Source: Roseovarius sp. TE539
GTDB lineage: Bacteria; Pseudomonadota; Alphaproteobacteria; Rhodobacterales; Rhodobacteraceae
DNA length: 64,000 bases
Reading direction: 5' to 3'
Assembly (NCBI RefSeq): GCF_003298505.1
Contig: NZ_QNGB01000010.1
Span: 62,001-126,000, forward strand
The notes under the pieces were generated by a model. It was not told the origin of the DNA, ran no database searches, and worked only from the letters and a program-made list of their open reading frames with translations. The position numbers and the translations under genes are program-made. Numbering within the stretch: the stretch's first letter is position 1; each line of letters begins with the position of its first letter. Below are positions 1 to 64,000 of the stretch, piece by piece.

Positions 1-1457
1 TGGCCAATACCTCGTGGTCGGTCAACATAAAGGAAAGGCTGGATTTTTCCTGTGCCATTTTCGATGCGGCGGGTGATCTGGTGGCGAACGCGCCGCATGT
101 GCCCGTGCATCTGGGTTCGATGTCCGATTCGATCCGAACCGTGATGCGGCTGAATCCCGATGTGAAGCCCGGTGACGCCTTCATGCTCAATTCCCCCTTT
201 CAGGGCGGCACGCATCTGCCTGACGTAACGGTGGTTACCCCGGTTTTTGTGCAGGGGCGCCCGGCGTTCTGGCTCGGATCACGCGGTCATCACGCGGATA
301 TCGGCGGACGGACTCCGGGGTCCGCCCCGCCTGACAGCACCCATATCGACGAAGAGGGTGTGCTGATCGAGAATTTCAAGCTGGTTGACCGCGGCACGCT
401 GCGGGAGGCCGAGGCCGAACGCGTGCTCGCATCAGGACGTTACCCGTGCCGCAATCCGGCGCAGAACATGGCTGACCTGAAGGCGCAGATCGCCGCCAAC
501 GAGACGGGGCGCCAGGAGCTGATGAAGGTGGTGGAAACGTACGGTCTCGAGGTTGTCGAGGCTTATATGGGTCACGTGCAGGACAATGCAGAGGAAAGCG
601 TGAGGCGTGTCATCGACAGGCTGCATGACGGTCGCTTCAGCTACCCGATGGATCATGGCGCGACGATCGAGGTCCGGGTCAGCGTAGACCATGATGCGCG
701 GGAAGCGGTTATCGATTTCACCGGCACCAGCACGCAGCACTCCGGCAACTACAACGCGCCGCGTTCGATCTGTGACGCCGTCGTGCTCTATGTCTTCCGA
801 ACAATGGTGGGCAACGAGATCCCGCTGAACGAAGGATGCCTGAAACCGCTCAGGATCGTGGTGCCGGACGGTTCGATGCTCAACCCCGTTTATCCTGCGG
901 CGGTTATCGCGGGCAATACCGAGGTGAGCCAGGCCACCTGCAACGCTCTTTACGGCGCGTTGCACGTGATCGCCGGAAGCCAGGCGACGATGAACAATTT
1001 CGTCTGGGGCAATGACGAGTTCCAGAATTACGAAACCATCGCCGGCGGCACCGGGGCCGGGCCGGGCTTCGATGGTTGCGACGCGGTGCAAAGCCACATG
1101 ACCAACACACGGATGACCGATCCCGAGATTCTGGAAAAGCGATTTCCCGTACGACTGGAAGAGTTTGGCGTCCGGGAAGGGTCGGGCGGAAAAGGCGAGT
1201 GGCACGGCGGCGACGGGGTTCTGCGGCGGATGCGGTTTCTTGTTCCGGTCACTGTTACGACGCTGTGCTCGCATCGCAGGGTGGCGCCATTCGGCGTGGA
1301 TGGCGGCGGACCCGGCAAGCTGGGCCGCAACTGGGCCGAGCTGCCGGACGGCACATGCCGCGAGATGCAAGGCAATGACGAGATCGAGCTGCCCGCCCAG
1401 AGCGTGTTCGCCATGGCCACGCCCGGTGGCGGCGGATGGGGCGGGCGCAGCGGTTGA
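1..1457 (+). CDS. hyuB: Hydantoinase B / oxoprolinase family protein (5' truncated by window)
   Basis: This is the C-terminal part of a HyuB-type subunit, which with HyuA forms an ATP-dependent hydantoinase or 5-oxoprolinase opening cyclic imides. The reading frame is open from base 3, and the residues before position 81 (FDAAGDLVANAPH) match the family, so the GTG at 81 is internal and the true start lies upstream of the window. Family hallmarks seen are PVHLGSM, the NSPFQGGTHLPD segment, SRGHHADIGG and the glycine-rich C-terminus (ATPGGGGWG). Its HyuA partner is probably upstream on the same strand. The hyuA at 3436-5436 is on the other strand and separated by an aminotransferase gene. Substrate cannot be told from sequence. 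Confidence 0.9.
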   Translation, partial: ANTSWSVNIKERLDFSCAIFDAAGDLVANAPHVPVHLGSMSDSIRTVMRLNPDVKPGDAFMLNSPFQGGTHLPDVTVVTPVFVQGRPAFWLGSRGHHADIGGRTPGSAPPDSTHIDEEGVLIENFKLVDRGTLREAEAERVLASGRYPCRNPAQNMADLKAQIAANETGRQELMKVVETYGLEVVEAYMGHVQDNAEESVRRVIDRLHDGRFSYPMDHGATIEVRVSVDHDAREAVIDFTGTSTQHSGNYNAPRSICDAVVLYVFRTMVGNEIPLNEGCLKPLRIVVPDGSMLNPVYPAAVIAGNTEVSQATCNALYGALHVIAGSQATMNNFVWGNDEFQNYETIAGGTGAGPGFDGCDAVQSHMTNTRMTDPEILEKRFPVRLEEFGVREGSGGKGEWHGGDGVLRRMRFLVPVTVTTLCSHRRVAPFGVDGGGPGKLGRNWAELPDGTCREMQGNDEIELPAQSVFAMATPGGGGWGGRSG

Positions 1458-1539
1458 ACCCGCCGCCGGATCCTCTTACCTCGACAGGGAGCGGCCACCT
1501 TGCAGGTGATCGGACAGACAGAATAGAAGGAATGAATTC

Positions 1540-1827
1540 ATGGATGAAAAACAAGCATATCAACAGAAACTCCAGGCCAAGCTGGACGAGTGGAACGCCG
1601 AGATTTCGAAGTTCCAGGCCAAGGCCGAACAGGCCCAGGCAGATGCAAGACTCAAATACGAGGAAAACATCGAGGATCTCAAGAAGCGTCGCGAAGCCAT
1701 GGAACAGGAATTGGAGAAGGTCCGAGAGGCGCAGGCCGAGGCATGGAACGACGTGAAAGCGGGCGCCGACAAGGCGTGGGACGCCATGAGCCAGGCCATG
1801 CGGTCAGCCTATAACCGTTTTGACTGA
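1540..1827 (+). CDS. Small coiled-coil protein, sll1863-like stress-response type
   Basis: A 95-residue, highly charged, almost entirely helical protein. Residues about 10-75 carry continuous heptad-like patterns rich in Glu, Lys, Ala and Gln, with no membrane segment or signal peptide, so a cytoplasmic coiled coil is likely. The N-terminus (MDEKQAYQQKLQAKLDEW) and an aromatic segment near residue 70 (AWNDVKAGADKAWD) resemble small proteins labelled sll1863-family stress response. An AAGGAATG ribosome-binding stretch lies just upstream. It follows hyuB by about 80 bases on the same strand but has no evident functional tie to it. The family name comes from recall and the biological role is unknown. 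Confidence 0.7.
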   Translation: MDEKQAYQQKLQAKLDEWNAEISKFQAKAEQAQADARLKYEENIEDLKKRREAMEQELEKVREAQAEAWNDVKAGADKAWDAMSQAMRSAYNRFD

Positions 1828-1847
1828 GTGGGGTTTCCATTTCCGGC

Positions 1848-3200
1848 TCAGGCTGCGGCAAACCCCTTGTCCAGTGCCGAGAGAACCCTGTTGACGTCTT
1901 CCTCCGAGATCGTGAGAGGCGGTGACATGAGGATGTTGTGCGCACCAAGCCGGACCATGGCGCCAGCTTCGTAGGTGGCGTGATGGATGCGTGCCATTGT
2001 CGTGGCATCCATCGGCGTCTTGGCCGCCTTGTCACTGACCAGTTCGATCCCCGTCATCAGGCCGTGACCGCCGCGCACATCCCCGATGATATCATGCGTT
2101 TCGGCGAGTTTGCGAACACCGTCGAAGAGTTGCTTGCCGCGCGCCGCTGCATTGGCCTTCAGGTCCAGGCGCTCGGTCTCGGCCAGTGTCGCGATCACGG
2201 CCGCGGCGCCGACCGGGTGGGCAGAATAGGTGTAGCCGTGCCAGATGCTACCGTCGGCGGCACCCGCCCCCTCGAACACCTCGGCGACACCATCGCTCAT
2301 CAGCGCGGCGCCAACCGGGAAATATCCGCTGGTTATGCCCTTGGCGACGCTCATCATATCGGGCCGCACATCCCAGTGCCGGGCGCCGGACCAATCCCCG
2401 AGACGCCCGAAGCCCGTGATGACCTCGTCGGAAATCAAGAGGATGCCGTAGCGATCACAGATCTCGCGGATGCGCGGCATGAAGCTCGCATCGGGCACGA
2501 TCACGCCGCCCGCGCCCTGCACCGGCTCCATGATGAAGGCGGCGATGCTGTCCGGGCCCTGGAATTCGATCTCGTCCACCGCCGCTGCGGCGATGCTTTC
2601 GGACAGTCTGACGGGGTCGGTTTCCCCGTACGGATTGCGGTAGGTATAAGGGCTGGGAAGGTGGAAGCAGCCCGATAGCAATGGTTCGTAATTTATTCGG
2701 AACCGATTGTTCCCATTGACCGAAGCGCCGCCGAAATGAGTCCCGTGATAGCCTTTCTTCAGGCTCAGGAACTTGGTGCGGGCGGGTTGGCCGCGAATGC
2801 GGTGATACTGTCGGGCGAGCCGCAGACAGGTATCGACCGAATCAGACCCGCCCGAGGTGAAGAAGACGCGTGCCATTCCATCGGGAGCAAAAAATTGCTG
2901 TACTGCCCATGATGCTTCTATCGCGGGTGGGTTCGTGGTGCCCGCAAAGGCAGAATAATAAGGAAGATCAAATAGCTGATCGGAAATCGCCTGTTTGACG
3001 ACATGATTCGAGTAGCCGAGGTTCACGCACCAGAGGCCGCCCACTGCATCCACCGCGCTGTGACCATCGATATCAGTGATTTCAACGCCTTGGGCGCTTT
3101 TAATGATCTTGGGCGCATTGGTTTGCGCGTCGCCCGGATGGCCCATTGGATGCCAGAGATTGCGGGCGTTCATCTCGCGCAGGAAGTTGTCGTCTTTCAT
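1848..3200 (-). CDS. Class III (omega) aminotransferase, PLP-dependent
   Basis: A 450-residue fold-type I PLP enzyme of the omega-amino acid:pyruvate group, moving an amino group from a primary or omega amine to pyruvate or a similar keto acid. Visible are the GLWCVNLGYS segment near the N-terminus, TSGGSDS (PLP phosphate), the ISDEVITGFGR motif with the Asp that contacts the pyridine nitrogen, and Lys287 in SVAKGITSG as Schiff-base lysine. The start at 3200 is chosen because family similarity begins at MKDDNFLREM and a GGAG lies seven bases upstream; the longer frame has no support. It is convergent with the coiled-coil gene. A perfect palindrome at 3224-3235 lies just upstream of the start. 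Substrate is unknown; diaminobutyrate, taurine-like and polyamine substrates are possible. Confidence 0.88.
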   Translation of the reverse strand: MKDDNFLREMNARNLWHPMGHPGDAQTNAPKIIKSAQGVEITDIDGHSAVDAVGGLWCVNLGYSNHVVKQAISDQLFDLPYYSAFAGTTNPPAIEASWAVQQFFAPDGMARVFFTSGGSDSVDTCLRLARQYHRIRGQPARTKFLSLKKGYHGTHFGGASVNGNNRFRINYEPLLSGCFHLPSPYTYRNPYGETDPVRLSESIAAAAVDEIEFQGPDSIAAFIMEPVQGAGGVIVPDASFMPRIREICDRYGILLISDEVITGFGRLGDWSGARHWDVRPDMMSVAKGITSGYFPVGAALMSDGVAEVFEGAGAADGSIWHGYTYSAHPVGAAAVIATLAETERLDLKANAAARGKQLFDGVRKLAETHDIIGDVRGGHGLMTGIELVSDKAAKTPMDATTMARIHHATYEAGAMVRLGAHNILMSPPLTISEEDVNRVLSALDKGFAAA

Positions 3201-3223
3201 GGGGCGCTCCGGAGTGCGGGTCA

Positions 3224-3235
3224 ATTTGATCAAAT
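3224..3235. promoter_or_regulatory. Candidate operator, perfect 12-bp palindrome ATTTGATCAAAT
   Basis: ATTTGATCAAAT is a perfect palindrome 24 bases upstream of the aminotransferase start codon, in an otherwise GC-rich 235-base gap. Such short AT-rich palindromes are typical of dimeric repressor sites (GntR, TetR or MarR). The cognate regulator is not identifiable here. Confidence 0.4.
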
Positions 3236-3435
3236 CCTGACACCGGAATGCGCCCCTGTCCAGAGCGCACGGGTTTGAGCAGGTGGAAGACACTGAGAAG
3301 CCGTACTGGAGGGAAAACCGGCGCGCCGGGCCGGACATGCCCAATCTTGCGATCCGGCGCCTGCGGCCGGGCCCTGGCCGGATCACGGAGGATGAAGGGT
3401 TTGACGATCAGGCGGCCGGAAAGCCGCGCCGCCGC

Positions 3436-5436
3436 TCAGGCCGCGATGCCGGGACGACCCGAGGCTTCGACAGTGATCTCGGCCTCCAGGAACACCTCGC
3501 GTGCTTCCGTCCGGGCGGCGCGCGTGTCCCGCGATGCGCTGATGTGGATATCCTGTGCGCCGCCGGCCTCTGCCCCGGCGCGGGCCTCGCGCGTCAGCGC
3601 CTCCTCAAGCACACGCATCGCCTCCTCGGGAGAGGGGAAATCTTGGGGTCCGGAGGCAAGGTGTACGCGGTAACGCCCCTCGGCGGGGGATGTCACCGTG
3701 CCGCTGCGCCGGATCGTGACCCGGCCGACAACCGCCCCGATCGCGTTGGCAACGCCGGCATGTTCCGGCAGGATCATTTCGCACCCCAGGCGCCGTCCCG
3801 CGGCCGGATAGTAGCAGGGGGCCGATGCACCAAGCCCGACCACCGGCAACGCCAGCCCGGCCGCGAGGCGCACCAGGCCGCTGTGCCCGTCCAGCCCCTT
3901 CTGCATCAGCACGTGTCGGGCCAGGTGATCCGGGGGCAGGCCGAAATCGGTGTCTTCCCCGGCCAGCGCAGTCTCGAGCAGGGCAAGTACCGTCTGATGT
4001 GTGAGCCTGTCCACGACCATGCGTGCAAGGGCCGGCGCATCCGCGGCCAACGGTCGTCCCGCCCCGGTGCGTTTGCGGGCCATGAGCCCGAGAGCTTTCT
4101 GCGCCGCCCCCGTATCCCAGCCCGTCTGCAGTTCCAGGACATGGGCCGCATCGGATGGCGTGACCCCGGCCACCTGCACCAGGCCGCGCGCTATCAGCCG
4201 GTCGAGCGAGCGGTGATCCACCCGGCTGCGCAGTACCCGTGCCAGCGGGGCCACCTCCGCCCCGATCCGGGCCAGCAAAGCGGCGTCACGCGCGACCAGC
4301 CCACCGGAATCGACGCCCGATACCGCGCGCACGAAACGGGCGTCTTGTTCGCCCGGGGCAACGGCGCGCATCTGTTCGTCAAGGGCGGCATGGACCGCGT
4401 CGGGCGCCTCGGTAGCCACGAGGGAGACCGGGATCAGGCGACGCGGCCCGAGGCTGACACCGCCGGCAAGCCCGGATTCGGCGACATGCACCTCGCTGTC
4501 GCCGCCCAAACCGGTGGTGCGCATCGCCACCGCCTCGACCATGGTGCGCCAGGGGCCGACACGGGCGCCTTCGGGGTCGATCGCCGGGCGCCCGCCGCTG
4601 AGCAGGGCCGTGTCGGTTGTGGTGCCCCCGATATCCGACACCAGCGCGGTCTCGATGCCGGTCATCCAGCGCGCCCCCACGATCGAGGCGGCGGGACCGC
4701 TGAGAATTGTCTCGATCGGGCGTTCGCGGGCCTGTGCCGCACTGATCAGCGCCCCGTCTCCGCGTACCACCATCAGCGGCGCGTCGATGCCGAGCCCGGC
4801 AAGCGTATCGCCGGCCCGCGAGATCAGCGCGTCGATCATGCCGATCAGCCGTGCGTTGAGAAACGCGGTCAGCGCACGTTTCGGCCCACCGAGGCGTGCG
4901 GAAAGTTGATGTGAGCAGGACACCGGCCGCCCTGTCGCGGCGCGGATCATGGCGGCGGCCTCCAGTTCATGCGCCGGGTTGCGGGTGGCAAAGCGGGCCG
5001 CCACGGCATAGGCGGGCAGATCCCCGTTATCCGCCAGCCAGCGATGCAGCGCCGCGGTATCAAGCGGGGCCGTGGCGGTGCCGGAATGGTCATGCCCTCC
5101 GGCCATGACCAGTGCCGGATCACCAGCCAGCGCGGTACCAAGCCCGTGCGTGGCAAGATCGCTTTCCGGCAGACCGACATAGACCAGGCCCGCGCGCCCG
5201 CCCTGCCCCTCGACCAGGGCATTGGTGGCCAGCGTGGTGGACAACGCCGCCAGGGCCACGGCACCGGGATCGATGTTGCCCTGCGCGAGCACCCGCGCCA
5301 CCGCCGTTCCGATCCCCTGCGCCAGATCGTGACGGGTGGTCAGGGCCTTGGCGGTGGCCACAACCCGCGTCTCGTCGCGGATCAGGACCGCGTCGGTATA
5401 GGTGCCGCCCGTGTCCACACCCAGTGCCAGTGCCAT
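3436..5436 (-). CDS. hyuA: Hydantoinase A / oxoprolinase family protein, stand-alone
   Basis: A 666-residue HyuA-type ATPase subunit of the hydantoinase/oxoprolinase family. The N-terminus MALALGVDTGGTYTDAVLI carries the ASKHA-type phosphate-binding loop, followed by a TTLATNALVEG segment and, mid-protein, VSDIGGTTTDTALL, the second phosphate motif. The start at 5436 is preferred over 5463 because the Gly-rich loop belongs at the extreme N-terminus and AGGAAGGG precedes it. No hyuB follows it: queG lies upstream and an aminotransferase downstream. It may act alone, as some HyuA-like proteins do, or pair with a remote HyuB. Substrate cannot be assigned. Confidence 0.88.
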   Translation of the reverse strand: MALALGVDTGGTYTDAVLIRDETRVVATAKALTTRHDLAQGIGTAVARVLAQGNIDPGAVALAALSTTLATNALVEGQGGRAGLVYVGLPESDLATHGLGTALAGDPALVMAGGHDHSGTATAPLDTAALHRWLADNGDLPAYAVAARFATRNPAHELEAAAMIRAATGRPVSCSHQLSARLGGPKRALTAFLNARLIGMIDALISRAGDTLAGLGIDAPLMVVRGDGALISAAQARERPIETILSGPAASIVGARWMTGIETALVSDIGGTTTDTALLSGGRPAIDPEGARVGPWRTMVEAVAMRTTGLGGDSEVHVAESGLAGGVSLGPRRLIPVSLVATEAPDAVHAALDEQMRAVAPGEQDARFVRAVSGVDSGGLVARDAALLARIGAEVAPLARVLRSRVDHRSLDRLIARGLVQVAGVTPSDAAHVLELQTGWDTGAAQKALGLMARKRTGAGRPLAADAPALARMVVDRLTHQTVLALLETALAGEDTDFGLPPDHLARHVLMQKGLDGHSGLVRLAAGLALPVVGLGASAPCYYPAAGRRLGCEMILPEHAGVANAIGAVVGRVTIRRSGTVTSPAEGRYRVHLASGPQDFPSPEEAMRVLEEALTREARAGAEAGGAQDIHISASRDTRAARTEAREVFLEAEITVEASGRPGIAA

Positions 5437-5471
5437 GCCGACCCTTCCTGTCTGCCGCCGCACGGACGGGG

Positions 5472-6569
5472 TTAAGCCGGATCGCCGGCCGGATCCATCC
5501 CGTTTGCGTCATCGGGGAGGCGCGCCACCGCCCATTTCGCGGCATCCGCGACCGCCGGGTCGGGATCTTCACAGAGCGCCTGCGCCATGGGCCGCAACCC
5601 CGCACGGCCGGAATTGCCGATGGCATAGAGAACGTTGCGCACGAACCGGTCACGCCCGATACGCTTGATCGGGCTCCCGGAAAATCTGGTGCGAAAGGCC
5701 GCGTCATCAAGCTGCGCAAGCTCGCCAAGGTCGGGTGCGACCAGATCGGCGCGGGCATGGTAGCGGGTCTCGCGGGCCGCGCGGGCGAACTTGTTCCAGG
5801 GGCAGACGGCAAGGCAATCGTCGCAGCCGTAGATGCGGTTGCCCATGAGCGGGCGCAGCGCCTCGTCCACCGGTCCCCGATGCTCGATCGTCAGGTACGA
5901 GATGCAGCGCCGCGCATCCAGCTGGTAGGGCGCGGGAAAGGCATCGGTCGGGCAGGAATCGAGGCAGGCCCGGCAGTTGCCGCAATGATCGCTCTCGGCC
6001 GGGTCGACAGGCAATTCCAGGGTTGTGAAGATAGAGCCGAGGAAGAACCAGTTGCCCAGGTCGCGGCCCAGCAGGTTGGTGTGCTTGCCCTGCCAGCCCA
6101 GGCCCGCGGCCTGTCCCAGCGGCTTTTCCGGGACCGGGGCGGTATCCACGAAGACCTTGACTCCGGCCGGTGCCGCGTCGGGCCCCTGTGGCCCCGCCTC
6201 GGCAATCAGCCAGCGCGCCAGCCGCTTGAGCCGCTTCTTGACCGGGTCATGATAGTCCCGGTTGCGGGCATAGACGGAAATCGTGCCGGCTCCGGGCTGC
6301 GCGAGGCTTTCCAGCGGATCGGTTTCCGGGGTGTAGCTCTCCGCCAGCATGATGACCGAGCGCGCCTCGGGCCAGAGCGCGGACGGGTCGCCGCGCCAGT
6401 GACTGCGCTCGGCCAGCCACGACATCTGCCCGTGGTAGCCTTTCTCCAGAAACGCGGCGAGCCGCGCCGGCACCTCGGGCACGTCGCCGGGACGGCAGAT
6501 CCGGCAGGCATCGAACCCCTCGGCGATGGCCTGCGCGACAAGGCGTCGTTTCAGCGCTTCAGTGGTCAT
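5472..6569 (-). CDS. queG: Epoxyqueuosine reductase QueG
   Basis: A 365-residue cobalamin-dependent iron-sulfur enzyme catalysing the last step of queuosine synthesis in tRNA, reduction of epoxyqueuosine to queuosine. Two 4Fe-4S binding stretches are seen, [12 protein letters not shown] followed by the second cluster [11 protein letters not shown], together with family segments [12 protein letters not shown] and [10 protein letters not shown]. The C-terminal part carries HEAT-like repeats with [14 protein letters not shown]. Length is typical. The start at 6569 follows a strong GGAGGG site, while the longer frame adds 28 unsupported residues. It lies 35 bases downstream of hyuA's start region on the same strand order, and probably has its own promoter in the 226-base gap above. 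Confidence 0.96.
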
Positions 6570-6690
6570 GATCCCTCCGTGAGCGCGCTCAGGATGACCG
6601 ATGCGCCCGGCGCGCACAAACCGCTTTTGCGCTCCGGCAGGCGCGCGGCGCACGTTGGGAGTCGTCCCGTGTCAGCGGCCTCCGGGCATA

Positions 6691-6706
6691 AAGGCGGGCC
6701 CGCCTT
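6691..6706. repeat. Perfect 16-bp palindrome AAGGCGGGCCCGCCTT
   Basis: A self-complementary GC-rich sequence in the gap between the glutathione transferase gene and queG, directly abutting the family-type intergenic motif at 6705-6737. It could fold as a short hairpin downstream of the transferase gene (minus strand). Confidence 0.4.
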
Positions 6707-6737
6707 CATCTTTCTCCAAATACTCCCGCCGGAGGCA
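6705..6737 (-). repeat. Rhodobacteraceae-type intergenic motif, copy 1
   Basis: Read on the minus strand it is TGCCTCCGGCGGGAG followed by TATTTGGAGAAAGATGAA. A near-identical stretch occurs at 13771-13804 on the plus strand. In both copies the CCTCCGGCGGGAG part is itself an imperfect inverted repeat followed by a T-rich TATTT, which resembles an intrinsic terminator; both lie just downstream of a gene that ends on that strand. Confidence 0.6.
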
Positions 6738-6795
6738 CCCGGGCGGCCGAAGGCCGACACCGGGACATCATCCTGCGCGTCGCCGGGCGCGCGCA

Positions 6796-7461
6796 TCAGA
6801 AATCAAGATTGGCGTAATGCGGCGGGGGCGGAAAACCGGGCACCTGATCGGCAAGGATGCCGCGAAAGGCCGGGCGCGACTTGATCTTCGCGTACCAGTC
6901 CTTGACAGCATCGCTGCGATTCCAGTCCACGTCGCTTATGTAATCGAGCGCGCTGAGATGCGCGGCGGCGGCGAAATCGGCCAGGGTCATCACGTCACCC
7001 GCCAGCCAGCGCCGGTGATCCAGAAGCCAGGCCATGTAATCGAGATGGTACTTGATCGCCCGGGCCCCGTTCTTGACATTGCGACTGTCGGGAAATCCCG
7101 CGCCGGTGACCTTCTTGTTGACCCGTTCGTAGAGAAGGTTCGCGGTCACTTCGTGGTGGAACTTGTCGTCGAACCATCCCACCAGCCGGCGCACCTCGAA
7201 GCGGGCCTCGGGCGCGCGCGGCATGAGGGCGGGTTCGGGGTGCTTTTCCTCGATATATTCGCAGATGGCGGCACTTTCCGACAGGGTGTGCCCGTCGATC
7301 CTGAGCACCGGGATCTTGCCGGCGGGATTGCGGCGCAGGAAATCCTGGGATTTCTCCCAGTAGCGTTCCTCGGCCAGTTCGCATTCGATCTTCTTTTCCG
7401 CGAGGCTGAGCCGGACCTTGCGGCAGAAGGGCGAGAGCGGAACGTGGTAGAGCTTGGCCAT
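6796..7461 (-). CDS. Glutathione S-transferase family protein
   Basis: A 221-residue cytosolic GST-fold protein. The thioredoxin-like N-terminal domain starts YHVPLSPFCRKVRL, with Cys13 or the neighbouring Ser10 as the candidate thiol-activating residue, and contains the NPAGKIPVL cis-proline loop and SESAAICEYIEE, which contacts the gamma-Glu of glutathione. The helical C-terminal domain includes WLAGDVMTLADFAAAAHLSALDY, here broken up as the usual N-capping motif. The start at 7461 is favoured since the domain begins two residues later; an in-frame ATG at 7491 has its GGAGG directly abutting it, too close. Substrate is unknown. It lies between mtgA and queG, all on the minus strand. Confidence 0.88.
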   Translation of the reverse strand: MAKLYHVPLSPFCRKVRLSLAEKKIECELAEERYWEKSQDFLRRNPAGKIPVLRIDGHTLSESAAICEYIEEKHPEPALMPRAPEARFEVRRLVGWFDDKFHHEVTANLLYERVNKKVTGAGFPDSRNVKNGARAIKYHLDYMAWLLDHRRWLAGDVMTLADFAAAAHLSALDYISDVDWNRSDAVKDWYAKIKSRPAFRGILADQVPGFPPPPHYANLDF

Positions 7462-7518
7462 GCTGGCAGACCTATCATGTGTGGAGCGCATCCTCCATGC
7501 CCGCTTGACGCCGGAGAT

Positions 7519-8229
7519 TCAATCCTCGAAACAGGCCGCCCTGCCGTCGCGGGCGATGGTTGCCGCGCCGTCGAGAATGGCGCTGGCGCGGTTGCGCAGC
7601 CATGCCGAGGGGCGGGCCGCATCACGGTCACGCGGAGCGGGCAGCAGAGCGGCAAGCCGCGCTGCCTGGGCCGGACGCAGATCGGAAGCGGATGTGTTGA
7701 AATAATGCCGTGCCGCGGCCTCGACGCCGAAAACGCCCTCGTCGAACTCGGCCATGTTGAGATAGACCTCCAGGATGCGGCGTTTGGGCCAGAGGGCCTC
7801 GAGCGGCGGGGTGATCAGCGCCTCGAGCGCCTTGCGCGTCCAGGTCCGCCCGTGCCAGAGGTAGACGTTCTTGACCACCTGTTGGCTGAGGGTGGAGGCG
7901 CCACGGCTTTCCCCTGCCGCGATGACCTTGCGGATCTCGGTCATGTCGAACCCCCAGTGATTGCAGAAATTGGCGTCCTCGGCGGCCACCACGGCGCGCA
8001 CCATCACCGGCGCGATTTCCGGAAAAGGCACCCATTCATGCGCCAGCCCACCGAGCCGGGCGGCCTCTTGTTTCATGTAGTGCCCCGGCGGCGGAGCAAA
8101 GAAGCGGTGCGCGATGAGCACCAGCAGAAGGACCGTCATGCAGATCAGCACGAAGCGCGCAGCCCAACTGCGCAGGCGCCGCCGGAGCGGCACTGTCGGT
8201 TTCGCGGAGCTTTTCTTCGAACCGGCCAT
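7519..8229 (-). CDS. mtgA: Monofunctional peptidoglycan glycosyltransferase MtgA
   Basis: A 236-residue membrane-anchored GT51 enzyme polymerising lipid II into glycan strands. One transmembrane helix spans about residues 24-44 after a basic N-terminus. GT51 motifs appear in order: AEDANF with catalytic Glu84, GASTLSQQVVKNVYL, RKALEALIT, and RRILEVYLNMAEF. No transpeptidase domain follows, so it is monofunctional. Length is usual for alphaproteobacterial MtgA. The start at 8229 places a basic cytoplasmic tail before the helix. It is followed at a short distance by the GST gene on the same strand. Confidence 0.95.
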   Translation of the reverse strand: MAGSKKSSAKPTVPLRRRLRSWAARFVLICMTVLLLVLIAHRFFAPPPGHYMKQEAARLGGLAHEWVPFPEIAPVMVRAVVAAEDANFCNHWGFDMTEIRKVIAAGESRGASTLSQQVVKNVYLWHGRTWTRKALEALITPPLEALWPKRRILEVYLNMAEFDEGVFGVEAAARHYFNTSASDLRPAQAARLAALLPAPRDRDAARPSAWLRNRASAILDGAATIARDGRAACFED

Positions 8230-8282
8230 GACCGCCAGCTATAGACGAAACCTTCGGTCCTGCGAAAGCGCCCGGGGCCGGA

Positions 8283-9464
8283 TCACTTCACGAACATTTT
8301 CCGCGGCCGGTCACAGAAGGTTTCGGCGGGACCGTCTTGCTTGATGAGGATCGACTCGGTGATCTCGAGCCCCCAGTCGGACATCCACAGCCCCGGCATG
8401 AAATGGAAGGTCATGCCCGGCTCGAGGATCGTCTCGTCCTCCGAGCGGAGGCTGACGGTCCGCTCGCCCCAGTCCGGCGGGTAGCTGAGACCGATCGGAT
8501 AGCCGCACCTGGCTCCGCGTTCGATGCCCGCGCGTTCGAGCGGCGCAGCCAGCGCGTTGGCGATGTCGCAGGCGCGGTTGCCGGCGCGGGCGGCTTCCAG
8601 GCCGGCCTCAAGCCCCTCGGTCAGTGCCTTTTCAGCGTCGAGCAGGAACTGCGGCGGTTTGCCGAGAAAAAGCGTCCGGCAAAGGGGGGCGTGATACCGC
8701 CGGTAGCAGCCGGAGATTTCGAAGAAGGTCGCCTCGCCGTCCGCGAAGGGGCGGCCATCCCATGTGAGGTGCGGCGCCGCGGCGTCCGAGCCCGAGGGCA
8801 AAAGCGGCACGATGGCCGGATAATCGCCCCATGCCTCGGGGGTGCCGCGGATGGCGTCGCGAAAGATCTCGGCCACAACCTCGTTTTTGGGCACGCCCGG
8901 CTCCACCCGTTCCAGAAGCCCGTCAACGATCTTCTCGGATATTGCGGCGGCCTTTCTGATACAGGCGATTTCCTCGTCGGATTTGACCGCGCGTTGCCAG
9001 TTCACCAGCGCGGTGGCATCCACGAAAGTGGCCTTGGGCAACTCGCCGCATAGCACCTGGTGGGCCCGGGCGGAGAAATAGTAATTGTCCATCTCCACGC
9101 CGATGCGCGCAGCCTCCAGCCCCATGCCGCGCAGGCGTTCGGCCAGATCCTGCATAGGGTGGCGTTCGGTGGACTGCACGTAGTTGTCGGCATAGCCGAT
9201 CACCCGGTCGTCGGACATCCACACGGTGCGGATACCGCCATTGGCGTCCTGTCCGCGCCCCCACCACACCGGATCGGCATCCGGCAGGACGATCACCCCC
9301 TGGTGCACGTAGAAGGACCATCCGTCATAGGCCGTCAGCCAGTTCTGGTTTGACGGGTCGGTGACGAAGAGAGCGTCGAGCCCGGCGGCTTCCATGGCGG
9401 CGCGCGTCTTGTCGAGGCGGCGGGCGAATTCCTGTTCGGAAAAGGGGAGGTCCTTGGCGTGCAT
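8283..9464 (-). CDS. doeA: Ectoine hydrolase DoeA (EutD), M24 peptidase fold
   Basis: A 393-residue cytoplasmic enzyme opening the ectoine ring to N-acetyl-diaminobutyrate. It has the creatinase-like N-terminal domain (VTDPSNQNWLTAYDGWSF, YVQSTERHPMQDLAERL, IGVEMDNYYFSARA) and the pita-bread M24 domain (DYPAIVPLLPSGSDAAAPH, FFEISGCYRRYHAP, GYPIGLSYPPDWGE). The segments DNYYFSA and AIVPLLPSG are characteristic of DoeA rather than of prolidases. It is divergent from eutB, with a 166-base shared control region. The next enzyme of the pathway, the deacetylase DoeB, is not found in this window, so the product must be handled by an enzyme encoded elsewhere. Confidence 0.93.
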   Translation of the reverse strand: MHAKDLPFSEQEFARRLDKTRAAMEAAGLDALFVTDPSNQNWLTAYDGWSFYVHQGVIVLPDADPVWWGRGQDANGGIRTVWMSDDRVIGYADNYVQSTERHPMQDLAERLRGMGLEAARIGVEMDNYYFSARAHQVLCGELPKATFVDATALVNWQRAVKSDEEIACIRKAAAISEKIVDGLLERVEPGVPKNEVVAEIFRDAIRGTPEAWGDYPAIVPLLPSGSDAAAPHLTWDGRPFADGEATFFEISGCYRRYHAPLCRTLFLGKPPQFLLDAEKALTEGLEAGLEAARAGNRACDIANALAAPLERAGIERGARCGYPIGLSYPPDWGERTVSLRSEDETILEPGMTFHFMPGLWMSDWGLEITESILIKQDGPAETFCDRPRKMFVK

Positions 9465-9630
9465 TGGGTGATCTGTCCTTTTTTGTCGCGCTGGCGGCCA
9501 TCATGACGGTCGCGGCACAGCTTGCCCCAAGAAATGCGCCACTGCACGTCGTTTTTGGTCTATTCCGCGTCGTGGCGTTGACGCTAGGGTGGTGCGGCGG
9601 CGAAAATTCCACGATCGGAAGGGAGAAAGA

Positions 9631-10638
9631 ATGCAGCCGACGCTTGCCGACATTCTTGCCGCGGCGAAGGTGATCCGCGGCGTTGCGGATGCCACGCCGC
9701 TGGTGCCGTCATCATTCATGAGTGACCTGGCCGGTAGCGAATTTCTTCTCAAGCTCGAGAACATGCAGCCCATAGGCGCCTTCAAGCTGCGGGGGGCCCT
9801 CAACGCCGTGGCCGCTGTGGACCAGGCCGCCGGCGTGACATGCTGTTCGACCGGCAACCACGGGCGTGGCGTGGCCTACGCGGCGCGCGAACGCGGCCTG
9901 CGGGCGGTGATCTGCATGTCCGAACTGGTGCCCCGGGTGAAGGTCGAGGGGATCCGCGCCCTTGGCGCGGAGGTGTGCATCGCGGGGCGCAGCCAGGATG
10001 ACGCGCTTGCGGAGTCGCAACGGCTGGTCGCGGAGGAGGGGCTTTTCGAGATATCGCCCTTTGACGATCCGATGGTGATTGCCGGGCAGGGCACGATCGG
10101 GCTGGAAATTCTGGCGGCGCGACCGGATCTGCACACGCTTCTGGTGCCGCTGTCGGGTGGCGGCCTGGCCGCCGGCGTGGCCCTCGCCGCGAAATCTATC
10201 AACCCCGGTATCCGGGTGGTGGGCATCAGCATGGACCGCGGTGCAGCGATGCACGAAAGTCTCCGGGCCGGGCACCCGGTCGAGGTGGAGGAACTGCCCT
10301 CGCTGGCCGACAGCCTCGGGGGCGGCATCGGGATGCAAAACCGCCTGAGCTTTCCGATGTGCCGGGACCTTCTGGACGAGACGGTGCTGGTGACCGAAGA
10401 GGAGATCTACCGTGCCATGCAGGTGCTCTATCACGAGGACCGGATCGTTGCCGAAGGCGCCTGCGTTGTCGGGCTGGCCGCCGTGCTGGAGGGCCGGGTG
10501 ACGCTGGAAGGGCCGACCGCCACGATCGTGACGGGCCGCAACCTTGACATGGAGATGTTCACCCGGATCGTGACCGGGCAGGACGTGCGGCTGGGCGACG
10601 TGACGGTTCCGGGACGCCCCTACGCGCGGCCCGCATGA
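9631..10638 (+). CDS. eutB: Hydroxyectoine utilization dehydratase EutB
   Basis: A 335-residue fold-type II PLP enzyme of the threonine/serine dehydratase family. Lys52 in GAFKLRGALNA is the PLP lysine, CSTGNHGRG is the substrate/PLP loop, and LSGGGLAAGV the phosphate-binding glycine loop. Together with EutC it is proposed in the literature to convert 5-hydroxyectoine or its ring-opened product towards the ectoine route. The start at 9631 follows AAGGGAGAAAGA; the longer frame from 9589 lacks a site. eutC follows 58 bases on. The assignment as EutB rests mainly on its place beside eutC and doeA; in isolation it would be called a threonine dehydratase. Confidence 0.85.
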   Translation: MQPTLADILAAAKVIRGVADATPLVPSSFMSDLAGSEFLLKLENMQPIGAFKLRGALNAVAAVDQAAGVTCCSTGNHGRGVAYAARERGLRAVICMSELVPRVKVEGIRALGAEVCIAGRSQDDALAESQRLVAEEGLFEISPFDDPMVIAGQGTIGLEILAARPDLHTLLVPLSGGGLAAGVALAAKSINPGIRVVGISMDRGAAMHESLRAGHPVEVEELPSLADSLGGGIGMQNRLSFPMCRDLLDETVLVTEEEIYRAMQVLYHEDRIVAEGACVVGLAAVLEGRVTLEGPTATIVTGRNLDMEMFTRIVTGQDVRLGDVTVPGRPYARPA

Positions 10639-10696
10639 CGCTGGCGCGATGTCTGGACAGGGACGATGGAACGCGACGACGGGAGGATGAGCAAAG

Positions 10697-11692
10697 ATGG
10701 GGCATGACATACGCGTTCTGACCGAGGCCGAACTGCGCGCGGCCGTGCGGCTTGATCCGGCCACCGTGGACGTGGTCGAGCGTGCTTTCACAGCGCTCGC
10801 CAAAGGCGGGGTGATCATGCCGCCGATCATGTCGATGGATCTTGAGGCGGTGAATGGCGAGGTCGATGTAAAGACCGCGTTCATTCCCGGCTTTGACCAT
10901 TTCGCGCTCAAGGTCAGCACCGGGTTCTTCGGCAATGCGAAGCTGGGGCTGCCAAGCCTTGGCGGGCTGATGGTCCTGCTTTCGGCACAGACCGGGGCGG
11001 TGGTGGCGGTATTTCTCGACAACGGATATCTCACGGATCTTCGCACCGCGGCTGCCGGGGCCGTGGCAGCGCGGCATCTTGCGCCTGCGACGGTGGACAC
11101 GGCCGGCGTCATCGGCACCGGGTTGCAGGCGCGGTTGCAAATGAAGGCGGCGCATCTGGTGCGCCCGTTCACGCGCTGCCTTGTCTGGGGCCGCGACCGT
11201 GACAAGGCGCAGGCCTGCGCCGATGAACTGTCCCTTGATCTGGGCATCGAGGCGCTGGCGGTGCCCGAGGCCGAGCAGGCGGTTGCCGAAAGTCAGCTTG
11301 TCGTGACGACGACGCCTGCGCGTGAGCCGGTGTTGCGGGCCGAATGGCTGCATCCGGGCCTGCATGTCACCGCGATGGGATCGGACGCGGAGGCCAAGAA
11401 CGAGATCGCACCCGAGGCCCTGCGGCACGCTGACGCCTACATCTGTGATCGTGTCGATCAATGCCGCGCGCTTGGAGAACTGCGCAGCGCCCTCGAGGCC
11501 GGGCAGTGGAAGAACGACGACCGTCCCGTGGAACTGGGCGAAGTGATCAGCGGGGCGGCGCCGGGGAGGCGCGGATCGGACGACATCACCATCGCCGATC
11601 TGACCGGCACCGGTGCGCAGGACACCGCGATCGCAAGCCATGTGTTCGGGGCGCTTGAGGGCTCTGACACCGGCACCGTGATCCGGGCCTGA
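10697..11692 (+). CDS. eutC: Ectoine utilization protein EutC (ornithine cyclodeaminase family)
   Basis: A 331-residue NAD(P)-binding protein of the ornithine cyclodeaminase / mu-crystallin family. The dimerisation part contains DVKTAFIPGF and KVSTGFFGN; the Rossmann part has GVIGTGLQARLQ and later VVTTTPAREP and TAMGSDAEAKNE. In hydroxyectoine users this gene pairs with eutB as the dehydrogenase step. GGAGG stands eleven bases before the ATG. The regulator gene follows after only four bases, so eutB-eutC-asnC are probably one transcript. Confidence 0.86.
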   Translation: MGHDIRVLTEAELRAAVRLDPATVDVVERAFTALAKGGVIMPPIMSMDLEAVNGEVDVKTAFIPGFDHFALKVSTGFFGNAKLGLPSLGGLMVLLSAQTGAVVAVFLDNGYLTDLRTAAAGAVAARHLAPATVDTAGVIGTGLQARLQMKAAHLVRPFTRCLVWGRDRDKAQACADELSLDLGIEALAVPEAEQAVAESQLVVTTTPAREPVLRAEWLHPGLHVTAMGSDAEAKNEIAPEALRHADAYICDRVDQCRALGELRSALEAGQWKNDDRPVELGEVISGAAPGRRGSDDITIADLTGTGAQDTAIASHVFGALEGSDTGTVIRA

Positions 11693-11696
11693 GGCG

Positions 11697-12182
11697 ATGA
11701 GGCTCGACGCGCGCGATCTGGATATCCTGCGGGTTCTTTCCAGCGAAGGGCGGATCACCAAATCCGAGCTTGCCGCGCGCGTGGGGTTGTCTCCCAGCCC
11801 GTGCTGGGAGCGGCTGCGCAAGCTGGAGGCCGCCGGAGTCATCGAGGGGTATCACGCGCGGATCAGCCTGAGGAAACTTGGGCCTTACGTGCGGGTTTTC
11901 GTGGCCGCCGAAATCGCCGATCACACGCCGGCCAGTTTCCGCGCCTTCGAGGACAGCGTGCAACACTATGACGAGATCACCGCCTGCTGGGCCCTTGGCG
12001 GCGGTTTCGACTACCTGCTTCAGATCGTGACCACCGATATCGACGCCTATCAGCGGCTTATCGACGAGATGCTGGAAGCGCGTATCGGGCTGGCACGCTA
12101 TTTTACATATATCGTGACCAAGCCGGTGAAGGGCCCCTCGGTTCCGCCGCTGGATTTGCTGGCGGGCAATATCGTCGGCTGA
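11697..12182 (+). CDS. doeX: Lrp/AsnC regulator of ectoine catabolism (DoeX/AsnC)
   Basis: A 161-residue feast/famine regulator: N-terminal winged helix (LDARDLDILRVLSSEGRITK, then ELAARVGLSPSPCWERLRKL) and a C-terminal RAM domain (residues about 70-150) for effector binding and oligomerisation. Ectoine gene clusters regularly carry such a gene, and it is reported to respond to pathway intermediates such as diaminobutyrate; that role here is inferred from context. It begins four bases after eutC and lies 99 bases before the aldehyde dehydrogenase gene. Any binding site in the doeA-eutB gap is not recognisable by eye. Confidence 0.85.
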   Translation: MRLDARDLDILRVLSSEGRITKSELAARVGLSPSPCWERLRKLEAAGVIEGYHARISLRKLGPYVRVFVAAEIADHTPASFRAFEDSVQHYDEITACWALGGGFDYLLQIVTTDIDAYQRLIDEMLEARIGLARYFTYIVTKPVKGPSVPPLDLLAGNIVG

Positions 12183-12281
12183 AATGCCGATTGGCGGACG
12201 ATTCTTCTGCCTTGACCTGCAAGTTCAGCCCCGGAACCTGCGGAAACCGGTTCATTCTTCCCGAAAGTGAGGAGTATCGAC

Positions 12282-13757
12282 ATGACTGATTCGGCAATCT
12301 GGACCCGGAACGGGATCACTGATACGCGGCTTGTCCGCAGTTTCGCCTACGTGAACGGAAAATGGACCGCCGGAGAGGGCGGGGAGACGATCACCGTGAC
12401 CAACCCCGCCGATGGCGCGGCCCTGGGCGAGGTGGCCAGCCTTTCGGCGGATCAGTCCCGCGTGGCGGTGGACGCGGCGCAGGCGGCATTCGCGGACTGG
12501 TCGATGACCCTGCCGCAGGCGCGTTCACGGATCCTGCGCCGCTGGTTCGACCTGATGATCGAGCACAGGGAGGATCTGGCCCGTATCATGGTGCTGGAGC
12601 AGGGCAAGCCCCTGAGCGAGGCGCGCGGCGAGATGGATTATGCCGCGAGTTTCGTCGAGTACTATGCCGAGGAGTCGAAGCGCCCCAATATCGAGGGGGT
12701 CACCAGCCACCTGCCCGACGCCGAGGTGGAGCTGTGGCTGGAGCCGGTAGGCGTGGCGGCGCTGATCACGCCGTGGAACTTCCCGGCCGCGATGCTGACC
12801 CGAAAGGCGGCGGCGGCAATGGCGGCCGGCTGCACGGTGGTGGCGCACCCGTCGGGAGAGACGCCGTGTTCGGCGCTGGCTCTGGCCGAACTGGCCGAGC
12901 GTGCGGGGGTGCCGGCAGGTGTGTTCAACGTGGTGACGGGCCGGGCGGCGACCGTCGTGGAGCCCTGGACGGCGGATACCCGCGTGCGGGCCCTGAGCTT
13001 TACCGGCTCGACCGATATCGGGCAGCTGCTCTACCGTCAATGTGCCGGGACCGTGAAGAAACTGGTGATGGAACTGGGCGGGCACGCCCCGGTGATCGTG
13101 TTCAAGGGCACCGACATGGAAACTGCGGTGGATGAGGCGATCAAGGCCAAGTTCGCCACCTCCGGGCAGGATTGCCTGGGTGCTAACCGCATCTACGTGG
13201 AGCGCCCGATCTACGAGGAATTCTGCCGCCGGTTCACCGAGGCGACACGGAACCTGACTCTCGGGCGGGGCATGGATGATCCGGATATCGGCCCGCTGAT
13301 GAACGAGGGCGCGGTACGCAAGCAGGAAGAACACGTGGCCGATGCCCTGGCGCACGGGGCGAAGCTGGCCTGCGGCGGCAACCGGGACGAGGCGGGAGCG
13401 CTGTTCTATCAGCCCACGGTCCTAACCGATGTGCCCGACGCTGCCGCGATCATGTGCGAAGAGACCTTCGGGCCGGTCGCGCCGATCACCTGCTTCGACA
13501 CCGAGGAGGAGGTGGTGGCCCGCGCCAACGGCACGGAATTCGGCCTGGTGGCCTACCTGCACAGTCATGATCCGCGCCGCATCTACCGCGTGACCAGGGC
13601 ATTGCAGTTCGGCATGGTGGCGGTGAACCGCACCAAGGTGACCGGCGCGCCGATCCCGTTTGGCGGGGTGAAGCAATCCGGCCTCGGCCGCGAGGGGGCG
13701 CGCAGGGGCATGGAGGAATTCATGGAGATCAAGTATGTCTGCCGCGACTGGGCGTGA
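12282..13757 (+). CDS. doeC: NAD(P)-dependent succinate-/aspartate-semialdehyde dehydrogenase (DoeC-like)
   Basis: A 491-residue ALDH superfamily enzyme oxidising an aldehyde to the acid. Catalytic Cys298 (SGQDCLGANR) and general-base Glu264 (VMELGGHAP) are present, with the NAD-binding stretches ITPWNFPAAM and FTGSTDIGQLL. It resembles succinate-semialdehyde dehydrogenases; in ectoine clusters this position (Ssd/DoeC) is assigned to conversion of aspartate semialdehyde to aspartate. The start at 12282 follows GAGGAG; a GTG at 12267 overlaps that site and is rejected. It could equally serve 4-aminobutyrate or putrescine breakdown, given the PotABCD-type operon downstream. Confidence 0.85.
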   Translation: MTDSAIWTRNGITDTRLVRSFAYVNGKWTAGEGGETITVTNPADGAALGEVASLSADQSRVAVDAAQAAFADWSMTLPQARSRILRRWFDLMIEHREDLARIMVLEQGKPLSEARGEMDYAASFVEYYAEESKRPNIEGVTSHLPDAEVELWLEPVGVAALITPWNFPAAMLTRKAAAAMAAGCTVVAHPSGETPCSALALAELAERAGVPAGVFNVVTGRAATVVEPWTADTRVRALSFTGSTDIGQLLYRQCAGTVKKLVMELGGHAPVIVFKGTDMETAVDEAIKAKFATSGQDCLGANRIYVERPIYEEFCRRFTEATRNLTLGRGMDDPDIGPLMNEGAVRKQEEHVADALAHGAKLACGGNRDEAGALFYQPTVLTDVPDAAAIMCEETFGPVAPITCFDTEEEVVARANGTEFGLVAYLHSHDPRRIYRVTRALQFGMVAVNRTKVTGAPIPFGGVKQSGLGREGARRGMEEFMEIKYVCRDWA

Positions 13758-13770
13758 TCCGGCTGACGGG

Positions 13771-13804
13771 GCCTCCGGCGGGAGTATTTTTGGAAAGATG
13801 AAGA
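13771..13804 (+). repeat. Rhodobacteraceae-type intergenic motif, copy 2
   Basis: GCCTCCGGCGGGAG followed by TATTTTTGGAAAGATGAAGA, directly downstream of the aldehyde dehydrogenase stop. It matches the copy at 6705-6737 apart from a few positions. The inverted CCTCCGGCGGGAG plus a T-rich run looks terminator-like, although here it stands between two genes of the same orientation. Confidence 0.6.
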
Positions 13805-13850
13805 CAGGCCGCGCCGGGATGTCATGCGGGCGGCAATGAAAGGACAAGAG

Positions 13851-15221
13851 ATGCTGAAGAACGACCAACTGGACCAATGGGACCGCGAGAATTTCTTTCA
13901 TCCCTCGACACATCTGGCGCAGTTCGCGCGGGGCGAGGCGCCCAACCGGATCATCACCGGCGGCACGGATTGTCACATCGAGGATCGTGATGGCAACCGT
14001 TTCCTGGACGCTTTTGCCGGGCTCTATTGCGTGAACGTTGGCTACGGCCGTCAGGATATTGCCGACGCGATCGCCGAGCAGGCCCGGGAACTGGCCTATT
14101 ATCATGCTTATGTCGGGCACGGCACCGAGGCCAGCATAACCCTTTCCAAGATGATCCTGGACCGGGCACCCGATCACATGAGCAAGGTCTATTTCGGGCT
14201 CTCGGGCAGCGATGCCAACGAGACCAATGTCAAGCTGATCTGGTATTACAACAACATCCTGGGCCGGCCGGAAAAGAAGAAGATCATCAGCCGCTGGCGC
14301 GGCTATCACGGATCGGGTCTGATGACCGGATCGCTGACCGGGCTTCATCTTTTCCACCGGAAGTTCGATCTGCCGCTGTCGCAGGTGATCCACACCGAGG
14401 CCCCGTATTACTACCGCCGCGACGACACGGACATGAGCGAGGCGCAGTTCGTAAAGCATTGCGCCGACGAACTGGAGGCGCTGATCGCGCGCGAGGGGGC
14501 CGATACAATCGCCGCCTTCATCGGAGAGCCGCTTCTGGGCACCGGGGGGATCGTGCCGCCGCCGGCGGGCTACTGGGAGGCGATCCAGCCGATCCTCGAG
14601 AAGCACGACATCCTGCTGGTGGCAGACGAGGTTGTCACCGGGTTCGGCCGGCTGGGCACGATGTTCGGATCCGGGCATTACGCGATGAAGCCTGATCTCA
14701 TCACCATCGCCAAGGGGCTGACCAGCGCCTATGCGCCGTTGAGCGGATCGATCGTGAGCGAGAGGATGTGGAAGGTTCTCGAGCAGGGCACGGACGAGAC
14801 GGGCCCCATCGGCCACGGCTGGACCTACTCGGCGCATCCCATCGGCGCGGCCGCCGGGGTTGCCAACCTCAAGCTCCTGGACGAGCTGGACCTGATCGCC
14901 AATGCCGGCACGGTGGGTGCCTACCTGAACGCCGCGATGCGCGATGCGGTGGCCGGGCATGCCAATGTGGGCGAGGTGCGTGGCGAGGGGATGCTTTGCG
15001 CCGTGGAATTCGTCCAAGACAAGGACAGCCGTACCTTCTTCGATGCCGAGGACAAGATCGGTCCGCAGATCGCCGGCGAGCTCGCCAAGCTGGGCGTGAT
15101 CGGGCGGGCGATGCCGCAGGGCGATATCCTGGGGTTTGCGCCGCCCTTCTGCCTGACACGGGCGGAAGCCGACGAGATCGCTGGCAAGACGGCACGCGCA
15201 ATTGCCGCGGTGCTTGGCTGA
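13851..15221 (+). CDS. Class III aminotransferase (DoeD- or SpuC-like)
   Basis: A 456-residue PLP-dependent omega-aminotransferase. Seen are FAGLYCVNVGYG, LSGSDANETN (PLP phosphate), VADEVVTGFGR (pyridine-N Asp) and Lys288 in IAKGLTSAY. Three in-frame ATGs occur (13824, 13836, 13851); the third has AAAGGA six bases upstream and gives the N-terminus closest to the family. Context allows two roles: diaminobutyrate to aspartate semialdehyde (DoeD, with the DoeC-like enzyme just upstream), or putrescine-pyruvate aminotransfer (SpuC, with the PotABCD-type importer just downstream). Sequence alone does not decide, so no symbol is given. It differs clearly from the aminotransferase at 1848-3200. Confidence 0.85.
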   Translation: MLKNDQLDQWDRENFFHPSTHLAQFARGEAPNRIITGGTDCHIEDRDGNRFLDAFAGLYCVNVGYGRQDIADAIAEQARELAYYHAYVGHGTEASITLSKMILDRAPDHMSKVYFGLSGSDANETNVKLIWYYNNILGRPEKKKIISRWRGYHGSGLMTGSLTGLHLFHRKFDLPLSQVIHTEAPYYYRRDDTDMSEAQFVKHCADELEALIAREGADTIAAFIGEPLLGTGGIVPPPAGYWEAIQPILEKHDILLVADEVVTGFGRLGTMFGSGHYAMKPDLITIAKGLTSAYAPLSGSIVSERMWKVLEQGTDETGPIGHGWTYSAHPIGAAAGVANLKLLDELDLIANAGTVGAYLNAAMRDAVAGHANVGEVRGEGMLCAVEFVQDKDSRTFFDAEDKIGPQIAGELAKLGVIGRAMPQGDILGFAPPFCLTRAEADEIAGKTARAIAAVLG

Positions 15222-15372
15222 GCTCCCTCGGAAAAGGCGATCACGCGGCGGGGTCACGGGATGGCCCCGTCCGCACGGCGCGGTCTCAGCGGGACGATTG
15301 CCTGAATTTCAGCCTCTTGCAGTCGAAATCGCCTGTTGGTGCGGGTTTTACGCCGAATCGGGGGCAAAGAGC

Positions 15373-15401
15373 TTGCAACAGGTTGTGTTTGGCGTTTTAG
15401 T
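15373..15401 (+). promoter_or_regulatory. Candidate sigma-70 promoter of the ABC transporter operon
   Basis: TTGCAA at 15373-15378 and TTTAGT at 15396-15401 are 17 bases apart, about 50 bases ahead of the transporter ATPase start. Agreement with consensus is moderate (5/6 and about 3/6). It lies in the 231-base gap after the aminotransferase gene. Confidence 0.35.
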
Positions 15402-15452
15402 TCGATGCGAACGCGGGCGGGGATCCGCGACAATAAAAACGGGGAGCCTCAA

Positions 15453-16556
15453 TTGGCGGAAACTGCGAACAACGACGCGTTCGTTGAATTCGAACGTGTG
15501 CAGAAAAGCTATGACGGTGAAACGCTTGTCGTCAAAGACCTGAACCTGTCTATGCCCAAGGGCGAATTCCTGACGATGCTTGGCCCGTCCGGCTCCGGCA
15601 AGACCACGTGCCTCATGATGCTGGCCGGGTTCGAGACCGCCACCCATGGCGAGATCAAGCTGGGGGGGCGTCCGATCAACAACATCCCGCCGCACAAGCG
15701 CGGCATCGGAATGGTCTTCCAGAATTACGCGCTGTTTCCCCACATGACGGTGGCAGAGAACCTCAGCTTTCCGCTGGAGGTGCGCAAGATCGGCAAGAGC
15801 GACCGTGAGGCGAAGGTCAGGCGGGCGCTCGACATGGTGCAGATGGGCGATTTCGCGGGGCGCCGGCCAGCGCAGCTTTCGGGTGGCCAGCAGCAGCGGA
15901 TCGCGCTGGCGCGGGCGCTGGTGTTCGAGCCGGAGCTTGTCCTCATGGACGAGCCGCTGGGCGCGCTGGACAAGCAGCTTCGCGAGCACATGCAGTTCGA
16001 GATAACCAATCTGGCGCATGAGCTGGGCATCACGACGGTCTATGTGACCCACGACCAGACAGAGGCGCTCACGATGTCGGACCGGGTGGCGGTGTTCGAC
16101 GATGGCCGCATTCAGCAGCTGGCGGCCCCCGATGTCCTTTACGAGAGCCCCGAGAACAGTTTCGTCGCGCAGTTCATCGGCGAGAACAACACGCTGGAGG
16201 GCACCGTCAAGGAGATCAAGGATGGCCTTGCGCTGGTTGAACTGGATGATGGCGAACTGATCGATTGCAAGCCGGTCAACGTTGAGAAGGCCGGTGACCG
16301 CACGCTGATCTCGATCCGGCCCGAGCGTGTCGAGATCAATGTCGAGAAGCTGGGCGAGACGGCGCACACACTCAAGGCCGAGGTGGCCGAGTTCATATAC
16401 ATGGGCGATGTTTTCCGCACCCGGCTCAAGGTGGCCGGCAAGGATGATTTCATCATCAAGACACGCAATTCAGCCGACCAGCGGCGCCTGCAACCGGGCG
16501 AGCACATCGAGATCGGCTGGCTGCCCGAGGATTGCCGCGCGCTGGATGCGGTATAG
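15453..16556 (+). CDS. Polyamine-type ABC importer, ATP-binding subunit (PotA-like)
   Basis: A 367-residue ABC ATPase driving import through the two permeases encoded downstream. Walker A GPSGSGKT (residues 44-51), Q-loop VFQNYALFP, signature LSGGQQQR (142-149), Walker B LVLMDEP and switch histidine (VTHDQTEAL) are intact. A C-terminal TOBE domain (from about residue 270) is typical of PotA/MalK-like subunits. The start is a TTG at 15453, chosen because GGGGAG lies six bases upstream and the protein then begins MAETANNDAF; the longer ATG frame from 15336 would run through the promoter. First gene of the importer operon. Confidence 0.93.
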   Translation: MAETANNDAFVEFERVQKSYDGETLVVKDLNLSMPKGEFLTMLGPSGSGKTTCLMMLAGFETATHGEIKLGGRPINNIPPHKRGIGMVFQNYALFPHMTVAENLSFPLEVRKIGKSDREAKVRRALDMVQMGDFAGRRPAQLSGGQQQRIALARALVFEPELVLMDEPLGALDKQLREHMQFEITNLAHELGITTVYVTHDQTEALTMSDRVAVFDDGRIQQLAAPDVLYESPENSFVAQFIGENNTLEGTVKEIKDGLALVELDDGELIDCKPVNVEKAGDRTLISIRPERVEINVEKLGETAHTLKAEVAEFIYMGDVFRTRLKVAGKDDFIIKTRNSADQRRLQPGEHIEIGWLPEDCRALDAV

Positions 16557-16570
16557 TCTTTAACCTCACG

Positions 16571-16588
16571 CGCGTCCCATCGGACGCG
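16571..16588 (+). terminator. 7-bp hairpin between ATPase and binding-protein genes
   Basis: CGCGTCC, a four-base CATC loop, then GGACGCG forms a perfect stem just after the ATPase stop codon. There is no following T-run, so it may act as an mRNA-processing or attenuation structure rather than a full terminator. Confidence 0.35.
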
Positions 16589-16664
16589 ATGAGCCTGAGG
16601 CGCCGCCGTTCCCCCCGTGACGCGGAGCCCGAAATGCAAAACGGGACGAAACTGGGAGTATGAA

Positions 16665-17777
16665 ATGAAATCTACCAAATTCCTTCTTGCCACGACCGCA
16701 CTGACGGTGGCCGCAGGCGGAGCCTTCGCGGACGACCACATGGCCGACGAGATGACAATCGTGTCCTGGGGCGGCGCCTATTCCAATTCGCAGCAGAAGG
16801 CCTACCACGAGCCCTACATGGAGAAGACCGGCGTTACCATCGTGAACGACGAAAGCTCGAACGAGGCGGTCGCCAAGCTGCGGGCCATGGACGAGGCCGG
16901 TAACATCACATGGGATGTGGTCGACGTGGTGGCCGCGGACGCACTGAGACTGTGCGACGAAGGCCTTGCGATGGAAATCGATCCCGACGAGCATCTGGCC
17001 CCCGCGCCTGACGGCACCTCGGCCGAGGATGATTTCGGCGATCTTCTGGTCGGCGATTGCTTCATTCCGCAGATCGTCTATTCGACCACATTCGGGTACC
17101 GCACCGACATGGTGCCGGAGGGCGTAGAGCCGCCCAATGACATTTGCGACGTGTTCGATACCGAGACATACCCGGGCAAGCGCAGCCTGGAAAAGCGGCC
17201 GATCAACAACATGGAATGGGCCCTTCTTTGCGACGGTGTCGCCAAGGAAGACGTCTATGACGTGCTCGAGACCTCGGAAGGCCAGCAGCAGGCGCTCGAC
17301 AAGCTGGACACGATCAAGGACGACGTGATCTGGTGGTCGGCCGGTGCCGACACGCCGCAGCTTCTGGCCGATGGCGAGGTCTTCATGGGGTCGACCTACA
17401 ACGGTCGCCTGTTCAGCGTCATCGAGGAGCAGGATCAGCCCGTTGCGATGATGTGGGATGCGCAGGTCTTCGACCTCGATGGCTGGATCATTCCCGCCGG
17501 CCTGCCCGAGGACCGTCTGGCCCGCGCGATGGACTTCATCTATTTCGCCACCGACACACAGCGTCTGGCGGACCAGGCCAAGTACATCAGCTATGGCCCG
17601 GCGCGTGAATCCTCGGCGCCGATGGTCGGCAAGCATGCGGAGCTGGGTATCGAGATGGCCCCGCACATGCCGACCGATCCGGATAACGCCGAGAACACGT
17701 TCCTCTACAATTACGAGTTCTGGGCGGATTACCGCGATGACATCGATGCCAAGTTCCAGGCGTGGCTGGCGCAGTAA
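16665..17777 (+). CDS. Periplasmic substrate-binding protein of PotD/PotF type
   Basis: A 370-residue secreted binding protein delivering substrate to the adjacent permeases. A signal peptide covers residues 1-22 (basic KSTK, hydrophobic core, cleavage after AFA). The mature part starts with acidic residues and TIVSWGGAYSNSQQ, usual in the spermidine/putrescine-binding cluster of the family (SBP_bac fold). A GGGAG site fixes the start at 16665. Two strong hairpins follow the gene (17793-17850), consistent with higher output of the binding protein than of the membrane parts. Substrate is inferred only: a polyamine by family, but an ectoine-pathway compound is possible by neighbourhood. Confidence 0.92.
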   Translation: MKSTKFLLATTALTVAAGGAFADDHMADEMTIVSWGGAYSNSQQKAYHEPYMEKTGVTIVNDESSNEAVAKLRAMDEAGNITWDVVDVVAADALRLCDEGLAMEIDPDEHLAPAPDGTSAEDDFGDLLVGDCFIPQIVYSTTFGYRTDMVPEGVEPPNDICDVFDTETYPGKRSLEKRPINNMEWALLCDGVAKEDVYDVLETSEGQQQALDKLDTIKDDVIWWSAGADTPQLLADGEVFMGSTYNGRLFSVIEEQDQPVAMMWDAQVFDLDGWIIPAGLPEDRLARAMDFIYFATDTQRLADQAKYISYGPARESSAPMVGKHAELGIEMAPHMPTDPDNAENTFLYNYEFWADYRDDIDAKFQAWLAQ

Positions 17778-17792
17778 AACGACAACGGCACA

Positions 17793-17815
17793 GCGCGGGC
17801 GCATGACGCCCGCGC
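17793..17815 (+). terminator. First of two tandem hairpins after the binding-protein gene
   Basis: GCGCGGGCG, loop CATGA, then CGCCCGCGC: a perfect nine-base stem 15 bases after the stop codon. With its neighbour it probably stabilises the 3' end of the upstream message or partially terminates transcription. Confidence 0.55.
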
Positions 17816-17820
17816 GATCC

Positions 17821-17850
17821 GGCCGGGCGGTCATCCAAGGCCGCCCGGCC
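17821..17850 (+). terminator. Second of two tandem hairpins after the binding-protein gene
   Basis: GGCCGGGCGG, a ten-base loop, then CCGCCCGGCC: a perfect ten-base stem, five bases after the first hairpin. No T-run follows, so leaky termination or RNase protection is more likely than complete stop. Confidence 0.55.
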
Positions 17851-17884
17851 CATCCCCAGACGGCACGGACGGAGCGGCGCACAG

Positions 17885-18175
17885 ATGCCCAAGGGCTATA
17901 TAATCGGCCATATCACGGTCACCGACCCGGAGGCCTACAAGGAATACATCGAGCGTGACACGCCGATCCTCGAAGGACTGGGCGGACGGTTCATCGTGCG
18001 TGGCGGCCGCAGCGAGGTACCGGAGGGGGAAACCCTCGACCGTCATGTCGTCATCGAGTTTCCAAGCTACGAGGCGGCCCTGGCAGCATATAACGACCCC
18101 GAATACCAGGAGGTCGCCGATATAAGGCGGCGCACCGCTCAGAGCGTGATCGTCGTGGTGGAGGGCAAGGAATGA
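17885..18175 (+). CDS. DUF1330 family protein
   Basis: A 96-residue soluble protein of the dimeric alpha-beta barrel DUF1330 family (GYIIGHITVTDPEAYKEYI, FIVRGGRSEVPEG, VVIEFPSYEAALAAYNDPEY). No catalytic function is established for the family. Its stop overlaps the permease start by four bases (ATGA), so it is translationally coupled to the importer operon. This placement suggests a role with the imported compound, perhaps as a small cytoplasmic binding or isomerising protein; that is inference only. Confidence 0.88.
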   Translation: MPKGYIIGHITVTDPEAYKEYIERDTPILEGLGGRFIVRGGRSEVPEGETLDRHVVIEFPSYEAALAAYNDPEYQEVADIRRRTAQSVIVVVEGKE

Positions 18176-19920
18176 GCAAACTCAACAGCACCGGACAGCA
18201 GACTGCCGACGCGCCCACACCCGAAGACGCGTTTCACGAAGCCGCGGCACTCGAAGGCAAGGGAGGCAACGGCGGGCCGGTCCTTTCGGCCGATGGCACG
18301 CCGCTCAAGCGCAGCCTGAACCGTGCCCTGAGAATGCAGAAGATGCGTGCGCTGATGCTGATCGCGCCGCTTCTGATCTTCGTCCTCGTCACCTTCATCG
18401 CCCCGATCGCCGACATGCTGTTCCGCTCTGTCGAGAACCAGATCGTCGGCACGACCCTCCCGCGCACGGTCGAAAGTGTTTCGGACTGGGACGCAGAAGC
18501 CGAGGAGGCGCCGGGCGAGGCGGTTTTCGAACAGCTTTACTACGACATGTTCCTTGCGGCGGAAGCCAAGGAACACACCAAGCTGGGCACGCGCCTGAAT
18601 TACGAGCAGACGGGAATAGCATCGCTCTTCCGGTCGTCGGGCCGCGACATGGACGATCTTGGTGAAGATTACATCGATGCCCTGGAAGACCTTGACGAAG
18701 CGTGGGAGGATGAAGCGTTCTGGTACGCGTTGATGACCGGGGGCGAGGACGCCGCCGGCAACACGGATCTTCTGAACACGCAGCGTAAACGCCTTTCGAA
18801 CCTGACAAGCGACAATTTCAAAGGCGATATCGGCTTCGTGCCGGGTGCGGAGATTTCGCAACTCCTTCCGAACACGGCCCGTGCCTACACTGTCTTTGCC
18901 CTCTTCACGGTGATCGCCGACGAGGATGTCGTCTCTGAGGAGGAGCCGTGGGAAGCGGTCAAGATCGCGCTGGTGCAGGACCTCAAGGCCGGCGCCGATG
19001 TGGCGGCGTATGAGGGGCCCGGTGCGGCCGAGCTGCGCGCCGCGCGGGACATGCTGTCGGATATGCCGGAGATCGCCTTCAAGCCGGCCTTCCTGGAGAT
19101 CGACGAGGATTGGGGCGCCAACGAGACATGGCGCGCGATAAAGATATTCAGCCCCCCCTTCACAAGCGGGTATTTCCTCAACGCGGTGGACATGGCCAAG
19201 ACCCTGGACGGTGTCGAAGCGCGCCCCGAGAATCAACAGATCTACATCATGCTGTTCAAGCGGACGCTGTTCATGAGCCTCGTGATCACCGGATCCTGCA
19301 TCCTTCTGGGGTACCCGGTGGCCTGGATCCTCTCCAACCTGCCGATGCGGACAGCGAACCTTTTGATGATCCTCGTTCTGCTGCCGTTCTGGACGTCGCT
19401 CCTGGTGCGCACATCTGCCTGGAAGGTGATGCTGCAGAGCCAGGGCGTCATCAATGACGTGATGGTCTGGCTGGGCCTTGTCGGCGATGGCGACAGGCTG
19501 GTGATGATCAACAACCAGTTCGGCACCATCGTGGCGATGACGCATATCCTGCTGCCCTTCATGATCCTGCCGATGTATTCGGTGATGCAGACAATCCCGC
19601 CCAGTTACCTGCGCGCCGCGAAATCGCTGGGCGCGACGAACTGGACGGCATTCTGGCGGGTTTATTTCCCGCAATCCGTGCCGGGGATCGGGGCCGGCAG
19701 CATTCTCGTCTTCATCCTGTCGATCGGCTACTACATCACGCCCGAGATCGTGGGCGGCACGACCGGCACGTTCATTTCGAACCGGATCGCCTACCACATA
19801 TCCAGTTCGCTCAATTGGGGGCTCGCGGCGGCCCTGGGCTCGATCCTGCTGGCAGTGGTCCTGATCCTCTACTGGGCCTATGACAAGATCGTGGGCATCG
19901 ACAACGTGAAGCTGGGGTAG
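18172..19920 (+). CDS. ABC importer permease, PotB-like with large periplasmic insertion
   Basis: A 582-residue inner-membrane permease, about twice the usual PotB length. A first membrane helix lies at about residues 59-80. It is followed by about 270 acidic, mostly hydrophilic residues (about 85-350), and then by the ordinary five-helix core, including the EAA-like loop (LRAAKSLGATNWTAFWRVYF) that docks the ATPase. The insertion falls in the first periplasmic loop by topology, has no cysteines to speak of and no family I recognise. It contains helical stretches such as YIDALEDLDEAWEDEAF. The frame is continuous with uniform base use, so this is a real fusion or expansion, not an assembly artefact. 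Start overlaps the DUF1330 stop. Confidence 0.92.
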   Translation: MSKLNSTGQQTADAPTPEDAFHEAAALEGKGGNGGPVLSADGTPLKRSLNRALRMQKMRALMLIAPLLIFVLVTFIAPIADMLFRSVENQIVGTTLPRTVESVSDWDAEAEEAPGEAVFEQLYYDMFLAAEAKEHTKLGTRLNYEQTGIASLFRSSGRDMDDLGEDYIDALEDLDEAWEDEAFWYALMTGGEDAAGNTDLLNTQRKRLSNLTSDNFKGDIGFVPGAEISQLLPNTARAYTVFALFTVIADEDVVSEEEPWEAVKIALVQDLKAGADVAAYEGPGAAELRAARDMLSDMPEIAFKPAFLEIDEDWGANETWRAIKIFSPPFTSGYFLNAVDMAKTLDGVEARPENQQIYIMLFKRTLFMSLVITGSCILLGYPVAWILSNLPMRTANLLMILVLLPFWTSLLVRTSAWKVMLQSQGVINDVMVWLGLVGDGDRLVMINNQFGTIVAMTHILLPFMILPMYSVMQTIPPSYLRAAKSLGATNWTAFWRVYFPQSVPGIGAGSILVFILSIGYYITPEIVGGTTGTFISNRIAYHISSSLNWGLAAALGSILLAVVLILYWAYDKIVGIDNVKLG

Positions 19921-19925
19921 ATGAA

Positions 19926-21116
19926 ATGAGCGCGATAACTCTGGAACATGTCGAGAAGAAGCCCTTGTCCTTCGCGTTGCCGGTTGTCGGGGCAGCGGGC
20001 GGCTTTGCCGGTCTCTTCGTCGGGACCGCACAGGGATCCGGTATTCTCGGGGTCGCCGCGGGCGCGGGCATCATCGCGCTCATGGGCTTTCTCTGCCTCG
20101 GAATTCTTGGCAAGGAAATGGAGCGTGTTGCCCGTTGGGGCATCGTCGTGCTGATGGCGGTGGCCGGTTTTCTGCTGGGCGCGCTTCCCGGTCTCGTGGT
20201 CGGGGCACTTTTCGGCTGGTTTTTCGGCTGGTTCATCTACTGGATCGGAGAGGGCCGTTACAGGGCCAAGCTGGTGCCATATCTGACACCCGGTCAGGTT
20301 CTGTGGCATTTCACTTTCAGGGTCATCTGCGGGATGATCTTCTTTTTCCTGATCACTCCGATCGTGGTGGTGATGCCGCTGAGTTTCAACGCCGAGAATT
20401 TCTTTACCTTCACTCCCGAGATGCTTCGTTTCGATCCGGAGGGGTATTCACTCAAGCATTACCGGGACTTCTTTACCAACGCGGACTGGCAGCAGGCGTT
20501 GTGGAACTCCGTTTCGATCGCGCCGGTGGCCACCCTGCTTTCGGTCAGCTTCGGCACCCTTGCCGCGATCGGCCTGAGTTCGGAGCACGTGCCGTTCCGC
20601 CGCGCGATCATGGCGATCCTGATTTCGCCGATGATCGTGCCTCTGATCATTTCCGCGGCTGGCATGTATTTCTTCTATTCCCGGCTGGGGCTTCAGGGCA
20701 CGTATTGGGGCGTGGTCCTGGCTCATGCGGCGCTTGGCATCCCGTTCGTGATCATCACCGTGACCGCGACGCTGGTCGGGTTTGACCGGTCCTTGACGCG
20801 GGCGGCGGCCAACATGGGCGCCAACCCGGTCACGACCTTCTTTCGGGTGCAGATGCCGCTGATCCTGCCGGGTGTCATCTCGGGCGGGCTTTTCGCGTTC
20901 ATCACATCCTTCGACGAGGTTGTTGTCGTGCTGTTTGTCGGCTCGGCCGGGCAAAAGACACTGCCATGGCAGATGTTCACGGGCCTGCGCGAACAGATCA
21001 GCCCGACAATCCTTGCCGTTGCGACGATCCTGGTGGCCATCTCGATCTGCCTGCTGACGACGGTGGAACTGCTGAGGCGCCGGTCTGAACGTCTTCGCGG
21101 TATGAGCCCGGGCTGA
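19926..21116 (+). CDS. ABC importer permease, PotC-like with extra N-terminal helices
   Basis: A 396-residue inner-membrane permease. The C-terminal 270 residues are a standard PotC-like unit (ALWNSVSIAPVATLLSV, EAA-like loop AAANMGANPVTTFFRVQMP). The first 110 residues add three to four glycine/alanine-rich helices (PVVGAAGGFAGLFVG, VLMAVAGFLLGALPGLVVGA broken by short loops), absent from ordinary PotC. It begins six bases after the partner permease stops. Both permeases of this operon are therefore enlarged, one in the periplasm and one in the membrane. It ends the operon; the next gene is convergent. Confidence 0.92.
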   Translation: MSAITLEHVEKKPLSFALPVVGAAGGFAGLFVGTAQGSGILGVAAGAGIIALMGFLCLGILGKEMERVARWGIVVLMAVAGFLLGALPGLVVGALFGWFFGWFIYWIGEGRYRAKLVPYLTPGQVLWHFTFRVICGMIFFFLITPIVVVMPLSFNAENFFTFTPEMLRFDPEGYSLKHYRDFFTNADWQQALWNSVSIAPVATLLSVSFGTLAAIGLSSEHVPFRRAIMAILISPMIVPLIISAAGMYFFYSRLGLQGTYWGVVLAHAALGIPFVIITVTATLVGFDRSLTRAAANMGANPVTTFFRVQMPLILPGVISGGLFAFITSFDEVVVVLFVGSAGQKTLPWQMFTGLREQISPTILAVATILVAISICLLTTVELLRRRSERLRGMSPG

Positions 21117-21141
21117 GGGACAACCATGCGTCGGGTGCAAG

Positions 21142-21900
21142 TCAGTAGACGTCGCCGCCGCCGCGCGTCTGGTTTTCGGGCCGCGTGACCGGCGATGAGT
21201 CCTCGCTGAACAGCTTGTCCCAGTCCGGTTCTTTCTGGTTCCCGGTTCGCAGATCGGACTCACGCGATTTCATCCACTGCACAATGCGCTCGCGCGATGG
21301 GTCCATGCGCTTGATCCAGCGAATGCACCATTCCATTTCCTGACGAAGGGCCCGGGAACTTACGATGCCCAGGTCGCGGCTGCGGTCATGGTTCCAGCGG
21401 GGGCCGCCAAGATAGACGGCGGCGAACATGATCTTGGCTTTCAGGCGCGGCGTACCGTTGACGATCAGCGCGTCGTAGAACATGCGGTGCACGTCCTCCC
21501 AGTTGCGCGACTTGTACTGATCGAGGTGATCGTTTCCGAAACCGCAATAGGCGTCGTGCATCGCCGCCGCGTTGATGAACGAGCTTGATCGTCTTTCGCC
21601 GATCATGGGAATGAACACCTTGGGAATTGAGGCCCCGTCGGTCAGGGTTTCGGGCGGCGCCACCCATTTCCGGCCGCGGCTGTCATGGAAGGACAGCTCG
21701 TCCCTGAGTTCGAAGAAAGCCTGTGGCTTGGGGTCAAGCCGCACCGGATCAGGGTCAAGCTTGACCGGGCTGTTGAGGAACCGGCAGATGGCCCCGCCCA
21801 GCGGGCCGGGGCATTCGTCAAGCGGCTGCGCCCCGACCGGGCCTGCAATAAGCGCCGCCAAAACGAGCACTGATGTGCGGAACAACAGATAGCTGGGCAT
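21142..21900 (-). CDS. Secreted DUF1353-domain protein
   Basis: A 252-residue protein with a signal peptide (residues 1-24, cleavage after VGAQ or nearby) and a DUF1353 core: FFELRDELSFHDSRGRKW, PPETLTDGASIPKVF, AAAMHDAYCG and VHRMFYDALIVNG. DUF1353 proteins are otherwise known from phages and bacteria, with unknown function; conserved His/Asp residues (MHDAYC) hint at a metal site. The start at 21900 has GGAGG six bases upstream. It is convergent with the permease gene and downstream of ilvE on the minus strand, separated by a strong hairpin. Confidence 0.85.
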   Translation of the reverse strand: MPSYLLFRTSVLVLAALIAGPVGAQPLDECPGPLGGAICRFLNSPVKLDPDPVRLDPKPQAFFELRDELSFHDSRGRKWVAPPETLTDGASIPKVFIPMIGERRSSSFINAAAMHDAYCGFGNDHLDQYKSRNWEDVHRMFYDALIVNGTPRLKAKIMFAAVYLGGPRWNHDRSRDLGIVSSRALRQEMEWCIRWIKRMDPSRERIVQWMKSRESDLRTGNQKEPDWDKLFSEDSSPVTRPENQTRGGGDVY

Positions 21901-21957
21901 GCGGACCTCCGATTCGCGGACCTTCCGGCGGCCGGACGGTAACACGAATTCACGATT

Positions 21958-21995
21958 CTGACCGCCCCGGAAGGCGCCGGGGCGGGCCCGGTCAG
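21958..21995 (-). terminator. GC-rich hairpin downstream of ilvE
   Basis: A perfect nine-base stem (CCGCCCCGG / CCGGGGCGG, loop six bases) nested inside outer arms CTGACC / GGTCAG, which overlap the ilvE stop. No T-run follows on the minus strand, so strength is uncertain. Confidence 0.55.
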
Positions 21996-22858
21996 GACCG
22001 CACGAGGGCCTCGTAGCCTTCGGCGATCTCGCGGGTCAGGTTTCCGACCTCGAAATTGTAGTCCCCGATCTGACCCACCGGTGTGACCTCCGCGGCGGAG
22101 CCTGTGAGCCAGCACTGTTCGAATCCTTCAAGTTCTTCGGGCATGATATGGCGCTCATGCACCTTGATCTGCCGATCCTTCAGCAACCCGATCACGGTCT
22201 GCCGGGTGAGGCCGTTGAGAATTGCATCCGGCAAGGGCGTGTGGATCTCGCCGTCCTTGACGAAAAAGATGTTTGCCCCTGTCGCCTCGGCCACGTAGCC
22301 GCGGTAATCCAGGAACATGGCGTCGGAGCAACCCTTGGCTTCGGCTGCATGCTTGGACATGGTGCAGATCATGTAAAGCCCGGCGGCCTTGGCATCTGTC
22401 GGGATCGTGTCCGGGCTGGGCCGTTTCCATTTGGCAATGTCCAGCTTGGCGCCGCGTGTCTTGGCATCGCCGTAATAGCTGCCCCATTCCCAGGCGGTGA
22501 CGGCCATGCGCACCGGGTTGCGCGCCGCGGCCACGCCCATGTCCGGCCCGGCGCCGCGGAAAGCCACAACGCGCACATAGGCATTGCTGAGCCCATTGGC
22601 ATCGAGCACCTGTTTCTTGGCCGCCTCGATCTCGTCCACCGTGTAGGGGATCTGCATGTCCATCAGTTCACCGGATTTGAGCAGCCGTCCGGAGTGTTCG
22701 CGGCTCTTGAAGACCTTGCCGTCGTAGCAACGTTCGCCCTCGAACACCGAGGACGCATAGTGCAACGCATGGGTCAGCACATGCACCTTTGCATCTCGCC
22801 AATCCACCAATGCCCCGTCCATCCAGATCTTTCCATCGCGGTCATCATAGCCGGTCAT
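21992..22858 (-). CDS. ilvE: Branched-chain amino acid aminotransferase IlvE
   Basis: A 288-residue fold-type IV PLP enzyme interconverting branched-chain amino acids and their keto acids. Seen are IWMDGALVDWRDAKVHVLTH, broken here at the usual start of the fold, ALHYASSVFEG, and EATGANIFFVKDG, with NGLTRQTVIGL for the PLP phosphate. Three ATGs compete; 22858 is selected because AAGGGAG is six bases upstream, while the ATG at 22864 abuts that site. It is divergent from petP. The same ilvE-petP-petR order is common in Rhodobacteraceae as far as I recall. Confidence 0.95.
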   Translation of the reverse strand: MTGYDDRDGKIWMDGALVDWRDAKVHVLTHALHYASSVFEGERCYDGKVFKSREHSGRLLKSGELMDMQIPYTVDEIEAAKKQVLDANGLSNAYVRVVAFRGAGPDMGVAAARNPVRMAVTAWEWGSYYGDAKTRGAKLDIAKWKRPSPDTIPTDAKAAGLYMICTMSKHAAEAKGCSDAMFLDYRGYVAEATGANIFFVKDGEIHTPLPDAILNGLTRQTVIGLLKDRQIKVHERHIMPEELEGFEQCWLTGSAAEVTPVGQIGDYNFEVGNLTREIAEGYEALVRS

Positions 22859-22957
22859 CGCCATCTCCCTTGCGGCCACGTTTCCATTTCTTGCGCCAGA
22901 TACGTCCGAACCGGGCATAAAATTGCGCAGAAATCGCGATTCGCTACCAGTTTGATC

Positions 22958-22986
22958 TTGGAATGTCAATAAAGCTGACTTAATAT
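22958..22986 (+). promoter_or_regulatory. Candidate promoter of petP-petR
   Basis: TTGGAA at 22958-22963 and TAATAT at 22981-22986 are 17 bases apart, ending 36 bases before the petP start codon. This is among the clearest sigma-70-like matches in the window. Confidence 0.5.
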
Positions 22987-23021
22987 CGGGGTAAAGGCGG
23001 TTTCTGAAACGGAGACGGGGC

Positions 23022-23519
23022 ATGCCGGAGATGCAGGGCGGAGAAAACCTTCTTTACCTCACCGACGAGCAGCTCAGGCAGGGCATCGAGGCAATGTTCT
23101 TTGCATATCGCGGTTTTACCGCGGACCCGGATCGCATCCTCGAAACAATGGCCTACGGACGGGCACATCACAGGGCCATTCATTTCATCGCCCGCGGCCC
23201 GGGTACGACCGTGAACAACCTGCTGAACATTCTCGGTGTGACCAAGCAATCTTTGAACCGGGTGCTGCGCACATTGGTGGCGGACGGTCTTGTCGAGAGC
23301 CGGGTCGGGACATATGACAAACGCGAACGGCATCTTTATCTCACGGAGGAGGGCAAGGCGCTGGAACGGCGGCTTTCGGATGCGCAACGCGCGCGCATGC
23401 GCGATGCCTATCGCGCCGCCGGCCCCGACGCGGTGGCCGGGTTCCGCCAGGTTCTGGAGGCGATGATGGACAGTGACATGCGCCGGTGCTACCGCGCCAT
23501 CCGGGAGCGAGGTGAATGA
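23022..23519 (+). CDS. petP: MarR-family regulator PetP
   Basis: A 165-residue MarR-type winged-helix protein: the DNA-binding region spans about residues 55-115 (NLLNILGVTKQSLNRVLRTL for the HTH, then GTYDKRERHLYLTEEG for the wing). In Rhodobacter capsulatus the petP-petR pair is needed for photosynthetic and respiratory growth. Here petP overlaps petR by four bases (ATGA). GGAGACGGGG precedes the start. Identification as PetP rests on the coupled response-regulator gene and its similarity; no pet (bc1) genes are in the window. Confidence 0.85.
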   Translation: MPEMQGGENLLYLTDEQLRQGIEAMFFAYRGFTADPDRILETMAYGRAHHRAIHFIARGPGTTVNNLLNILGVTKQSLNRVLRTLVADGLVESRVGTYDKRERHLYLTEEGKALERRLSDAQRARMRDAYRAAGPDAVAGFRQVLEAMMDSDMRRCYRAIRERGE

Positions 23520-24217
23520 CCGATCCTGAACCGCATATCCTGATCGTGGATGACGATGAACGGATTCGGGGCCTGCTGCGGAAGTTTCTGGCGCGCAACG
23601 GGTTCCTGGTATCGGTCGCACGCGATGCGGGTCATGCACGGCGTGTCCTTTCCGGCCTGGAATTCGACCTGATCGTGATGGACGTGATGATGCCGGGAGA
23701 AGACGGCGTGAGCCTGACCAGTGACCTCCGGACGAAGGTTTCCACACCGGTGCTCCTGCTGACCGCGAAGGGTGAAACCGAAGAACGGATCAAGGGGCTG
23801 GAGGCGGGTGCCGATGATTACCTCGCCAAGCCGTTCGAGCCGCGGGAACTTCTGCTCAGGATCAATGCGATCCTGCGCCGCATGCCCGAGCCGGAGCAGG
23901 AAACGGCGATGCCGAAGATCCTTCAGCTTGGACCGGCGCGTTACGACATAGAGCGGGCCGAACTGATGCGTGGGGACGAACCAGTGCGCCTGACGGCCAC
24001 GGAAACCCAGTTGATGCGTATTTTTGTGGAAAACCTGCGCAGCCCGGTGAGCCGCACGAAACTGGTGGAGGATCTGGGCCGTGACCGGGGGCGTGCGCAG
24101 GAACGTGCAGTCGATGTTCAGATCACCCGGCTACGGCGCAAGATCGAGGCTGACCCGAAGCAGCCGCGTTACCTTCAGACGGTCCGCGGCGAGGGCTACA
24201 TGCTGGCGCCGGATTGA
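23516..24217 (+). CDS. petR: OmpR-family response regulator PetR
   Basis: A 233-residue two-component response regulator. The receiver domain has the acidic pocket VDDDE, phospho-acceptor Asp56 (VMDVMMPG), Thr (LLLTAKG) and Lys (LAKPFEP). The C-terminal winged helix (about 140-230) includes RAVDVQITRLRRKIE and RGEGYML. No histidine kinase gene is adjacent, as is usual for petR. Start overlaps the petP stop, so the two are coupled. Confidence 0.92.
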   Translation: MTDPEPHILIVDDDERIRGLLRKFLARNGFLVSVARDAGHARRVLSGLEFDLIVMDVMMPGEDGVSLTSDLRTKVSTPVLLLTAKGETEERIKGLEAGADDYLAKPFEPRELLLRINAILRRMPEPEQETAMPKILQLGPARYDIERAELMRGDEPVRLTATETQLMRIFVENLRSPVSRTKLVEDLGRDRGRAQERAVDVQITRLRRKIEADPKQPRYLQTVRGEGYMLAPD

Positions 24218-24322
24218 CCGCCGAGGGATCGGCGGTTTGCCGCAACATGCGGTGCAACTGCTTCCGGTCTTGCGGAATTCGCGCTATCATCAGGGAAAAT
24301 CAAAAGAGCAAGGGGCCGGGCA

Positions 24323-25675
24323 ATGCGCAGCACGGGTCTTCTGGCCGCAGTTACGGGCATCATCATCGCAGGGGTTCAGGCGGCGGCGAACGCGCCGGAC
24401 ACCTCCCTCCGGCCGCAGATGCGGCCAACCGACGACAGCGTGGCGGTGGCGCGCGCGGTCATGTCGCCGGTGCGCAGCTTGCGCCCGGTTCTGCGTCCGG
24501 CCGGCATTGCCGAGACAGCGGCCGCGCGTCCGGAACGGCGGACGGCCGTCGATTCGGATTTCGGAAGGTGGGTGCGCGGCTTTCGGCGTCGCGCAATAGC
24601 TGCGGGCATCTCCGCGTCAGTGTTTGATGCGGCATTTCGCGGCGTGCGTTACAACGAGGGCGTGATCGCAAAGGATCGCAACCAATCGGAATTCACCAAG
24701 CAGATATGGGATTACCTTGACAGCGCCGCCTCTCCCGTGCGGGTCCGGAATGGGCGCGCGGCCCTGCGCGAGCATGCAAGGACCCTGCGCCGGATCGAGG
24801 CGAAATATGGCGTCGAGAAAGAAATCGTCACGGCCGTATGGGGCCTCGAAAGTGCCTATGGGGCGCGGCGCGGCGACAAGCCCCTGATCGAGGCCCTGGC
24901 AACGCTGGCCCATGACGGCCGTCGCGGGCGATTCTTCGAGAACCAGTTGATCGCCGCGCTCAAAATCATCCAGTCGGGCGATGTGCGGCCGGAGGACATG
25001 AAGGGCTCGTGGGCCGGGGCCATGGGCCATACGCAGTTCATTCCCACGTCATACCTGGCATATGCCGTGGACTTCACCGGAGACGGCAAGCGCGATATCT
25101 GGTCGGACGACCCGACCGATGCCCTGGCGTCAACCGCCGCCTACCTGAAGCGTTTCGGATGGCGCAAGGGGCAGCCATGGGGCGTGGAAGTGCAGTTGCC
25201 GCGCGGTTTCGATCATTCCGCCGCCCGCCGCAAGAATCGAAAGATGCCGTCCCAATGGGCCCGGGCCGGTATCACGGACATGGATGGCAAGCCGGTGCCG
25301 GATTACGGGCGCGCGTCGATCCTGCTTCCTGCGGGGGCGCAAGGGGCCGCTTTCATGATATTCGACAATTTCGCCGTCCTGGAGCGTTACAACAAGGCCG
25401 ATGCCTATGTCATCGGGGTCGGGCACCTGGCTGATCGCCTGAAAGGGGGCGCGCCGATAAAGGCCGGATGGCCACGCGGATACGAGCCGTTGTCCTTCAA
25501 GGAAAAAAAGGAAATGCAACGCCGCCTGACCCGCAAGGGGTTCCGTCTTGAAAAGATCGACGGGATCATCGGCCCGAATACCGTGGATGCGATCCGTGCG
25601 TTCCAGCAATCGGTTGGTGTTACACCGGATGGTTATCCCAGCCAAACATTGCTGACGCTGCTCAAGCGGCGTTGA
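24323..25675 (+). CDS. Lytic murein transglycosylase, MltB-type, with peptidoglycan-binding domain
   Basis: A 450-residue periplasmic muramidase that cleaves glycan strands with 1,6-anhydro ring formation. A signal peptide covers about residues 1-22. After an Arg/Pro-rich linker comes the SLT/MltB domain (about 78-380), with catalytic Glu176 in VWGLESAYG and family segments GAMGHTQFIPTSYLAYAVDF, split as usual, and DIWSDDPTDALASTAAYL. A C-terminal PG_binding_1 domain (about 390-448) ends in DGIIGPNTVDAIRAFQ. No lipobox cysteine is seen, so it is soluble. It lies alone between petR and the tRNA gene. Confidence 0.93.
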   Translation: MRSTGLLAAVTGIIIAGVQAAANAPDTSLRPQMRPTDDSVAVARAVMSPVRSLRPVLRPAGIAETAAARPERRTAVDSDFGRWVRGFRRRAIAAGISASVFDAAFRGVRYNEGVIAKDRNQSEFTKQIWDYLDSAASPVRVRNGRAALREHARTLRRIEAKYGVEKEIVTAVWGLESAYGARRGDKPLIEALATLAHDGRRGRFFENQLIAALKIIQSGDVRPEDMKGSWAGAMGHTQFIPTSYLAYAVDFTGDGKRDIWSDDPTDALASTAAYLKRFGWRKGQPWGVEVQLPRGFDHSAARRKNRKMPSQWARAGITDMDGKPVPDYGRASILLPAGAQGAAFMIFDNFAVLERYNKADAYVIGVGHLADRLKGGAPIKAGWPRGYEPLSFKEKKEMQRRLTRKGFRLEKIDGIIGPNTVDAIRAFQQSVGVTPDGYPSQTLLTLLKRR

Positions 25676-25784
25676 ACGGGCGACTTTCCGAAGCGCGTAT
25701 GCCAACGCACTGCGATGACCCGATGCCAGGACTGGACGACACGCATTCCACCAGGTCGGACGGGGATGAAAGAGAAACATGATT

Positions 25785-25860
<76 letters not shown>

Positions 25861-25958
25861 AAGGCGGGACGGGTGCCATGCCCCGAACCGTCGCCGCTGT
25901 CTAGGCAAAGCCGCCGACGGGATCAAGCGGAAAATCCCGTCTGCGGGCAGCCGGGCGT

Positions 25959-26282
25959 TCAGCCCTCCGTGTCCTCCGAGGAGACATCGGTGATGTCGTC
26001 CAGCGAAACGCTGTCGTCATCATCGTCCTCCAGGACGTCATCGCCAAGATCGACATCGACATTGTCGTCTTCCAGGACCTCGGCGTCGGGTGAAGCCTCG
26101 TCCTTCTTGGCTTTCTTGCTCTCGGCGTCCTCGGCGTCGGCGGTCATGGACCGTGACTTGCCGGTGCTGAGTTCGACGACTTCACCGGTGTAGGGACTCA
26201 CGATCGGATCCTTGTTCAGATCGTAGAACCGCTTGCCGGTTGTCGGGCAGACGCGTTTCACACCCCAGTCTTCCTTGGGCAT
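25959..26282 (-). CDS. TIGR02300 family protein
   Basis: A 107-residue protein with a short conserved N-terminal domain (MPKEDWGVKRVCPTTGKRFY, then DLNKDPIVSPYTGE), a pattern resembling a degenerate zinc-ribbon with a single Cys, followed by an extremely acidic tail (about residues 45-107, with runs of Asp). Function is unknown; alphaproteobacteria conserve the gene. An AGAGGGA site sets the start at 26282. It is encoded by one strand while the metallopeptidase gene on the other strand starts 113 bases away. Confidence 0.85.
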   Translation of the reverse strand: MPKEDWGVKRVCPTTGKRFYDLNKDPIVSPYTGEVVELSTGKSRSMTADAEDAESKKAKKDEASPDAEVLEDDNVDVDLGDDVLEDDDDDSVSLDDITDVSSEDTEG

Positions 26283-26395
26283 ATGGTATCCCTCTTGCAT
26301 CTCGTGTCTTGTGGACGATCCGCGCCAACTGCCATAACCGAGCAGGGCTGTCAAAGGCTTTGGACGGCGCCGATGAAACACGACCCGGAATGCAC

Positions 26396-27085
26396 ATGAC
26401 CGATCACGTTCTGCAAGGTATTCCGCCCGTTGCGTTGACGCTCAGGCGTTCGTCGCGGGCACGGAGAATGTCGCTCAGGATTTCCGGGCTGGACGGGCGC
26501 GTGACGTTGACCGTTCCGCCGGGTACGTCCGAGCGCGAGGCGCTGGACTTCGCCCGCAGCAAGGCGGAATGGCTGCGCGGCCGCCTGGCCGGGGTGCCCG
26601 TGCAGCAGGTGGTGCGCCCGGGCATGAAAGTGCCGGTTGAGGGGCAGCCGCGGCAAGTGGCACAGGGTGAGGGGCGCGGTATCTACTTGATCGGTGACGA
26701 GATTCTTCTGCCCCGGGGTGATGCTCAGGGGCGCCGGCTTCGGGCGTGGTTCAGGACACTGGCGCGCGAGCGGCTGTCGCGGGCATCCGATCGGCACGCG
26801 GCCAACCTGGGCCTGGACTACAGCCGTATCACCCTCCGTGATACGCGCTCACGGTGGGGATCATGCACATCAGCCGGGGCGCTGATGTATTCCTGGCGCT
26901 TGATCATGGCCCCGCCAGACGTTCTGGATTACGTGGCCGCACACGAGGTTGCGCATCTGGGTGAGATGAACCATTCCGCCCGTTTCTGGCGGCTTGTCGC
27001 GCAGTTGCGGCCGGATTTCGAGACGCAGCGCCGCTGGCTGCACCGCAACGGGGCAGACCTTCACCGCTATCGTTTCGACGATTGA
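26396..27085 (+). CDS. YgjP-type zinc metallopeptidase-like protein (M48/DUF45)
   Basis: A 229-residue protein of the YgjP/DUF45 group. The zinc-binding helix HEVAHLGEMNH (His183, Glu184, His187) is intact, preceded by the family signature SRWGSCTSAG and followed by FWRLVAQLRPDF. Its substrate is unknown. Two ATGs (26390, 26396) are possible and the ribosome site is weak; the later one is used. No signal peptide, so it is cytoplasmic. Confidence 0.85.
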   Translation: MTDHVLQGIPPVALTLRRSSRARRMSLRISGLDGRVTLTVPPGTSEREALDFARSKAEWLRGRLAGVPVQQVVRPGMKVPVEGQPRQVAQGEGRGIYLIGDEILLPRGDAQGRRLRAWFRTLARERLSRASDRHAANLGLDYSRITLRDTRSRWGSCTSAGALMYSWRLIMAPPDVLDYVAAHEVAHLGEMNHSARFWRLVAQLRPDFETQRRWLHRNGADLHRYRFDD

Positions 27086-27095
27086 CCATTCGGCA

Positions 27096-27111
27096 TTTTG
27101 TGATCACAAAA
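27096..27111. promoter_or_regulatory. Candidate GntR operator, perfect 16-bp palindrome
   Basis: TTTTGTGATCACAAAA is perfectly self-complementary and ends five bases before the GntR-regulator start codon. Its core TTGTGATCACAA is of the kind bound by FadR/VanR-subfamily GntR proteins. Autoregulation of the regulator-antiporter operon is the simplest reading. Confidence 0.55.
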
Positions 27112-27116
27112 GGTCC

Positions 27117-27773
27117 ATGCTCATCAATCCACGCCCCGATCCTGCCCCTTCGGCCCATGACCGTGTCTATCGCGGCATGCGGGGACGCATCATGCATGGC
27201 GAGATCGGCCCCGGTGAGGCATTGACACTACGCGGTCTGGGACGTGAATTCGGGGTATCCATGACCCCGGCGCGCGAAGCCATACGCCGGCTCGCTGCCG
27301 AAGGTGCGTTGACGCTTTCGAATTCGGGCAGGGTGACGACGCCAGAGCTTACCAATGACCGGATCGAGGAACTGGCGGCATTGCGTGCACTGCTGGAAGT
27401 CGAACTGGCCAGCCGCGCCCTGCCACGCGCCCATATCGCCCTGATCGAACGGCTTCAGGCGATCAATGCGCGCATCGCCGAGGATATCGCCCGTCAGGAC
27501 GGGGTGGCTTACATCCGCCGCAATCTGGAATTTCACCGGACCCTCTTTCTCCGGGCGCAGGCGCCGGCAATGCTTGCCATGGCTGAAACGGTCTGGCTTC
27601 AGTTGGGCCCGACGACCCGGGCCCTCTATGGGCGCCTGCGCCGCAAGGACCCGCCGCATTTTCACCGGCTGATCATCGCGGCGCTCAAGGCCGGCGACGA
27701 GCCGGGATTGCGGCTTGCCGTCCGTTCTGATGTCACCCAGGGACTGAAGCACCTGACCCGTCAGGGGGAATGA
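27117..27773 (+). CDS. GntR-family (FadR/VanR subfamily) transcriptional regulator
   Basis: A 218-residue regulator: winged helix at about residues 15-75 (LRGLGREFGVSMTPAREAIR as the HTH) and an all-helical FCD effector domain (about 85-210) with a metal-type motif, including ELASRALPRAH, EFHRTLF and HFHRLIIAAL. The start at 27117 lies immediately after a perfect palindrome (27096-27111). Its stop overlaps the antiporter start by four bases, so both are one transcript. Effector is unknown; FCD regulators usually sense small carboxylic acids. Confidence 0.9.
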   Translation: MLINPRPDPAPSAHDRVYRGMRGRIMHGEIGPGEALTLRGLGREFGVSMTPAREAIRRLAAEGALTLSNSGRVTTPELTNDRIEELAALRALLEVELASRALPRAHIALIERLQAINARIAEDIARQDGVAYIRRNLEFHRTLFLRAQAPAMLAMAETVWLQLGPTTRALYGRLRRKDPPHFHRLIIAALKAGDEPGLRLAVRSDVTQGLKHLTRQGE

Positions 27774-28939
27774 ACGTGGATCTGCCTGTTCTGCTGATCA
27801 CGCTCGGGGTGCTTTTCCTTGCCGGATTGCTGGCCGACGAGGGCGGCAGGCGGACGCGCTTGCCGCGGGTGACACTCCTGCTGGCCTGCGGTCTGGTGGC
27901 GGGCCGGGCCGGGTTCGGCCTGATTCCGCCGGAGGTCGAGGAATGGTACGAATTCCTGTCGGTCACCGCGCTGACCATGGTGGCCTTTCTTCTGGGCAGC
28001 GCATTGACGCGCGACAACATGCTGCGCGACGGCCGGGCGATCCTCGGGGTTTCGCTGTCGATCGTGATCGTGACCCTGATCCTTGTTACGGGCGGTCTGT
28101 GGCTTCTGGGTGTGCCTGCCGAGGCAGCGCTTCTGTTGGGGGCAATTGCCACGGCCACGGCACCCGCGGCCACCCAGGATGTGATCCAACAATCGGGTGT
28201 CGAGGGGCGTTTCGTGGACATGATCCGCGGAATCGTTGCCATTGACGACGCCTGGGGTCTCCTGGCCTTCTCGCTGGTTGCGGTCGTGGCGCGTGGCCTT
28301 GCAGGCGGACTGGAAACGGCCCTTCTTCTGGATGCCGGCCGGGAGATCCTTGGCGCGGTCCTTCTCGGGACGGCCATCGGATTGCCGGCCAGCTACCTGA
28401 CCGGGCGGCTGAGCCCGGGAGAACCATTGCAGACCGAGGCGCTCGGAATCGTGTTCCTGACCGCAGGGCTTGCAATGTGGGCCGACCTGTCATTCCTGAT
28501 CGCCGGAATGACCGCAGGCATGATCATTGCCAACATGGCCCGACACCATGACAGGGCGTTTCACGAGATCGAGCATATCCAGTGGCCCTTCATGATCCTG
28601 TTTTTCGTGCTGGCGGGCGCGTCTCTGGAGCCCGGATTGCTGGCCGGGGCGGGGATGGCCGGTGCGGCCTACGTGTGTCTCAGGATCGCTTCGCGGCTTG
28701 CCGGAGGCTGGATTGGCGGGACGCTGGCAGGGGCGCCTGTCGCGCATCGGCCCTGGTATGGCATCGCCCTTCTTCCGCAGGCCGGCGTCGCGGTTGGCAT
28801 GGCGCTCGTCGCCGGACAGGAATTTCCGCAGTATTCCGATCTTGTCCTGACACTGACGATCGGTACGACGGTCCTGTTCGAGCTGATCGGTCCGGCAGGA
28901 ACATTGCTGGCGATACGGAAAGTCTCGGAACGGGGGTAA
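27770..28939 (+). CDS. CPA2-type cation:proton antiporter
   Basis: A 389-residue inner-membrane protein with eleven to twelve hydrophobic segments in the Na+/H+ exchanger fold. Family features include VAFLLGSALT, ATAPAATQDVIQQSG (extended chain helix region) and IVAIDDAWGLLAF with the paired acidic residues of the ion site. It lacks the C-terminal TrkA-N domain of KefB/C. Start overlaps the GntR gene stop (ATGA). The gene is convergent with accA. Which cation it carries is not evident. Confidence 0.9.
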   Translation: MNVDLPVLLITLGVLFLAGLLADEGGRRTRLPRVTLLLACGLVAGRAGFGLIPPEVEEWYEFLSVTALTMVAFLLGSALTRDNMLRDGRAILGVSLSIVIVTLILVTGGLWLLGVPAEAALLLGAIATATAPAATQDVIQQSGVEGRFVDMIRGIVAIDDAWGLLAFSLVAVVARGLAGGLETALLLDAGREILGAVLLGTAIGLPASYLTGRLSPGEPLQTEALGIVFLTAGLAMWADLSFLIAGMTAGMIIANMARHHDRAFHEIEHIQWPFMILFFVLAGASLEPGLLAGAGMAGAAYVCLRIASRLAGGWIGGTLAGAPVAHRPWYGIALLPQAGVAVGMALVAGQEFPQYSDLVLTLTIGTTVLFELIGPAGTLLAIRKVSERG

Positions 28940-28957
28940 GCCAAACTGTACCGGCGC

Positions 28958-29920
28958 TCAGGACGCGAGCCCCTTGTCGCCCATTTTGAGAAACTTGTCG
29001 CGGCGGTCCTTGATCAGCTTCTTCGGGGTTTTCGCCTCAAGCTCACTCAGCATCGCGGTGACGGTCTTGCCGACGGATTGGATCGTGGCCTCGCGGTCAC
29101 GGTGCGCCCCGCCAAGCGGTTCGTCGATGATCCGGTCCGCGACCCCGAGCTTGACCAGATCCTGCGCGGTCAGGCGCAGCGCCTCGGCGGCCTCGCGCAT
29201 TTTCTCGGCATCTTTCCACAGGATCGAGGCACAGCCCTCGGGCGAGATCACCGAGTAGACGGAATGTTCCAGCATCGCCACGCGGTTGGCGCTTGCGAAC
29301 GCCACGGCGCCGCCTGATCCGCCCTCGCCGATGATCACGGAGACAAGCGGCACGCCGATCGAAAGGCATTTCTGGGTCGCGCGGGCAATCGCCTCGGATT
29401 GGCCGCGTTCCTCGGCGCCCTTTCCGGGATAGGCGCCCGGCGTATCGACCAGCGTGACGACCGGCAGACCGAACCTGTCGGCCATGTCCATAAGGCGTAT
29501 CGCCTTGCGGTATCCCTCGGGGCGGGCCATGCCGAAATTTCGTGCTATGCGCGATTTGGTATCGTTGCCCTTCTCGTGGCCGATCACCATCACCGGCTTG
29601 TCATCAAGGCGGGCAAGGCCGCCCATGACGGCATGATCATCGGCGAAGTTCCGGTCACCCGCGAGGGGCGTGAATTCTGAAAAAAGTGCCTCGATGTAAT
29701 CGCGGCAATGGGGCCTTTCAGGATGCCGCGCGACCTGGCATTTCCGCCACGGCGTCAAGTTGCGGTAGAGATCCTTGAGCATGTCCGCGGCCTTGCGGTC
29801 CAACGCGCCTGCCTCGGGTTCGACATCCATGTCCTCGCTTTGCCGGGCCATTGCCCGAAGCTCCTCGGCCTTGCCTTCGATTTCGGCCAGGGGCTTTTCG
29901 AAGTCGAGGTAGTTGGTCAT
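28958..29920 (-). CDS. accA: Acetyl-CoA carboxylase carboxyltransferase subunit alpha
   Basis: A 320-residue cytoplasmic subunit that with AccD transfers the carboxyl group from biotin to acetyl-CoA, making malonyl-CoA. Seen are [25 protein letters not shown], the oxyanion and CoA-binding stretches [15 protein letters not shown] and [19 protein letters not shown], and [13 protein letters not shown]. Length matches the family. It stands alone between the antiporter and LysE genes; accD is not in the window. Confidence 0.97.
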
Positions 29921-30000
29921 CGGTCACTCCAGCAATCGCGCCCGCGTTATATGGCCGGTGACGGCAGGATTTGCAATCGTCGACGGACGGGGCCGCGGTG

Positions 30001-30615
30001 TCAGGCGGTGCCGGGCCAGAGGACCGGGATGAGCGTGGCCAGCAACAGGATCGCCATGACCCAGTTGAAGGCCCGAAGCCTTGCCGGACTTTTCAGAACA
30101 CGCCGCATCTGCTGGCCCAGAACGGTCCAGCTGGTTGTGCTGGCCACCGACACGCAGACATAGACGCCCGAGACCCAGAGAACCGCTGCCAGATCGCGGC
30201 TGGCGGCATAGAGGGTGATGGCCGACAAAGCCATCGACCATGCCTTGGGATTGACCCATTGGAAGGCCGCCGATTGCAGGAAGGTCAACGGTCGGCCGGT
30301 GGCCTCGGTCCGCCCCGGGGGGGCGGCATTGGCAATTTTCCATGCCAGATACAGAAGATAGGCGACGCTGAGCACCTTGAGGATCGTATAGCTGGGGGGC
30401 CAGGCATCGAAGAGCTGCATTACCCCCACCCCGACCAAAAGCACCATGGAAGGGAACCCGAGCCCGATACCCAGCATGTGCGGAATGGTCCGCCGGAAAC
30501 CGAAATTCGCCCCGGAGGCCATGAGCATCAGGTTGTTCGGACCGGGGGTGATGACGGTCACGAAAGCGAAGGCGAAAAGGGCAGTCAGAAGGTTCAGCGT
30601 CATGGTTGCAACCAT
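30001..30615 (-). CDS. LysE/RhtB-family amino acid exporter
   Basis: A 204-residue inner-membrane exporter with five to six helices. Family signature VITPGPNNLMLMASGANFG is near the N-terminus, followed by helices around LGIGLGFPSMVLLVGVG and FLQSAAFQWVNPKAW. The start is put at 30615, with AGAGGA upstream; the long upstream frame overlaps the divergent gene and is not credible. It faces an Lrp-type regulator 70 bases away, the classic arrangement for LysE-type exporters under an amino-acid-sensing activator. Confidence 0.92.
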   Translation of the reverse strand: MVATMTLNLLTALFAFAFVTVITPGPNNLMLMASGANFGFRRTIPHMLGIGLGFPSMVLLVGVGVMQLFDAWPPSYTILKVLSVAYLLYLAWKIANAAPPGRTEATGRPLTFLQSAAFQWVNPKAWSMALSAITLYAASRDLAAVLWVSGVYVCVSVASTTSWTVLGQQMRRVLKSPARLRAFNWVMAILLLATLIPVLWPGTA

Positions 30616-30685
30616 ATTGATCCTCTCGCGCATTTGAATTGCTTTCTTTTGCGAATGTTCCGAAAATATGCAATTACTGATCGTC

Positions 30686-31129
30686 ATGGATGGTATTGAC
30701 GAGCGGATATTGCAAGAACTTACGCGTGATGGCAGGATCAGCAATCTTGACCTTGCAGAGCGGATAGGGCTTTCGCCGTCTGCCTGCCTGCGGCGGGTTG
30801 CGGCCCTGGAGCGGCAGGGCCGGATACGCGGATATCGCGCCATCCTGGACCGCGGGGCGATGGGAATCGGATTTGTCGCCTACGCGACAGTGGGCCTGAA
30901 TTCTCACACCAAGGCCAGCCAGGAGGCGTTCGAACGCGCCATGGCCGTGGCGCCCGAGGTTGTCGAATGTCACAACATCACCGGATCGGTCGAATATCTG
31001 CTGCGGATCGAGGTCACCGATCTGCCAGCCTACAAGGCATTCCACACCGACGTGATCGGGACCCTGCCGCAGGTCAATGCGATCACCTCTTATGTCGTCA
31101 TGGGCTCGCCAAAGGACGAACGCGCCTGA
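30686..31129 (+). CDS. Lrp/AsnC-family regulator, divergent to LysE exporter
   Basis: A 147-residue feast/famine regulator with N-terminal HTH (ISNLDLAERIGLSPSACLRR) and C-terminal RAM domain (about 65-140, with NITGSVEYLLRIEV). The start ATG at 30686 (MDGIDERIL) is preferred over 30668 on family grounds, though neither has a good ribosome site. It probably controls the adjacent exporter according to an amino acid level. It is distinct from the AsnC-type gene at 11697. Confidence 0.9.
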   Translation: MDGIDERILQELTRDGRISNLDLAERIGLSPSACLRRVAALERQGRIRGYRAILDRGAMGIGFVAYATVGLNSHTKASQEAFERAMAVAPEVVECHNITGSVEYLLRIEVTDLPAYKAFHTDVIGTLPQVNAITSYVVMGSPKDERA

Positions 31130-31187
31130 CGCAACAGGCGGGCCGGGCCTCTTCCCACCGCGCACGCCGCGCGATATGCCGGGGATC

Positions 31188-32243
31188 ATGGAAACGATGA
31201 CCCAGGTTCATGCCCGGCTGATCGCCGAGGGGCAGCTGAAGCCCGATGCAGCGCAGGAGGCGCTGCTGCCCGAGTTCGAGCGTATCCGCGCGGGCCTGGC
31301 GCAGCCGGCGCGGGGCTGGTTCCGCCGCCGCCCCGAACCCCCGAAAGGCCTGTACATATGGGGAGGGGTGGGACGCGGCAAGTCCATGCTGATGGACATG
31401 TTCGTGAAGACAGCTCCGGTGCCGTTCCGCCGTGTGCATTTCCACGCTTTCATGCAGGAAATCCATGCCGGGCTACACGAGGCCCGTCAGCGCGGTGAGG
31501 AGGATGCCATCGCGCCAGTGGCCGCGGGTGTCGCCCAATCGGCGCGCCTTCTGGCCTTCGATGAAATGCAGATCACGGACATAACCGATGCAATGGTGGT
31601 CGGGCGGCTGTTCGAGGCCCTGCTCGATGCCGGTGTCGTGGTTGTCACGACCTCGAACCGTGTGCCTGACGATTTGTACAAGGACGGTCTGAACCGACAG
31701 CTTTTCCTGCCATTCATTGAACTTCTGAAAGAGCGGATGGTTGTGCACGAGCTGGTTTCGCCCACCGATTACAGGCAGGGCCGGATCTCCGGAAGCCCGG
31801 TTTATTTCACCCCCCTGAACAGCGAATCGCGGGCCGCGATGGACCGGATCTGGGCTGATCTGTCAGACGGGCAGGAAGAACCCCTGGCCCTGACCGTGAA
31901 CCGGCGCGAAGTCACGATCCCACGGTTTCACAACGGTGTGGCACGCGCGACCTTCTACGACCTGTGCGGCAATCCTCTTGGCCCGGCGGACTTTCTGGCC
32001 ATCGCGGACGCGGTGCGGGTCCTGATGCTGGACAACATTCCGCAAATGGGGCGCTCGAATTTCAACGAGGCGAAACGTTTCGTCACCTTGGTCGATGCAC
32101 TTTACGAGGCCGGTGTCCAACTTGTCTGTTCGGCTGCGGCAGAACCTGAATACCTCTATCTGGAAGGCGAGGGCACGTTCGAGTTCGACCGCACGGCAAG
32201 CCGACTGCGTGAAATGCAGTCCGAGGCGTGGGCCCGGGATTGA
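31188..32243 (+). CDS. zapE: Cell division protein ZapE (AFG1-like ATPase)
   Basis: A P-loop ATPase of the AFG1/ZapE family, about 351 residues, associated with the Z-ring. Walker A GGVGRGKS (about residues 59-66), Walker B LLAFDEMQ, an Arg-bearing TTSNRVPDDLYKDGLNR sensor region, and the C-terminal NFNEAKRFVTLVDALYE are intact. Starts at 31176, 31188 and 31197 are possible; none has an ideal site. It is followed by a perfect hairpin that contains its own stop codon. Confidence 0.93.
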   Translation: METMTQVHARLIAEGQLKPDAAQEALLPEFERIRAGLAQPARGWFRRRPEPPKGLYIWGGVGRGKSMLMDMFVKTAPVPFRRVHFHAFMQEIHAGLHEARQRGEEDAIAPVAAGVAQSARLLAFDEMQITDITDAMVVGRLFEALLDAGVVVVTTSNRVPDDLYKDGLNRQLFLPFIELLKERMVVHELVSPTDYRQGRISGSPVYFTPLNSESRAAMDRIWADLSDGQEEPLALTVNRREVTIPRFHNGVARATFYDLCGNPLGPADFLAIADAVRVLMLDNIPQMGRSNFNEAKRFVTLVDALYEAGVQLVCSAAAEPEYLYLEGEGTFEFDRTASRLREMQSEAWARD

Positions 32244-32252
32244 ACCCGGGCC
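32231..32252. terminator. Hairpin between convergent zapE and the small secreted peptide gene
   Basis: GGCCCGGG, loop ATTGAA, CCCGGGCC: a perfect eight-base stem enclosing the zapE stop codon and lying 11 bases from the end of the convergent peptide gene. It may serve both directions. Confidence 0.55.
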
Positions 32253-32262
32253 GCGGCATCGC

Positions 32263-32379
32263 TTAACGGTCGATGCACTTCTTGGGGAAACAGTTGCCAT
32301 TGAAGGGGCCGCTGGACTCCGCGGCGATGGCCGGTGCGGATACGGCGGCGAGAATTGTTGCAAGTGCAATAATACGCAT
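32263..32379 (-). CDS. Small secreted peptide with two cysteines (38 residues)
   Basis: A very short gene. The product has a signal peptide (MRIIALATILAAVSAPAIAA, cleavage after AIAA) and a mature part of 18 residues reading ESSGPFNGNCFPKKCIDR, with two Cys five apart that could form a disulfide. AGAGGA lies eight bases upstream of the ATG at 32379, a good ribosome site; the longer frame (to 32493) would only add an unrelated N-terminus. I do not recognise the family. A periplasmic or released peptide is inferred from the signal sequence. Confidence 0.7.
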   Translation of the reverse strand: MRIIALATILAAVSAPAIAAESSGPFNGNCFPKKCIDR

Positions 32380-32527
32380 GGTGATTGTCCTCTTTTCGTC
32401 ATCAGAGTGCCGGAATAGGCCTCTCTCATGACGTTTTAGATAAATTGATCGCGAGGACCGGCAAGCCGGACTCATATCAACGTGATGCGGCACGCACGTC
32501 CGGACACGCGATCGTGCTGGGCCGGGA

Positions 32528-33229
32528 TCAATCCAGGCCGGCGATCAGATCCGGCACATCCGCAAGATCGCGCACCGTGAAGAAACGGCCGCTGTCCAGC
32601 GGCGGCGCCGCATGTTCGATTTCCCATGTCAGGTCATGTGGCACGTGTACGCCCCAGCCCCCGGCATCAATCGCCGGCAAAACGTCCGATTTCATGGAGT
32701 TTCCGATCATCATGGCGCGTGACGCGCCATCGCCGTGCCGCGCGAAGATCGAGGCATAGACGGGTGCGGTCTTGTCGCTGACGATCTCGACCGCGTCGAA
32801 GAAATCGCCCAGCCCCGACTGTGCGAGCTTGCGTTCCTGGTCCAGAAGATCCCCCTTGGTGATCAGCACGATCCGGTGGCGTCCCGCCAGCCTGCGCAGG
32901 CAGGATTCGGCATGCGGCAGAAGGTCTATCGGGTGGCGCAGCATGTCCTGCCCCGCGGCGATGAGTTCGGAGATGACCGAAGCCGGCACCCGCGAGTTGG
33001 TCACCTCGATCGCGGTTTCGATCATGGACAGCGTGAAGCCCTTGATCCCGAATCCGTAATGGCCCAGGTTGCGCCGCTCTGCCTCCAGAAGGCGTACCAT
33101 GAGGTCTTCCGGGTCGACGTGATCCGACAGCAGGGCAGCGAACCGCTCCTGGGTCAGTCGAAAGAACCTCTCATTGTGCCAGAGGGTATCGTCCGCATCG
33201 AAGCCGATTGTCGTCAAATTCCGTTTCAT
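32528..33229 (-). CDS. HAD-superfamily hydrolase
   Basis: A 233-residue HAD phosphatase-like protein. Motif I FDADDTLW with Asp11 and Asp13, a helical cap domain (about 20-90), motif II (VLITKGD), the motif III Lys near VSDKT, and motif [11 protein letters not shown] are all seen, so it should be active. Substrate is not predictable. The start at 33229 gives motif I at the expected place. It is divergent from clpS with about 95 bases between their starts. Confidence 0.9.
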
Positions 33230-33324
33230 CCCGCGGCTTGCGTCCAGCGCCCCCTTTTCAGGCCACCCCACGTGGTTATATAGAAATGGACGAAACGGCC
33301 ACGTCAAACATGTCTGCGAAACAA

Positions 33325-33657
33325 ATGATCCATCACACAATCATGATGTCGGGAGACGACGATGACGACAGTTCGGTCGTTGTCGAGACTCGTCAGAAGA
33401 CGAAGCGGCCACCACTCTACAAGGTGCTCCTGCTCAACGATGATTACACACCGATGGAATTCGTCGTTGCGGTTCTGGAACGGTTTTTCGGGATGAACCA
33501 CGCGCAAGCCTTCGAGATCATGCTGACCGTACACAAGAAGGGAGTCGCGGTGGTGGGAGTGTTCAGCCACGAGATTGCCGAAACCAAGGTGGCGCAGGTA
33601 ATGGATTTCGCGCGCCAGCATCAGCACCCGCTGCAATGCACCATGGAAAAAGAGTAG
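33325..33657 (+). CDS. clpS: ATP-dependent Clp protease adaptor ClpS
   Basis: A ClpS N-recognin of about 110 residues that delivers N-degron substrates to ClpAP. The core [20 protein letters not shown] carries the Asn-Asp-Asp residues of the binding pocket, followed by [18 protein letters not shown] and the end [11 protein letters not shown]. Several in-frame ATGs precede the core (33286, 33310, 33325, 33343, 33346), none with a clear ribosome site; 33325 gives the N-terminus most like relatives. An acidic run (DDDDD) separates tail and core. clpA is not adjacent. Confidence 0.92.
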
Positions 33658-33661
33658 GCGC

Positions 33662-34654
33662 TTGAATTCCGCACGCTTGTCAATGGCCCTGTCCGACGGG
33701 GGGCTTGCCTTGCCAGAGGCGGGCAGGATCGCGGTTTTCGCCCCGCGCGCCGGTGCGGAGCTGGCGCCGTTGCCGGCGGGGCTGTGCCATGTTCTGACCG
33801 GGTTCCGCCCGGACCATGATCACTTCTCCGCACTGGGCCATGCCTGTGCGGTCGAACCGGAGGGCAGGTATTCGGCGGCCGTGGTATGCCTGCCGCGCGC
33901 CCGGACCCTTGCGCGCGACCTGATCGCGACGGCTTGTGATGTGACCGATGGGCCGGTGATCGTGGACGGGCCGAAGACCGCGGGTGTGGAGGCCGCGCTC
34001 AAGGAATGCCGCGCCCGTACCGCGGTTTCGGGACCGGTGTCCAAGGCGCATGGCAAGATGTTCTGGTTCACCCCCGCAACTGGACAATTCGACGATTGGC
34101 GGTGTGGTGGCCCCGCCCCTCTGGACGATGGTTTCGTGACTGCGCCGGGTATCTTCTCTGCCGACGGGATCGATCCCGGTTCGAAACTCCTGGGCGATAC
34201 CCTTCCGCGGAAAATCGGCGCGCGCGTGGCGGATCTTGGCGCTGGCTGGGGGTATCTGGCGGCACGAATCCTGGAGCGCGATACCGTCGAAACCGTGCAT
34301 GCGGTGGAGGCCGATCATGCCGCACTGTCCTGCGCGCGCCGCAACCTGCCCGATGCCCGGGTACAGTTCCATTGGGAGGATGCCGCGCGCTGGCGGCCGC
34401 CAGAGGCACTGGATACCGTGATCACCAATCCGCCATTCCACACCGGACGCGATGCTGATCCGGCCCTCGGCCGTGCCTTCATAACCGCGGCCGCCGCAAT
34501 GCTTGCGCCGGGCGGTCAATTATGGCTTGTCGCCAATCGCCACCTGCCCTACGAGGCGCCACTGGCGGACAACTTCGAGGAAAGTGTGGAGGTCGCCGGA
34601 GATAGCCGCTTCAAGGTGCTGCATGCGCGCCGCCCGTCTCGTCACCGCCGCTGA
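33662..34654 (+). CDS. rsmC: 16S rRNA (guanine1207-N2)-methyltransferase-like protein RsmC
   Basis: A 330-residue SAM-dependent methyltransferase with the RsmC two-domain layout: a degenerate N-terminal methyltransferase-like half and a C-terminal catalytic half with the SAM loop DLGAGWGYLAA and active-site NPPFHTG. The middle segment PGIFSADGIDPGSKLL is characteristic. The start used is a TTG four bases after the clpS stop; an ATG at 33683 is the alternative. Likely cotranscribed with clpS. Target specificity for G1207 is inferred from the family. Confidence 0.88.
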   Translation: MNSARLSMALSDGGLALPEAGRIAVFAPRAGAELAPLPAGLCHVLTGFRPDHDHFSALGHACAVEPEGRYSAAVVCLPRARTLARDLIATACDVTDGPVIVDGPKTAGVEAALKECRARTAVSGPVSKAHGKMFWFTPATGQFDDWRCGGPAPLDDGFVTAPGIFSADGIDPGSKLLGDTLPRKIGARVADLGAGWGYLAARILERDTVETVHAVEADHAALSCARRNLPDARVQFHWEDAARWRPPEALDTVITNPPFHTGRDADPALGRAFITAAAAMLAPGGQLWLVANRHLPYEAPLADNFEESVEVAGDSRFKVLHARRPSRHRR

Positions 34655-34702
34655 TTCGGCTTAACCTCCGGGCGCGGGCGCATCTTCAGGAAGGACCGTC
34701 GC

Positions 34703-35503
34703 ATGTCATTCTCCGTCTCCGGCAAGACCGCGATAATCACTGGCGGGGCCAACGGTATCGGCCTGGCCATTGGGCGCCATTTTGCCGACAAGGGCGCCAA
34801 CGTGATGCTGGCCGATATGGACGAGGGGCGCCTCGTGAAAGAGCTGGGCAAGACCGGCGAGGACAGCAATATCCGCTATTATGCCGGGGATCTGCGCGAG
34901 AAGCTGACCCTTGCGAACCTGTTGTCGGCCACGATTGATGCTTTCGATCAGGTCGACATCCTTGTCAACGCATCCCGGCAGGTCGTGGTCTCTGATCCGC
35001 TGAACCCTGACGATGATGCCGTCGAGATGCTGCTGCAACAAAACCTGATCACCTCGCTGCGGCTCAGTCAGCTTGTCGCGAAGCGGATGATAAAGCAGTC
35101 CGAGGGACAGACCGAAGGCAACGCCGGGGCAATCGTCAACCTGTCCTCCATCGCCGCGCGGCGCACCCATCCTGATTTGATGGCCTATTCCGTCTCGTCG
35201 GCGGCCCTGGACCAGATGACCCGGTCACTGGCCGTCGCGTTGGCGCCGCACCGCATCCGCGTCAATGCGCTGGCTTTCGGCTCGGTGATGAGCGCATCTC
35301 TCAAGGACACGCTGAAGGACAACCGTGCCTACCGCGCCGATATCGAGGAACACACGCCGCTGGGGCGTATCGCCTCACCGTCCGAGCTGGCCGAGGCGGT
35401 GCAATACCTCGCCTGTGACAGTGCCGGGTTCATGACCGGCCAGATCATGACTGTCGATGGCGGGCGCACGCTGCTTGATCCCGTGGCCGCTCCGGCGCAT
35501 TAA
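34703..35503 (+). CDS. SDR-family protein lacking the catalytic lysine
   Basis: A 266-residue short-chain dehydrogenase/reductase fold protein. The nucleotide loop GGANGIG (about 14-20), the Asn (NASRQ, where NAG is usual), catalytic Ser149 (NLSSIAA) and Tyr162 are present, but the Lys four residues after Tyr is Ser166 (AYSVSSAAL); the codon reads TCG unambiguously. YxxxK is close to invariant in active classical SDRs. The C-terminus (GQIMTVDGGRTL) is normal. It lies between rsmC and hemF, 46 bases before the latter. It could be a NAD(P)-sensing or otherwise repurposed protein. Confidence 0.9.
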   Translation: MSFSVSGKTAIITGGANGIGLAIGRHFADKGANVMLADMDEGRLVKELGKTGEDSNIRYYAGDLREKLTLANLLSATIDAFDQVDILVNASRQVVVSDPLNPDDDAVEMLLQQNLITSLRLSQLVAKRMIKQSEGQTEGNAGAIVNLSSIAARRTHPDLMAYSVSSAALDQMTRSLAVALAPHRIRVNALAFGSVMSASLKDTLKDNRAYRADIEEHTPLGRIASPSELAEAVQYLACDSAGFMTGQIMTVDGGRTLLDPVAAPAH

Positions 35504-35516
35504 TGGCGTTGCTCTT

Positions 35517-35532
35517 CCGCCCTTCCGGGCGG
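35517..35532 (+). promoter_or_regulatory. Hairpin just upstream of hemF
   Basis: CCGCCC, loop TTCC, GGGCGG makes a six-base stem ending six bases before the hemF ribosome site (GAGGA at about 35539). It may end the SDR message or modulate hemF translation. Confidence 0.35.
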
Positions 35533-35549
35533 CCTCGCGAGGAATACAG

Positions 35550-36440
35550 ATGACCAAAGACTTCACAGAAAGGAAAAACCGCGCCGCGGCCTGGTTCCGT
35601 GAGCTCCGCGACGGCATCGTCGAGGCCTTCGAGACTTTGGAAAACAACCATGCCGATGGCCCGCTGTCGGAGCTTGCGCCGGCCCGTTTCGAGGTCAGTG
35701 AAACCCGCCGCGCGTCAGATGACGGATCGGACGCGGGCGGCGGGTTGATGAGCGTGATGCGCCGCGGCCGCGTCTTCGAGAAAGTGGGAGTCAACGTCTC
35801 GGAAGTGTTCGGAAACCTGGGCGATGCGGCGCAAAGGGCGATGGCGGCGCGCGGCGTGCCCGGCATGGAGGATGATCCCCGCTTCTGGGCTTCGGGCATC
35901 AGCCTGGTGGCGCATATGCAGAATCCGCATGTCCCTGCGGTTCACATGAACACCCGGATGTTCTGGACACCGCACGCCTGGTGGTTCGGTGGCGGATCGG
36001 ACCTTAACCCCTGTATTGAATACAAGGAGGACACGGCGCATTTCCATGCCCAGCAAAAGGCCCATCTGGATCCGCATGGCGCGAGTCACTATCCGCGCCT
36101 CAAGGCATGGGCCGACGAGTATTTCTATATCCCGCACCGGCATCGGGCGCGCGGCGTGGGCGGGATTTTCATGGATGACATGAACTCGGGCGATTGGGAG
36201 GCGGATTTTGCGCTTACGCAGGATATCGGGCGCGCCTTCCTGCCGGCTTTCGTGCCGCTGGTCGAGAAGCGGCGCATGCAGGGCTGGACCGAGGCGGACA
36301 GGGACACGCAGCTTGTGCATCGTGGCCTGTATGCCGAATACAATCTTGTCTATGACCGGGGTACGAAATTCGGGTTGGCAACGGGGCACGACGCGAACGC
36401 CGTCCTCATGTCCCTGCCGCCACTGGCGAAATGGATCTGA
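35550..36440 (+). CDS. hemF: Oxygen-dependent coproporphyrinogen III oxidase HemF
   Basis: A 296-residue cytoplasmic enzyme converting coproporphyrinogen III to protoporphyrinogen IX with oxygen, in haem and bacteriochlorophyll synthesis. Family stretches are seen: NPHVPAVHMNTRMF, WWFGGGSDLNPC, HYPRLKAWADEYFYIPHR and GVGGIFMDDMNSGDW, each with the conserved His/Asp/Arg residues. A GAGGA site sets the start at 35550. The gene is convergent with the one at 36450; both stop codons lie inside one small hairpin. Confidence 0.97.
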   Translation: MTKDFTERKNRAAAWFRELRDGIVEAFETLENNHADGPLSELAPARFEVSETRRASDDGSDAGGGLMSVMRRGRVFEKVGVNVSEVFGNLGDAAQRAMAARGVPGMEDDPRFWASGISLVAHMQNPHVPAVHMNTRMFWTPHAWWFGGGSDLNPCIEYKEDTAHFHAQQKAHLDPHGASHYPRLKAWADEYFYIPHRHRARGVGGIFMDDMNSGDWEADFALTQDIGRAFLPAFVPLVEKRRMQGWTEADRDTQLVHRGLYAEYNLVYDRGTKFGLATGHDANAVLMSLPPLAKWI

Positions 36441-36453
36441 CCCTGGCGGTCAG
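36437..36453. terminator. Short hairpin shared by convergent hemF and EEP-like gene
   Basis: CTGACC, loop CTGGC, GGTCAG. The left arm contains the hemF TGA and the right arm contains the stop of the minus-strand gene. The stem is only six bases, so its activity is doubtful. Confidence 0.35.
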
Positions 36454-37523
36454 TCCGTGCGCGCGACGAGGTCCACCCAGACCGGCCGGTGACGGCTTGC
36501 CGCTTTCGCGGCTTGCGCGCCCGGCGTGTCGTCGGCCGGCCAGTAAACACCGGATTCGAGCACCTTCCAATCGGCCGATGGCAGGATATAGGACACCCTG
36601 AGCGCCCCGGGCCCCGGATCGGGCCAGAACACGGTGTCGCGCCTTGGGTCACCGCCCTGGCCGGGATCGTCGGGCGCGGGCCCCTGGCGTGCCGGGCGCG
36701 GATCCTGAAGGCGCGGATCGTCCAGAAGGGCGCGTATCGCGGTCTTGCGTCCTGCGCCGTCCACCGGATCAAGGTTGGCGTGCCCGATCACCGCGAAGCG
36801 GACGGCCGGCGGGGTGCCGAAGGCTCCGTTCAGGAAATGCTGCCAGAACAGTATTTCATCGTGGTTTCGACGGCCGTTGCGATCCTCCGGCCCGTCGAAG
36901 ACGGCGGGGCCTGCATGAAAGGCCAGCAGATGAAGGCGCCCGGCCGGATGCGCGATCGGAACGACCCAGTGCCCGACCGAGGACAGGCGTTGTGCCGCCT
37001 GCGCGCGGGCCGAAGGAAACGGGCGGCCCTCCACCTTTGGTAACAGGGCGCCGGGCATCTCCTTCCACAAAAGCCCGCTGAAATCCTGTGCCGCCGGTTT
37101 CACGATCGGGAACCGTGACAGCAGCGCCATACCGCCCTGCCCGGAGAATTCCCCGTATCCCTGTCTGTCCCGGGCTCTCCCCAGCCGCCCGTCGCCGTCC
37201 ATGTCCAGCCTCGTGGCCATCCCGGTATTGGGACGCCGGGCGAACAGATGCGGATAGAGCGGCCCGCCGTCCTGCGCCAGTGTATCCCTGAGAGCGCGCA
37301 GGGCGACCAGCCCGTGATCGTAATCGACCCCTTGCAGAAGAAGGATATCCGGGGCCACGGCGGCGACGACATCGCGAACCGCCAGAACCTGCGGATCCTC
37401 GCGTGACAGGATCGCCTTGAGCAGACGCCCGGGACCATCGCGTTCCAGTTCACTGTGGAAGGTGGCGATGCGGATGGTATCGGCGATGCCCGGCCCCGCC
37501 ATGACCGTCACGCAAGCGGCCAC
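36450..37523 (-). CDS. Endonuclease/exonuclease/phosphatase-fold protein, degenerate active site
   Basis: About 357 residues with the general layout of the EEP superfamily (DIRIATF-like first strand, here TIRIATFHSEL, a repeated DILLLQ strand, GHANLDPVDG and the C-terminal SRHRPVWVDL). Two usual catalytic positions differ: the metal-binding Glu of LQE is Gly (LLLQGVDYD) and the Asp of GD.N is His (GHANLD). The start is unclear: the frame has no ATG between the membrane-gene stop and the fold, so a GTG at 37523 is used. A hydrophobic stretch ending MAGPGIA suggests export. It begins about 12 bases after the upstream membrane-protein gene. Confidence 0.7.
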   Translation of the reverse strand: MAACVTVMAGPGIADTIRIATFHSELERDGPGRLLKAILSREDPQVLAVRDVVAAVAPDILLLQGVDYDHGLVALRALRDTLAQDGGPLYPHLFARRPNTGMATRLDMDGDGRLGRARDRQGYGEFSGQGGMALLSRFPIVKPAAQDFSGLLWKEMPGALLPKVEGRPFPSARAQAAQRLSSVGHWVVPIAHPAGRLHLLAFHAGPAVFDGPEDRNGRRNHDEILFWQHFLNGAFGTPPAVRFAVIGHANLDPVDGAGRKTAIRALLDDPRLQDPRPARQGPAPDDPGQGGDPRRDTVFWPDPGPGALRVSYILPSADWKVLESGVYWPADDTPGAQAAKAASRHRPVWVDLVARTD

Positions 37524-37534
37524 AAGCGCCGCCT

Positions 37535-38422
37535 TCAGGCGGTTTGCAACCCATCGGCGTCGGCCTGTGCATAGGCGCGCCGCCGCTTTGCCCTGATCAG
37601 TTCGGATATCCGGTTCATGGCGATGCCGCGCATGATCATGGTTGCGGGAACGAAAGCCCATATGCACATCGTCCAGATCAGGGGTTGCGGACTCAGGATC
37701 GACTGTATGTCGACCAGCCCCGATGCGGCCTTGATACCGGCCGGCACCAAGAATGGCAGCAGAAACCCTAAAGAGATGTTAACGCTGCTGTCGCGCCCCA
37801 GCTTGTTGAGCACATCGCCGCCACCCGTCGGATCGAACAGCGGAAGGTTGATCCAGACATTGAATGCCCGGCGGCGGACGGGCCACCAGAAAAGCCGGAC
37901 GATAACCAGAAAGACCAGCAACATGACGATCGACATGCCATATGCCACACCGGCCGCCATGCGGACAGTCGCGACATCGGCCGCCGACGTGGTTTCAGGC
38001 AGCATGAGCAGTGTCAGCCGGACCGGCGAATAAGGGAAATCAAGGGCCAGCCCCACCTGTGTGCCGGCATAGGAAAGCAGGATGTTCAGGGCGTTCGGCT
38101 CGGTCGTGCCGCGCATGATCAGCGACAGGATCAGGACAGTGGCCGCCAGCGCCCCGAAACGCAGGCGGTTATAGGGCGGGGCGAACCGGAACTCTATGAT
38201 GCTGGGGGATTTCCCGAAATATTCCACAAAGACAAGCCCGGCCGAAAGCATGGCAAGGATAATGACGATCTGTGCGGTGTCCGGGGCGACCCCGGACAGG
38301 AGAAGAGACGGCGTTGCCACCAGGAGTGCAATCAGAACTGCACGAAAGAATGCACCAGTAAGTCGTGCGAACACTGCCCGATTCCCTTCAAACTGGCCTG
38401 CCGCGATACGCTGCCGCAGCAT
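37535..38422 (-). CDS. Conserved integral membrane protein of unknown function
   Basis: A 295-residue protein with about seven hydrophobic helices (for example AVLIALLVATPSLLLSG, IVIILAMLSAGLVFVEYF, GMSIVMLLVFLVIVRLFWW). I do not recognise a family. The ATG at 38422 is used; the TTG at 38473 would lie within the proposed -10 box. It is followed closely by the EEP-like gene on the same strand, so both may form one transcript with a membrane-linked task. Confidence 0.75.
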   Translation of the reverse strand: MLRQRIAAGQFEGNRAVFARLTGAFFRAVLIALLVATPSLLLSGVAPDTAQIVIILAMLSAGLVFVEYFGKSPSIIEFRFAPPYNRLRFGALAATVLILSLIMRGTTEPNALNILLSYAGTQVGLALDFPYSPVRLTLLMLPETTSAADVATVRMAAGVAYGMSIVMLLVFLVIVRLFWWPVRRRAFNVWINLPLFDPTGGGDVLNKLGRDSSVNISLGFLLPFLVPAGIKAASGLVDIQSILSPQPLIWTMCIWAFVPATMIMRGIAMNRISELIRAKRRRAYAQADADGLQTA

Positions 38423-38472
38423 TGTTCCAACTTGAGTCCGCCTTCTCTGGCGGTTTGCCTCATTGTCGCCCA

Positions 38473-38502
38473 ATTATTGCCTTCTTTCGATTGGCGGGAC
38501 AA
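38473..38502 (-). promoter_or_regulatory. Candidate promoter of the membrane-protein/EEP-like pair
   Basis: On the minus strand TTGTCC (38502-38497) and AATAAT (38478-38473) are 18 bases apart, with transcription expected to begin about 45 bases before the ATG at 38422. Confidence 0.45.
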
Positions 38503-38645
38503 GATTTTGGTTAAAGAAGGCAAATGAATAAGGCGATTTGATGGAAGCACTGGTGCTCTATTGCATCAATTTTCCCCTTGAAAACAGACGGTTCTCAAGG
38601 GCAACACAAAATGTAGGGGGTTTGAGGGGCTCAGCGTCAAGGGAA

Positions 38646-38672
38646 GCCTGTGGCGGGAGCACCGCCACAGGC
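38646..38672 (-). terminator. Intrinsic terminator candidate after leuD
   Basis: GCCTGTGGCGG, loop of five, CCGCCACAGGC: a perfect eleven-base stem starting 15 bases beyond the leuD stop. On the minus strand it is followed by TTCCCTTGA, a modest T-rich stretch. It marks the end of the leuC-cassette-leuD operon. Confidence 0.7.
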
Positions 38673-38686
38673 AGCCGTCCGCGGCG

Positions 38687-39292
38687 TCAGATCCAGGGAC
38701 GCTCGGCCTCGGCGCGGGCTTCGAACGCGTCAATCGCCGGCGCCTTCTCCATGGTCAGCCCGATATCGTCCAGCCCTTCGAGCAGGCAGTGTTTCTTGAA
38801 CGGGTCGATTTCGAAACCGATCACCTCGCCATCCGAGGTGGTGATGGTCTGCGATTCGAGATCCACCTCGATCCGTGCGTTTGCCCCTTTCTCCGCATCG
38901 CGCATCACCAGATCCACCTGCGCCTGAGGAAGGGTGATGGGCAGTATGCCGTTCTTGAAGCAGTTGTTGTGGAAAATATCCGCGAAGCTGGGGGCGATGA
39001 CGCAACGGATACCGAAATCCTTGATCGCCCACGGCGCGTGTTCGCGTGAGGACCCGCAGCCGAAATTTTCGCCGCTGACCAGGATTTCCGCATCACGATA
39101 TGCCGGTTGATTGAGCACGAAATCCGGGATCTCCTTGCCGTCATCATCATAGCGCATCTCGTCAAAAAGGTTCACGCCCAACCCCGAGCGCTTGATCGTC
39201 TTGAGGAACTGCTTGGGGATGATCATGTCGGTATCGACATTGATGATCGGCAGGGGCGCCGCGATCCCGGTGAGTTTTTCGAATTTTTCCAT
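38687..39292 (-). CDS. leuD: 3-isopropylmalate dehydratase small subunit
   Basis: A 201-residue subunit that with LeuC isomerises 2- to 3-isopropylmalate in leucine synthesis. Seen are [35 protein letters not shown] (substrate loop) and [20 protein letters not shown]. Its ATG overlaps the stop of the upstream unknown gene by one base (TGATG on the minus strand), so its translation depends on read-through from the inserted cassette. Normally leuD follows leuC or an unrelated spacer; here it is 1.6 kb away. Confidence 0.97.
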
Positions 39293-40425
39293 CAGTCGTC
39301 TCTTTCTTCTTTTATCTCCAAGTTACGTGGCGATACCAGATGCCACCTCTGCCCTCTAAATTCCAAATCGCCCTCAATCTGCACCTCGGCTTTCGAGTCG
39401 TGAGCTTCTATAGCGCGCGAATAAAGTTGGGCGGGAAGTTCAACAGTCACAGACCTCGGGCTGCCCTCAACCCACGTCCTCAGTTTCACGCGGCCTTGGG
39501 TCGGCGCAATTTCCCGATTGAGACCGGTTATGTAACCGGAGAGAACTTCATTCTTGAAAGGCTGTCGGTCCTTCAAAATTCTTGCTGCTTCTGAAAGAAT
39601 TTCGGCATCGGATTGTGAAAACAACCGTCGAAACCTTGATTCAGGCGTTGGCCGCGTTCTTGCCCAACTGAGTGAAAAATCAAGTCCTTCACCGTCACTG
39701 ATAAACTTAGAAACCGCCGAGCATAGATTCGCGCTAACGCCGCTGGAAACTACGCGTTCGAAAGCTTCGATATCTGAACCTCTACCCACCTCTGCAACCG
39801 CATCCAGAAGGGCATCCATTGCCATCACCAGAGTCCGCGTTACTTTCCGCCCAAACGGCTCGCTTTCAAGTTCTGGCCAAAATTCTTTCTGTTTTCCGTC
39901 GTCTAGAGATGGTGGGACTGGCGAATAAAGTGTGACAACAAAACTGCCATGCTCGGTTTGCCCAAGCTTGACAGTTTCAAGATACTCGGTTGCCCTTGCA
40001 TTGCTTCCACTTCTGAAAAACCTCTGCGCCGAAACAGTCGAACAAGCCGCAGCTAGCACGGCATCTTTACTTTGTTGAACCAGATCAACGCCTCTAATCA
40101 GGTCAATTGATCCATCCCCGTCTGCTTCAGGGGCGCGGAACCGGATCAGATCCCGATCTGAGGCGGCCAAATCTCTGAAGACCGAGATTTCGTCGCGGTC
40201 CTCACTCTCGGCTATCGTTGCTATTAATGCTGCTACTGATTGTGCGTAGTCGCGCAAATGAGTTGAACCCGGAGCGAAGACTTCCAGCCCGCTACGGTCT
40301 GTATACATCACGCCACGATCCCCTAAGTCGTCACCACGTATCCATTGTTGCGCCTTTAAATACGAGTGGATCGACATTGTACTGATGGAAATAAGCGCGT
40401 CTATGTCAGTTATGTGTGCTCTCAT
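39292..40425 (-). CDS. Unknown protein of the leuC-leuD cassette
   Basis: A 377-residue soluble protein that I do not recognise. The first 130 residues are mixed with an acidic cluster ([15 protein letters not shown]); the middle (about 190-300) is helical with [22 protein letters not shown]; the last 70 residues look beta-rich ([36 protein letters not shown]), like a small OB- or SH3-type barrel. No signal peptide or membrane segment. Base composition is much more AT-rich than its surroundings. Its ATG overlaps the DUF4365 gene stop (ATGA) and its own stop overlaps leuD's start (TGATG). The tight pairing suggests that the two cassette proteins act together. Confidence 0.8.
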
Positions 40426-40922
40426 AACGCGTTTGTCTCCGATTTTTTGATCAACTCTTGCATAGCATCAATGCCGAAAAGGTTTGATCGTGGTATGCGC
40501 ACCTGTTTCGAGCCTTTGTCGGTTTCCGGTTGACCAATGATGGAAACCCACCATGCGCACCTTTTTAGTACGAGTTGCTCCCGAGATATACTCAGCCAAT
40601 CTTCTGGTTCCGGGGGCAATTCCATGACGAGCAACAAGAGAGGCGTTTGCCGTGGAGCGACAAGATCGTTGTAGTTTTTTGCCTTTAGTTGGTATTTTAA
40701 CACATCTTCATCCCAGTCGGGTGACGATGTGCACTTAAGTTGAAATGCTATCGATGCTCGACGACTAGAGCGCGACGAGATTGTAATATCCGTACTGTCT
40801 CTGTCTAGGTTCTGGGTAGAGAAAGTGTACCCACAAGCCGTAGCAACCGCCGAAGCGTAGACAAACGACAACTGTTCTTTCTTGTCGTTTTCGCTGAGCA
40901 GCTGATTATCGGCGGTTGTCAT
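40422..40922 (-). CDS. DUF4365 domain protein (PD-(D/E)XK-like nuclease fold)
   Basis: A 166-residue protein matching the DUF4365 pattern: a helical start (KEQLSFVYASAVATACGYTF), then Asp45 in DSTDITIS and Gln61-x-Lys63 in IAFQLKCTSS, the D...(E/Q)xK arrangement of restriction-like nuclease folds. A hydrophobic strand (TPLLLLVMELP) and a basic C-terminal part follow. It starts four bases after the leuC stop and overlaps the next gene. DUF4365 proteins are often found in islands and next to defence genes; that this pair is a defence system is an inference. AT-rich, so probably acquired. Confidence 0.82.
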   Translation of the reverse strand: MTTADNQLLSENDKKEQLSFVYASAVATACGYTFSTQNLDRDSTDITISSRSSRRASIAFQLKCTSSPDWDEDVLKYQLKAKNYNDLVAPRQTPLLLLVMELPPEPEDWLSISREQLVLKRCAWWVSIIGQPETDKGSKQVRIPRSNLFGIDAMQELIKKSETNAL

Positions 40923-40926
40923 AAGG

Positions 40927-42330
40927 TCACATCACCTCGCGCACATCCGTCAGCCGACCGGTCACTGCCGCCGCCGCCGCCATGGCGGGGCTCATCAGGT
41001 GGGTGCGGCCGCCGCGGCCCTGGCGGCCTTCGAAGTTGCGGTTCGAGGTGGCCGCGCACCGCTCGCCCGGGCGGAGCTGATCGGGGTTCATCGCAAGGCA
41101 CATCGAGCAACCCGCGAGGCGCCACTCGAACCCGGCCTCGGTGAAGATGTCGGCGAGCCCCTCCTCCTCGGCCTGCGCCCGCACGAGGCCTGAGCCCGGC
41201 ACGATCATGGCGCGCAGCCCGTCCTTGATCTTCTTGCCTTTCAGGATCTCGGCGGCGGCGCGCAGATCCTCGATCCGGCCATTGGTGCAGGACCCGATGA
41301 AGACGGTGTCGATCTCGATTTCCGAAAGCGGCTTTCCGGCTTCCAGCCCCATGTAGTCAAGCGCACGTTGCGCCGATTCGACCTTGCCGCCGCTGAATTC
41401 GGACGGATCGGGCACCTGGCCCGTGATCGGCAACACGTCCTCGGGCGAGGTGCCCCATGTGACCACTGGCGCGATGTCCTCGCCCCGGATGGTGATAACC
41501 TTGTCCCAGTGAGCGTCATCATCGGAATACAGTGTCTTCCACCATGCCAGCGCCGCCTCCCATTGGGCGCCCTTGGGGGCGTGGGGCCTGCCCTTGACAT
41601 AGTCGAAGGTCGTTTCGTCGGGCGCGATGAGCCCGGCGCGCGCGCCACCTTCGATGGCCATGTTGCACACGGTCATGCGTCCCTCCATCGAAAGCGAGCG
41701 GATCGCCTCTCCGCAATATTCGATCACGTAGCCCGTGCCGCCGGCGGTGCCGGTTTCGCCGATCACCGAAAGGGTGATGTCCTTGGCGGTCACGCCCGGG
41801 GCAAGCTTGCCGGTGATCTCCACCTTCATGTTCTTCGACTTGGTCTGGATCAGGGTCTGTGTGGCGAGCACATGCTCGACCTCCGATGTCCCGATACCGT
41901 GGGCAAGTGCGCCGAATGCGCCGTGGGTGGCGGTATGGCTGTCACCGCAGACAACGGTCATACCCGGCAGGGTCCAGCCCTGTTCGGGGCCGACGATATG
42001 GACGATACCCTGCCGGATATCGTTGACGGGATAGTAGTTGATCCCGAAATCCTGCGCATTCCTGTCGAGGGCCTCGACCTGAATGCGGCTTTCCTCGTTC
42101 TTGATCCCGTCCACACGGTCGGGGGTCGTGGGCACGTTGTGGTCAGGCACGGCAATGGTGTTCTCGGGCTTGCGTACCATCCGGCCGGCCATGCGCAGCC
42201 CTTCGAATGCCTGCGGGCTTGTGACCTCGTGCACAAGGTGGCGGTCAATGTAGAGAAGGCAGGTGCCGTCCTCGGCCTCATGGGCCAGGTGGGCATCCCA
42301 GATCTTGTCATAAAGTGTCTTGGGGGACAT
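40927..42330 (-). CDS. leuC: 3-isopropylmalate dehydratase large subunit
   Basis: A 467-residue aconitase-family iron-sulfur enzyme of leucine synthesis. Seen are [31 protein letters not shown] and the cluster cysteines in IGSCTNGR and [12 protein letters not shown]. The start at 42330 has GAGAGGA upstream; the longer frame is rejected. The gene ends intact (LTDVREVM), so the cassette downstream did not disrupt it. Base composition is strongly GC-rich, in contrast to the following 1.6 kb. Confidence 0.97.
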
Positions 42331-42530
42331 CGGTCCTCTCCCGTTGTTCGGATCGTCCAGGGGGCGTTTGCGGGCGTCAAGCCTGCGGATACAGAGGCAC
42401 CGAGCGCACCGCATCGTGGAATCGCCAGGGCAGCCGGGCGCGATCATCCATGTCGAACACATGCTTCATGCCATGCAGATACAGCGCCGTGGCACGCGTA
42501 TCAAGGGCATGCCGTCGGGGGGAATGCTTG

Positions 42531-43514
42531 TCACGGTGTCAGCACCGCCGCCCCCTGAAGCCGCCCGTCGCGCAGATCGTCGAGGGCGACGTTTGCCTTG
42601 TCGAGGGGGTAGGACACCGTGCGCGTCCTGACCCCCGCCTTGCGGGCAAGCGGAAAGAACGCATCGCCGTCGGCGCGGGTCAGGTTGGCGACAGAACGGA
42701 TCTCGCGCTCCTGCCATAGGTCGGCATAGGGAAAACCGGGAATGTCGCTCATGTGGATTCCGCCGCAAACAACCCGCCCCCCCTTGCGCACGGCCTTGAG
42801 CGCAGCCGGCACCAGCGCACCGACAGGGGCGAAGATGATCGCGGCATCAAGTGGTTCGGGTGGTCTTTCGGATGAGCCGCCGGCCCAGACCGCACCGAGG
42901 TCGCGTGCGAAATCCTGCGCTGCGGTATCGCCGTCACGCGTGAAGGCCAGTACCCGGCGCCCCTGCCAGTTCGCGACCTGGCACAGGATATGCGCCGCCG
43001 CTCCGAACCCGTAGAGACCCAGAACCTCAGCTTCGCCGGCCAGTGTCAGGCTTCGATGACCGATCAACCCGGCGCAGAGCAGCGGCGCCATCTCCACGGG
43101 ATCGTCGGTGTCCTCCAGAGGAAAGACGAAATCGGTATATGCGACGCAATATTCGGCGTAGCCGCCATCAATCGTGTAGCCGGTGAACAAAGGCGCGTCG
43201 CAGAGATTCTCGCGCCCGATCCGGCAAAAATGGCAATTGCCGCAGGCATGTCCCAGCCAGGGCACGCCGACGCGCTGACCGTCTTGCAATCCGGTCACAT
43301 CGGACCCCAGGCCGGCAATGCGCCCCACCACCTCGTGGCCCGGGATGAGAGGGAGTTCGGGCTCGGTCAACTCGCCATCAAGGATGTGAAGATCGGTTCG
43401 GCAAACCCCGCAGGCCTCCACCCTAATCAGAACCTGCCCCGTCCCGGGTTCGGGGCAGGCGATTTCCTCCAGGCGGAGTGGCTTCCGAGGCGCATGCATG
43501 ATCATCGCGCGCAT
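42531..43514 (-). CDS. Zinc-dependent alcohol dehydrogenase family protein
   Basis: A 327-residue MDR-superfamily dehydrogenase. Catalytic-zinc residues appear in GVCRTDLH and GHEVVG, structural-zinc cysteines in CGNCHFCRIGRENLC, and the nucleotide region is LYGFGAAAHI, a variant of GxGxxG. It ends with a segment typical of the AdhA/YogA-type subgroup (LDDLRDGRLQGAAVL). The start at 43514 follows AAAGGA. Substrate is unknown. It lies upstream of leuC on the same strand after a 200-base gap, with no evident link. Confidence 0.9.
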   Translation of the reverse strand: MRAMIMHAPRKPLRLEEIACPEPGTGQVLIRVEACGVCRTDLHILDGELTEPELPLIPGHEVVGRIAGLGSDVTGLQDGQRVGVPWLGHACGNCHFCRIGRENLCDAPLFTGYTIDGGYAEYCVAYTDFVFPLEDTDDPVEMAPLLCAGLIGHRSLTLAGEAEVLGLYGFGAAAHILCQVANWQGRRVLAFTRDGDTAAQDFARDLGAVWAGGSSERPPEPLDAAIIFAPVGALVPAALKAVRKGGRVVCGGIHMSDIPGFPYADLWQEREIRSVANLTRADGDAFFPLARKAGVRTRTVSYPLDKANVALDDLRDGRLQGAAVLTP

Positions 43515-43600
43515 GACTTGATCCTTTCGCATCGGTTCGGACAGGATCGGCCGCGTGGCCCGACGGCGCCATGAGGTGGATCAAGTCCCGCCGGATCCGA

Positions 43601-43915
43601 TCAGTCGTTCCGCCCCACGTTTTCGGCGAAGGCCTTGCCGAAGGCTTCCTGTTTTCCAGTGTCGGCTTCGGTCTGGTATTCGGCCTTCCAGCGGTCATAG
43701 GGCATGCCGTAGAAGATTTCGCGGGCGTCCTCCTTGCCCATCTCGAGTCCGCGCGCGTTCGCGGCTTCCTGATACCATCGGCTGAGGCAGTTGCGACAGA
43801 ATCCGGCCAGGTTCATCAGGTCGATGTTCTGCACGTCGGTGCGTTTTTCCATCAGATGCTCGCGCAGGGTGCGAAATGCCGCGGCCTCGAGTTCAATTCG
43901 TGTCTGATCATCCAT
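43601..43915 (-). CDS. DUF1244 domain protein
   Basis: A 104-residue cytoplasmic protein of the DUF1244 family: AAFRTLREHLMEKRTDVQNI, broken here by helix ends, then LMNLAGFCRNCLSRWYQEAA with a Cys-x2-Cys that may hold a metal or be redox-active, and GMPYDRWKAEYQ. Function is unknown, but the family is widely conserved in alpha- and gammaproteobacteria. A strong AAGGAGA precedes the ATG at 43915. Confidence 0.9.
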   Translation of the reverse strand: MDDQTRIELEAAAFRTLREHLMEKRTDVQNIDLMNLAGFCRNCLSRWYQEAANARGLEMGKEDAREIFYGMPYDRWKAEYQTEADTGKQEAFGKAFAENVGRND

Positions 43916-44042
43916 CTCGCGTCTCCTTTTTATGACAACATGCGGTCGATGCCGTCCCGGATCAAGGCGTCACGAGACCGGGTGCCGGCCCTGATCCGAA
44001 AGGGGTGGCTGCGCTTCGCCCGATGCGCCTGCGGCAGGCAAG

Positions 44043-44074
44043 GGCACCGGTGCCATTGACGTGCGACAATGGCA
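44043..44074. repeat. Adjoining inverted repeats in a 224-base gap
   Basis: GGCACCGGTGCC (44043-44054) is a perfect palindrome and overlaps the left arm of a second inverted repeat, TGCCATTG (44051-44058) and CAATGGCA (44067-44074), spaced eight bases. The gap lies between the DUF1244 gene start and the end of the dimethylglycine-dehydrogenase-like gene. No T-run flanks it. Confidence 0.5.
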
Positions 44075-44139
44075 TGTCTTCCCCAGCGTCCGAAGCCCGA
44101 GGAAAGACGGGTTGTGTCCTCCTTTCGGCCAGCCGGGCA

Positions 44140-46605
44140 TCAGCTGCGCATTCTGGCACCGCCAGGGTCGTGAAGCGGCTTCGCCCGCACCCGGGCGGGG
44201 TACATCTCGCCCAGAAGCTCCACCTCCAGCGCGGTGCCATCCGAAGCCAGAACGGAGGGCACGTAACCAAGGGCGACAGAGCGCTCCGCATGGTGAGCGT
44301 ACCCACCCGACGACACATATCCGACCGCCTTGCCATCATGCAGGATCGCCTCGTCGCCGCTGACGTCGATGCCGTCGCAATCGACGATGAGGGTGACAAG
44401 CCGCCGGTCCGGGCTGTCGTCATTCCGGGCCAACGCGGCGTCCTTTCCGATGAAATCCTTCGTCCAGTCGATGAAGGCGTCGAGCCCGCTTTCGGCGGCG
44501 GTAAAATCAGGGCGGTAATCCAGGCCCCAGGCGCCCCAGCCCTTTTCGAGCCGGAGGCTCATCAGCGCGCGCAGACCGTACCACCGCAGGCCCAGTGTTT
44601 CCCCGGAATCCTCGATCGCCTCGGCAAGGCGGATCAGGTAATGCGGACGGCAATAGATCTCGTAGCCCAGTTCGCCCGAGAAGCTGATCCGGTTGAGGAT
44701 CGCCGGAACCCCGCCAACATGGGTTTCGGCGACATCCCGGAAACGAAACGCATCCGCCGAAACATTCTTGCGGGTGATCGCCTGCAGGAGTGTTCTCGCG
44801 TTCGGTCCCGACATCGCGATGCCGTGCCAGTCGCTGCTCGCATTGCGGTAGAGAACATCGCCCGGCAACCGGGCCTCGAACCAGCGTCGGTGCGCCTCCT
44901 GCATGGCGCCGGACCCGAACAGCATGAAGCGGTCTTCGGACAGGCAGGCCACGGTGAGATCGCCGCAGAGCCTGCCCTTTCCGGTAAGCATCGGGCTCAG
45001 CGCGAGGCGGCCCGGTGCCGGCACGCGCCCTGCCAGCAAGCGGTCGAGAAACGCGCGCGCGCCGGGACCGGTGAATTCGTGCTTGGCGAAACCCGCGATC
45101 TCGATCGCGCCGACGGCCTCGCGCACTGCCCGCACTTCCCGCGCGACGTAATCGAAGGATCGGTTGCGCCTAAAACTCGGCTCTTCATGGGCGTCGTCGG
45201 GGCCATCCGCGAACCACAACGCCGTTTCCAGGCCGAAGCTCTGATCCATCACCGCGCCCGCGGCAACGAGCCTGTCGTGCAGTGCGGTCGTCTTTTGCCT
45301 GCGGCCCTTGGGCAGGGTTTCGTTGGGGAAGGTCATCACGAACCGGCGTTCGTAGTTCTCGGTGGACTTGACCGTGCCCCAGTCGGGCGTGGCCCAGTCG
45401 CCGAAGCGCGCCACGTCCATCGCCCAGACGTCAATGGACGGTTCGCCGTCGATCATCCATTCGGCCATGGTCAGGCCAACGCCGCCGCCCTGGCAGAATC
45501 CGGCCATGACGCCGACCGCGACCCAGTAGTTGCGCATGCCGGGCACCGGGCCGATCATCGGGTTGCCGTCCGGACCGAAGGTGAAGGGGCCGTTGATGGC
45601 ATCCTTGATACCTGCGCCGGCCAAGGCGGGGATGCGTTGGAAACCGAGTTCCAGGCGGTCGGCGATACGGTCGAGGTCCGGTTGCAGCAGCTCATGCCCG
45701 AAATCCGGCGGAGTGCCGTCCACTTTCCACGGCGTGCCTTGCGGCTCGTAGGTTCCCAGCAGCATCCCGTGCCGCTCCTGCCGGAAATAGATATTGGCCT
45801 CGTAGTCGATGCCGCAGGGCAGCCGGCCGGGTCCGCCTGGCTGCATTCGGTTCGCGATTTCGGGGATCGCCTCGGTCAGCAGGTAGTGATGTTCCATCGG
45901 CTGGACCGGAAGGTTCAGCCCTTGCATCCGGCCGACCTCGCGCGCCCAGAGCCCGCCGCAATTGACGATATGTTCGGCGTTGATCATCCCGTCAGGCGTG
46001 ATGACATCCCAGCTGCCGTCGGGGCGCTGGCTTGTCCCTGTTACCGGGCAATGTGTGAAATATTGTGCCCCATGATGGCGGGCGGCCTTGGCGAAGGCAT
46101 AAGTGGCGCCGGAGGGATCGAGATCGCCGTCCTGATCGTCCCACAGCGCCGCGTAATAACGGCTCGTGTCGATCAGGGGATGACGTTCGGCCAGTTCCGC
46201 GGGGCTTATGAATTCCTGGTGGAGCCCCATGTAACGCGCCTTCGAACGTTCGCGCTTGAGGTAATCATACCATTCCCGCGTTGACGCCGCGTAGAACCCG
46301 CCGGTCATGTGGAGGCCGACACTCTGGCCGCTGGTTTGCTCGATCTCCTTGTAAAGGTCGATGGTGTATCCCTGTAGACGGCTGATATTGGGATCGGAGG
46401 ATATGGTGTGGATCTGCCCGGCGGCATGCCAGCTCGATCCGCTGGTCAATTCGTCACGTTCCAGCAGAACCACGTCTTTCCAGCCGAACTTGGCAAGGTG
46501 AAACAGGATCGAGCAGCCCACGACCCCGCCGCCGATCACCACCACCCGTGCGTGCCCCGGCAGATCCTTGCCGCCAACTTCGCCTTCCTTCATGATTTCC
46601 GGCAT
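44140..46605 (-). CDS. FAD/folate oxidoreductase, dimethylglycine/sarcosine dehydrogenase-like
   Basis: An 821-residue fusion of a DAO-type FAD domain (about 1-400; GGGVVG at 25-30) and a C-terminal GcvT-type folate domain (about 430-815, with FTGPGARAFLDRLLAG, SFSGELGYEIYCRP and an ALMSLRLEKGWGAWG segment). His60 in SSGSSWHAAG-like context is placed where DMGDH and sarcosine dehydrogenase bind FAD covalently. It should demethylate an N-methylated glycine and pass the one-carbon unit to tetrahydrofolate. A GGGAGAGGA site precedes the start. The tdh-kbl genes lie upstream on the same strand, linking it to glycine metabolism. Confidence 0.9.
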   Translation of the reverse strand: MPEIMKEGEVGGKDLPGHARVVVIGGGVVGCSILFHLAKFGWKDVVLLERDELTSGSSWHAAGQIHTISSDPNISRLQGYTIDLYKEIEQTSGQSVGLHMTGGFYAASTREWYDYLKRERSKARYMGLHQEFISPAELAERHPLIDTSRYYAALWDDQDGDLDPSGATYAFAKAARHHGAQYFTHCPVTGTSQRPDGSWDVITPDGMINAEHIVNCGGLWAREVGRMQGLNLPVQPMEHHYLLTEAIPEIANRMQPGGPGRLPCGIDYEANIYFRQERHGMLLGTYEPQGTPWKVDGTPPDFGHELLQPDLDRIADRLELGFQRIPALAGAGIKDAINGPFTFGPDGNPMIGPVPGMRNYWVAVGVMAGFCQGGGVGLTMAEWMIDGEPSIDVWAMDVARFGDWATPDWGTVKSTENYERRFVMTFPNETLPKGRRQKTTALHDRLVAAGAVMDQSFGLETALWFADGPDDAHEEPSFRRNRSFDYVAREVRAVREAVGAIEIAGFAKHEFTGPGARAFLDRLLAGRVPAPGRLALSPMLTGKGRLCGDLTVACLSEDRFMLFGSGAMQEAHRRWFEARLPGDVLYRNASSDWHGIAMSGPNARTLLQAITRKNVSADAFRFRDVAETHVGGVPAILNRISFSGELGYEIYCRPHYLIRLAEAIEDSGETLGLRWYGLRALMSLRLEKGWGAWGLDYRPDFTAAESGLDAFIDWTKDFIGKDAALARNDDSPDRRLVTLIVDCDGIDVSGDEAILHDGKAVGYVSSGGYAHHAERSVALGYVPSVLASDGTALEVELLGEMYPARVRAKPLHDPGGARMRS

Positions 46606-46692
46606 GTCCTCTCCCTTGTCCCTTGGGTGCCGTTCCGCGCGCCCTCCGGCCCGTCTGGCGAGACAGACCGGAAGGGCTGGCGAGCCGCCCTC

Positions 46693-47727
46693 CTACCAAT
46701 CCATGACCACCTTGCCGGAGTTGCCCGAAAGCATCGCGGCAAAGCCGGCCTCGAAGTCGTCGACCACGATCCTGTGCGTGATCAGCCCCGACACATCCAT
46801 CCCGGATTGCAGCAGTGCGATCATCTTGTACCAGGTCTCGTACATCTCGCGGCCGTAGATCCCCTTGATGTGCAGCATCTTGAAAATCACGCTGTTCCAG
46901 TCCACTGGAAACTCGGTGGGCGCTATGCCCAGAAGTGCGACCTTGCCACCATTGTTCATCCGCGCGATCATCTGCTGCATCGCGGGCGCCGCGCCCGACA
47001 TTTCAAGGCCCACGTCAAACCCTTCCGTCATGCCGATGTCTGCCATCACGTCGCGCAATTGTTCCCTGCCCACGTCGATGACATGTTGCACCCCCATGCG
47101 TTGTGCCAGGTCGAGCCGGTAGGGGTTGATATCGGTGATGACCACCTTGCGCGCGCCCACGCGCCCGGCCACCAGTGCGCCCATGATCCCGATCGGTCCC
47201 GCCCCCGTCACAAGCACATCCTCCCCCACGAGATCGAAGCTCAGCGCGGTGTGCACCGCGTTGCCCAGAGGATCCAGGATTGCCGCGATCTCGTCGGGAA
47301 TATCGTCCGGAATCGGCACCACATTGTCCTCGGGGATGCAAAGGTACTCGGCAAAGCTGCCGGGGCGGTTGACGCCCACGCCCTTGGTGTTGCGGCACAG
47401 GTGCCCCCGCCCCGCGCGGCAGTTGCGGCAGGCTCCGCAGACGAGGTGCCCTTCGCCCGAGACACGCTGACCAATCCTGTACTTCAATGCCGCCGGGCCG
47501 CAATCCACGATCTCGCCGACGAATTCGTGGCCGACAACCATCGGCACCGGCACGGTCTTGGCACTGAATTCGTCCCATTTCCAGATATGAACGTCGGTGC
47601 CGCAGATCGCTGACTTGCGCACCTTGATCAGCACATCCGCAGGCCCCGGCTCCGGGACCGGCACATGCTCCATCCACAGCCCCGGCTCGGGCCTGGCCTT
47701 CACGAGCGCCTTCATGCGGTTTTCCAT
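46693..47727 (-). CDS. tdh: L-threonine 3-dehydrogenase
   Basis: A 344-residue zinc MDR enzyme oxidising threonine to 2-amino-3-ketobutyrate with NAD. Seen are [15 protein letters not shown] with zinc ligand Cys42, [10 protein letters not shown], the structural-zinc cysteines [15 protein letters not shown] and [25 protein letters not shown] is specific to Tdh among related enzymes. The start at 47727 is four bases from GGGAGG and overlaps the upstream gene's stop (TGATG). It acts with Kbl, encoded two genes upstream in the same operon. Confidence 0.95.
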
Positions 47728-48650
47728 CATGCCTCCCACAAATCCGTGCTGAGATATTTCAGCCCGCTGTCGCAGATCACGAACGCCACGCAGCCACCTT
47801 GCTCGGGGCCTTGCAGAAGATGGATCGCGGCCGCCAGGTTAGCGCCGGCGGAATAGCCGCCGAAGATGCCTTCGCACCGTGCCAGAAGCCGTGCGTGTTC
47901 CGCTGCTTCGGTCCCGGAAACGGTCACATCGCCCGCAAGATCGGTGTCCTTGAGATGCACCAGGTCCGGCATCTCGTAGCCTCCTCCCTGGATCGGGTGA
48001 TCCGTGCGATCGGGACGGACCGCGTAGCACCGCACCCCGAGGGGCGCAAAGAACCGGGCCGCGCCGCCGACGGTGCCGCCCGAACCGATGAAATCGCAAA
48101 AGGCGGTCACCGCATGGCTTGACTGCTCCCAGATCTCGGGTGCCGTGCCGGTCGCGTGGGCCTCGGGGTTGCCCGCGCGGACGAACTGATCGGCCCGGAA
48201 AGCGCCGCGCGCCCGTGTGATGCGCCGCGCCTCAGACTCGACGAGGGCGAGGTCGGCCCCCGATACCTCGCCCGGTTTCGCGCCTTCGGCCTGCGGCACG
48301 AGCACGACCTCGGCCCCGAGTGCCCGCATCATGCGCGCACGCTCCTCGGAGTTGCCGGTGCTCATAATCGCGACGAACGGGTGCCCCAGAACGGCGCAGA
48401 CGATCGCGAGCCCGGTGCCCATGTTGCCGGATGTCAATTCGACGACGGTCTGACCGTCACTGAGGTCGCCGCTTTTTCGCGCCGCCTCGATGATCGCCTG
48501 AGCGGCGCGGTCCTTTTTCGACAAGCCGGGGTTGAGGTAATCAAGCTTCGCCAGCAGCCGCCCGTCCAACCCAAGGGTATCCCGGATACGGGCCAGTTCG
48601 ACAAGCGGGGTGCCTCCGATGCTCTGGATGACCGAGGGCAGGACCGTCAC
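47727..48650 (-). CDS. PLP-dependent cysteine-synthase-family protein between kbl and tdh
   Basis: A 307-residue fold-type II PLP enzyme. The PLP lysine sits in [11 protein letters not shown], where O-acetylserine sulfhydrylases have SVKDR, followed by [12 protein letters not shown] (substrate/PLP loop) and [12 protein letters not shown] (phosphate loop). The family covers cysteine synthases, cystathionine beta-synthases and several lyases. It overlaps kbl by four bases upstream and tdh by one downstream, so it is a fixed member of the threonine operon. A beta-replacement or elimination on serine, threonine or a related compound is plausible; the actual reaction is unknown. Confidence 0.88.
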
Positions 48651-49846
48651 GGGATCACCTCCAGGTCGCGCCCGACCTCCTCGAAGGCGGCAATGGCCCG
48701 ATCGAGCATGTCGCGTGTCAGCGCCGCACTCATCTGGGTGCGGATCCGATCCTGCCCCCTTGGCACGACCGGAAAGCTGAAGGCGGTGACATGAATTCCC
48801 CTGTCGTTCAGCCGCGCGGCCATCTCCTGCGCCAGTCTGGGATCCCGCAGCATCACCGGGATGATCGCGTGCTCGCCGGGTAGAAGTTCGAAACTGAGCC
48901 TGTGCATCCGGTCACGGAAATAGGCCGCATTGCTCCACAACCGCGCCCGGAGGTCCGCCCCGTCCTCCAGCATGTCGAAAACCCGGATGGAGGCTGTAGC
49001 GATAACGGGTGCCAGAGTGTTTGAAAAGAGATAGGGCCGAGAGCGTTGGCGCAGCCAGTCCACCACCTGCGCGCTTGCCGCCGTGTACCCGCCCGAGGCC
49101 CCGCCCAGGGCCTTGCCCAAGGTACCGGTGAGGATGTCCACCCGTCCCATGACCCCGCAATGTTCGTGACTTCCGCGGCCGGTTTCACCCACGAACCCCG
49201 TGGCATGGCAATCATCGACCATCACCATCGCCCCGTACCGGTCCGCCAGATCGCAGATCTCGTCGAGCTTCGCGTGATATCCGTCCATCGAGAAGACCCC
49301 GTCAGTGGCGATCATCCGGTATCTTGCCCCTTGTGCCTCCTGCAGGCATCTTTCCAGGTCGGCCATGTCCGAATTGGCGTACCGGTGGCGCTTTGCCTTG
49401 CAGAGTCGAATGCCGTCGATGATGCTGGCATGGTTCAGCGCATCGGAAATCACCGCGTCTTCGGGGCCCAGAAGCGTCTCGAACAAACCGGTGTTGGCAT
49501 CGAACGCGGCGGCGTAGAGGATCGCGTCCTCCATCCCGAGAAAACGGGCGATCCGCGTTTCCAGTTCCTTGTGCTCTTCCTGCGTGCCGCAGATGAAACG
49601 CACGCTGGCCATGCCGAAGCCGTACCTGTCCAGCGCCTCATGCGCAGCCGCGATGATTTCGGGGTTGTCCGCCAGTCCGAGATAGTTGTTCGCGCACAGA
49701 TTGATCACCTCGCGACCATCGGCGAGGGTGACTTCACCCGCCTGCATGCTGCTGATCACCTTCTCCGTCTTGTAGAGACCGTCGTTTTTCAGGCCCTCGA
49801 TCTGACCGGCAAGGTGATCGTCGAACCTCTTTCCCGCGGGCGTCAT
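48647..49846 (-). CDS. kbl: Glycine C-acetyltransferase (2-amino-3-ketobutyrate CoA ligase)
   Basis: A 399-residue alpha-oxoamine synthase that splits 2-amino-3-ketobutyrate with CoA to glycine and acetyl-CoA. PLP Lys245 lies in [46 protein letters not shown] and SNTLAPVIA are further family marks. The start at 49846 has GGAGG upstream. First gene of the kbl / cysteine-synthase-like / tdh set, and divergent from a LysR regulator with a 198-base gap. Confidence 0.96.
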
Positions 49847-50031
49847 GGCATCCTCCGTTCCGTCCCTCTTGACGGTGACACTACCGTGCGGAAGATCCGG
49901 ATGAAATCCGGGGCCGGGTCCGCCCCCTGCCTTTCGCCGCCGAGGCGCCCCCAGAATTCTTCCAACTTGCCGCAGTGGCAATCTATGACAGTATGCACGC
50001 CGTGTGATCCTTGAAAAAAATGGGGGAATGG

Positions 50032-50046
50032 ATAAGCTCAGCTTAT
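50032..50046. promoter_or_regulatory. Candidate LysR operator, inverted repeat ATAAGC-TCA-GCTTAT
   Basis: A perfect six-base inverted repeat with a three-base spacer, overlapping the first bases of the lysR start codon at 50045. The position fits autorepression of the regulator; the divergent kbl operon starts 186 bases away. Confidence 0.5.
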
Positions 50047-50941
50047 GCAGGAATTATGGAAACTCGTTGCCTCACCCCGGCATCTCCTGGTTTTCGAAGC
50101 GGCCGCGCGCCACGGATCATTCACGCTTGCCGCACGGGAACTCAATGTGCAGCAGCCCGCGGTGAGCGCCGCGATCAAGCAACTCGAGGAGGCGCTTGGC
50201 GTGCTGCTGTTTGTCCGCGCGCACCGCGCCGTGATGCTGACCCATGCCGGCGAGCGACTTTACAACGAGGTATCCGCCGCGTTCGAGCGGATCCTGCGCA
50301 GCGCCCGGAACCTTGCCGGTCGAAGAGCGAATGCCCATGTCACCCTGTCGGCCTCGACCGCGTTCGCCAATTACTGGATGGTCCCGCGTCTGGCGCGGTT
50401 CCACCGGGAGCGGCCCGGCCTCGACCTGCGGTTGCAGACCTCCGAGCGTGAGCCTGACATCGACGCCGAGGGCATCAGCCTTGCCATCCGGCGTGGCGAG
50501 GGCACTTGGCCGGGTTGCAGCAGCCACCTTGTCGCGCCAGAGGTGATCTTTCCCATAGCGGCTCCGCGGCTGATGATGGCGGCGGATACACTCGGAACCG
50601 TGGCGGGGCTTCTGGAGCAGCCGCTCATTCATCTGGAGGAGCCGGTGCGGGAGCGCCCCGGCTGGAGCGACTGGTTCGCGCATTGGAACGTCCCTTACCC
50701 GGAACCGCGCGCGGGCCTGCGGCTGAACGATTATGCGCTCGTGCTTCAGGCCGCGATCGCGGGCGAGGGGTTCGCCTTTGGCTGGAAGCACGTGACAGAG
50801 GGGCTGATCGCACAGGGTTTGCTGGAAGCACGGACCGAATGGTCATGGGTGACCGGCAAGGGTTTTTATCTGGTGTGGTCGGATACTACCCCGCTCACGC
50901 CGCAGGCGCGCGAAGTCCGCGATTGGCTGATCTCGCTCTGA
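50045..50941 (+). CDS. LysR-family regulator (GcvA-like), divergent to the kbl-tdh operon
   Basis: A 298-residue LTTR with an N-terminal winged helix ([20 protein letters not shown], then [18 protein letters not shown]) and a type-2 periplasmic-binding effector domain (about 92-295). It resembles GcvA-type regulators of glycine or related metabolism ([29 protein letters not shown]). It probably controls the divergent threonine/glycine operon; the effector is unknown. An inverted repeat overlaps its start codon. Confidence 0.9.
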
Positions 50942-50984
50942 GGGCGGGCTTGCCCCGTCCGGCGGGCTTGGATAGGAGAGGTCG

Positions 50985-51461
50985 ATGGCCAAGGTGAAAG
51001 ACAATCCGAATTACAAGGTGGTGGCAGAGAACCGGCGTGCCCGGCACGATTACGCCATCGAGGACGATTTGGAATGCGGAATCATACTGGAAGGGTCCGA
51101 GGTGAAATCCCTGCGCGAGGGCAGCGCCAACATCGCCGAGAGTTATGCCACGGTGGATGACGGCGAGTTGTGGCTCGTCAACAGTTACGTCGCACCGTAC
51201 GAGCAGGCCAAGACTTTCGGCCATGAAGAAAAGAGGCGGCGCAAACTCCTGGTGTCGAAAAAGGAACTGTCGCGGCTCTGGAACGAGACGCAGCGCAAGG
51301 GCATGACCCTTGTTCCGCTGGTCCTTTACTTCAACCACAAGGGCTTGGCGAAACTCAAGATCGGGATCGCCAAGGGCAAGAAGCTTCATGACAAGCGCGC
51401 CACCGAGGCCAAGCGTGACTGGAACCGGCAAAAGCAGAGGTTGCTGAAGGATCACGGCTGA
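50985..51461 (+). CDS. smpB: SsrA-binding protein SmpB
   Basis: A 158-residue tmRNA partner needed for ribosome rescue. Family marks are [43 protein letters not shown]-like [20 protein letters not shown], and a basic C-terminal tail ([13 protein letters not shown]) that reads the empty mRNA channel. The length is normal. The ssrA gene is not in the window. Confidence 0.97.
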
Positions 51462-51514
51462 CGCCGCGGCTGCATTGCTTGCAGGGCGGGCCGTTTTTCG
51501 CGAAAACTGCAGGG

Positions 51515-51790
51515 ATGGAACTTCTTATCGTCCTCATATCGGGCGCTGTGGCAGCAAGCATCGCGGGCGGTGGCCTGAAGTTTGCCGATCTCGGTTTTGC
51601 CGGGAATTCGATCACCGGTATCATCGGTGGCGGCCTCGGCGGGCAGGCTCTCGCGTTTCTGCGAGCCGGCGTTCTGACGGACCGGGGCCCAGAGGTTTCG
51701 GGCCTGCTGGAACAGGTCGTCGCGGGTGGGGCCGGCGGCCTTGTTGTCCTTGCCGCCGCCGGGCTTGTAAAAAACACGGTGGCGAAATAA
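51515..51790 (+). CDS. Small glycine-rich membrane protein
   Basis: A 91-residue protein with two to three hydrophobic helices rich in Gly/Ala (IVLISGAVAASIAGGGL, ITGIIGGGLGGQALAFL, GLVVLAAAGLVKN), giving a hairpin-like inner-membrane protein. I do not recognise a family; it faintly resembles GlsB/YeaQ-type proteins. Two starts are possible: TTG at 51479 and ATG at 51515; ATG is used although its AGGG is too close. It follows smpB on the same strand. Confidence 0.6.
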   Translation: MELLIVLISGAVAASIAGGGLKFADLGFAGNSITGIIGGGLGGQALAFLRAGVLTDRGPEVSGLLEQVVAGGAGGLVVLAAAGLVKNTVAK

Positions 51791-51874
51791 TCCACCTCTG
51801 CGGCACCGCGCCTGTGGTCTTGCCACCCGATGCGCCGGGATGTAGGCAGTATTGGACGTAAGCCGGGGGTTTTC

Positions 51875-52732
51875 ATGTCACAGGATGATCCGAGGACACT
51901 GGTCGGCACCGGGTGGCTGGCCGCGCATATCAAGGACCCGGATCTGCGGATTCTTGATGGCACGTGGTTCCTGCCCGACGAAGGGCGTGACGCAAGGGCC
52001 GAATACGAAGAGGCCCACATTCCCGGCGCACGGTTTTTCGATATCGACGATATCAGCGACCGAAGTTCGGATCTGCCGCATATGGCGCCGCCACCCGAAA
52101 AGTTCATGTCGCGTCTGCGTGCGATGGGTGTGGGCGATGGCCATCAGGTTGTCGTCTACGACGCACAGGGGCTCTTTTCGGCGGCTCGCGTATGGTGGAT
52201 GTTCCGGCTGATGGGGCATCCGGACATTGCGGTTCTGGATGGCGGTTTGCCAAAGTGGCGCGCGGAGGGCCGTGCGATCGAGGATCTGCCACCGATGGTG
52301 CGCGACAGGCACATGACCGCCCGCCGCCAGAATCACATGATCCGTGACGTGACGCAGGTGTCCGCGGCGTCCAAGCTGGAGGATCACGCGATCCTCGATG
52401 CCCGCTCCGCGGGACGCTTCGCAGGCACCGAGGCCGAGCCGCGGCCCGGCCTTCGCAGTGGCCATATCCCCGGTTCGCACAGCCTGCATTACCGCAGGCT
52501 TCTGAATGATGACGGGACCATGAAGTCGCCTGATGACCTGCGCACCGAATTCGCCGCATCGGGTGCCGACTTGGCCAAGCCTGTGATCACGACATGCGGA
52601 TCTGGCGTGACCGCGGCCATCATCAACCTGGCGCTCGAGCGGATTGGCAAGACCGACCATGCGCTTTACGACGGGTCTTGGGCGGAATGGGGCGCCTTTC
52701 CGACCGTTCCCGTGGAAACCGGAGAGAATTGA
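51875..52732 (+). CDS. sseA: 3-mercaptopyruvate/thiosulfate sulfurtransferase, SseA-type
   Basis: A 285-residue tandem-rhodanese enzyme. The N-terminal inactive domain has IPGARFFDIDDISDRSS; the C-terminal domain holds catalytic Cys241 in TTCGSGVTA. The CGSGV form of the loop favours mercaptopyruvate over thiosulfate (CRKGV in rhodanese). The start at 51875 follows a G-rich site. Its stop overlaps the aminotransferase start (TGATG), so cysteine-derived or aromatic keto acids from that enzyme could feed it. Confidence 0.92.
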   Translation: MSQDDPRTLVGTGWLAAHIKDPDLRILDGTWFLPDEGRDARAEYEEAHIPGARFFDIDDISDRSSDLPHMAPPPEKFMSRLRAMGVGDGHQVVVYDAQGLFSAARVWWMFRLMGHPDIAVLDGGLPKWRAEGRAIEDLPPMVRDRHMTARRQNHMIRDVTQVSAASKLEDHAILDARSAGRFAGTEAEPRPGLRSGHIPGSHSLHYRRLLNDDGTMKSPDDLRTEFAASGADLAKPVITTCGSGVTAAIINLALERIGKTDHALYDGSWAEWGAFPTVPVETGEN

Positions 52733-53916
52733 TGTTCGACCAACTGAAGGCGCAGCCCGCCGACAAGATCCTCGCCCTGATGCAGGCCTTTCGGGAAGAT
52801 CCCAGAGATGACAAGATCGACCTCGGCGTCGGTGTTTACCGCAATGCCGAAGGCGTCACGCCGATCATGCGGGCCATCAAGGCGGCCGAACGGCGCTGGT
52901 GGGAAGAGGAGACAACCAAGGCATATACAGGGCTGGCCGGAGATCCGGCATTTTCCGAAGCGATGATCGGGCTGGTGCTGGACGATGCGGTGTCCCGCGA
53001 TCAGGTTGCGGCGGTCGCCACGCCCGGCGGCACCGGTGCGGTACGTCAGGCGTTCGAGCTTTCGCGGATGGCCAATCCGCGCGCACGGGTTTTCGTGTCC
53101 GATCCGACATGGCCCAATCACCTGAGCATCCTCAAGCACCTCGGGATTGAAACTGTCACCTACCGGTATTTCGACAGTGCCACCGGGACGGTCGATTTCG
53201 GCGGCATGATGGATGATCTGGAGCAGGTCGCGCCGGGCGATCTGGTTCTGATGCACGGGTGTTGCCACAATCCGACCGGCGCCAACCTGAATATCCGTCA
53301 AGGGCACGAGGTTATGGAGCTTCTCAACCGCAAGGGTGCGACGCCGATGATCGACATCGCCTACCAGGGGTTCGGTGACGGGCTGAATGCCGACGCGGCG
53401 CTGACACGGCTGATCGCGGGTGGCTGCCCGGAGACCCTGATCGCCGCGAGTTGTTCCAAGAATTTCGGCATCTACCGTGAACGCACCGGTCTTCTCATGG
53501 CGGTGGCGCGGGATCGGGGCCTGCGCGGCATGGCGCAGGACAATCTGGCTTACCTGAACCGGCAGAACTATTCCTTTCCGCCCGATCATGGTGCAAGGCT
53601 CGTGTCGATCGTCCTGCAGGACGAAGACCTGCGCGCCGACTGGGAGGCCGAGCTTGAGGATGTGCGGACGGGAATGCTGGCCCTGCGCGAGCAGCTGGCC
53701 GGTGAATTGCGTCGTCTTTCGGGGTCCGATCGTTATGGTTTCATCGCCGAGCACCGCGGCATGTTCTCGCGCCTCGGGCTGGGCCCGGATCTGGTAGAGC
53801 GTCTGCGCAAGGATCACGGCATCTACATGGTGGGGGATTCACGCATCAACATTGCCGGCCTGAACCGGGATACCGTGCCCAAGCTGGCAAAGGCGATCAT
53901 CGAGGCGGGGGGCTGA
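52732..53916 (+). CDS. Aromatic amino acid / aspartate aminotransferase (class I, TyrB-like)
   Basis: A 394-residue fold-type I PLP aminotransferase of the AspC/TyrB group. Seen are IDLGVGVYRNAEG, TPGGTGAVRQA (PLP phosphate), HGCCHNPTGANL, and PLP Lys243 in SCSKNFGIYRERTG with the GRINIAG-like end (DSRINIAGLN). It is translationally coupled to sseA. Dual specificity for aromatic and acidic amino acids is typical of the group. Mercaptopyruvate from cysteine transamination would give the substrate of the coupled sulfurtransferase; that link is an inference. Confidence 0.92.
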   Translation: MFDQLKAQPADKILALMQAFREDPRDDKIDLGVGVYRNAEGVTPIMRAIKAAERRWWEEETTKAYTGLAGDPAFSEAMIGLVLDDAVSRDQVAAVATPGGTGAVRQAFELSRMANPRARVFVSDPTWPNHLSILKHLGIETVTYRYFDSATGTVDFGGMMDDLEQVAPGDLVLMHGCCHNPTGANLNIRQGHEVMELLNRKGATPMIDIAYQGFGDGLNADAALTRLIAGGCPETLIAASCSKNFGIYRERTGLLMAVARDRGLRGMAQDNLAYLNRQNYSFPPDHGARLVSIVLQDEDLRADWEAELEDVRTGMLALREQLAGELRRLSGSDRYGFIAEHRGMFSRLGLGPDLVERLRKDHGIYMVGDSRINIAGLNRDTVPKLAKAIIEAGG

Positions 53917-53936
53917 CAAGTGCCGAGCGGTGACGT

Positions 53937-54554
53937 TCAACTGCGGTAGCGGGCAAGAAACATCTCTACAACACCCTCGACCACACGGCTGATATCCTCG
54001 TCCGAAAACTTCGTGTCCATCCCGCAGAGGCGGCGCACGAAAAGATCGCTCTTGCATAGCTCTCCGAACTGGCTGCAAGCGAGATCCATGTCCGGGATGG
54101 TCAACTCGTTTCTGGCCACATACGCGGACAGAAGCTGGGACAAACGCTCGCGCAAGAGGGCGGGTCCGGAGGCGTAGAAACGACTTCCGAGATCCGGAAA
54201 ACGATGCGACTCGGCAACACAGATGCGGTAGACCTGCAGTCCGAAATCGGACAGGAAGAACCGTACCAACCTGTCGGCGGCGGCCCGCAATACCGTCTCG
54301 ACCGGGGCGTTGGCGTCGATCGTATCGAGGGCGTTTTGTGCCTGGCGGTTGCATTCGATGCGGGCGATTTCGGAAAACAGCAGCCGTTTGTCGGGGAAAT
54401 AGCTGTAGAGCGTGGCCTTCGATACCCCGGCGGCGCGGGCGATGTCATCAACGCTGGCGCCTTCGAATCCGTCGCGCATGAACACTTCCCGGGCCCCGTC
54501 GAGCACCTGATCGAACTTGCGTCCCTTCTTGATCGTGCCGGTGTGGGCCGTCAT
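53937..54554 (-). CDS. TetR-family regulator
   Basis: A 205-residue TetR protein: HTH at about residues 30-55 (ASVDDIARAAGVSKATLYSY) with the typical YFPDK continuation, and a ligand domain of the AcrR/TetR_C type (about 80-200). Neither ligand nor target is apparent. It is divergent from mbfA with a 143-base gap; the ICE box in that gap belongs to Irr, not to this protein. It is convergent with the aminotransferase gene, ending 20 bases from it. Confidence 0.9.
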   Translation of the reverse strand: MTAHTGTIKKGRKFDQVLDGAREVFMRDGFEGASVDDIARAAGVSKATLYSYFPDKRLLFSEIARIECNRQAQNALDTIDANAPVETVLRAAADRLVRFFLSDFGLQVYRICVAESHRFPDLGSRFYASGPALLRERLSQLLSAYVARNELTIPDMDLACSQFGELCKSDLFVRRLCGMDTKFSDEDISRVVEGVVEMFLARYRS

Positions 54555-54664
54555 TTGTGTCCTCCGGTCAGGCCGGCGCAGTCTAGGCGGGCAGGGTGGG
54601 CGCCCGCAAGCACATCGGAGCGGAGCCGGAGAATTGCGGTTGCATTCCGGGCTGAGCCGGTTAA

Positions 54665-54681
54665 TTTAGAATAGTTCTAAA
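54665..54681 (+). promoter_or_regulatory. Irr-binding ICE box upstream of mbfA
   Basis: TTTAGAA-TAG-TTCTAAA is a perfect seven-base inverted repeat with three-base spacer, 16 bases before the mbfA start codon. It equals the iron control element bound by Irr in Rhizobiales and Rhodobacterales. At this position it should overlap the promoter, so Irr would repress mbfA when iron is scarce. Confidence 0.88.
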
Positions 54682-54697
54682 CTTTTCCGGAGTTCCC

Positions 54698-55675
54698 ATG
54701 ATTCCCGGTGTCCTTGGACGGCGCAGGTTTTCAGACCTGACCGAGCAGGAAATTCTGGCCCTCGCCATCTCGTCCGAGGAGGACGATGCCCGTATCTACC
54801 GGTCCTATGCCGAGATGCTGCGCCCGGATTATCCCGACAGCGCCAGGATGTTCGATGGCATGGCCGCAGAAGAGGACGCGCACCGCAGGAGCCTGATCGC
54901 GCTTCACGAAGCCCGTTTCGGCAAGGTGATTCCCCTGGTCCGGCGCGAGCATGTGGCCGGTTTCTATGCTCGGCGGCCGGTTTGGCTGGTCGAGAACCTG
55001 GGCATCGAGCGTATCCGCGAGGAAGCCGCGGCGATGGAAAGCGACGCGGAGCGCTTTTACCTGCGGGCAGCGCAGAAGACGCGGGACAGCGCAACCCGCA
55101 AGCTTCTGGGTGATCTGGCCGCGGCCGAGGCGGGCCATCAGGACAGGGCCGGAGAGCTGGAGCAGGAAAATCTCGCCGGCACAGCGCGTGATAGCGAGGC
55201 GGAAACATCGAAGCGTCAGTTCGTGCTGACCTGGGTACAGCCCGGTCTTGCAGGGCTGATGGATGGATCGGTAAGCACATTGGCCCCGATATTCGCCACC
55301 GCATTCGCAACACAGGATACCTGGACGACGTTCCTGGTCGGATTGGCGGCATCGGTCGGCGCCGGCATTTCCATGGGCTTCACCGAGGCGGCGAGCGATG
55401 ACGGAGAGATTTCCGGCCGTGGCAGTCCTTTCAAGCGCGGGCTGGCCAGCGGTATAATGACCACGGTGGGCGGACTCGGGCATGCCCTGCCCTACCTGAT
55501 ACCGGATTTCTGGACCGCGACGATGATTGCCATCGCGGTCGTGTTCGTTGAACTCTGGGCAATCGCCTGGATCCAGAATCGCTACATGGAAACGCCCTTT
55601 TTCCGTGCAGCCTTCCAGGTGGTCCTGGGCGGGGCGCTTGTTTTTGCGGCGGGTGTTTTGATCGGCAGCGGGTAG
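54698..55675 (+). CDS. mbfA: Membrane-bound ferritin-like iron exporter MbfA
   Basis: A 325-residue protein joining a rubrerythrin/ferritin-like di-iron domain (about 1-150, with ISSEEDDARIYRSYAEML and EEDAHRRSLI as ligand helices) to a C-terminal VIT1/CCC1-type membrane domain (about 165-325: LMDGSVSTLAPIFA, GAGISMGFTEAASDDGE). MbfA exports iron and protects against hydrogen peroxide and low pH in Agrobacterium and Bradyrhizobium. GGAG stands seven bases upstream of the ATG. The ICE box directly upstream supports the name and iron-dependent control. Confidence 0.95.
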   Translation: MIPGVLGRRRFSDLTEQEILALAISSEEDDARIYRSYAEMLRPDYPDSARMFDGMAAEEDAHRRSLIALHEARFGKVIPLVRREHVAGFYARRPVWLVENLGIERIREEAAAMESDAERFYLRAAQKTRDSATRKLLGDLAAAEAGHQDRAGELEQENLAGTARDSEAETSKRQFVLTWVQPGLAGLMDGSVSTLAPIFATAFATQDTWTTFLVGLAASVGAGISMGFTEAASDDGEISGRGSPFKRGLASGIMTTVGGLGHALPYLIPDFWTATMIAIAVVFVELWAIAWIQNRYMETPFFRAAFQVVLGGALVFAAGVLIGSG

Positions 55676-55741
55676 TCTCGCTGCGGGGCTTGCAATCGCG
55701 GTTGAGATTGACCCCGGAGGCCCGCATGCTATGACGCCTCC

Positions 55742-56674
55742 ATGCTCGATATCTTCCTGCAAACATTGCCGTTCTTCCTGATAATCGGGCTCGGATACGG
55801 CGCTGCGGCGACTGGTTTCTTTACGGCCGAGGCCACAGCCTGGTTGACCAGGTTCGTGTTCTACTTCGCCCTTTCGGCGATGCTTTTTCGTTTCGCCGCC
55901 AATCTTTCCCTTGCCGAAGTCTTCGATCTGCGTTTCGTGCTGGCCTATCTCTGGGCAACCGCGGCCGTCTATGCGCTGGCGACAATGGTGTCGTTCCTGC
56001 GCGGGGCCAGTCTCGAGGAGGCAGCCGTGGAAGCCCAATGCGCGGTCATCGGCAATGTCGGCTTCCTTGGCGTGCCGATGCTGGTCCTGCTGATGGGCGA
56101 GGCAGCGATCGGGCCGGTGATGCTGGTGCTTGCGGTTGACCTGATCGTGTTCGGGTCCCTGATCGTGATCCTGATCACGGGTGCGCGGGACGGACGCATG
56201 TCGGTGCGTATCCTCGGGACCGTGGGTATGGGGCTCTTGCGCAACCCGATGATCGTGTCGATCGTGCTCGGGTTGGCGTGGTCGGGGCTGCGTTTGCCGA
56301 TCCCCGGGCCGATGAATGATTTCCTGTCGCTTCTGGGGGGCGCGGCCACGCCCGGCGCGCTTTTTGCCATCGGGGCTTCGCTGGCGGGAAAATCGGCCGA
56401 GCGCCCCGTGATCGCGGGCTGGCTTGCGGTTTGCAAGCTGGTTCTGCATCCTTCTTTCGTGGCTCTTTCAGCGCTGATTCTGTTCCCGGTCGCGCCTTAT
56501 CCGGCCGCGGTGATGATCGCTGCCGCGGCGCTGCCGGTTGCCGGGAATGTCTATATCCTCGCGCAGCATTACGGTGTCGCGCCGCAGCGGGTTTCGGCGT
56601 CGATTCTGATTTCAACGGTGGCGGCAGTCGTTACAGTGTCGCTTGTGATCGGCTGGGTGAACGAATTGTATTGA
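55742..56674 (+). CDS. AEC-family auxin-efflux-like transporter
   Basis: A 310-residue inner-membrane transporter with about ten hydrophobic segments. Family points are FFLIIGLGYGAAATGFF at the start, GNVGFLGVPMLVLLMGE, and ATPGALFAIGASLAG. Bacterial members move small carboxylates such as malonate or malate; the substrate here is unknown. It lies 66 bases after mbfA and 49 bases before fghA on the same strand, but a functional tie is not obvious. Confidence 0.9.
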   Translation: MLDIFLQTLPFFLIIGLGYGAAATGFFTAEATAWLTRFVFYFALSAMLFRFAANLSLAEVFDLRFVLAYLWATAAVYALATMVSFLRGASLEEAAVEAQCAVIGNVGFLGVPMLVLLMGEAAIGPVMLVLAVDLIVFGSLIVILITGARDGRMSVRILGTVGMGLLRNPMIVSIVLGLAWSGLRLPIPGPMNDFLSLLGGAATPGALFAIGASLAGKSAERPVIAGWLAVCKLVLHPSFVALSALILFPVAPYPAAVMIAAAALPVAGNVYILAQHYGVAPQRVSASILISTVAAVVTVSLVIGWVNELY

Positions 56675-56723
56675 ACTGTGCGCCGAGCGGTGCACGGGAC
56701 CTTGGTGGGAAAAGGAAGAACGG

Positions 56724-57557
56724 ATGGAAACAGTATCGGAAAACGCCTGTTTCGGCGGCGTTCAGGGCGTTTATCGCCACATGTCGGATGCAACGGGCTG
56801 TGAGATGACCTTCGGCCTTTTCCTCCCGCAGGAGGCGAAGGACGGACCGGTGCCGGTTCTCTGGTACCTGTCGGGTCTGACCTGCACCCATGAGAACGCG
56901 ATGGTCAAGGCAGGTGCACAGGGCTGGGCGGCCGAGCAGGGGATCGCGCTGGTCTTTCCCGATACCAGCCCGCGCGGTGAGGGCGTGGCAGATGATGATG
57001 CGTTCGATCTGGGCAAGGGTGCGGGGTTCTACGTGAACGCGACGCAAGCACCATGGGCGCCGCATTTCCGGATGTGGGACTATATCGCCGAGGATCTGCC
57101 GAAGCTGGTCATGCGCAACTTCGCGGTGGACGAGGAGCGCCAGGCGATCACCGGGCATTCGATGGGCGGGCACGGCGCACTGACCCTCGCGATGACCCTC
57201 GCCGGCCGTTACCGGTCCGTCTCGGCCTTTGCGCCGATCTGCAACCCCGTCGAGAGCGACTGGGGCCGCAAGCAGTTCTCGGCCTATTTGGGGGATGAAG
57301 AAGCCGGCTGGGCCGCCCATGACGCCAGCCTCCTGATGCGCGACCGCGGCTTCGACGGTCCGGTCCTCGTTGATACCGGAACCAATGACCAGTTCCTGGA
57401 CCTGTTGCGCAGCGAGGCCCTTTTTCACGCGGTCGCGGAGCGGCGGCAACCGGCCACGCTCAGGATGCAACCTGGCTATGATCACAGCTATTTCTTCATA
57501 TCCAGCTTCATGGAGGATCACGTGACCTTCCATGCCGAGGCGCTTTATGCGGGGTAG
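56724..57557 (+). CDS. fghA: S-formylglutathione hydrolase
   Basis: A 277-residue alpha/beta hydrolase releasing formate and glutathione in the glutathione-dependent formaldehyde pathway. Nucleophile Ser146 is in TGHSMGGHGAL; acid Asp (DTGTNDQFL) and His (GYDHSYFF) complete the triad. FLSGLTC-type segment LSGLTCTHENAM is typical of the family. It could dispose of formaldehyde from the dimethylglycine-dehydrogenase-like enzyme of this window. sthA follows after three bases. Confidence 0.95.
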   Translation: METVSENACFGGVQGVYRHMSDATGCEMTFGLFLPQEAKDGPVPVLWYLSGLTCTHENAMVKAGAQGWAAEQGIALVFPDTSPRGEGVADDDAFDLGKGAGFYVNATQAPWAPHFRMWDYIAEDLPKLVMRNFAVDEERQAITGHSMGGHGALTLAMTLAGRYRSVSAFAPICNPVESDWGRKQFSAYLGDEEAGWAAHDASLLMRDRGFDGPVLVDTGTNDQFLDLLRSEALFHAVAERRQPATLRMQPGYDHSYFFISSFMEDHVTFHAEALYAG

Positions 57558-57560
57558 ATC

Positions 57561-59015
57561 ATGAGCCATTTCGACCTGATCATCATCGGGTCCGGTCCGG
57601 CGGGCCGGTCCGCGGCCATTCAGGCGGGTAAGCTCAAGCGGCGGGTTCTGGTCATCGACCGCAAGGACCGTCTGGGTGGTGTTTCGGTGCATACCGGCAC
57701 GATCCCGTCCAAGACCCTGAGAGAGACTGTGCTCAACCTCTCGGGCTGGCGCGAACGAAGCTTTTATGGACGTTCCTATCGCGTGAAGCAGGATATAGAT
57801 GCCGACGACCTCAAGGTGCGTCTGCACAAGACGCTGGATTACGAGGTCGATGTCCTGGAACACCAGTTCAACCGAAACCATGTCGAAACGCTCAATGGCC
57901 TGGCGCGGTTCACTGGCCCGAACGAGATCGAGGTGGCGACAGAGGCCGGCGAGGTGACCCGGCTGACCGCAGACCGGTTCCTGATTTCCACCGGCACCCG
58001 CACCTACCGGCCCGATACCGTCCCGTTCAATGGCACCACCATCGTGGACAGTGACGAGTTCCTGGAGCTCGGGCAGATCCCGCGCAGCCTGATCGTTGTC
58101 GGGGCGGGCGTGATCGGGGTGGAATACGCCACGATGTTCTCGGCCCTCGATGTCCGCGTGACGCTGATCGAACCGCGTGACAGTTTCCTCGATTTCATCG
58201 ACCGGACGGTTATTCAGGAATTCACCCACCAGATCCGCGAGAACGGGGTGGACCTTCGTCTTGGCGCCGCGATCGACAAGGTCGAGGATGCCGGGACGCA
58301 TGTCGAGGTTTCGATGGCCAACGGCCGCCATGTGCGGGCCGAGATGCTCCTGTTCGCGGCCGGGCGGATGGGCGCCACGGGAACGCTGAACGTTGCGGCG
58401 GCAGGGCTGCAAACCGATCATCGCGGGCGGCTAGACGTGGATCGCAAGACCTACCAGACCGGCGTGCCCCATATCTACGCGGCCGGCGACGTGATCGGGC
58501 ATCCTTCCCTGGCCTCGACTTCGATCCAGCAGGGGCGGGTGGCGGCCTGCCACGCGCTTGACACCCCGACCCTGCCGGAAAGCCCCTGGTTTCCCTACGG
58601 AATTTATTCGGTGCCCGAGATTTCCACCTGCGGCATGTCCGAAGAGGAGATGCAGGAGCGTGGAATTCCCTACGAGGTGGGCGTCGCGCGTTTCCGCGAA
58701 ACCTCCCGCGGGCATATCATGGGGCTGGAACACGGAATGCTGAAAATGCTCTTCTCGCTCAAGACCCGCCGCGTGCTTGGCGTGCAGATCGTCGGCGAGG
58801 GCGCGACGGAGCTCATCCACATCGCGCAGGCGGTGCTCAATCTGAAGGGAACCGTGGACTACTTTGTACAGAACACCTTCAATTATCCTACGCTGGCCGA
58901 GGCTTACAAGATCGCCGGTCTCGACGCCTTCAACCGCATGCCCATCCCGGAGGAATACAAGGTGAGGCGCGATGAGGCAGACAAGTCCCCTGCGACATCT
59001 GCGCGTGCGAAGTGA
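57561..59015 (+). CDS. sthA: Soluble pyridine nucleotide transhydrogenase SthA
   Basis: A 484-residue flavoprotein of the disulfide-reductase family exchanging hydride between NADPH and NAD. FAD loop GSGPAGRSAA, second nucleotide loop VVGAGVIGVEYA and AAGDVIG are seen. The redox Cys pair of lipoamide-type enzymes is absent (GGVSVHTGTIPSKTLRE), as expected for SthA. The C-terminal dimerisation domain is complete (VQNTFNYPTLAEAYKIAGLD, split at the helix). It begins three bases after fghA stops, suggesting one transcript for formaldehyde and redox balance. Confidence 0.94.
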   Translation: MSHFDLIIIGSGPAGRSAAIQAGKLKRRVLVIDRKDRLGGVSVHTGTIPSKTLRETVLNLSGWRERSFYGRSYRVKQDIDADDLKVRLHKTLDYEVDVLEHQFNRNHVETLNGLARFTGPNEIEVATEAGEVTRLTADRFLISTGTRTYRPDTVPFNGTTIVDSDEFLELGQIPRSLIVVGAGVIGVEYATMFSALDVRVTLIEPRDSFLDFIDRTVIQEFTHQIRENGVDLRLGAAIDKVEDAGTHVEVSMANGRHVRAEMLLFAAGRMGATGTLNVAAAGLQTDHRGRLDVDRKTYQTGVPHIYAAGDVIGHPSLASTSIQQGRVAACHALDTPTLPESPWFPYGIYSVPEISTCGMSEEEMQERGIPYEVGVARFRETSRGHIMGLEHGMLKMLFSLKTRRVLGVQIVGEGATELIHIAQAVLNLKGTVDYFVQNTFNYPTLAEAYKIAGLDAFNRMPIPEEYKVRRDEADKSPATSARAK

Positions 59016-59041
59016 AGCTCACATCCACGGTCGTACAATAT

Positions 59042-59069
59042 GTGACATCGGCGACTCAGCACTTATATA
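59042..59069 (+). promoter_or_regulatory. Candidate promoter of the HEPN module
   Basis: GTGACA (59042-59047) and TATATA (59064-59069) are 16 bases apart in an AT-rich patch, giving transcription start about 70 bases before the first gene of the module. Confidence 0.45.
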
Positions 59070-59098
59070 AATTTTAGGAGTGGTTGCGCACGATCCTC

Positions 59099-59120
59099 GC
59101 ACAATAGGTTGTCATTGTGC
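59099..59120. promoter_or_regulatory. Candidate operator, GCACAAT-N8-ATTGTGC
   Basis: A perfect seven-base inverted repeat with an eight-base spacer, between the proposed promoter and the first gene of the HEPN module, in its 5' leader. Autoregulation, common in toxin-antitoxin pairs, would fit. Confidence 0.45.
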
Positions 59121-59147
59121 AGTATGATGATCAACGGGAGGCAGAAG

Positions 59148-59426
59148 ATGAAATTGGACAAAGAACTGAAGGAACGTGTCAAGCAAGCGATTATCGACCG
59201 CTTCGATGAAGGTGTTGTTAAGGATGTACGGCTGGAGTCCATCGAAATCCTCGAGAACGAGGAGGAAATAAGGCTTGTATTCACCATAGAGACCGATGCA
59301 GACCCGGAATTGATCGGCAGGCGGTTCTTCGGCCTCACAGACAAGGTTCGAACTGCGTTGGGAGACGAATGGGACGATTACTTCCCGATCCTGCAGTCGG
59401 AAATCCGACATGGCGCCGCGGCCTGA
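59148..59426 (+). CDS. Small acidic protein, partner of HEPN protein
   Basis: A 92-residue protein: a basic amphipathic helix (KLDKELKERVKQAIIDRF) then acidic beta-rich sequence (VRLESIEILENEEEIRLVF, TIETDADPELIGRRFFGL). I do not recognise a family. It has no obvious DNA-binding motif. GGGAGG stands seven bases before the ATG. It overlaps the HEPN gene by 17 bases. As the first, smaller gene of an overlapping pair it is a candidate antitoxin or specificity partner. Confidence 0.75.
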   Translation: MKLDKELKERVKQAIIDRFDEGVVKDVRLESIEILENEEEIRLVFTIETDADPELIGRRFFGLTDKVRTALGDEWDDYFPILQSEIRHGAAA

Positions 59427-59919
59427 TCCGAAACTTGCCGACGGTTTTCTGAAAACCGCACGGCAATTGATACCGCGACGGCAGAAGCCGGATCAGGCGG
59501 GCCTGCGGCGCAGCATCAGCAGCAGCTACTATGCGATGTTCCATGCGCTGGCACGTTTGTGTGCTGACGGTCTGCTGGGGACGCAGCCGGCGAAGCGATC
59601 CAACAAGGCCTGGGTCGAGGTCTATCGCGGATTGGCGCACGGTGAGTGCCTCCAAGCGTGCCAGAGGGCCCACAAGGTTGCGTTCCCTCAGGAAATCAAG
59701 GACTTCACAGATTCCTTTCAGCAATTGCTCACAGATCGGGAACGCGCTGACTACGACCCGACCGCTCGTTTTTCGAAGGAAGACGCTCTGAAAACACTTG
59801 GCTTGGCGGAAGCGGCTGTCGCCGCGCTCCAAGGTGTGTCGATGCGCGACAGGCGTGCCTTTGCCGCTTGGGTCTTGATCACCAGCCCCGGCGCGCAGAA
59901 GGCACGAAAACAGGCTTAG
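59410..59919 (+). CDS. HEPN-domain protein
   Basis: A 169-residue helical protein with a HEPN-type core: [19 protein letters not shown] near residue 40 and a later [12 protein letters not shown], which supplies an Arg-x3-His pair, one residue shorter than the Rx4-6H of classical HEPN ribonucleases. The rest is charged and helical ([20 protein letters not shown]). The start overlaps its partner by 17 bases. HEPN proteins of this kind are often RNA-cutting toxins or defence effectors; activity here is inferred only. Confidence 0.75.
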
Positions 59920-59920
59920 G

Positions 59921-60394
59921 ATGGGAATTCCACGAAATGGTGCAGTATCCTCTGTGATCTACGTCGATGCCGATGCTTGCCCGGTCAAGGCCGAGGTCGA
60001 GAAGGTTGGCACGCGACACGGGCATCGTATGTACATGGTCTCCAATGGCGGTCTGCGCCCATCGCGCAACCCGCTGGTGGAAACGGTGATCGTGCCAGAG
60101 GGGCCGGATGCAGCCGACCTGTGGATCGCGGAACGGGCCGGTTCGCGTGACGTGGTGGTGACCGGCGATATCCTCCTCGCGGCCAGGTGCGTGGAGGCCG
60201 GAGCGCAGGTTCTCAAGCACGATGGCGAGGCGTTGACGGCGGTGAATATCGGCAATGTGCTCGCCATGCGGGACCTGATGACGGATCTGCGCGCGGCCGA
60301 TCCGTTCCGGCAGGGTGGCGGCCGCGGTTTTTCCCGGGCTGACCGGTCAAGGTTCCTGGATGCGCTGGAGCGCGCGGTTCGGCGTGCGGGATGA
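59921..60394 (+). CDS. YaiI/YqxD family protein (DUF188)
   Basis: A 157-residue protein of the YaiI/YqxD family, with a PIN-like fold: [53 protein letters not shown] and the end [17 protein letters not shown]. The conserved Asp residues (VDADAC, DAADLW, TGD) could bind metal. Cellular role is unknown. It starts one base after the HEPN gene stops, so it may be co-transcribed, although the family is a widespread core gene and the coupling may be accidental. An internal GTG at 59954 is an alternative start. Confidence 0.9.
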
Positions 60395-60782
60395 ATGCCC
60401 GGGGCCCGGCCAGACGCCCATGGTGGACTATGCCGGAACGGAGGTGGGAATCACGCAATCGGTGCTGGCCGGGACTGTCCGGTTCCCGTGTCATGAAGAC
60501 GTGAAAACGGACCTGATCTTCAATCTACGGGGTGGATCTGCCGGGCTTAACTCTCTGTCTTACGCTTCAAACCGGTGAGGGGCGCGAAAACCTGCGGGCC
60601 GACCCCCGCCTTCAGGTCGTCGGCGGCTCTGCGGGACCGATGACCGCCGCCTGAGAGAGATGGTGGCGGCCCCGCTACCGTGAACCGCATTCGTCCGACC
60701 GGGGCTTTACAAAACCGGGCCCGTGCCCTTTCCTGAGCGCGTGCCGTCACGGCTCTGCCTTACTCGATTTCAGGGGTCTTTC
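60395..60782. other. 388-base gap without a recognisable gene
   Basis: No frame here resembles a protein: the two frames open on either strand show no family motif. The region holds several possible stems, the clearest CCGCCGCC / GGTGGCGG at 60644-60669 with one G-T pair and a ten-base loop. The sequence between about 60560 and 60740 is rich in short GC stems and could be a structured leader or a small RNA ahead of the EamA gene. An AGGGG site for that gene lies at the end. I can name no known riboswitch. Confidence 0.5.
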
Positions 60783-61751
60783 ATGTCAACCGCTTCGGTC
60801 CAGCGATCCAATCTGGCCGGCGCGCTGTGCGCGGTGGTGGCGATGGTTTGCTTTTCCATCAACGATGTTGGCATCAAGTTCCTCAGTGATCGCTATGCCC
60901 TTCACCAGGTCATCCTGATGCGCTCGGTCATCGGAATCGCGGTCTTCGCGGCGGTGATCATGCCGCTCAGCGGCGGGCTGAGTGTTCTGCACACGCGACG
61001 GCCGGTGATGCACATTCTGCGCGGGTTCTGCGTCGTGATGGCAAACATGTGCCTGTTTCTCGGGCTTGCGGCGATGCCGATCGCGGATGCGGTGGCGATC
61101 TTCTTCGTGTCGCCGCTGGTCATCTCGGTCTTCTCGGTCGTTTTCCTCGGCGAAAAGGTGGGCCCGCGCCGATGGGCGGCCATCGCCGTGGGGTTCGTCG
61201 GTGTTCTGGTGATCGTCAAACCGGGAACTTCGGCGTTCCAGGCGGCTTCTCTCCTGCCCATGGTCGCCGCGGTTCTTTATGCGGCGTTGCACATGATGAC
61301 GCGACGGATCGGGGGGACCGAAAGCGCCGCCACCATGGCCTTCTACATCCAGGTCACCTTCATCCTCGTCAGTATCGTTTTCGGCCTCGCCGTGGGAGGC
61401 GGGCAACTTGCGGGAACCGGTGATGCCTCGCTGGAGTTCCTGCTGCGGGCCTGGATCGTGCCCGAGCGCGGCGATCTGGCCCTGCTGACCGTCCTTGGGG
61501 TGTCCATCGCGTTCGGCGGCTTCTTCATCAGCCAGGCTTACCGAATCAGTGAGGCGGCCTTCGCGGCACCATTCGAATACGTGGCGATGCCAATGGCGAT
61601 CTTCTGGGGTGTCACGGTGTTCGGGACATGGCCCGACCCGACCGCGTGGATTGGTATCGTGCTGATCATCGGATCGGGGCTTTACCTGCTCTGGCGCGAA
61701 ACCCGCCCTGATACCGCGCCGGCGCTGGATGCGCCCAATTACCGGAGGTGA
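60783..61751 (+). CDS. EamA/DMT-family transporter
   Basis: A 322-residue inner-membrane protein with ten hydrophobic segments forming two EamA repeats (about 10-145 and 165-310). MVCFSINDVGIKFLSDRY starts the first and AMPIADAVAIFFVSPLVISV is a typical inner segment. DMT exporters carry varied metabolites; the substrate is not deducible. The start at 60783 has AGGGG eight bases upstream. It abuts the HAD gene with no gap (stop at 61751, next start at 61752). Confidence 0.92.
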   Translation: MSTASVQRSNLAGALCAVVAMVCFSINDVGIKFLSDRYALHQVILMRSVIGIAVFAAVIMPLSGGLSVLHTRRPVMHILRGFCVVMANMCLFLGLAAMPIADAVAIFFVSPLVISVFSVVFLGEKVGPRRWAAIAVGFVGVLVIVKPGTSAFQAASLLPMVAAVLYAALHMMTRRIGGTESAATMAFYIQVTFILVSIVFGLAVGGGQLAGTGDASLEFLLRAWIVPERGDLALLTVLGVSIAFGGFFISQAYRISEAAFAAPFEYVAMPMAIFWGVTVFGTWPDPTAWIGIVLIIGSGLYLLWRETRPDTAPALDAPNYRR

Positions 61752-62381
61752 ATGGATGCGATGACTATCGACGCGGTGGTTTTCGATATCGGGAACGTCC
61801 TGATCGAATGGAATCCCGAGCGGTATTATGACCGTGTCATCGGGCCGGAACGACGCCGCGCGCTGTTTTCGCAGGTGGATCTGCACGGCATGAACGAAGC
61901 GGTGGATCGTGGAGGGGATTTTCGTGAAACGATCCAGGCCACCGCCGACGGCCACCCGGCCTGGCGCGAAGAGATCATGTTGTGGCATGATGACTGGATC
62001 GAACTTGCAAGCCCCGAAATTCCGGGATCCGTCCGGTTGCTGCGGGCCCTCCGGGCGCGAGGTGTGCCCGTTTACGCGCTGACGAATTTCGGGGTGCGCA
62101 ATTTCGAGTATGCGCAGGAAACCTATTCGTTCCTGACCGAGTTCGACCGGCTTTACGTTTCCGGGCGCCTCGGGATCACGAAGCCGGACCCGGCGATCTA
62201 TGCGCGGCTGGAAGCCGATTGCGGGGCTGCACCGGGGCGGCTTCTGTTCGCCGATGATCGCGCTGACAACATCGCCGCAGCGAAGGCCCGGGGTTGGCAG
62301 GGGCACCTGTTTGACGGGCCGGACGGCTGGGCGCACACTCTGGTCCGGACAGGGTTGTTGACAAAGGAGGACGCCAAATGA
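61752..62381 (+). CDS. HAD-superfamily hydrolase (haloacid dehalogenase-like)
   Basis: A 209-residue HAD protein with motif I VVFDIGNVLIEWN (Asp nucleophile; the second Asp of DxD is replaced by Asn-Val as in the DxGN group), cap helices, motif II YALTNFG, Lys in GITKPDPAIY and motif IV LFADDRADN. This pattern fits 2-haloacid-dehalogenase-like or phosphatase members. The next gene overlaps by four bases (ATGA). Confidence 0.9.
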   Translation: MDAMTIDAVVFDIGNVLIEWNPERYYDRVIGPERRRALFSQVDLHGMNEAVDRGGDFRETIQATADGHPAWREEIMLWHDDWIELASPEIPGSVRLLRALRARGVPVYALTNFGVRNFEYAQETYSFLTEFDRLYVSGRLGITKPDPAIYARLEADCGAAPGRLLFADDRADNIAAAKARGWQGHLFDGPDGWAHTLVRTGLLTKEDAK

Positions 62382-63295
62382 GCGTGACCATCATTCCCTT
62401 CGAGGAGGGCGAGGCGAAACTCGATTGGCTGGACCTTTGCGCAGCGTTCGAAAAAGGGCACCGGATGCCCAAGGCCGAAATCGGCGATACCTTCCTCTAT
62501 CGCGATCCCGATACCCTGCTGTCCCGGGCGGCGTGGATCGACGGCATGGGACTGGCCGTGAAATCGGCCACGATCTTTCCCGGCAATCCGGATCGCGGCA
62601 CGCCGATGATCAATGGCGGGGTTTCCCTGTTTTCCGACAGCGACGGCACGCTGGAAGCGATTGTCGATTTCCATCTGGTGACCAAGTGGAAAACCGCCGG
62701 GGACAGCCTTTTCGCCGCCACGAAACTGGCCCGCAAGGACAGTGAGACCATTCTTATCGTGGGCGCTGGCACGGTTGGCCGGTCACTCTGGCAGGCGTAT
62801 CGTACGGCCTTTCCGGATGCGCGTTTCCGGGTCTGGAACCGGACCCGCGCGAACGCCGAGGCGATGGCCGTGGAATGCCCGGGCCTGCGGGTGGCCGATG
62901 ACCTGGAAACGGCGGTGCGGGAGGCGGATATCGTGACCTCGGCAACGATGTCGACCGAGCCGCTTCTCAAGGGCCGATGGCTTCAGCCCGGGCAGCATGT
63001 GGATCTGATCGGAGCCTTCCGCCCCGACATGCGCGAAGCCGATGACGAGGCGCTTGGCCGGGGGCGCATCTTCGTGGACAGCTATGACACGACACTCGGT
63101 CATATCGGCGAGTTGAAGATCCCGCTGGAGGCTGGCGCCATCCGGCGCGAGGATGTGCAGGCGGAATTTTATGAACCGGCGCGTTTCGGGCGCAAGACCG
63201 ATCAGGAGATCACGCTTTTCAAGAATGGCGGCGGGGCGCATCTGGACCTGATGAGCAGCCGCTACATCCTCGATGCCTGGCATGGCAGTGCATGA
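62378..63295 (+). CDS. Ornithine cyclodeaminase / mu-crystallin family protein
   Basis: A 305-residue NAD(P)-binding protein of the same broad family as EutC but clearly diverged from it. The Rossmann loop IVGAGTVGRSL and the stretches MGLAVKSATIFPGN and DLIGAFRPDMREADD are visible. Family members include ornithine cyclodeaminase, alanine or lysine dehydrogenases and imine reductases. It overlaps the HAD gene and the next hydrolase gene by four bases on each side, so all are one operon. Reaction unknown. Confidence 0.9.
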   Translation: MSVTIIPFEEGEAKLDWLDLCAAFEKGHRMPKAEIGDTFLYRDPDTLLSRAAWIDGMGLAVKSATIFPGNPDRGTPMINGGVSLFSDSDGTLEAIVDFHLVTKWKTAGDSLFAATKLARKDSETILIVGAGTVGRSLWQAYRTAFPDARFRVWNRTRANAEAMAVECPGLRVADDLETAVREADIVTSATMSTEPLLKGRWLQPGQHVDLIGAFRPDMREADDEALGRGRIFVDSYDTTLGHIGELKIPLEAGAIRREDVQAEFYEPARFGRKTDQEITLFKNGGGAHLDLMSSRYILDAWHGSA

Positions 63296-64000
63296 AATGG
63301 TTACTTGCAGTCCTTGCGGCTGTGGCCGTGGTGCCCTTCCTGCGCGAATGGTGGCGGCCACGCATGGCGGGTGGCGCGCGTCAGTCTGCGCCGGGGCGTT
63401 TCGCCAATCTGTCACGGGGGTTGACACATTTCCGTTGGCTGGGGCCTGAGGATGGGCCGGTCGGGGTTTGTGTCCATGGCTTGACGACACCCGCTTTCGT
63501 GTGGACCCCGATAGCCGAGGGATTGGCGGCAAAGGGCTTCCGGGTTTTGGTCTACGATCTGTATGGCCGCGGCCATTCGGACCGGCCACGCGGCATGCAG
63601 GATGCGGATTTCTTTGTCGGTCAGCTTGAGGAGTTGCTTGCCTCGCAGGAGGTGACGGGGGAGTTCACACTCCTGGGTTATTCCATGGGAGGCGCGATTG
63701 CCGCCTCTTTCACCGCGCGGCATCCGGATCGCGTTCGTCAGCTGGTTCTGCTGGCGCCGGCGGGCATAGGCCATGATCTGGGGCCGGCGGCGCGGTTGAT
63801 GGCGCAGCTTGGCATTTTCGGATCATGGCTGATGCATCTGGTCTATGCGCGGTCCTACAGGCGCGCGACCGATGCCGAGCGGACCCTGGAGAGCCGTGTC
63901 GAGGGGATCGTGGATCTTCAGCAGGCCGAGCTTCGTTACCGCGGTTTCATCCCCGCGGTCCTTGCGTCAATGCGCGGTATCCTTGACGAACCCATGGCCG
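63292..64000 (+). CDS. Alpha/beta hydrolase (3' truncated by window)
   Basis: The frame opens at ATG 63292, overlapping the previous stop (ATGA), and stays open to the window end, giving at least 236 residues. A short hydrophobic N-terminus (KWLLAVLAAVAVVPFL) suggests a membrane anchor. The hydrolase fold shows the oxyanion loop GVCVHGLTTP, YDLYGRGHSDRP, nucleophile Ser in LLGYSMGGAIAA, and RQLVLLAPAGIG. The Asp/His part of the triad lies beyond the window. Substrate unknown. Confidence 0.88.
   Translation, partial: MKWLLAVLAAVAVVPFLREWWRPRMAGGARQSAPGRFANLSRGLTHFRWLGPEDGPVGVCVHGLTTPAFVWTPIAEGLAAKGFRVLVYDLYGRGHSDRPRGMQDADFFVGQLEELLASQEVTGEFTLLGYSMGGAIAASFTARHPDRVRQLVLLAPAGIGHDLGPAARLMAQLGIFGSWLMHLVYARSYRRATDAERTLESRVEGIVDLQQAELRYRGFIPAVLASMRGILDEPMA

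Follow-up and report, generated by a model that had tools for sequence, protein, structure and literature searches.

Gene content and composition of the locus

The window analysed here is a whole stretch of 64,000 nt from Roseovarius sp. TE539 (GCF_003298505.1, contig NZ_QNGB01000010.1, positions 62,001-126,000 of the forward strand). In this window leuC and leuD, encoding the two subunits of 3-isopropylmalate dehydratase, are separated by two genes of the same strand, termed A and B below (Table 1). The leuC stop codon TGA is followed by the four bases CCTT and then by the ATG of gene A, while the next two junctions are overlaps. The coordinates, the strand and all junctions of this cassette, as given in the original prediction, proved exact when the sequence was re-checked.

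Table 1. Features of the leuC-leuD region (positions in the window)
Feature	Position	Strand	Evidence or remark
leuC, 3-isopropylmalate dehydratase large subunit	40927..42330	-	TIGR00170, 799 bits (cut-off 560); start set at MSPKTL
Shine-Dalgarno-like GAGGTGA in the last leuC codons	40932..40938	-	-10.2 kcal/mol against anti-Shine-Dalgarno; 9 nt before the start of A
Gene A, PDC-M02A, DUF4365 PD-(D/E)XK-type nuclease (predicted), 166 aa	40422..40922	-	PF14280, 3e-18; PDLC04278, 4.2e-54
ATGA overlap, stop of A and start of B	40422..40425	-	sequence
Gene B, PDC-M02B, 377 aa: N-terminal part and C-terminal OB fold (predicted, residues ~289-377)	39292..40425	-	
TGATG, stop of B and start of leuD sharing one base; no Shine-Dalgarno site upstream	39290..39294	-	sequence; -2.9 kcal/mol
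leuD, 3-isopropylmalate dehydratase small subunit	38687..39292	-	TIGR00171, 267 bits (cut-off 116)

The cassette stands out sharply by its composition, with a G+C content of 0.499 where the remainder of the window has 0.634; the row counts by which this shift had been noticed, 26 G+C in 40681-40740 and 43 in 41041-41100, are both correct. Only 55 of 62,373 segments of equal length are as low in G+C, and the lowest value away from the site is 0.579, so that nowhere else in the window does a 1.6-kb segment reach the A+T content of the cassette. At third codon positions, G+C is 0.51 in A and 0.47 in B versus 0.83 in leuC and 0.76 in leuD. An assembly artefact was rejected on account of the layout shared by two genomes, this one and the Paracoccus-labelled genome described below. 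Apart from the leuD of this operon, no full leuD match was found in the window genome (G000); the one further leuD-like match there is weak (E 4.7e-5) and lies inside a 935-aa frame. Elsewhere in the window (59109-59919, + strand) are two small overlapping frames of 105 and 169 aa with no Pfam match, the longer of which, in our judgement, recalls HEPN proteins.

Gene A encodes a predicted nuclease related to those of SPARDA

The DUF4365 domain spans residues 16-159 of the gene A protein. Residues D45, Q61 and K63, singled out in the original prediction as a nuclease-like arrangement, are invariant in alignments of 19 and of 58 rows. The AlphaFold2 model has a mean pLDDT of 93, and in a structural comparison it is closest to the DUF4365 nuclease chains of SPARDA (E 4e-7); Hjc resolvases and then the homing enzyme I-Ssp6803I rank next, in agreement with the nuclease fold that had been expected. 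A PDB profile search returned three EcoRV chains, none of them with an E below 0.19. By the core fold of its model and its D...(E/Q)xK residues, the protein is thus predicted to belong to the PD-(D/E)XK superfamily. TmuRE, a DUF4365-APAZ protein, is inactive as the mutant Q62A/K64A, whose positions are equivalent to the Q-x-K of gene A; in its active form, the complex shows non-specific DNA degradation after target recognition (PMC10810196). The active site of gene A is thus very probably intact.

Despite this shared fold and these shared residues, an assignment to SPARDA was rejected, since the length of A does not allow a fused APAZ and its partner belongs to PDC-M02B. In SPARDA the nuclease is fused to APAZ and a short Argonaute lies in the operon, whereas here A stands alone with 166 aa, leaving no room for APAZ, and the neighbours at the locus are leuC, B and leuD. 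The structural matches listed for B include no SPARDA chains, an absence that decides nothing.

Genes A and B form the candidate system PDC-M02

Gene B gave no match in Pfam, and its PADLOC matches are all to PDC-M02B among those listed (25 of 39), the best (PDLC04298, 1.4e-129) covering residues 1-374 of 377. Its C-terminal OB fold is predicted from the model, with Foldseek matches at E 4.6e-3 at best; the 50 structural rows for this region also contain toxin B subunits and SilF, so that the OB fold is no proof of DNA binding. A PDB profile search with B returned three designed proteins, which were treated as noise.

Both proteins match almost end to end the two components of PDC-M02, a PADLOC candidate anti-phage system in which the DUF4365 protein PDC-M02A adjoins PDC-M02B, here with a 4-nt overlap. 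Gene order and overlap are those of most other copies, but the copy of the window differs in being placed inside a biosynthetic operon. A full-text search of open-licence papers found none naming PDC-M02, and among the matches listed there was none on its function or on an insertion slot between leuC and leuD; the defence label is thus itself a prediction, and a role of the pair in phage defence is a conjecture built upon it.

How tightly the two genes are associated was seen in their relatives. A single-protein scan of named genomes returned nothing, while a five-row alignment used as query retrieved 235 relatives; the best 80 of these 235 stretches, together with 6 viral contigs, gave 86 B loci. 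Gene A adjoins B in 75 of the 86 and was undetected in the other 11; of these 75 pairs, 49 overlap by 4 nt and 16 by 1 nt. In another set of loci with a B match, A was seen in 22 of 26, two of the four without it lying at a sequence end. A and B thus make up a two-gene unit that is tightly coupled and widely spread.

Its occurrence in sampled genomes is sparse. Within the 60 relatives examined, B was found once, in the window itself, and was absent from 35 other genomes of the genus (3 of them less than 90% complete). Counting the window each time, it is present in 4 of 394 genomes of the family (one match being fragments), 6 of 385 of the class (one match marginal) and 10 of 398 of the phylum (some being fragments). 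Foreign composition, predicted nuclease fold, A-B pairing and absence from the 35 other genus genomes agree with the view that the cassette is an acquired nuclease-plus-partner pair, and it represents a known candidate system in a new, unusual setting.

B also occurs in 16 plasmid and 2 prophage records. Fourteen plasmid or phage stretches were examined, 11 of which are annotated: genes for toxin-antitoxin, DUF262, Abi or cas3 lie close to B in three, and no defence-like neighbour stood out in the other eight. This presence on plasmids and prophages would fit a nuclease directed against plasmids or other elements, A cutting incoming DNA under the control of B and the leuC-leuD junction being just a tolerated landing place. 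The nearest characterised DUF4365 nucleases, those of SPARDA, degrade DNA when a guide-matched target is recognised (PMC10810196). However, the cassette consists of A and B only, with neither a methylase nor a guide protein, and PADLOC files the pair as a candidate for phage defence, albeit as a prediction; we regard this reading as unlikely.

A sister cassette in a Paracoccus-labelled genome

A second genome, labelled Paracoccus haematequi (L104, also G1168, with matching contig number and coordinates), likewise has A and B inserted between its leuC and leuD and carries the closest relative of the cassette among the 86 loci, with B proteins 62% identical. The two B proteins are sisters with an SH-aLRT of 100 in a quick tree without bootstrap, and the next relatives kept share at most 47% identity for B and 41% for A. 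In L104, the leuC stop TGA is followed by eight bases and the ATG of A (an alternative GTG start, overlapping leuC, is possible), the ATGA between A and B is present, and B ends on leuD with TAATG. Among 64 loci in which both genes were mapped, only L104 shares with the window the tight flanking by long frames on both sides.

Sister cassettes in the same slot with near-identical layout could mean that a common ancestor of this genus and the Paracoccus-labelled genome already had the cassette at this place, and that it was then lost almost everywhere else. Yet the pair occupies this position in only 2 of 394 sampled family genomes, and synonymous change between the two genomes is saturated in A and B versus a dS of 1.2 in leuC and 1.0 in leuD, which suggests that the cassettes predate the split of their hosts, although codon bias in leuC and leuD could also produce this pattern. 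Common inheritance in place seems improbable to us; as the cassette dS is saturated while that of leuC and leuD is not, the comparison leans, not firmly, to two separate arrivals. Gene conversion of the flanks with L104 was examined and rejected, the leuC tail and leuD head being 79% identical, which is close to the 78% and 76% of the genes as a whole. The pair is thus far from occupying all leuC-leuD junctions of the family with native composition, and a nuclease core is present in the model of A; on both of these points the original prediction stands.

Variable cargo between leuC and leuD

Comparison of the junction in relatives, which had been proposed for the pair alone, showed the pair in the window genome only within the genus sample, and beyond this revealed a junction of variable content. 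Strong leuD matches were obtained in 57 of 60 genus genomes (G033 gave none, G066 and G072 weak ones only). Of these 57 junctions, 32 show a one-base overlap of the two genes, 4 have a gap of 62-159 nt, and 20 (the window included) have one of over 300 nt, up to 2 kb; one was unplaced.

The cargo is diverse. In G015 (L033), an AAA_21 ATPase (397 aa) and a DUF4276 protein (183 aa) constitute the PADLOC candidate HEC-01; the stop of leuC runs into the start of the ATPase gene (TGATG), and the two cargo genes share four bases. G073 (L066) carries a RES-domain toxin with an Xre/MbcA/ParS-type antitoxin, whose match lies just over the cut-off (sequences read from L020). Other slots hold a DUF429 protein (G074), DUF308 membrane proteins (G011 by profile, G067 and G068 by likeness), a DMP19 protein (G069) and a 440-aa group 1 glycosyltransferase (G070, L059); in the last genome leuD apparently has a GTG start. 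The insert of G023 (L063), with 45% G+C, contains one 208-aa gene whose stop overlaps the leuD start; its product has no match in Pfam, PADLOC or NCBIfam at the thresholds used, and presumably has a GIY-YIG look. Finally, six genomes (G005, G014, G027, G034, G060 and G081; loci L036, L041, L046, L047, L048 and L062) carry membrane proteins of ~200 aa, of one kind by eye, encoded antisense to the leu genes; one of them, when tested, had no match in Pfam or NCBIfam. Since many of these cargos are not defence-like, the position is uninformative about defence.

A tree of leuC plus leuD (57 rows, L104 and 56 from the genus) requires at least 14 switches between overlap and non-overlap, gains and losses being counted together, short gaps being scored as non-overlap, and 25 of 54 inner branches being well supported with 12 open. 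As a control, another overlapping pair, which we take to be petP and petR, was the same in all 30 loci read (56 genomes having a match). The leuC-leuD junction is thus plainly variable where this control, a thin basis as a single junction, is stable, and the repeated, differing inserts are those of a recurrent insertion slot. Several relatives have petR only a few kb from leuCD; in the window, petPR (22000-24217) is some 15 kb from leuCD (38687-42330) and the neighbourhood differs from that of the relatives.

The slot is family-wide. With a degenerate pattern allowing up to 3 mismatches, the overlap junction was found in at least 40 of 295 family genomes; as it is the minority state there, the one-base overlap may itself be derived. 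Thirty of the 255 other genomes were sampled, and in 25 of them leuC lies within 1.5 kb of leuD, at 3-187 nt in 13 and at 329-1318 nt in 12. Eight of these 12 long junctions (L227, L229, L231, L235, L237, L246, L251 and L252) contain, by eye, a DUF308-like gene, possibly an older arrangement of the operon.

Translation and transcription of leuD

Shine-Dalgarno strength was estimated by a simple calculation in kcal/mol against what we assume to be the anti-Shine-Dalgarno sequence, random sites having a mean of -3.6 (sd 2.5). In the 32 genomes with overlap, the leuD site lies in the last leuC codons and ranges from -9.4 to -7.4. In the window, this leuC-embedded site now precedes gene A, at a spacing of 9 nt; in L104 it reaches -7.4 at 13 nt from the A ATG, farther than usual. 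Against the background of random sites, the -2.9 found before leuD in the window indicates that this gene lacks a Shine-Dalgarno site of its own.

Among 25 junctions without overlap (24 from the genus and L104), the leuD site is -5.0 or better in 22, and weaker than -4 only in the window (-2.9), in L104 (-3.4) and in G023 (-3.9). In exactly these three, the cargo gene ends on the start codon of leuD, which is true of no further sense cargo gene among those listed for the slot loci of the genus. In the further family sample, 3 of 30 genomes have a leuD site weaker than -4 yet no such overlap. From the layout, namely a missing leuD site, the TGATG overlap and the leuC site placed before A, we infer that leuD translation may depend on reinitiation after B.

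Two readings of this position can be set against each other. One is ordinary operon drift, the junction gaining and losing any small gene while leuD is translated normally and the position has no selected function. The mixed cargo, with its DUF308, DUF429, DMP19, glycosyltransferase and antisense membrane genes, suits it, as do the long gaps in 12 of the 25 junctions measured in the family, all from genomes picked for lacking the overlap; the confinement of weak leuD sites among the 25 non-overlap junctions to the very three with a cargo stop on the leuD start argues against it, and we hold it to be doubtful, if a real possibility. According to the other, the slot would be a hostage situation: a cassette fitted by its stop takes over the ribosome site of leuC, leuD would be reached only by reinitiation, and frameshift or nonsense loss of the cassette would cost the cell its sole leuD and hence leucine synthesis. 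This we offer tentatively, as a somewhat unlikely proposal at present. If true, it would be a toxin-free, translational addiction through which the reading frames of a costly nuclease system are preserved. The claim that the cassette is protected from loss stands at most for frameshift and nonsense changes, and not for a clean deletion, which could restore the overlap of the relatives.

Concerning transcription, three promoter-like sites, two of them inside the cassette, were found in the region versus 1.7 (sd 1.2) expected. An internal promoter above chance was not retained, the evidence being weak either way; as the number of sites is near chance, it is likely that the cassette uses the promoter of the leucine operon, as had been supposed.

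Proposed model and significance

The explanation that we favour, and consider rather probable, is a horizontally acquired copy of PDC-M02 lodged in the leuC-leuD slot, expressed from the leucine message, in which B controls the nuclease A and leuD is translated by reinitiation. The pair would have arrived horizontally in this variable slot and would probably be transcribed on the leucine-operon message. The ribosome-binding site embedded in leuC, which lies before leuD in relatives with the overlap, now lies before gene A, B presumably being translated via ATGA and leuD via reinitiation at TGATG. The nuclease may be kept inactive together with B, presumably in a complex, and B may sense a nucleic acid or protein linked to infection, perhaps through its OB fold. 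Once released, A would cut DNA and the cell would be killed or stalled, by analogy with SPARDA nucleases.

Defence hotspots flanked by core genes hold variable, partly defence-like cargo between conserved flanks. The leuC-leuD junction resembles them in having such cargo between conserved genes; it differs in that the flanks are two genes of one enzyme in one operon, at most 2 kb apart where measured in the genus. The core defence hotspots of Pseudomonas are one example (PMC10250203). Within the literature searched, both the use of the leuC-leuD junction as a cargo slot and the hostage coupling proposed here appear to be new.

Searches for defence genes usually turn to islands, prophages and plasmids, and a slot in a core biosynthetic operon would easily escape those based on islands. 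This one hosts varied cargo, including two defence candidates and one toxin-antitoxin pair, and can be mined across the family. The stand-alone DUF4365 nuclease with its predicted OB-fold partner is a biochemical target beside the better studied SPARDA nucleases. A cassette that captures the ribosome site belonging to the gene behind it would tie the translation of a needed enzyme to its own, which would be a simple way of keeping costly genes.
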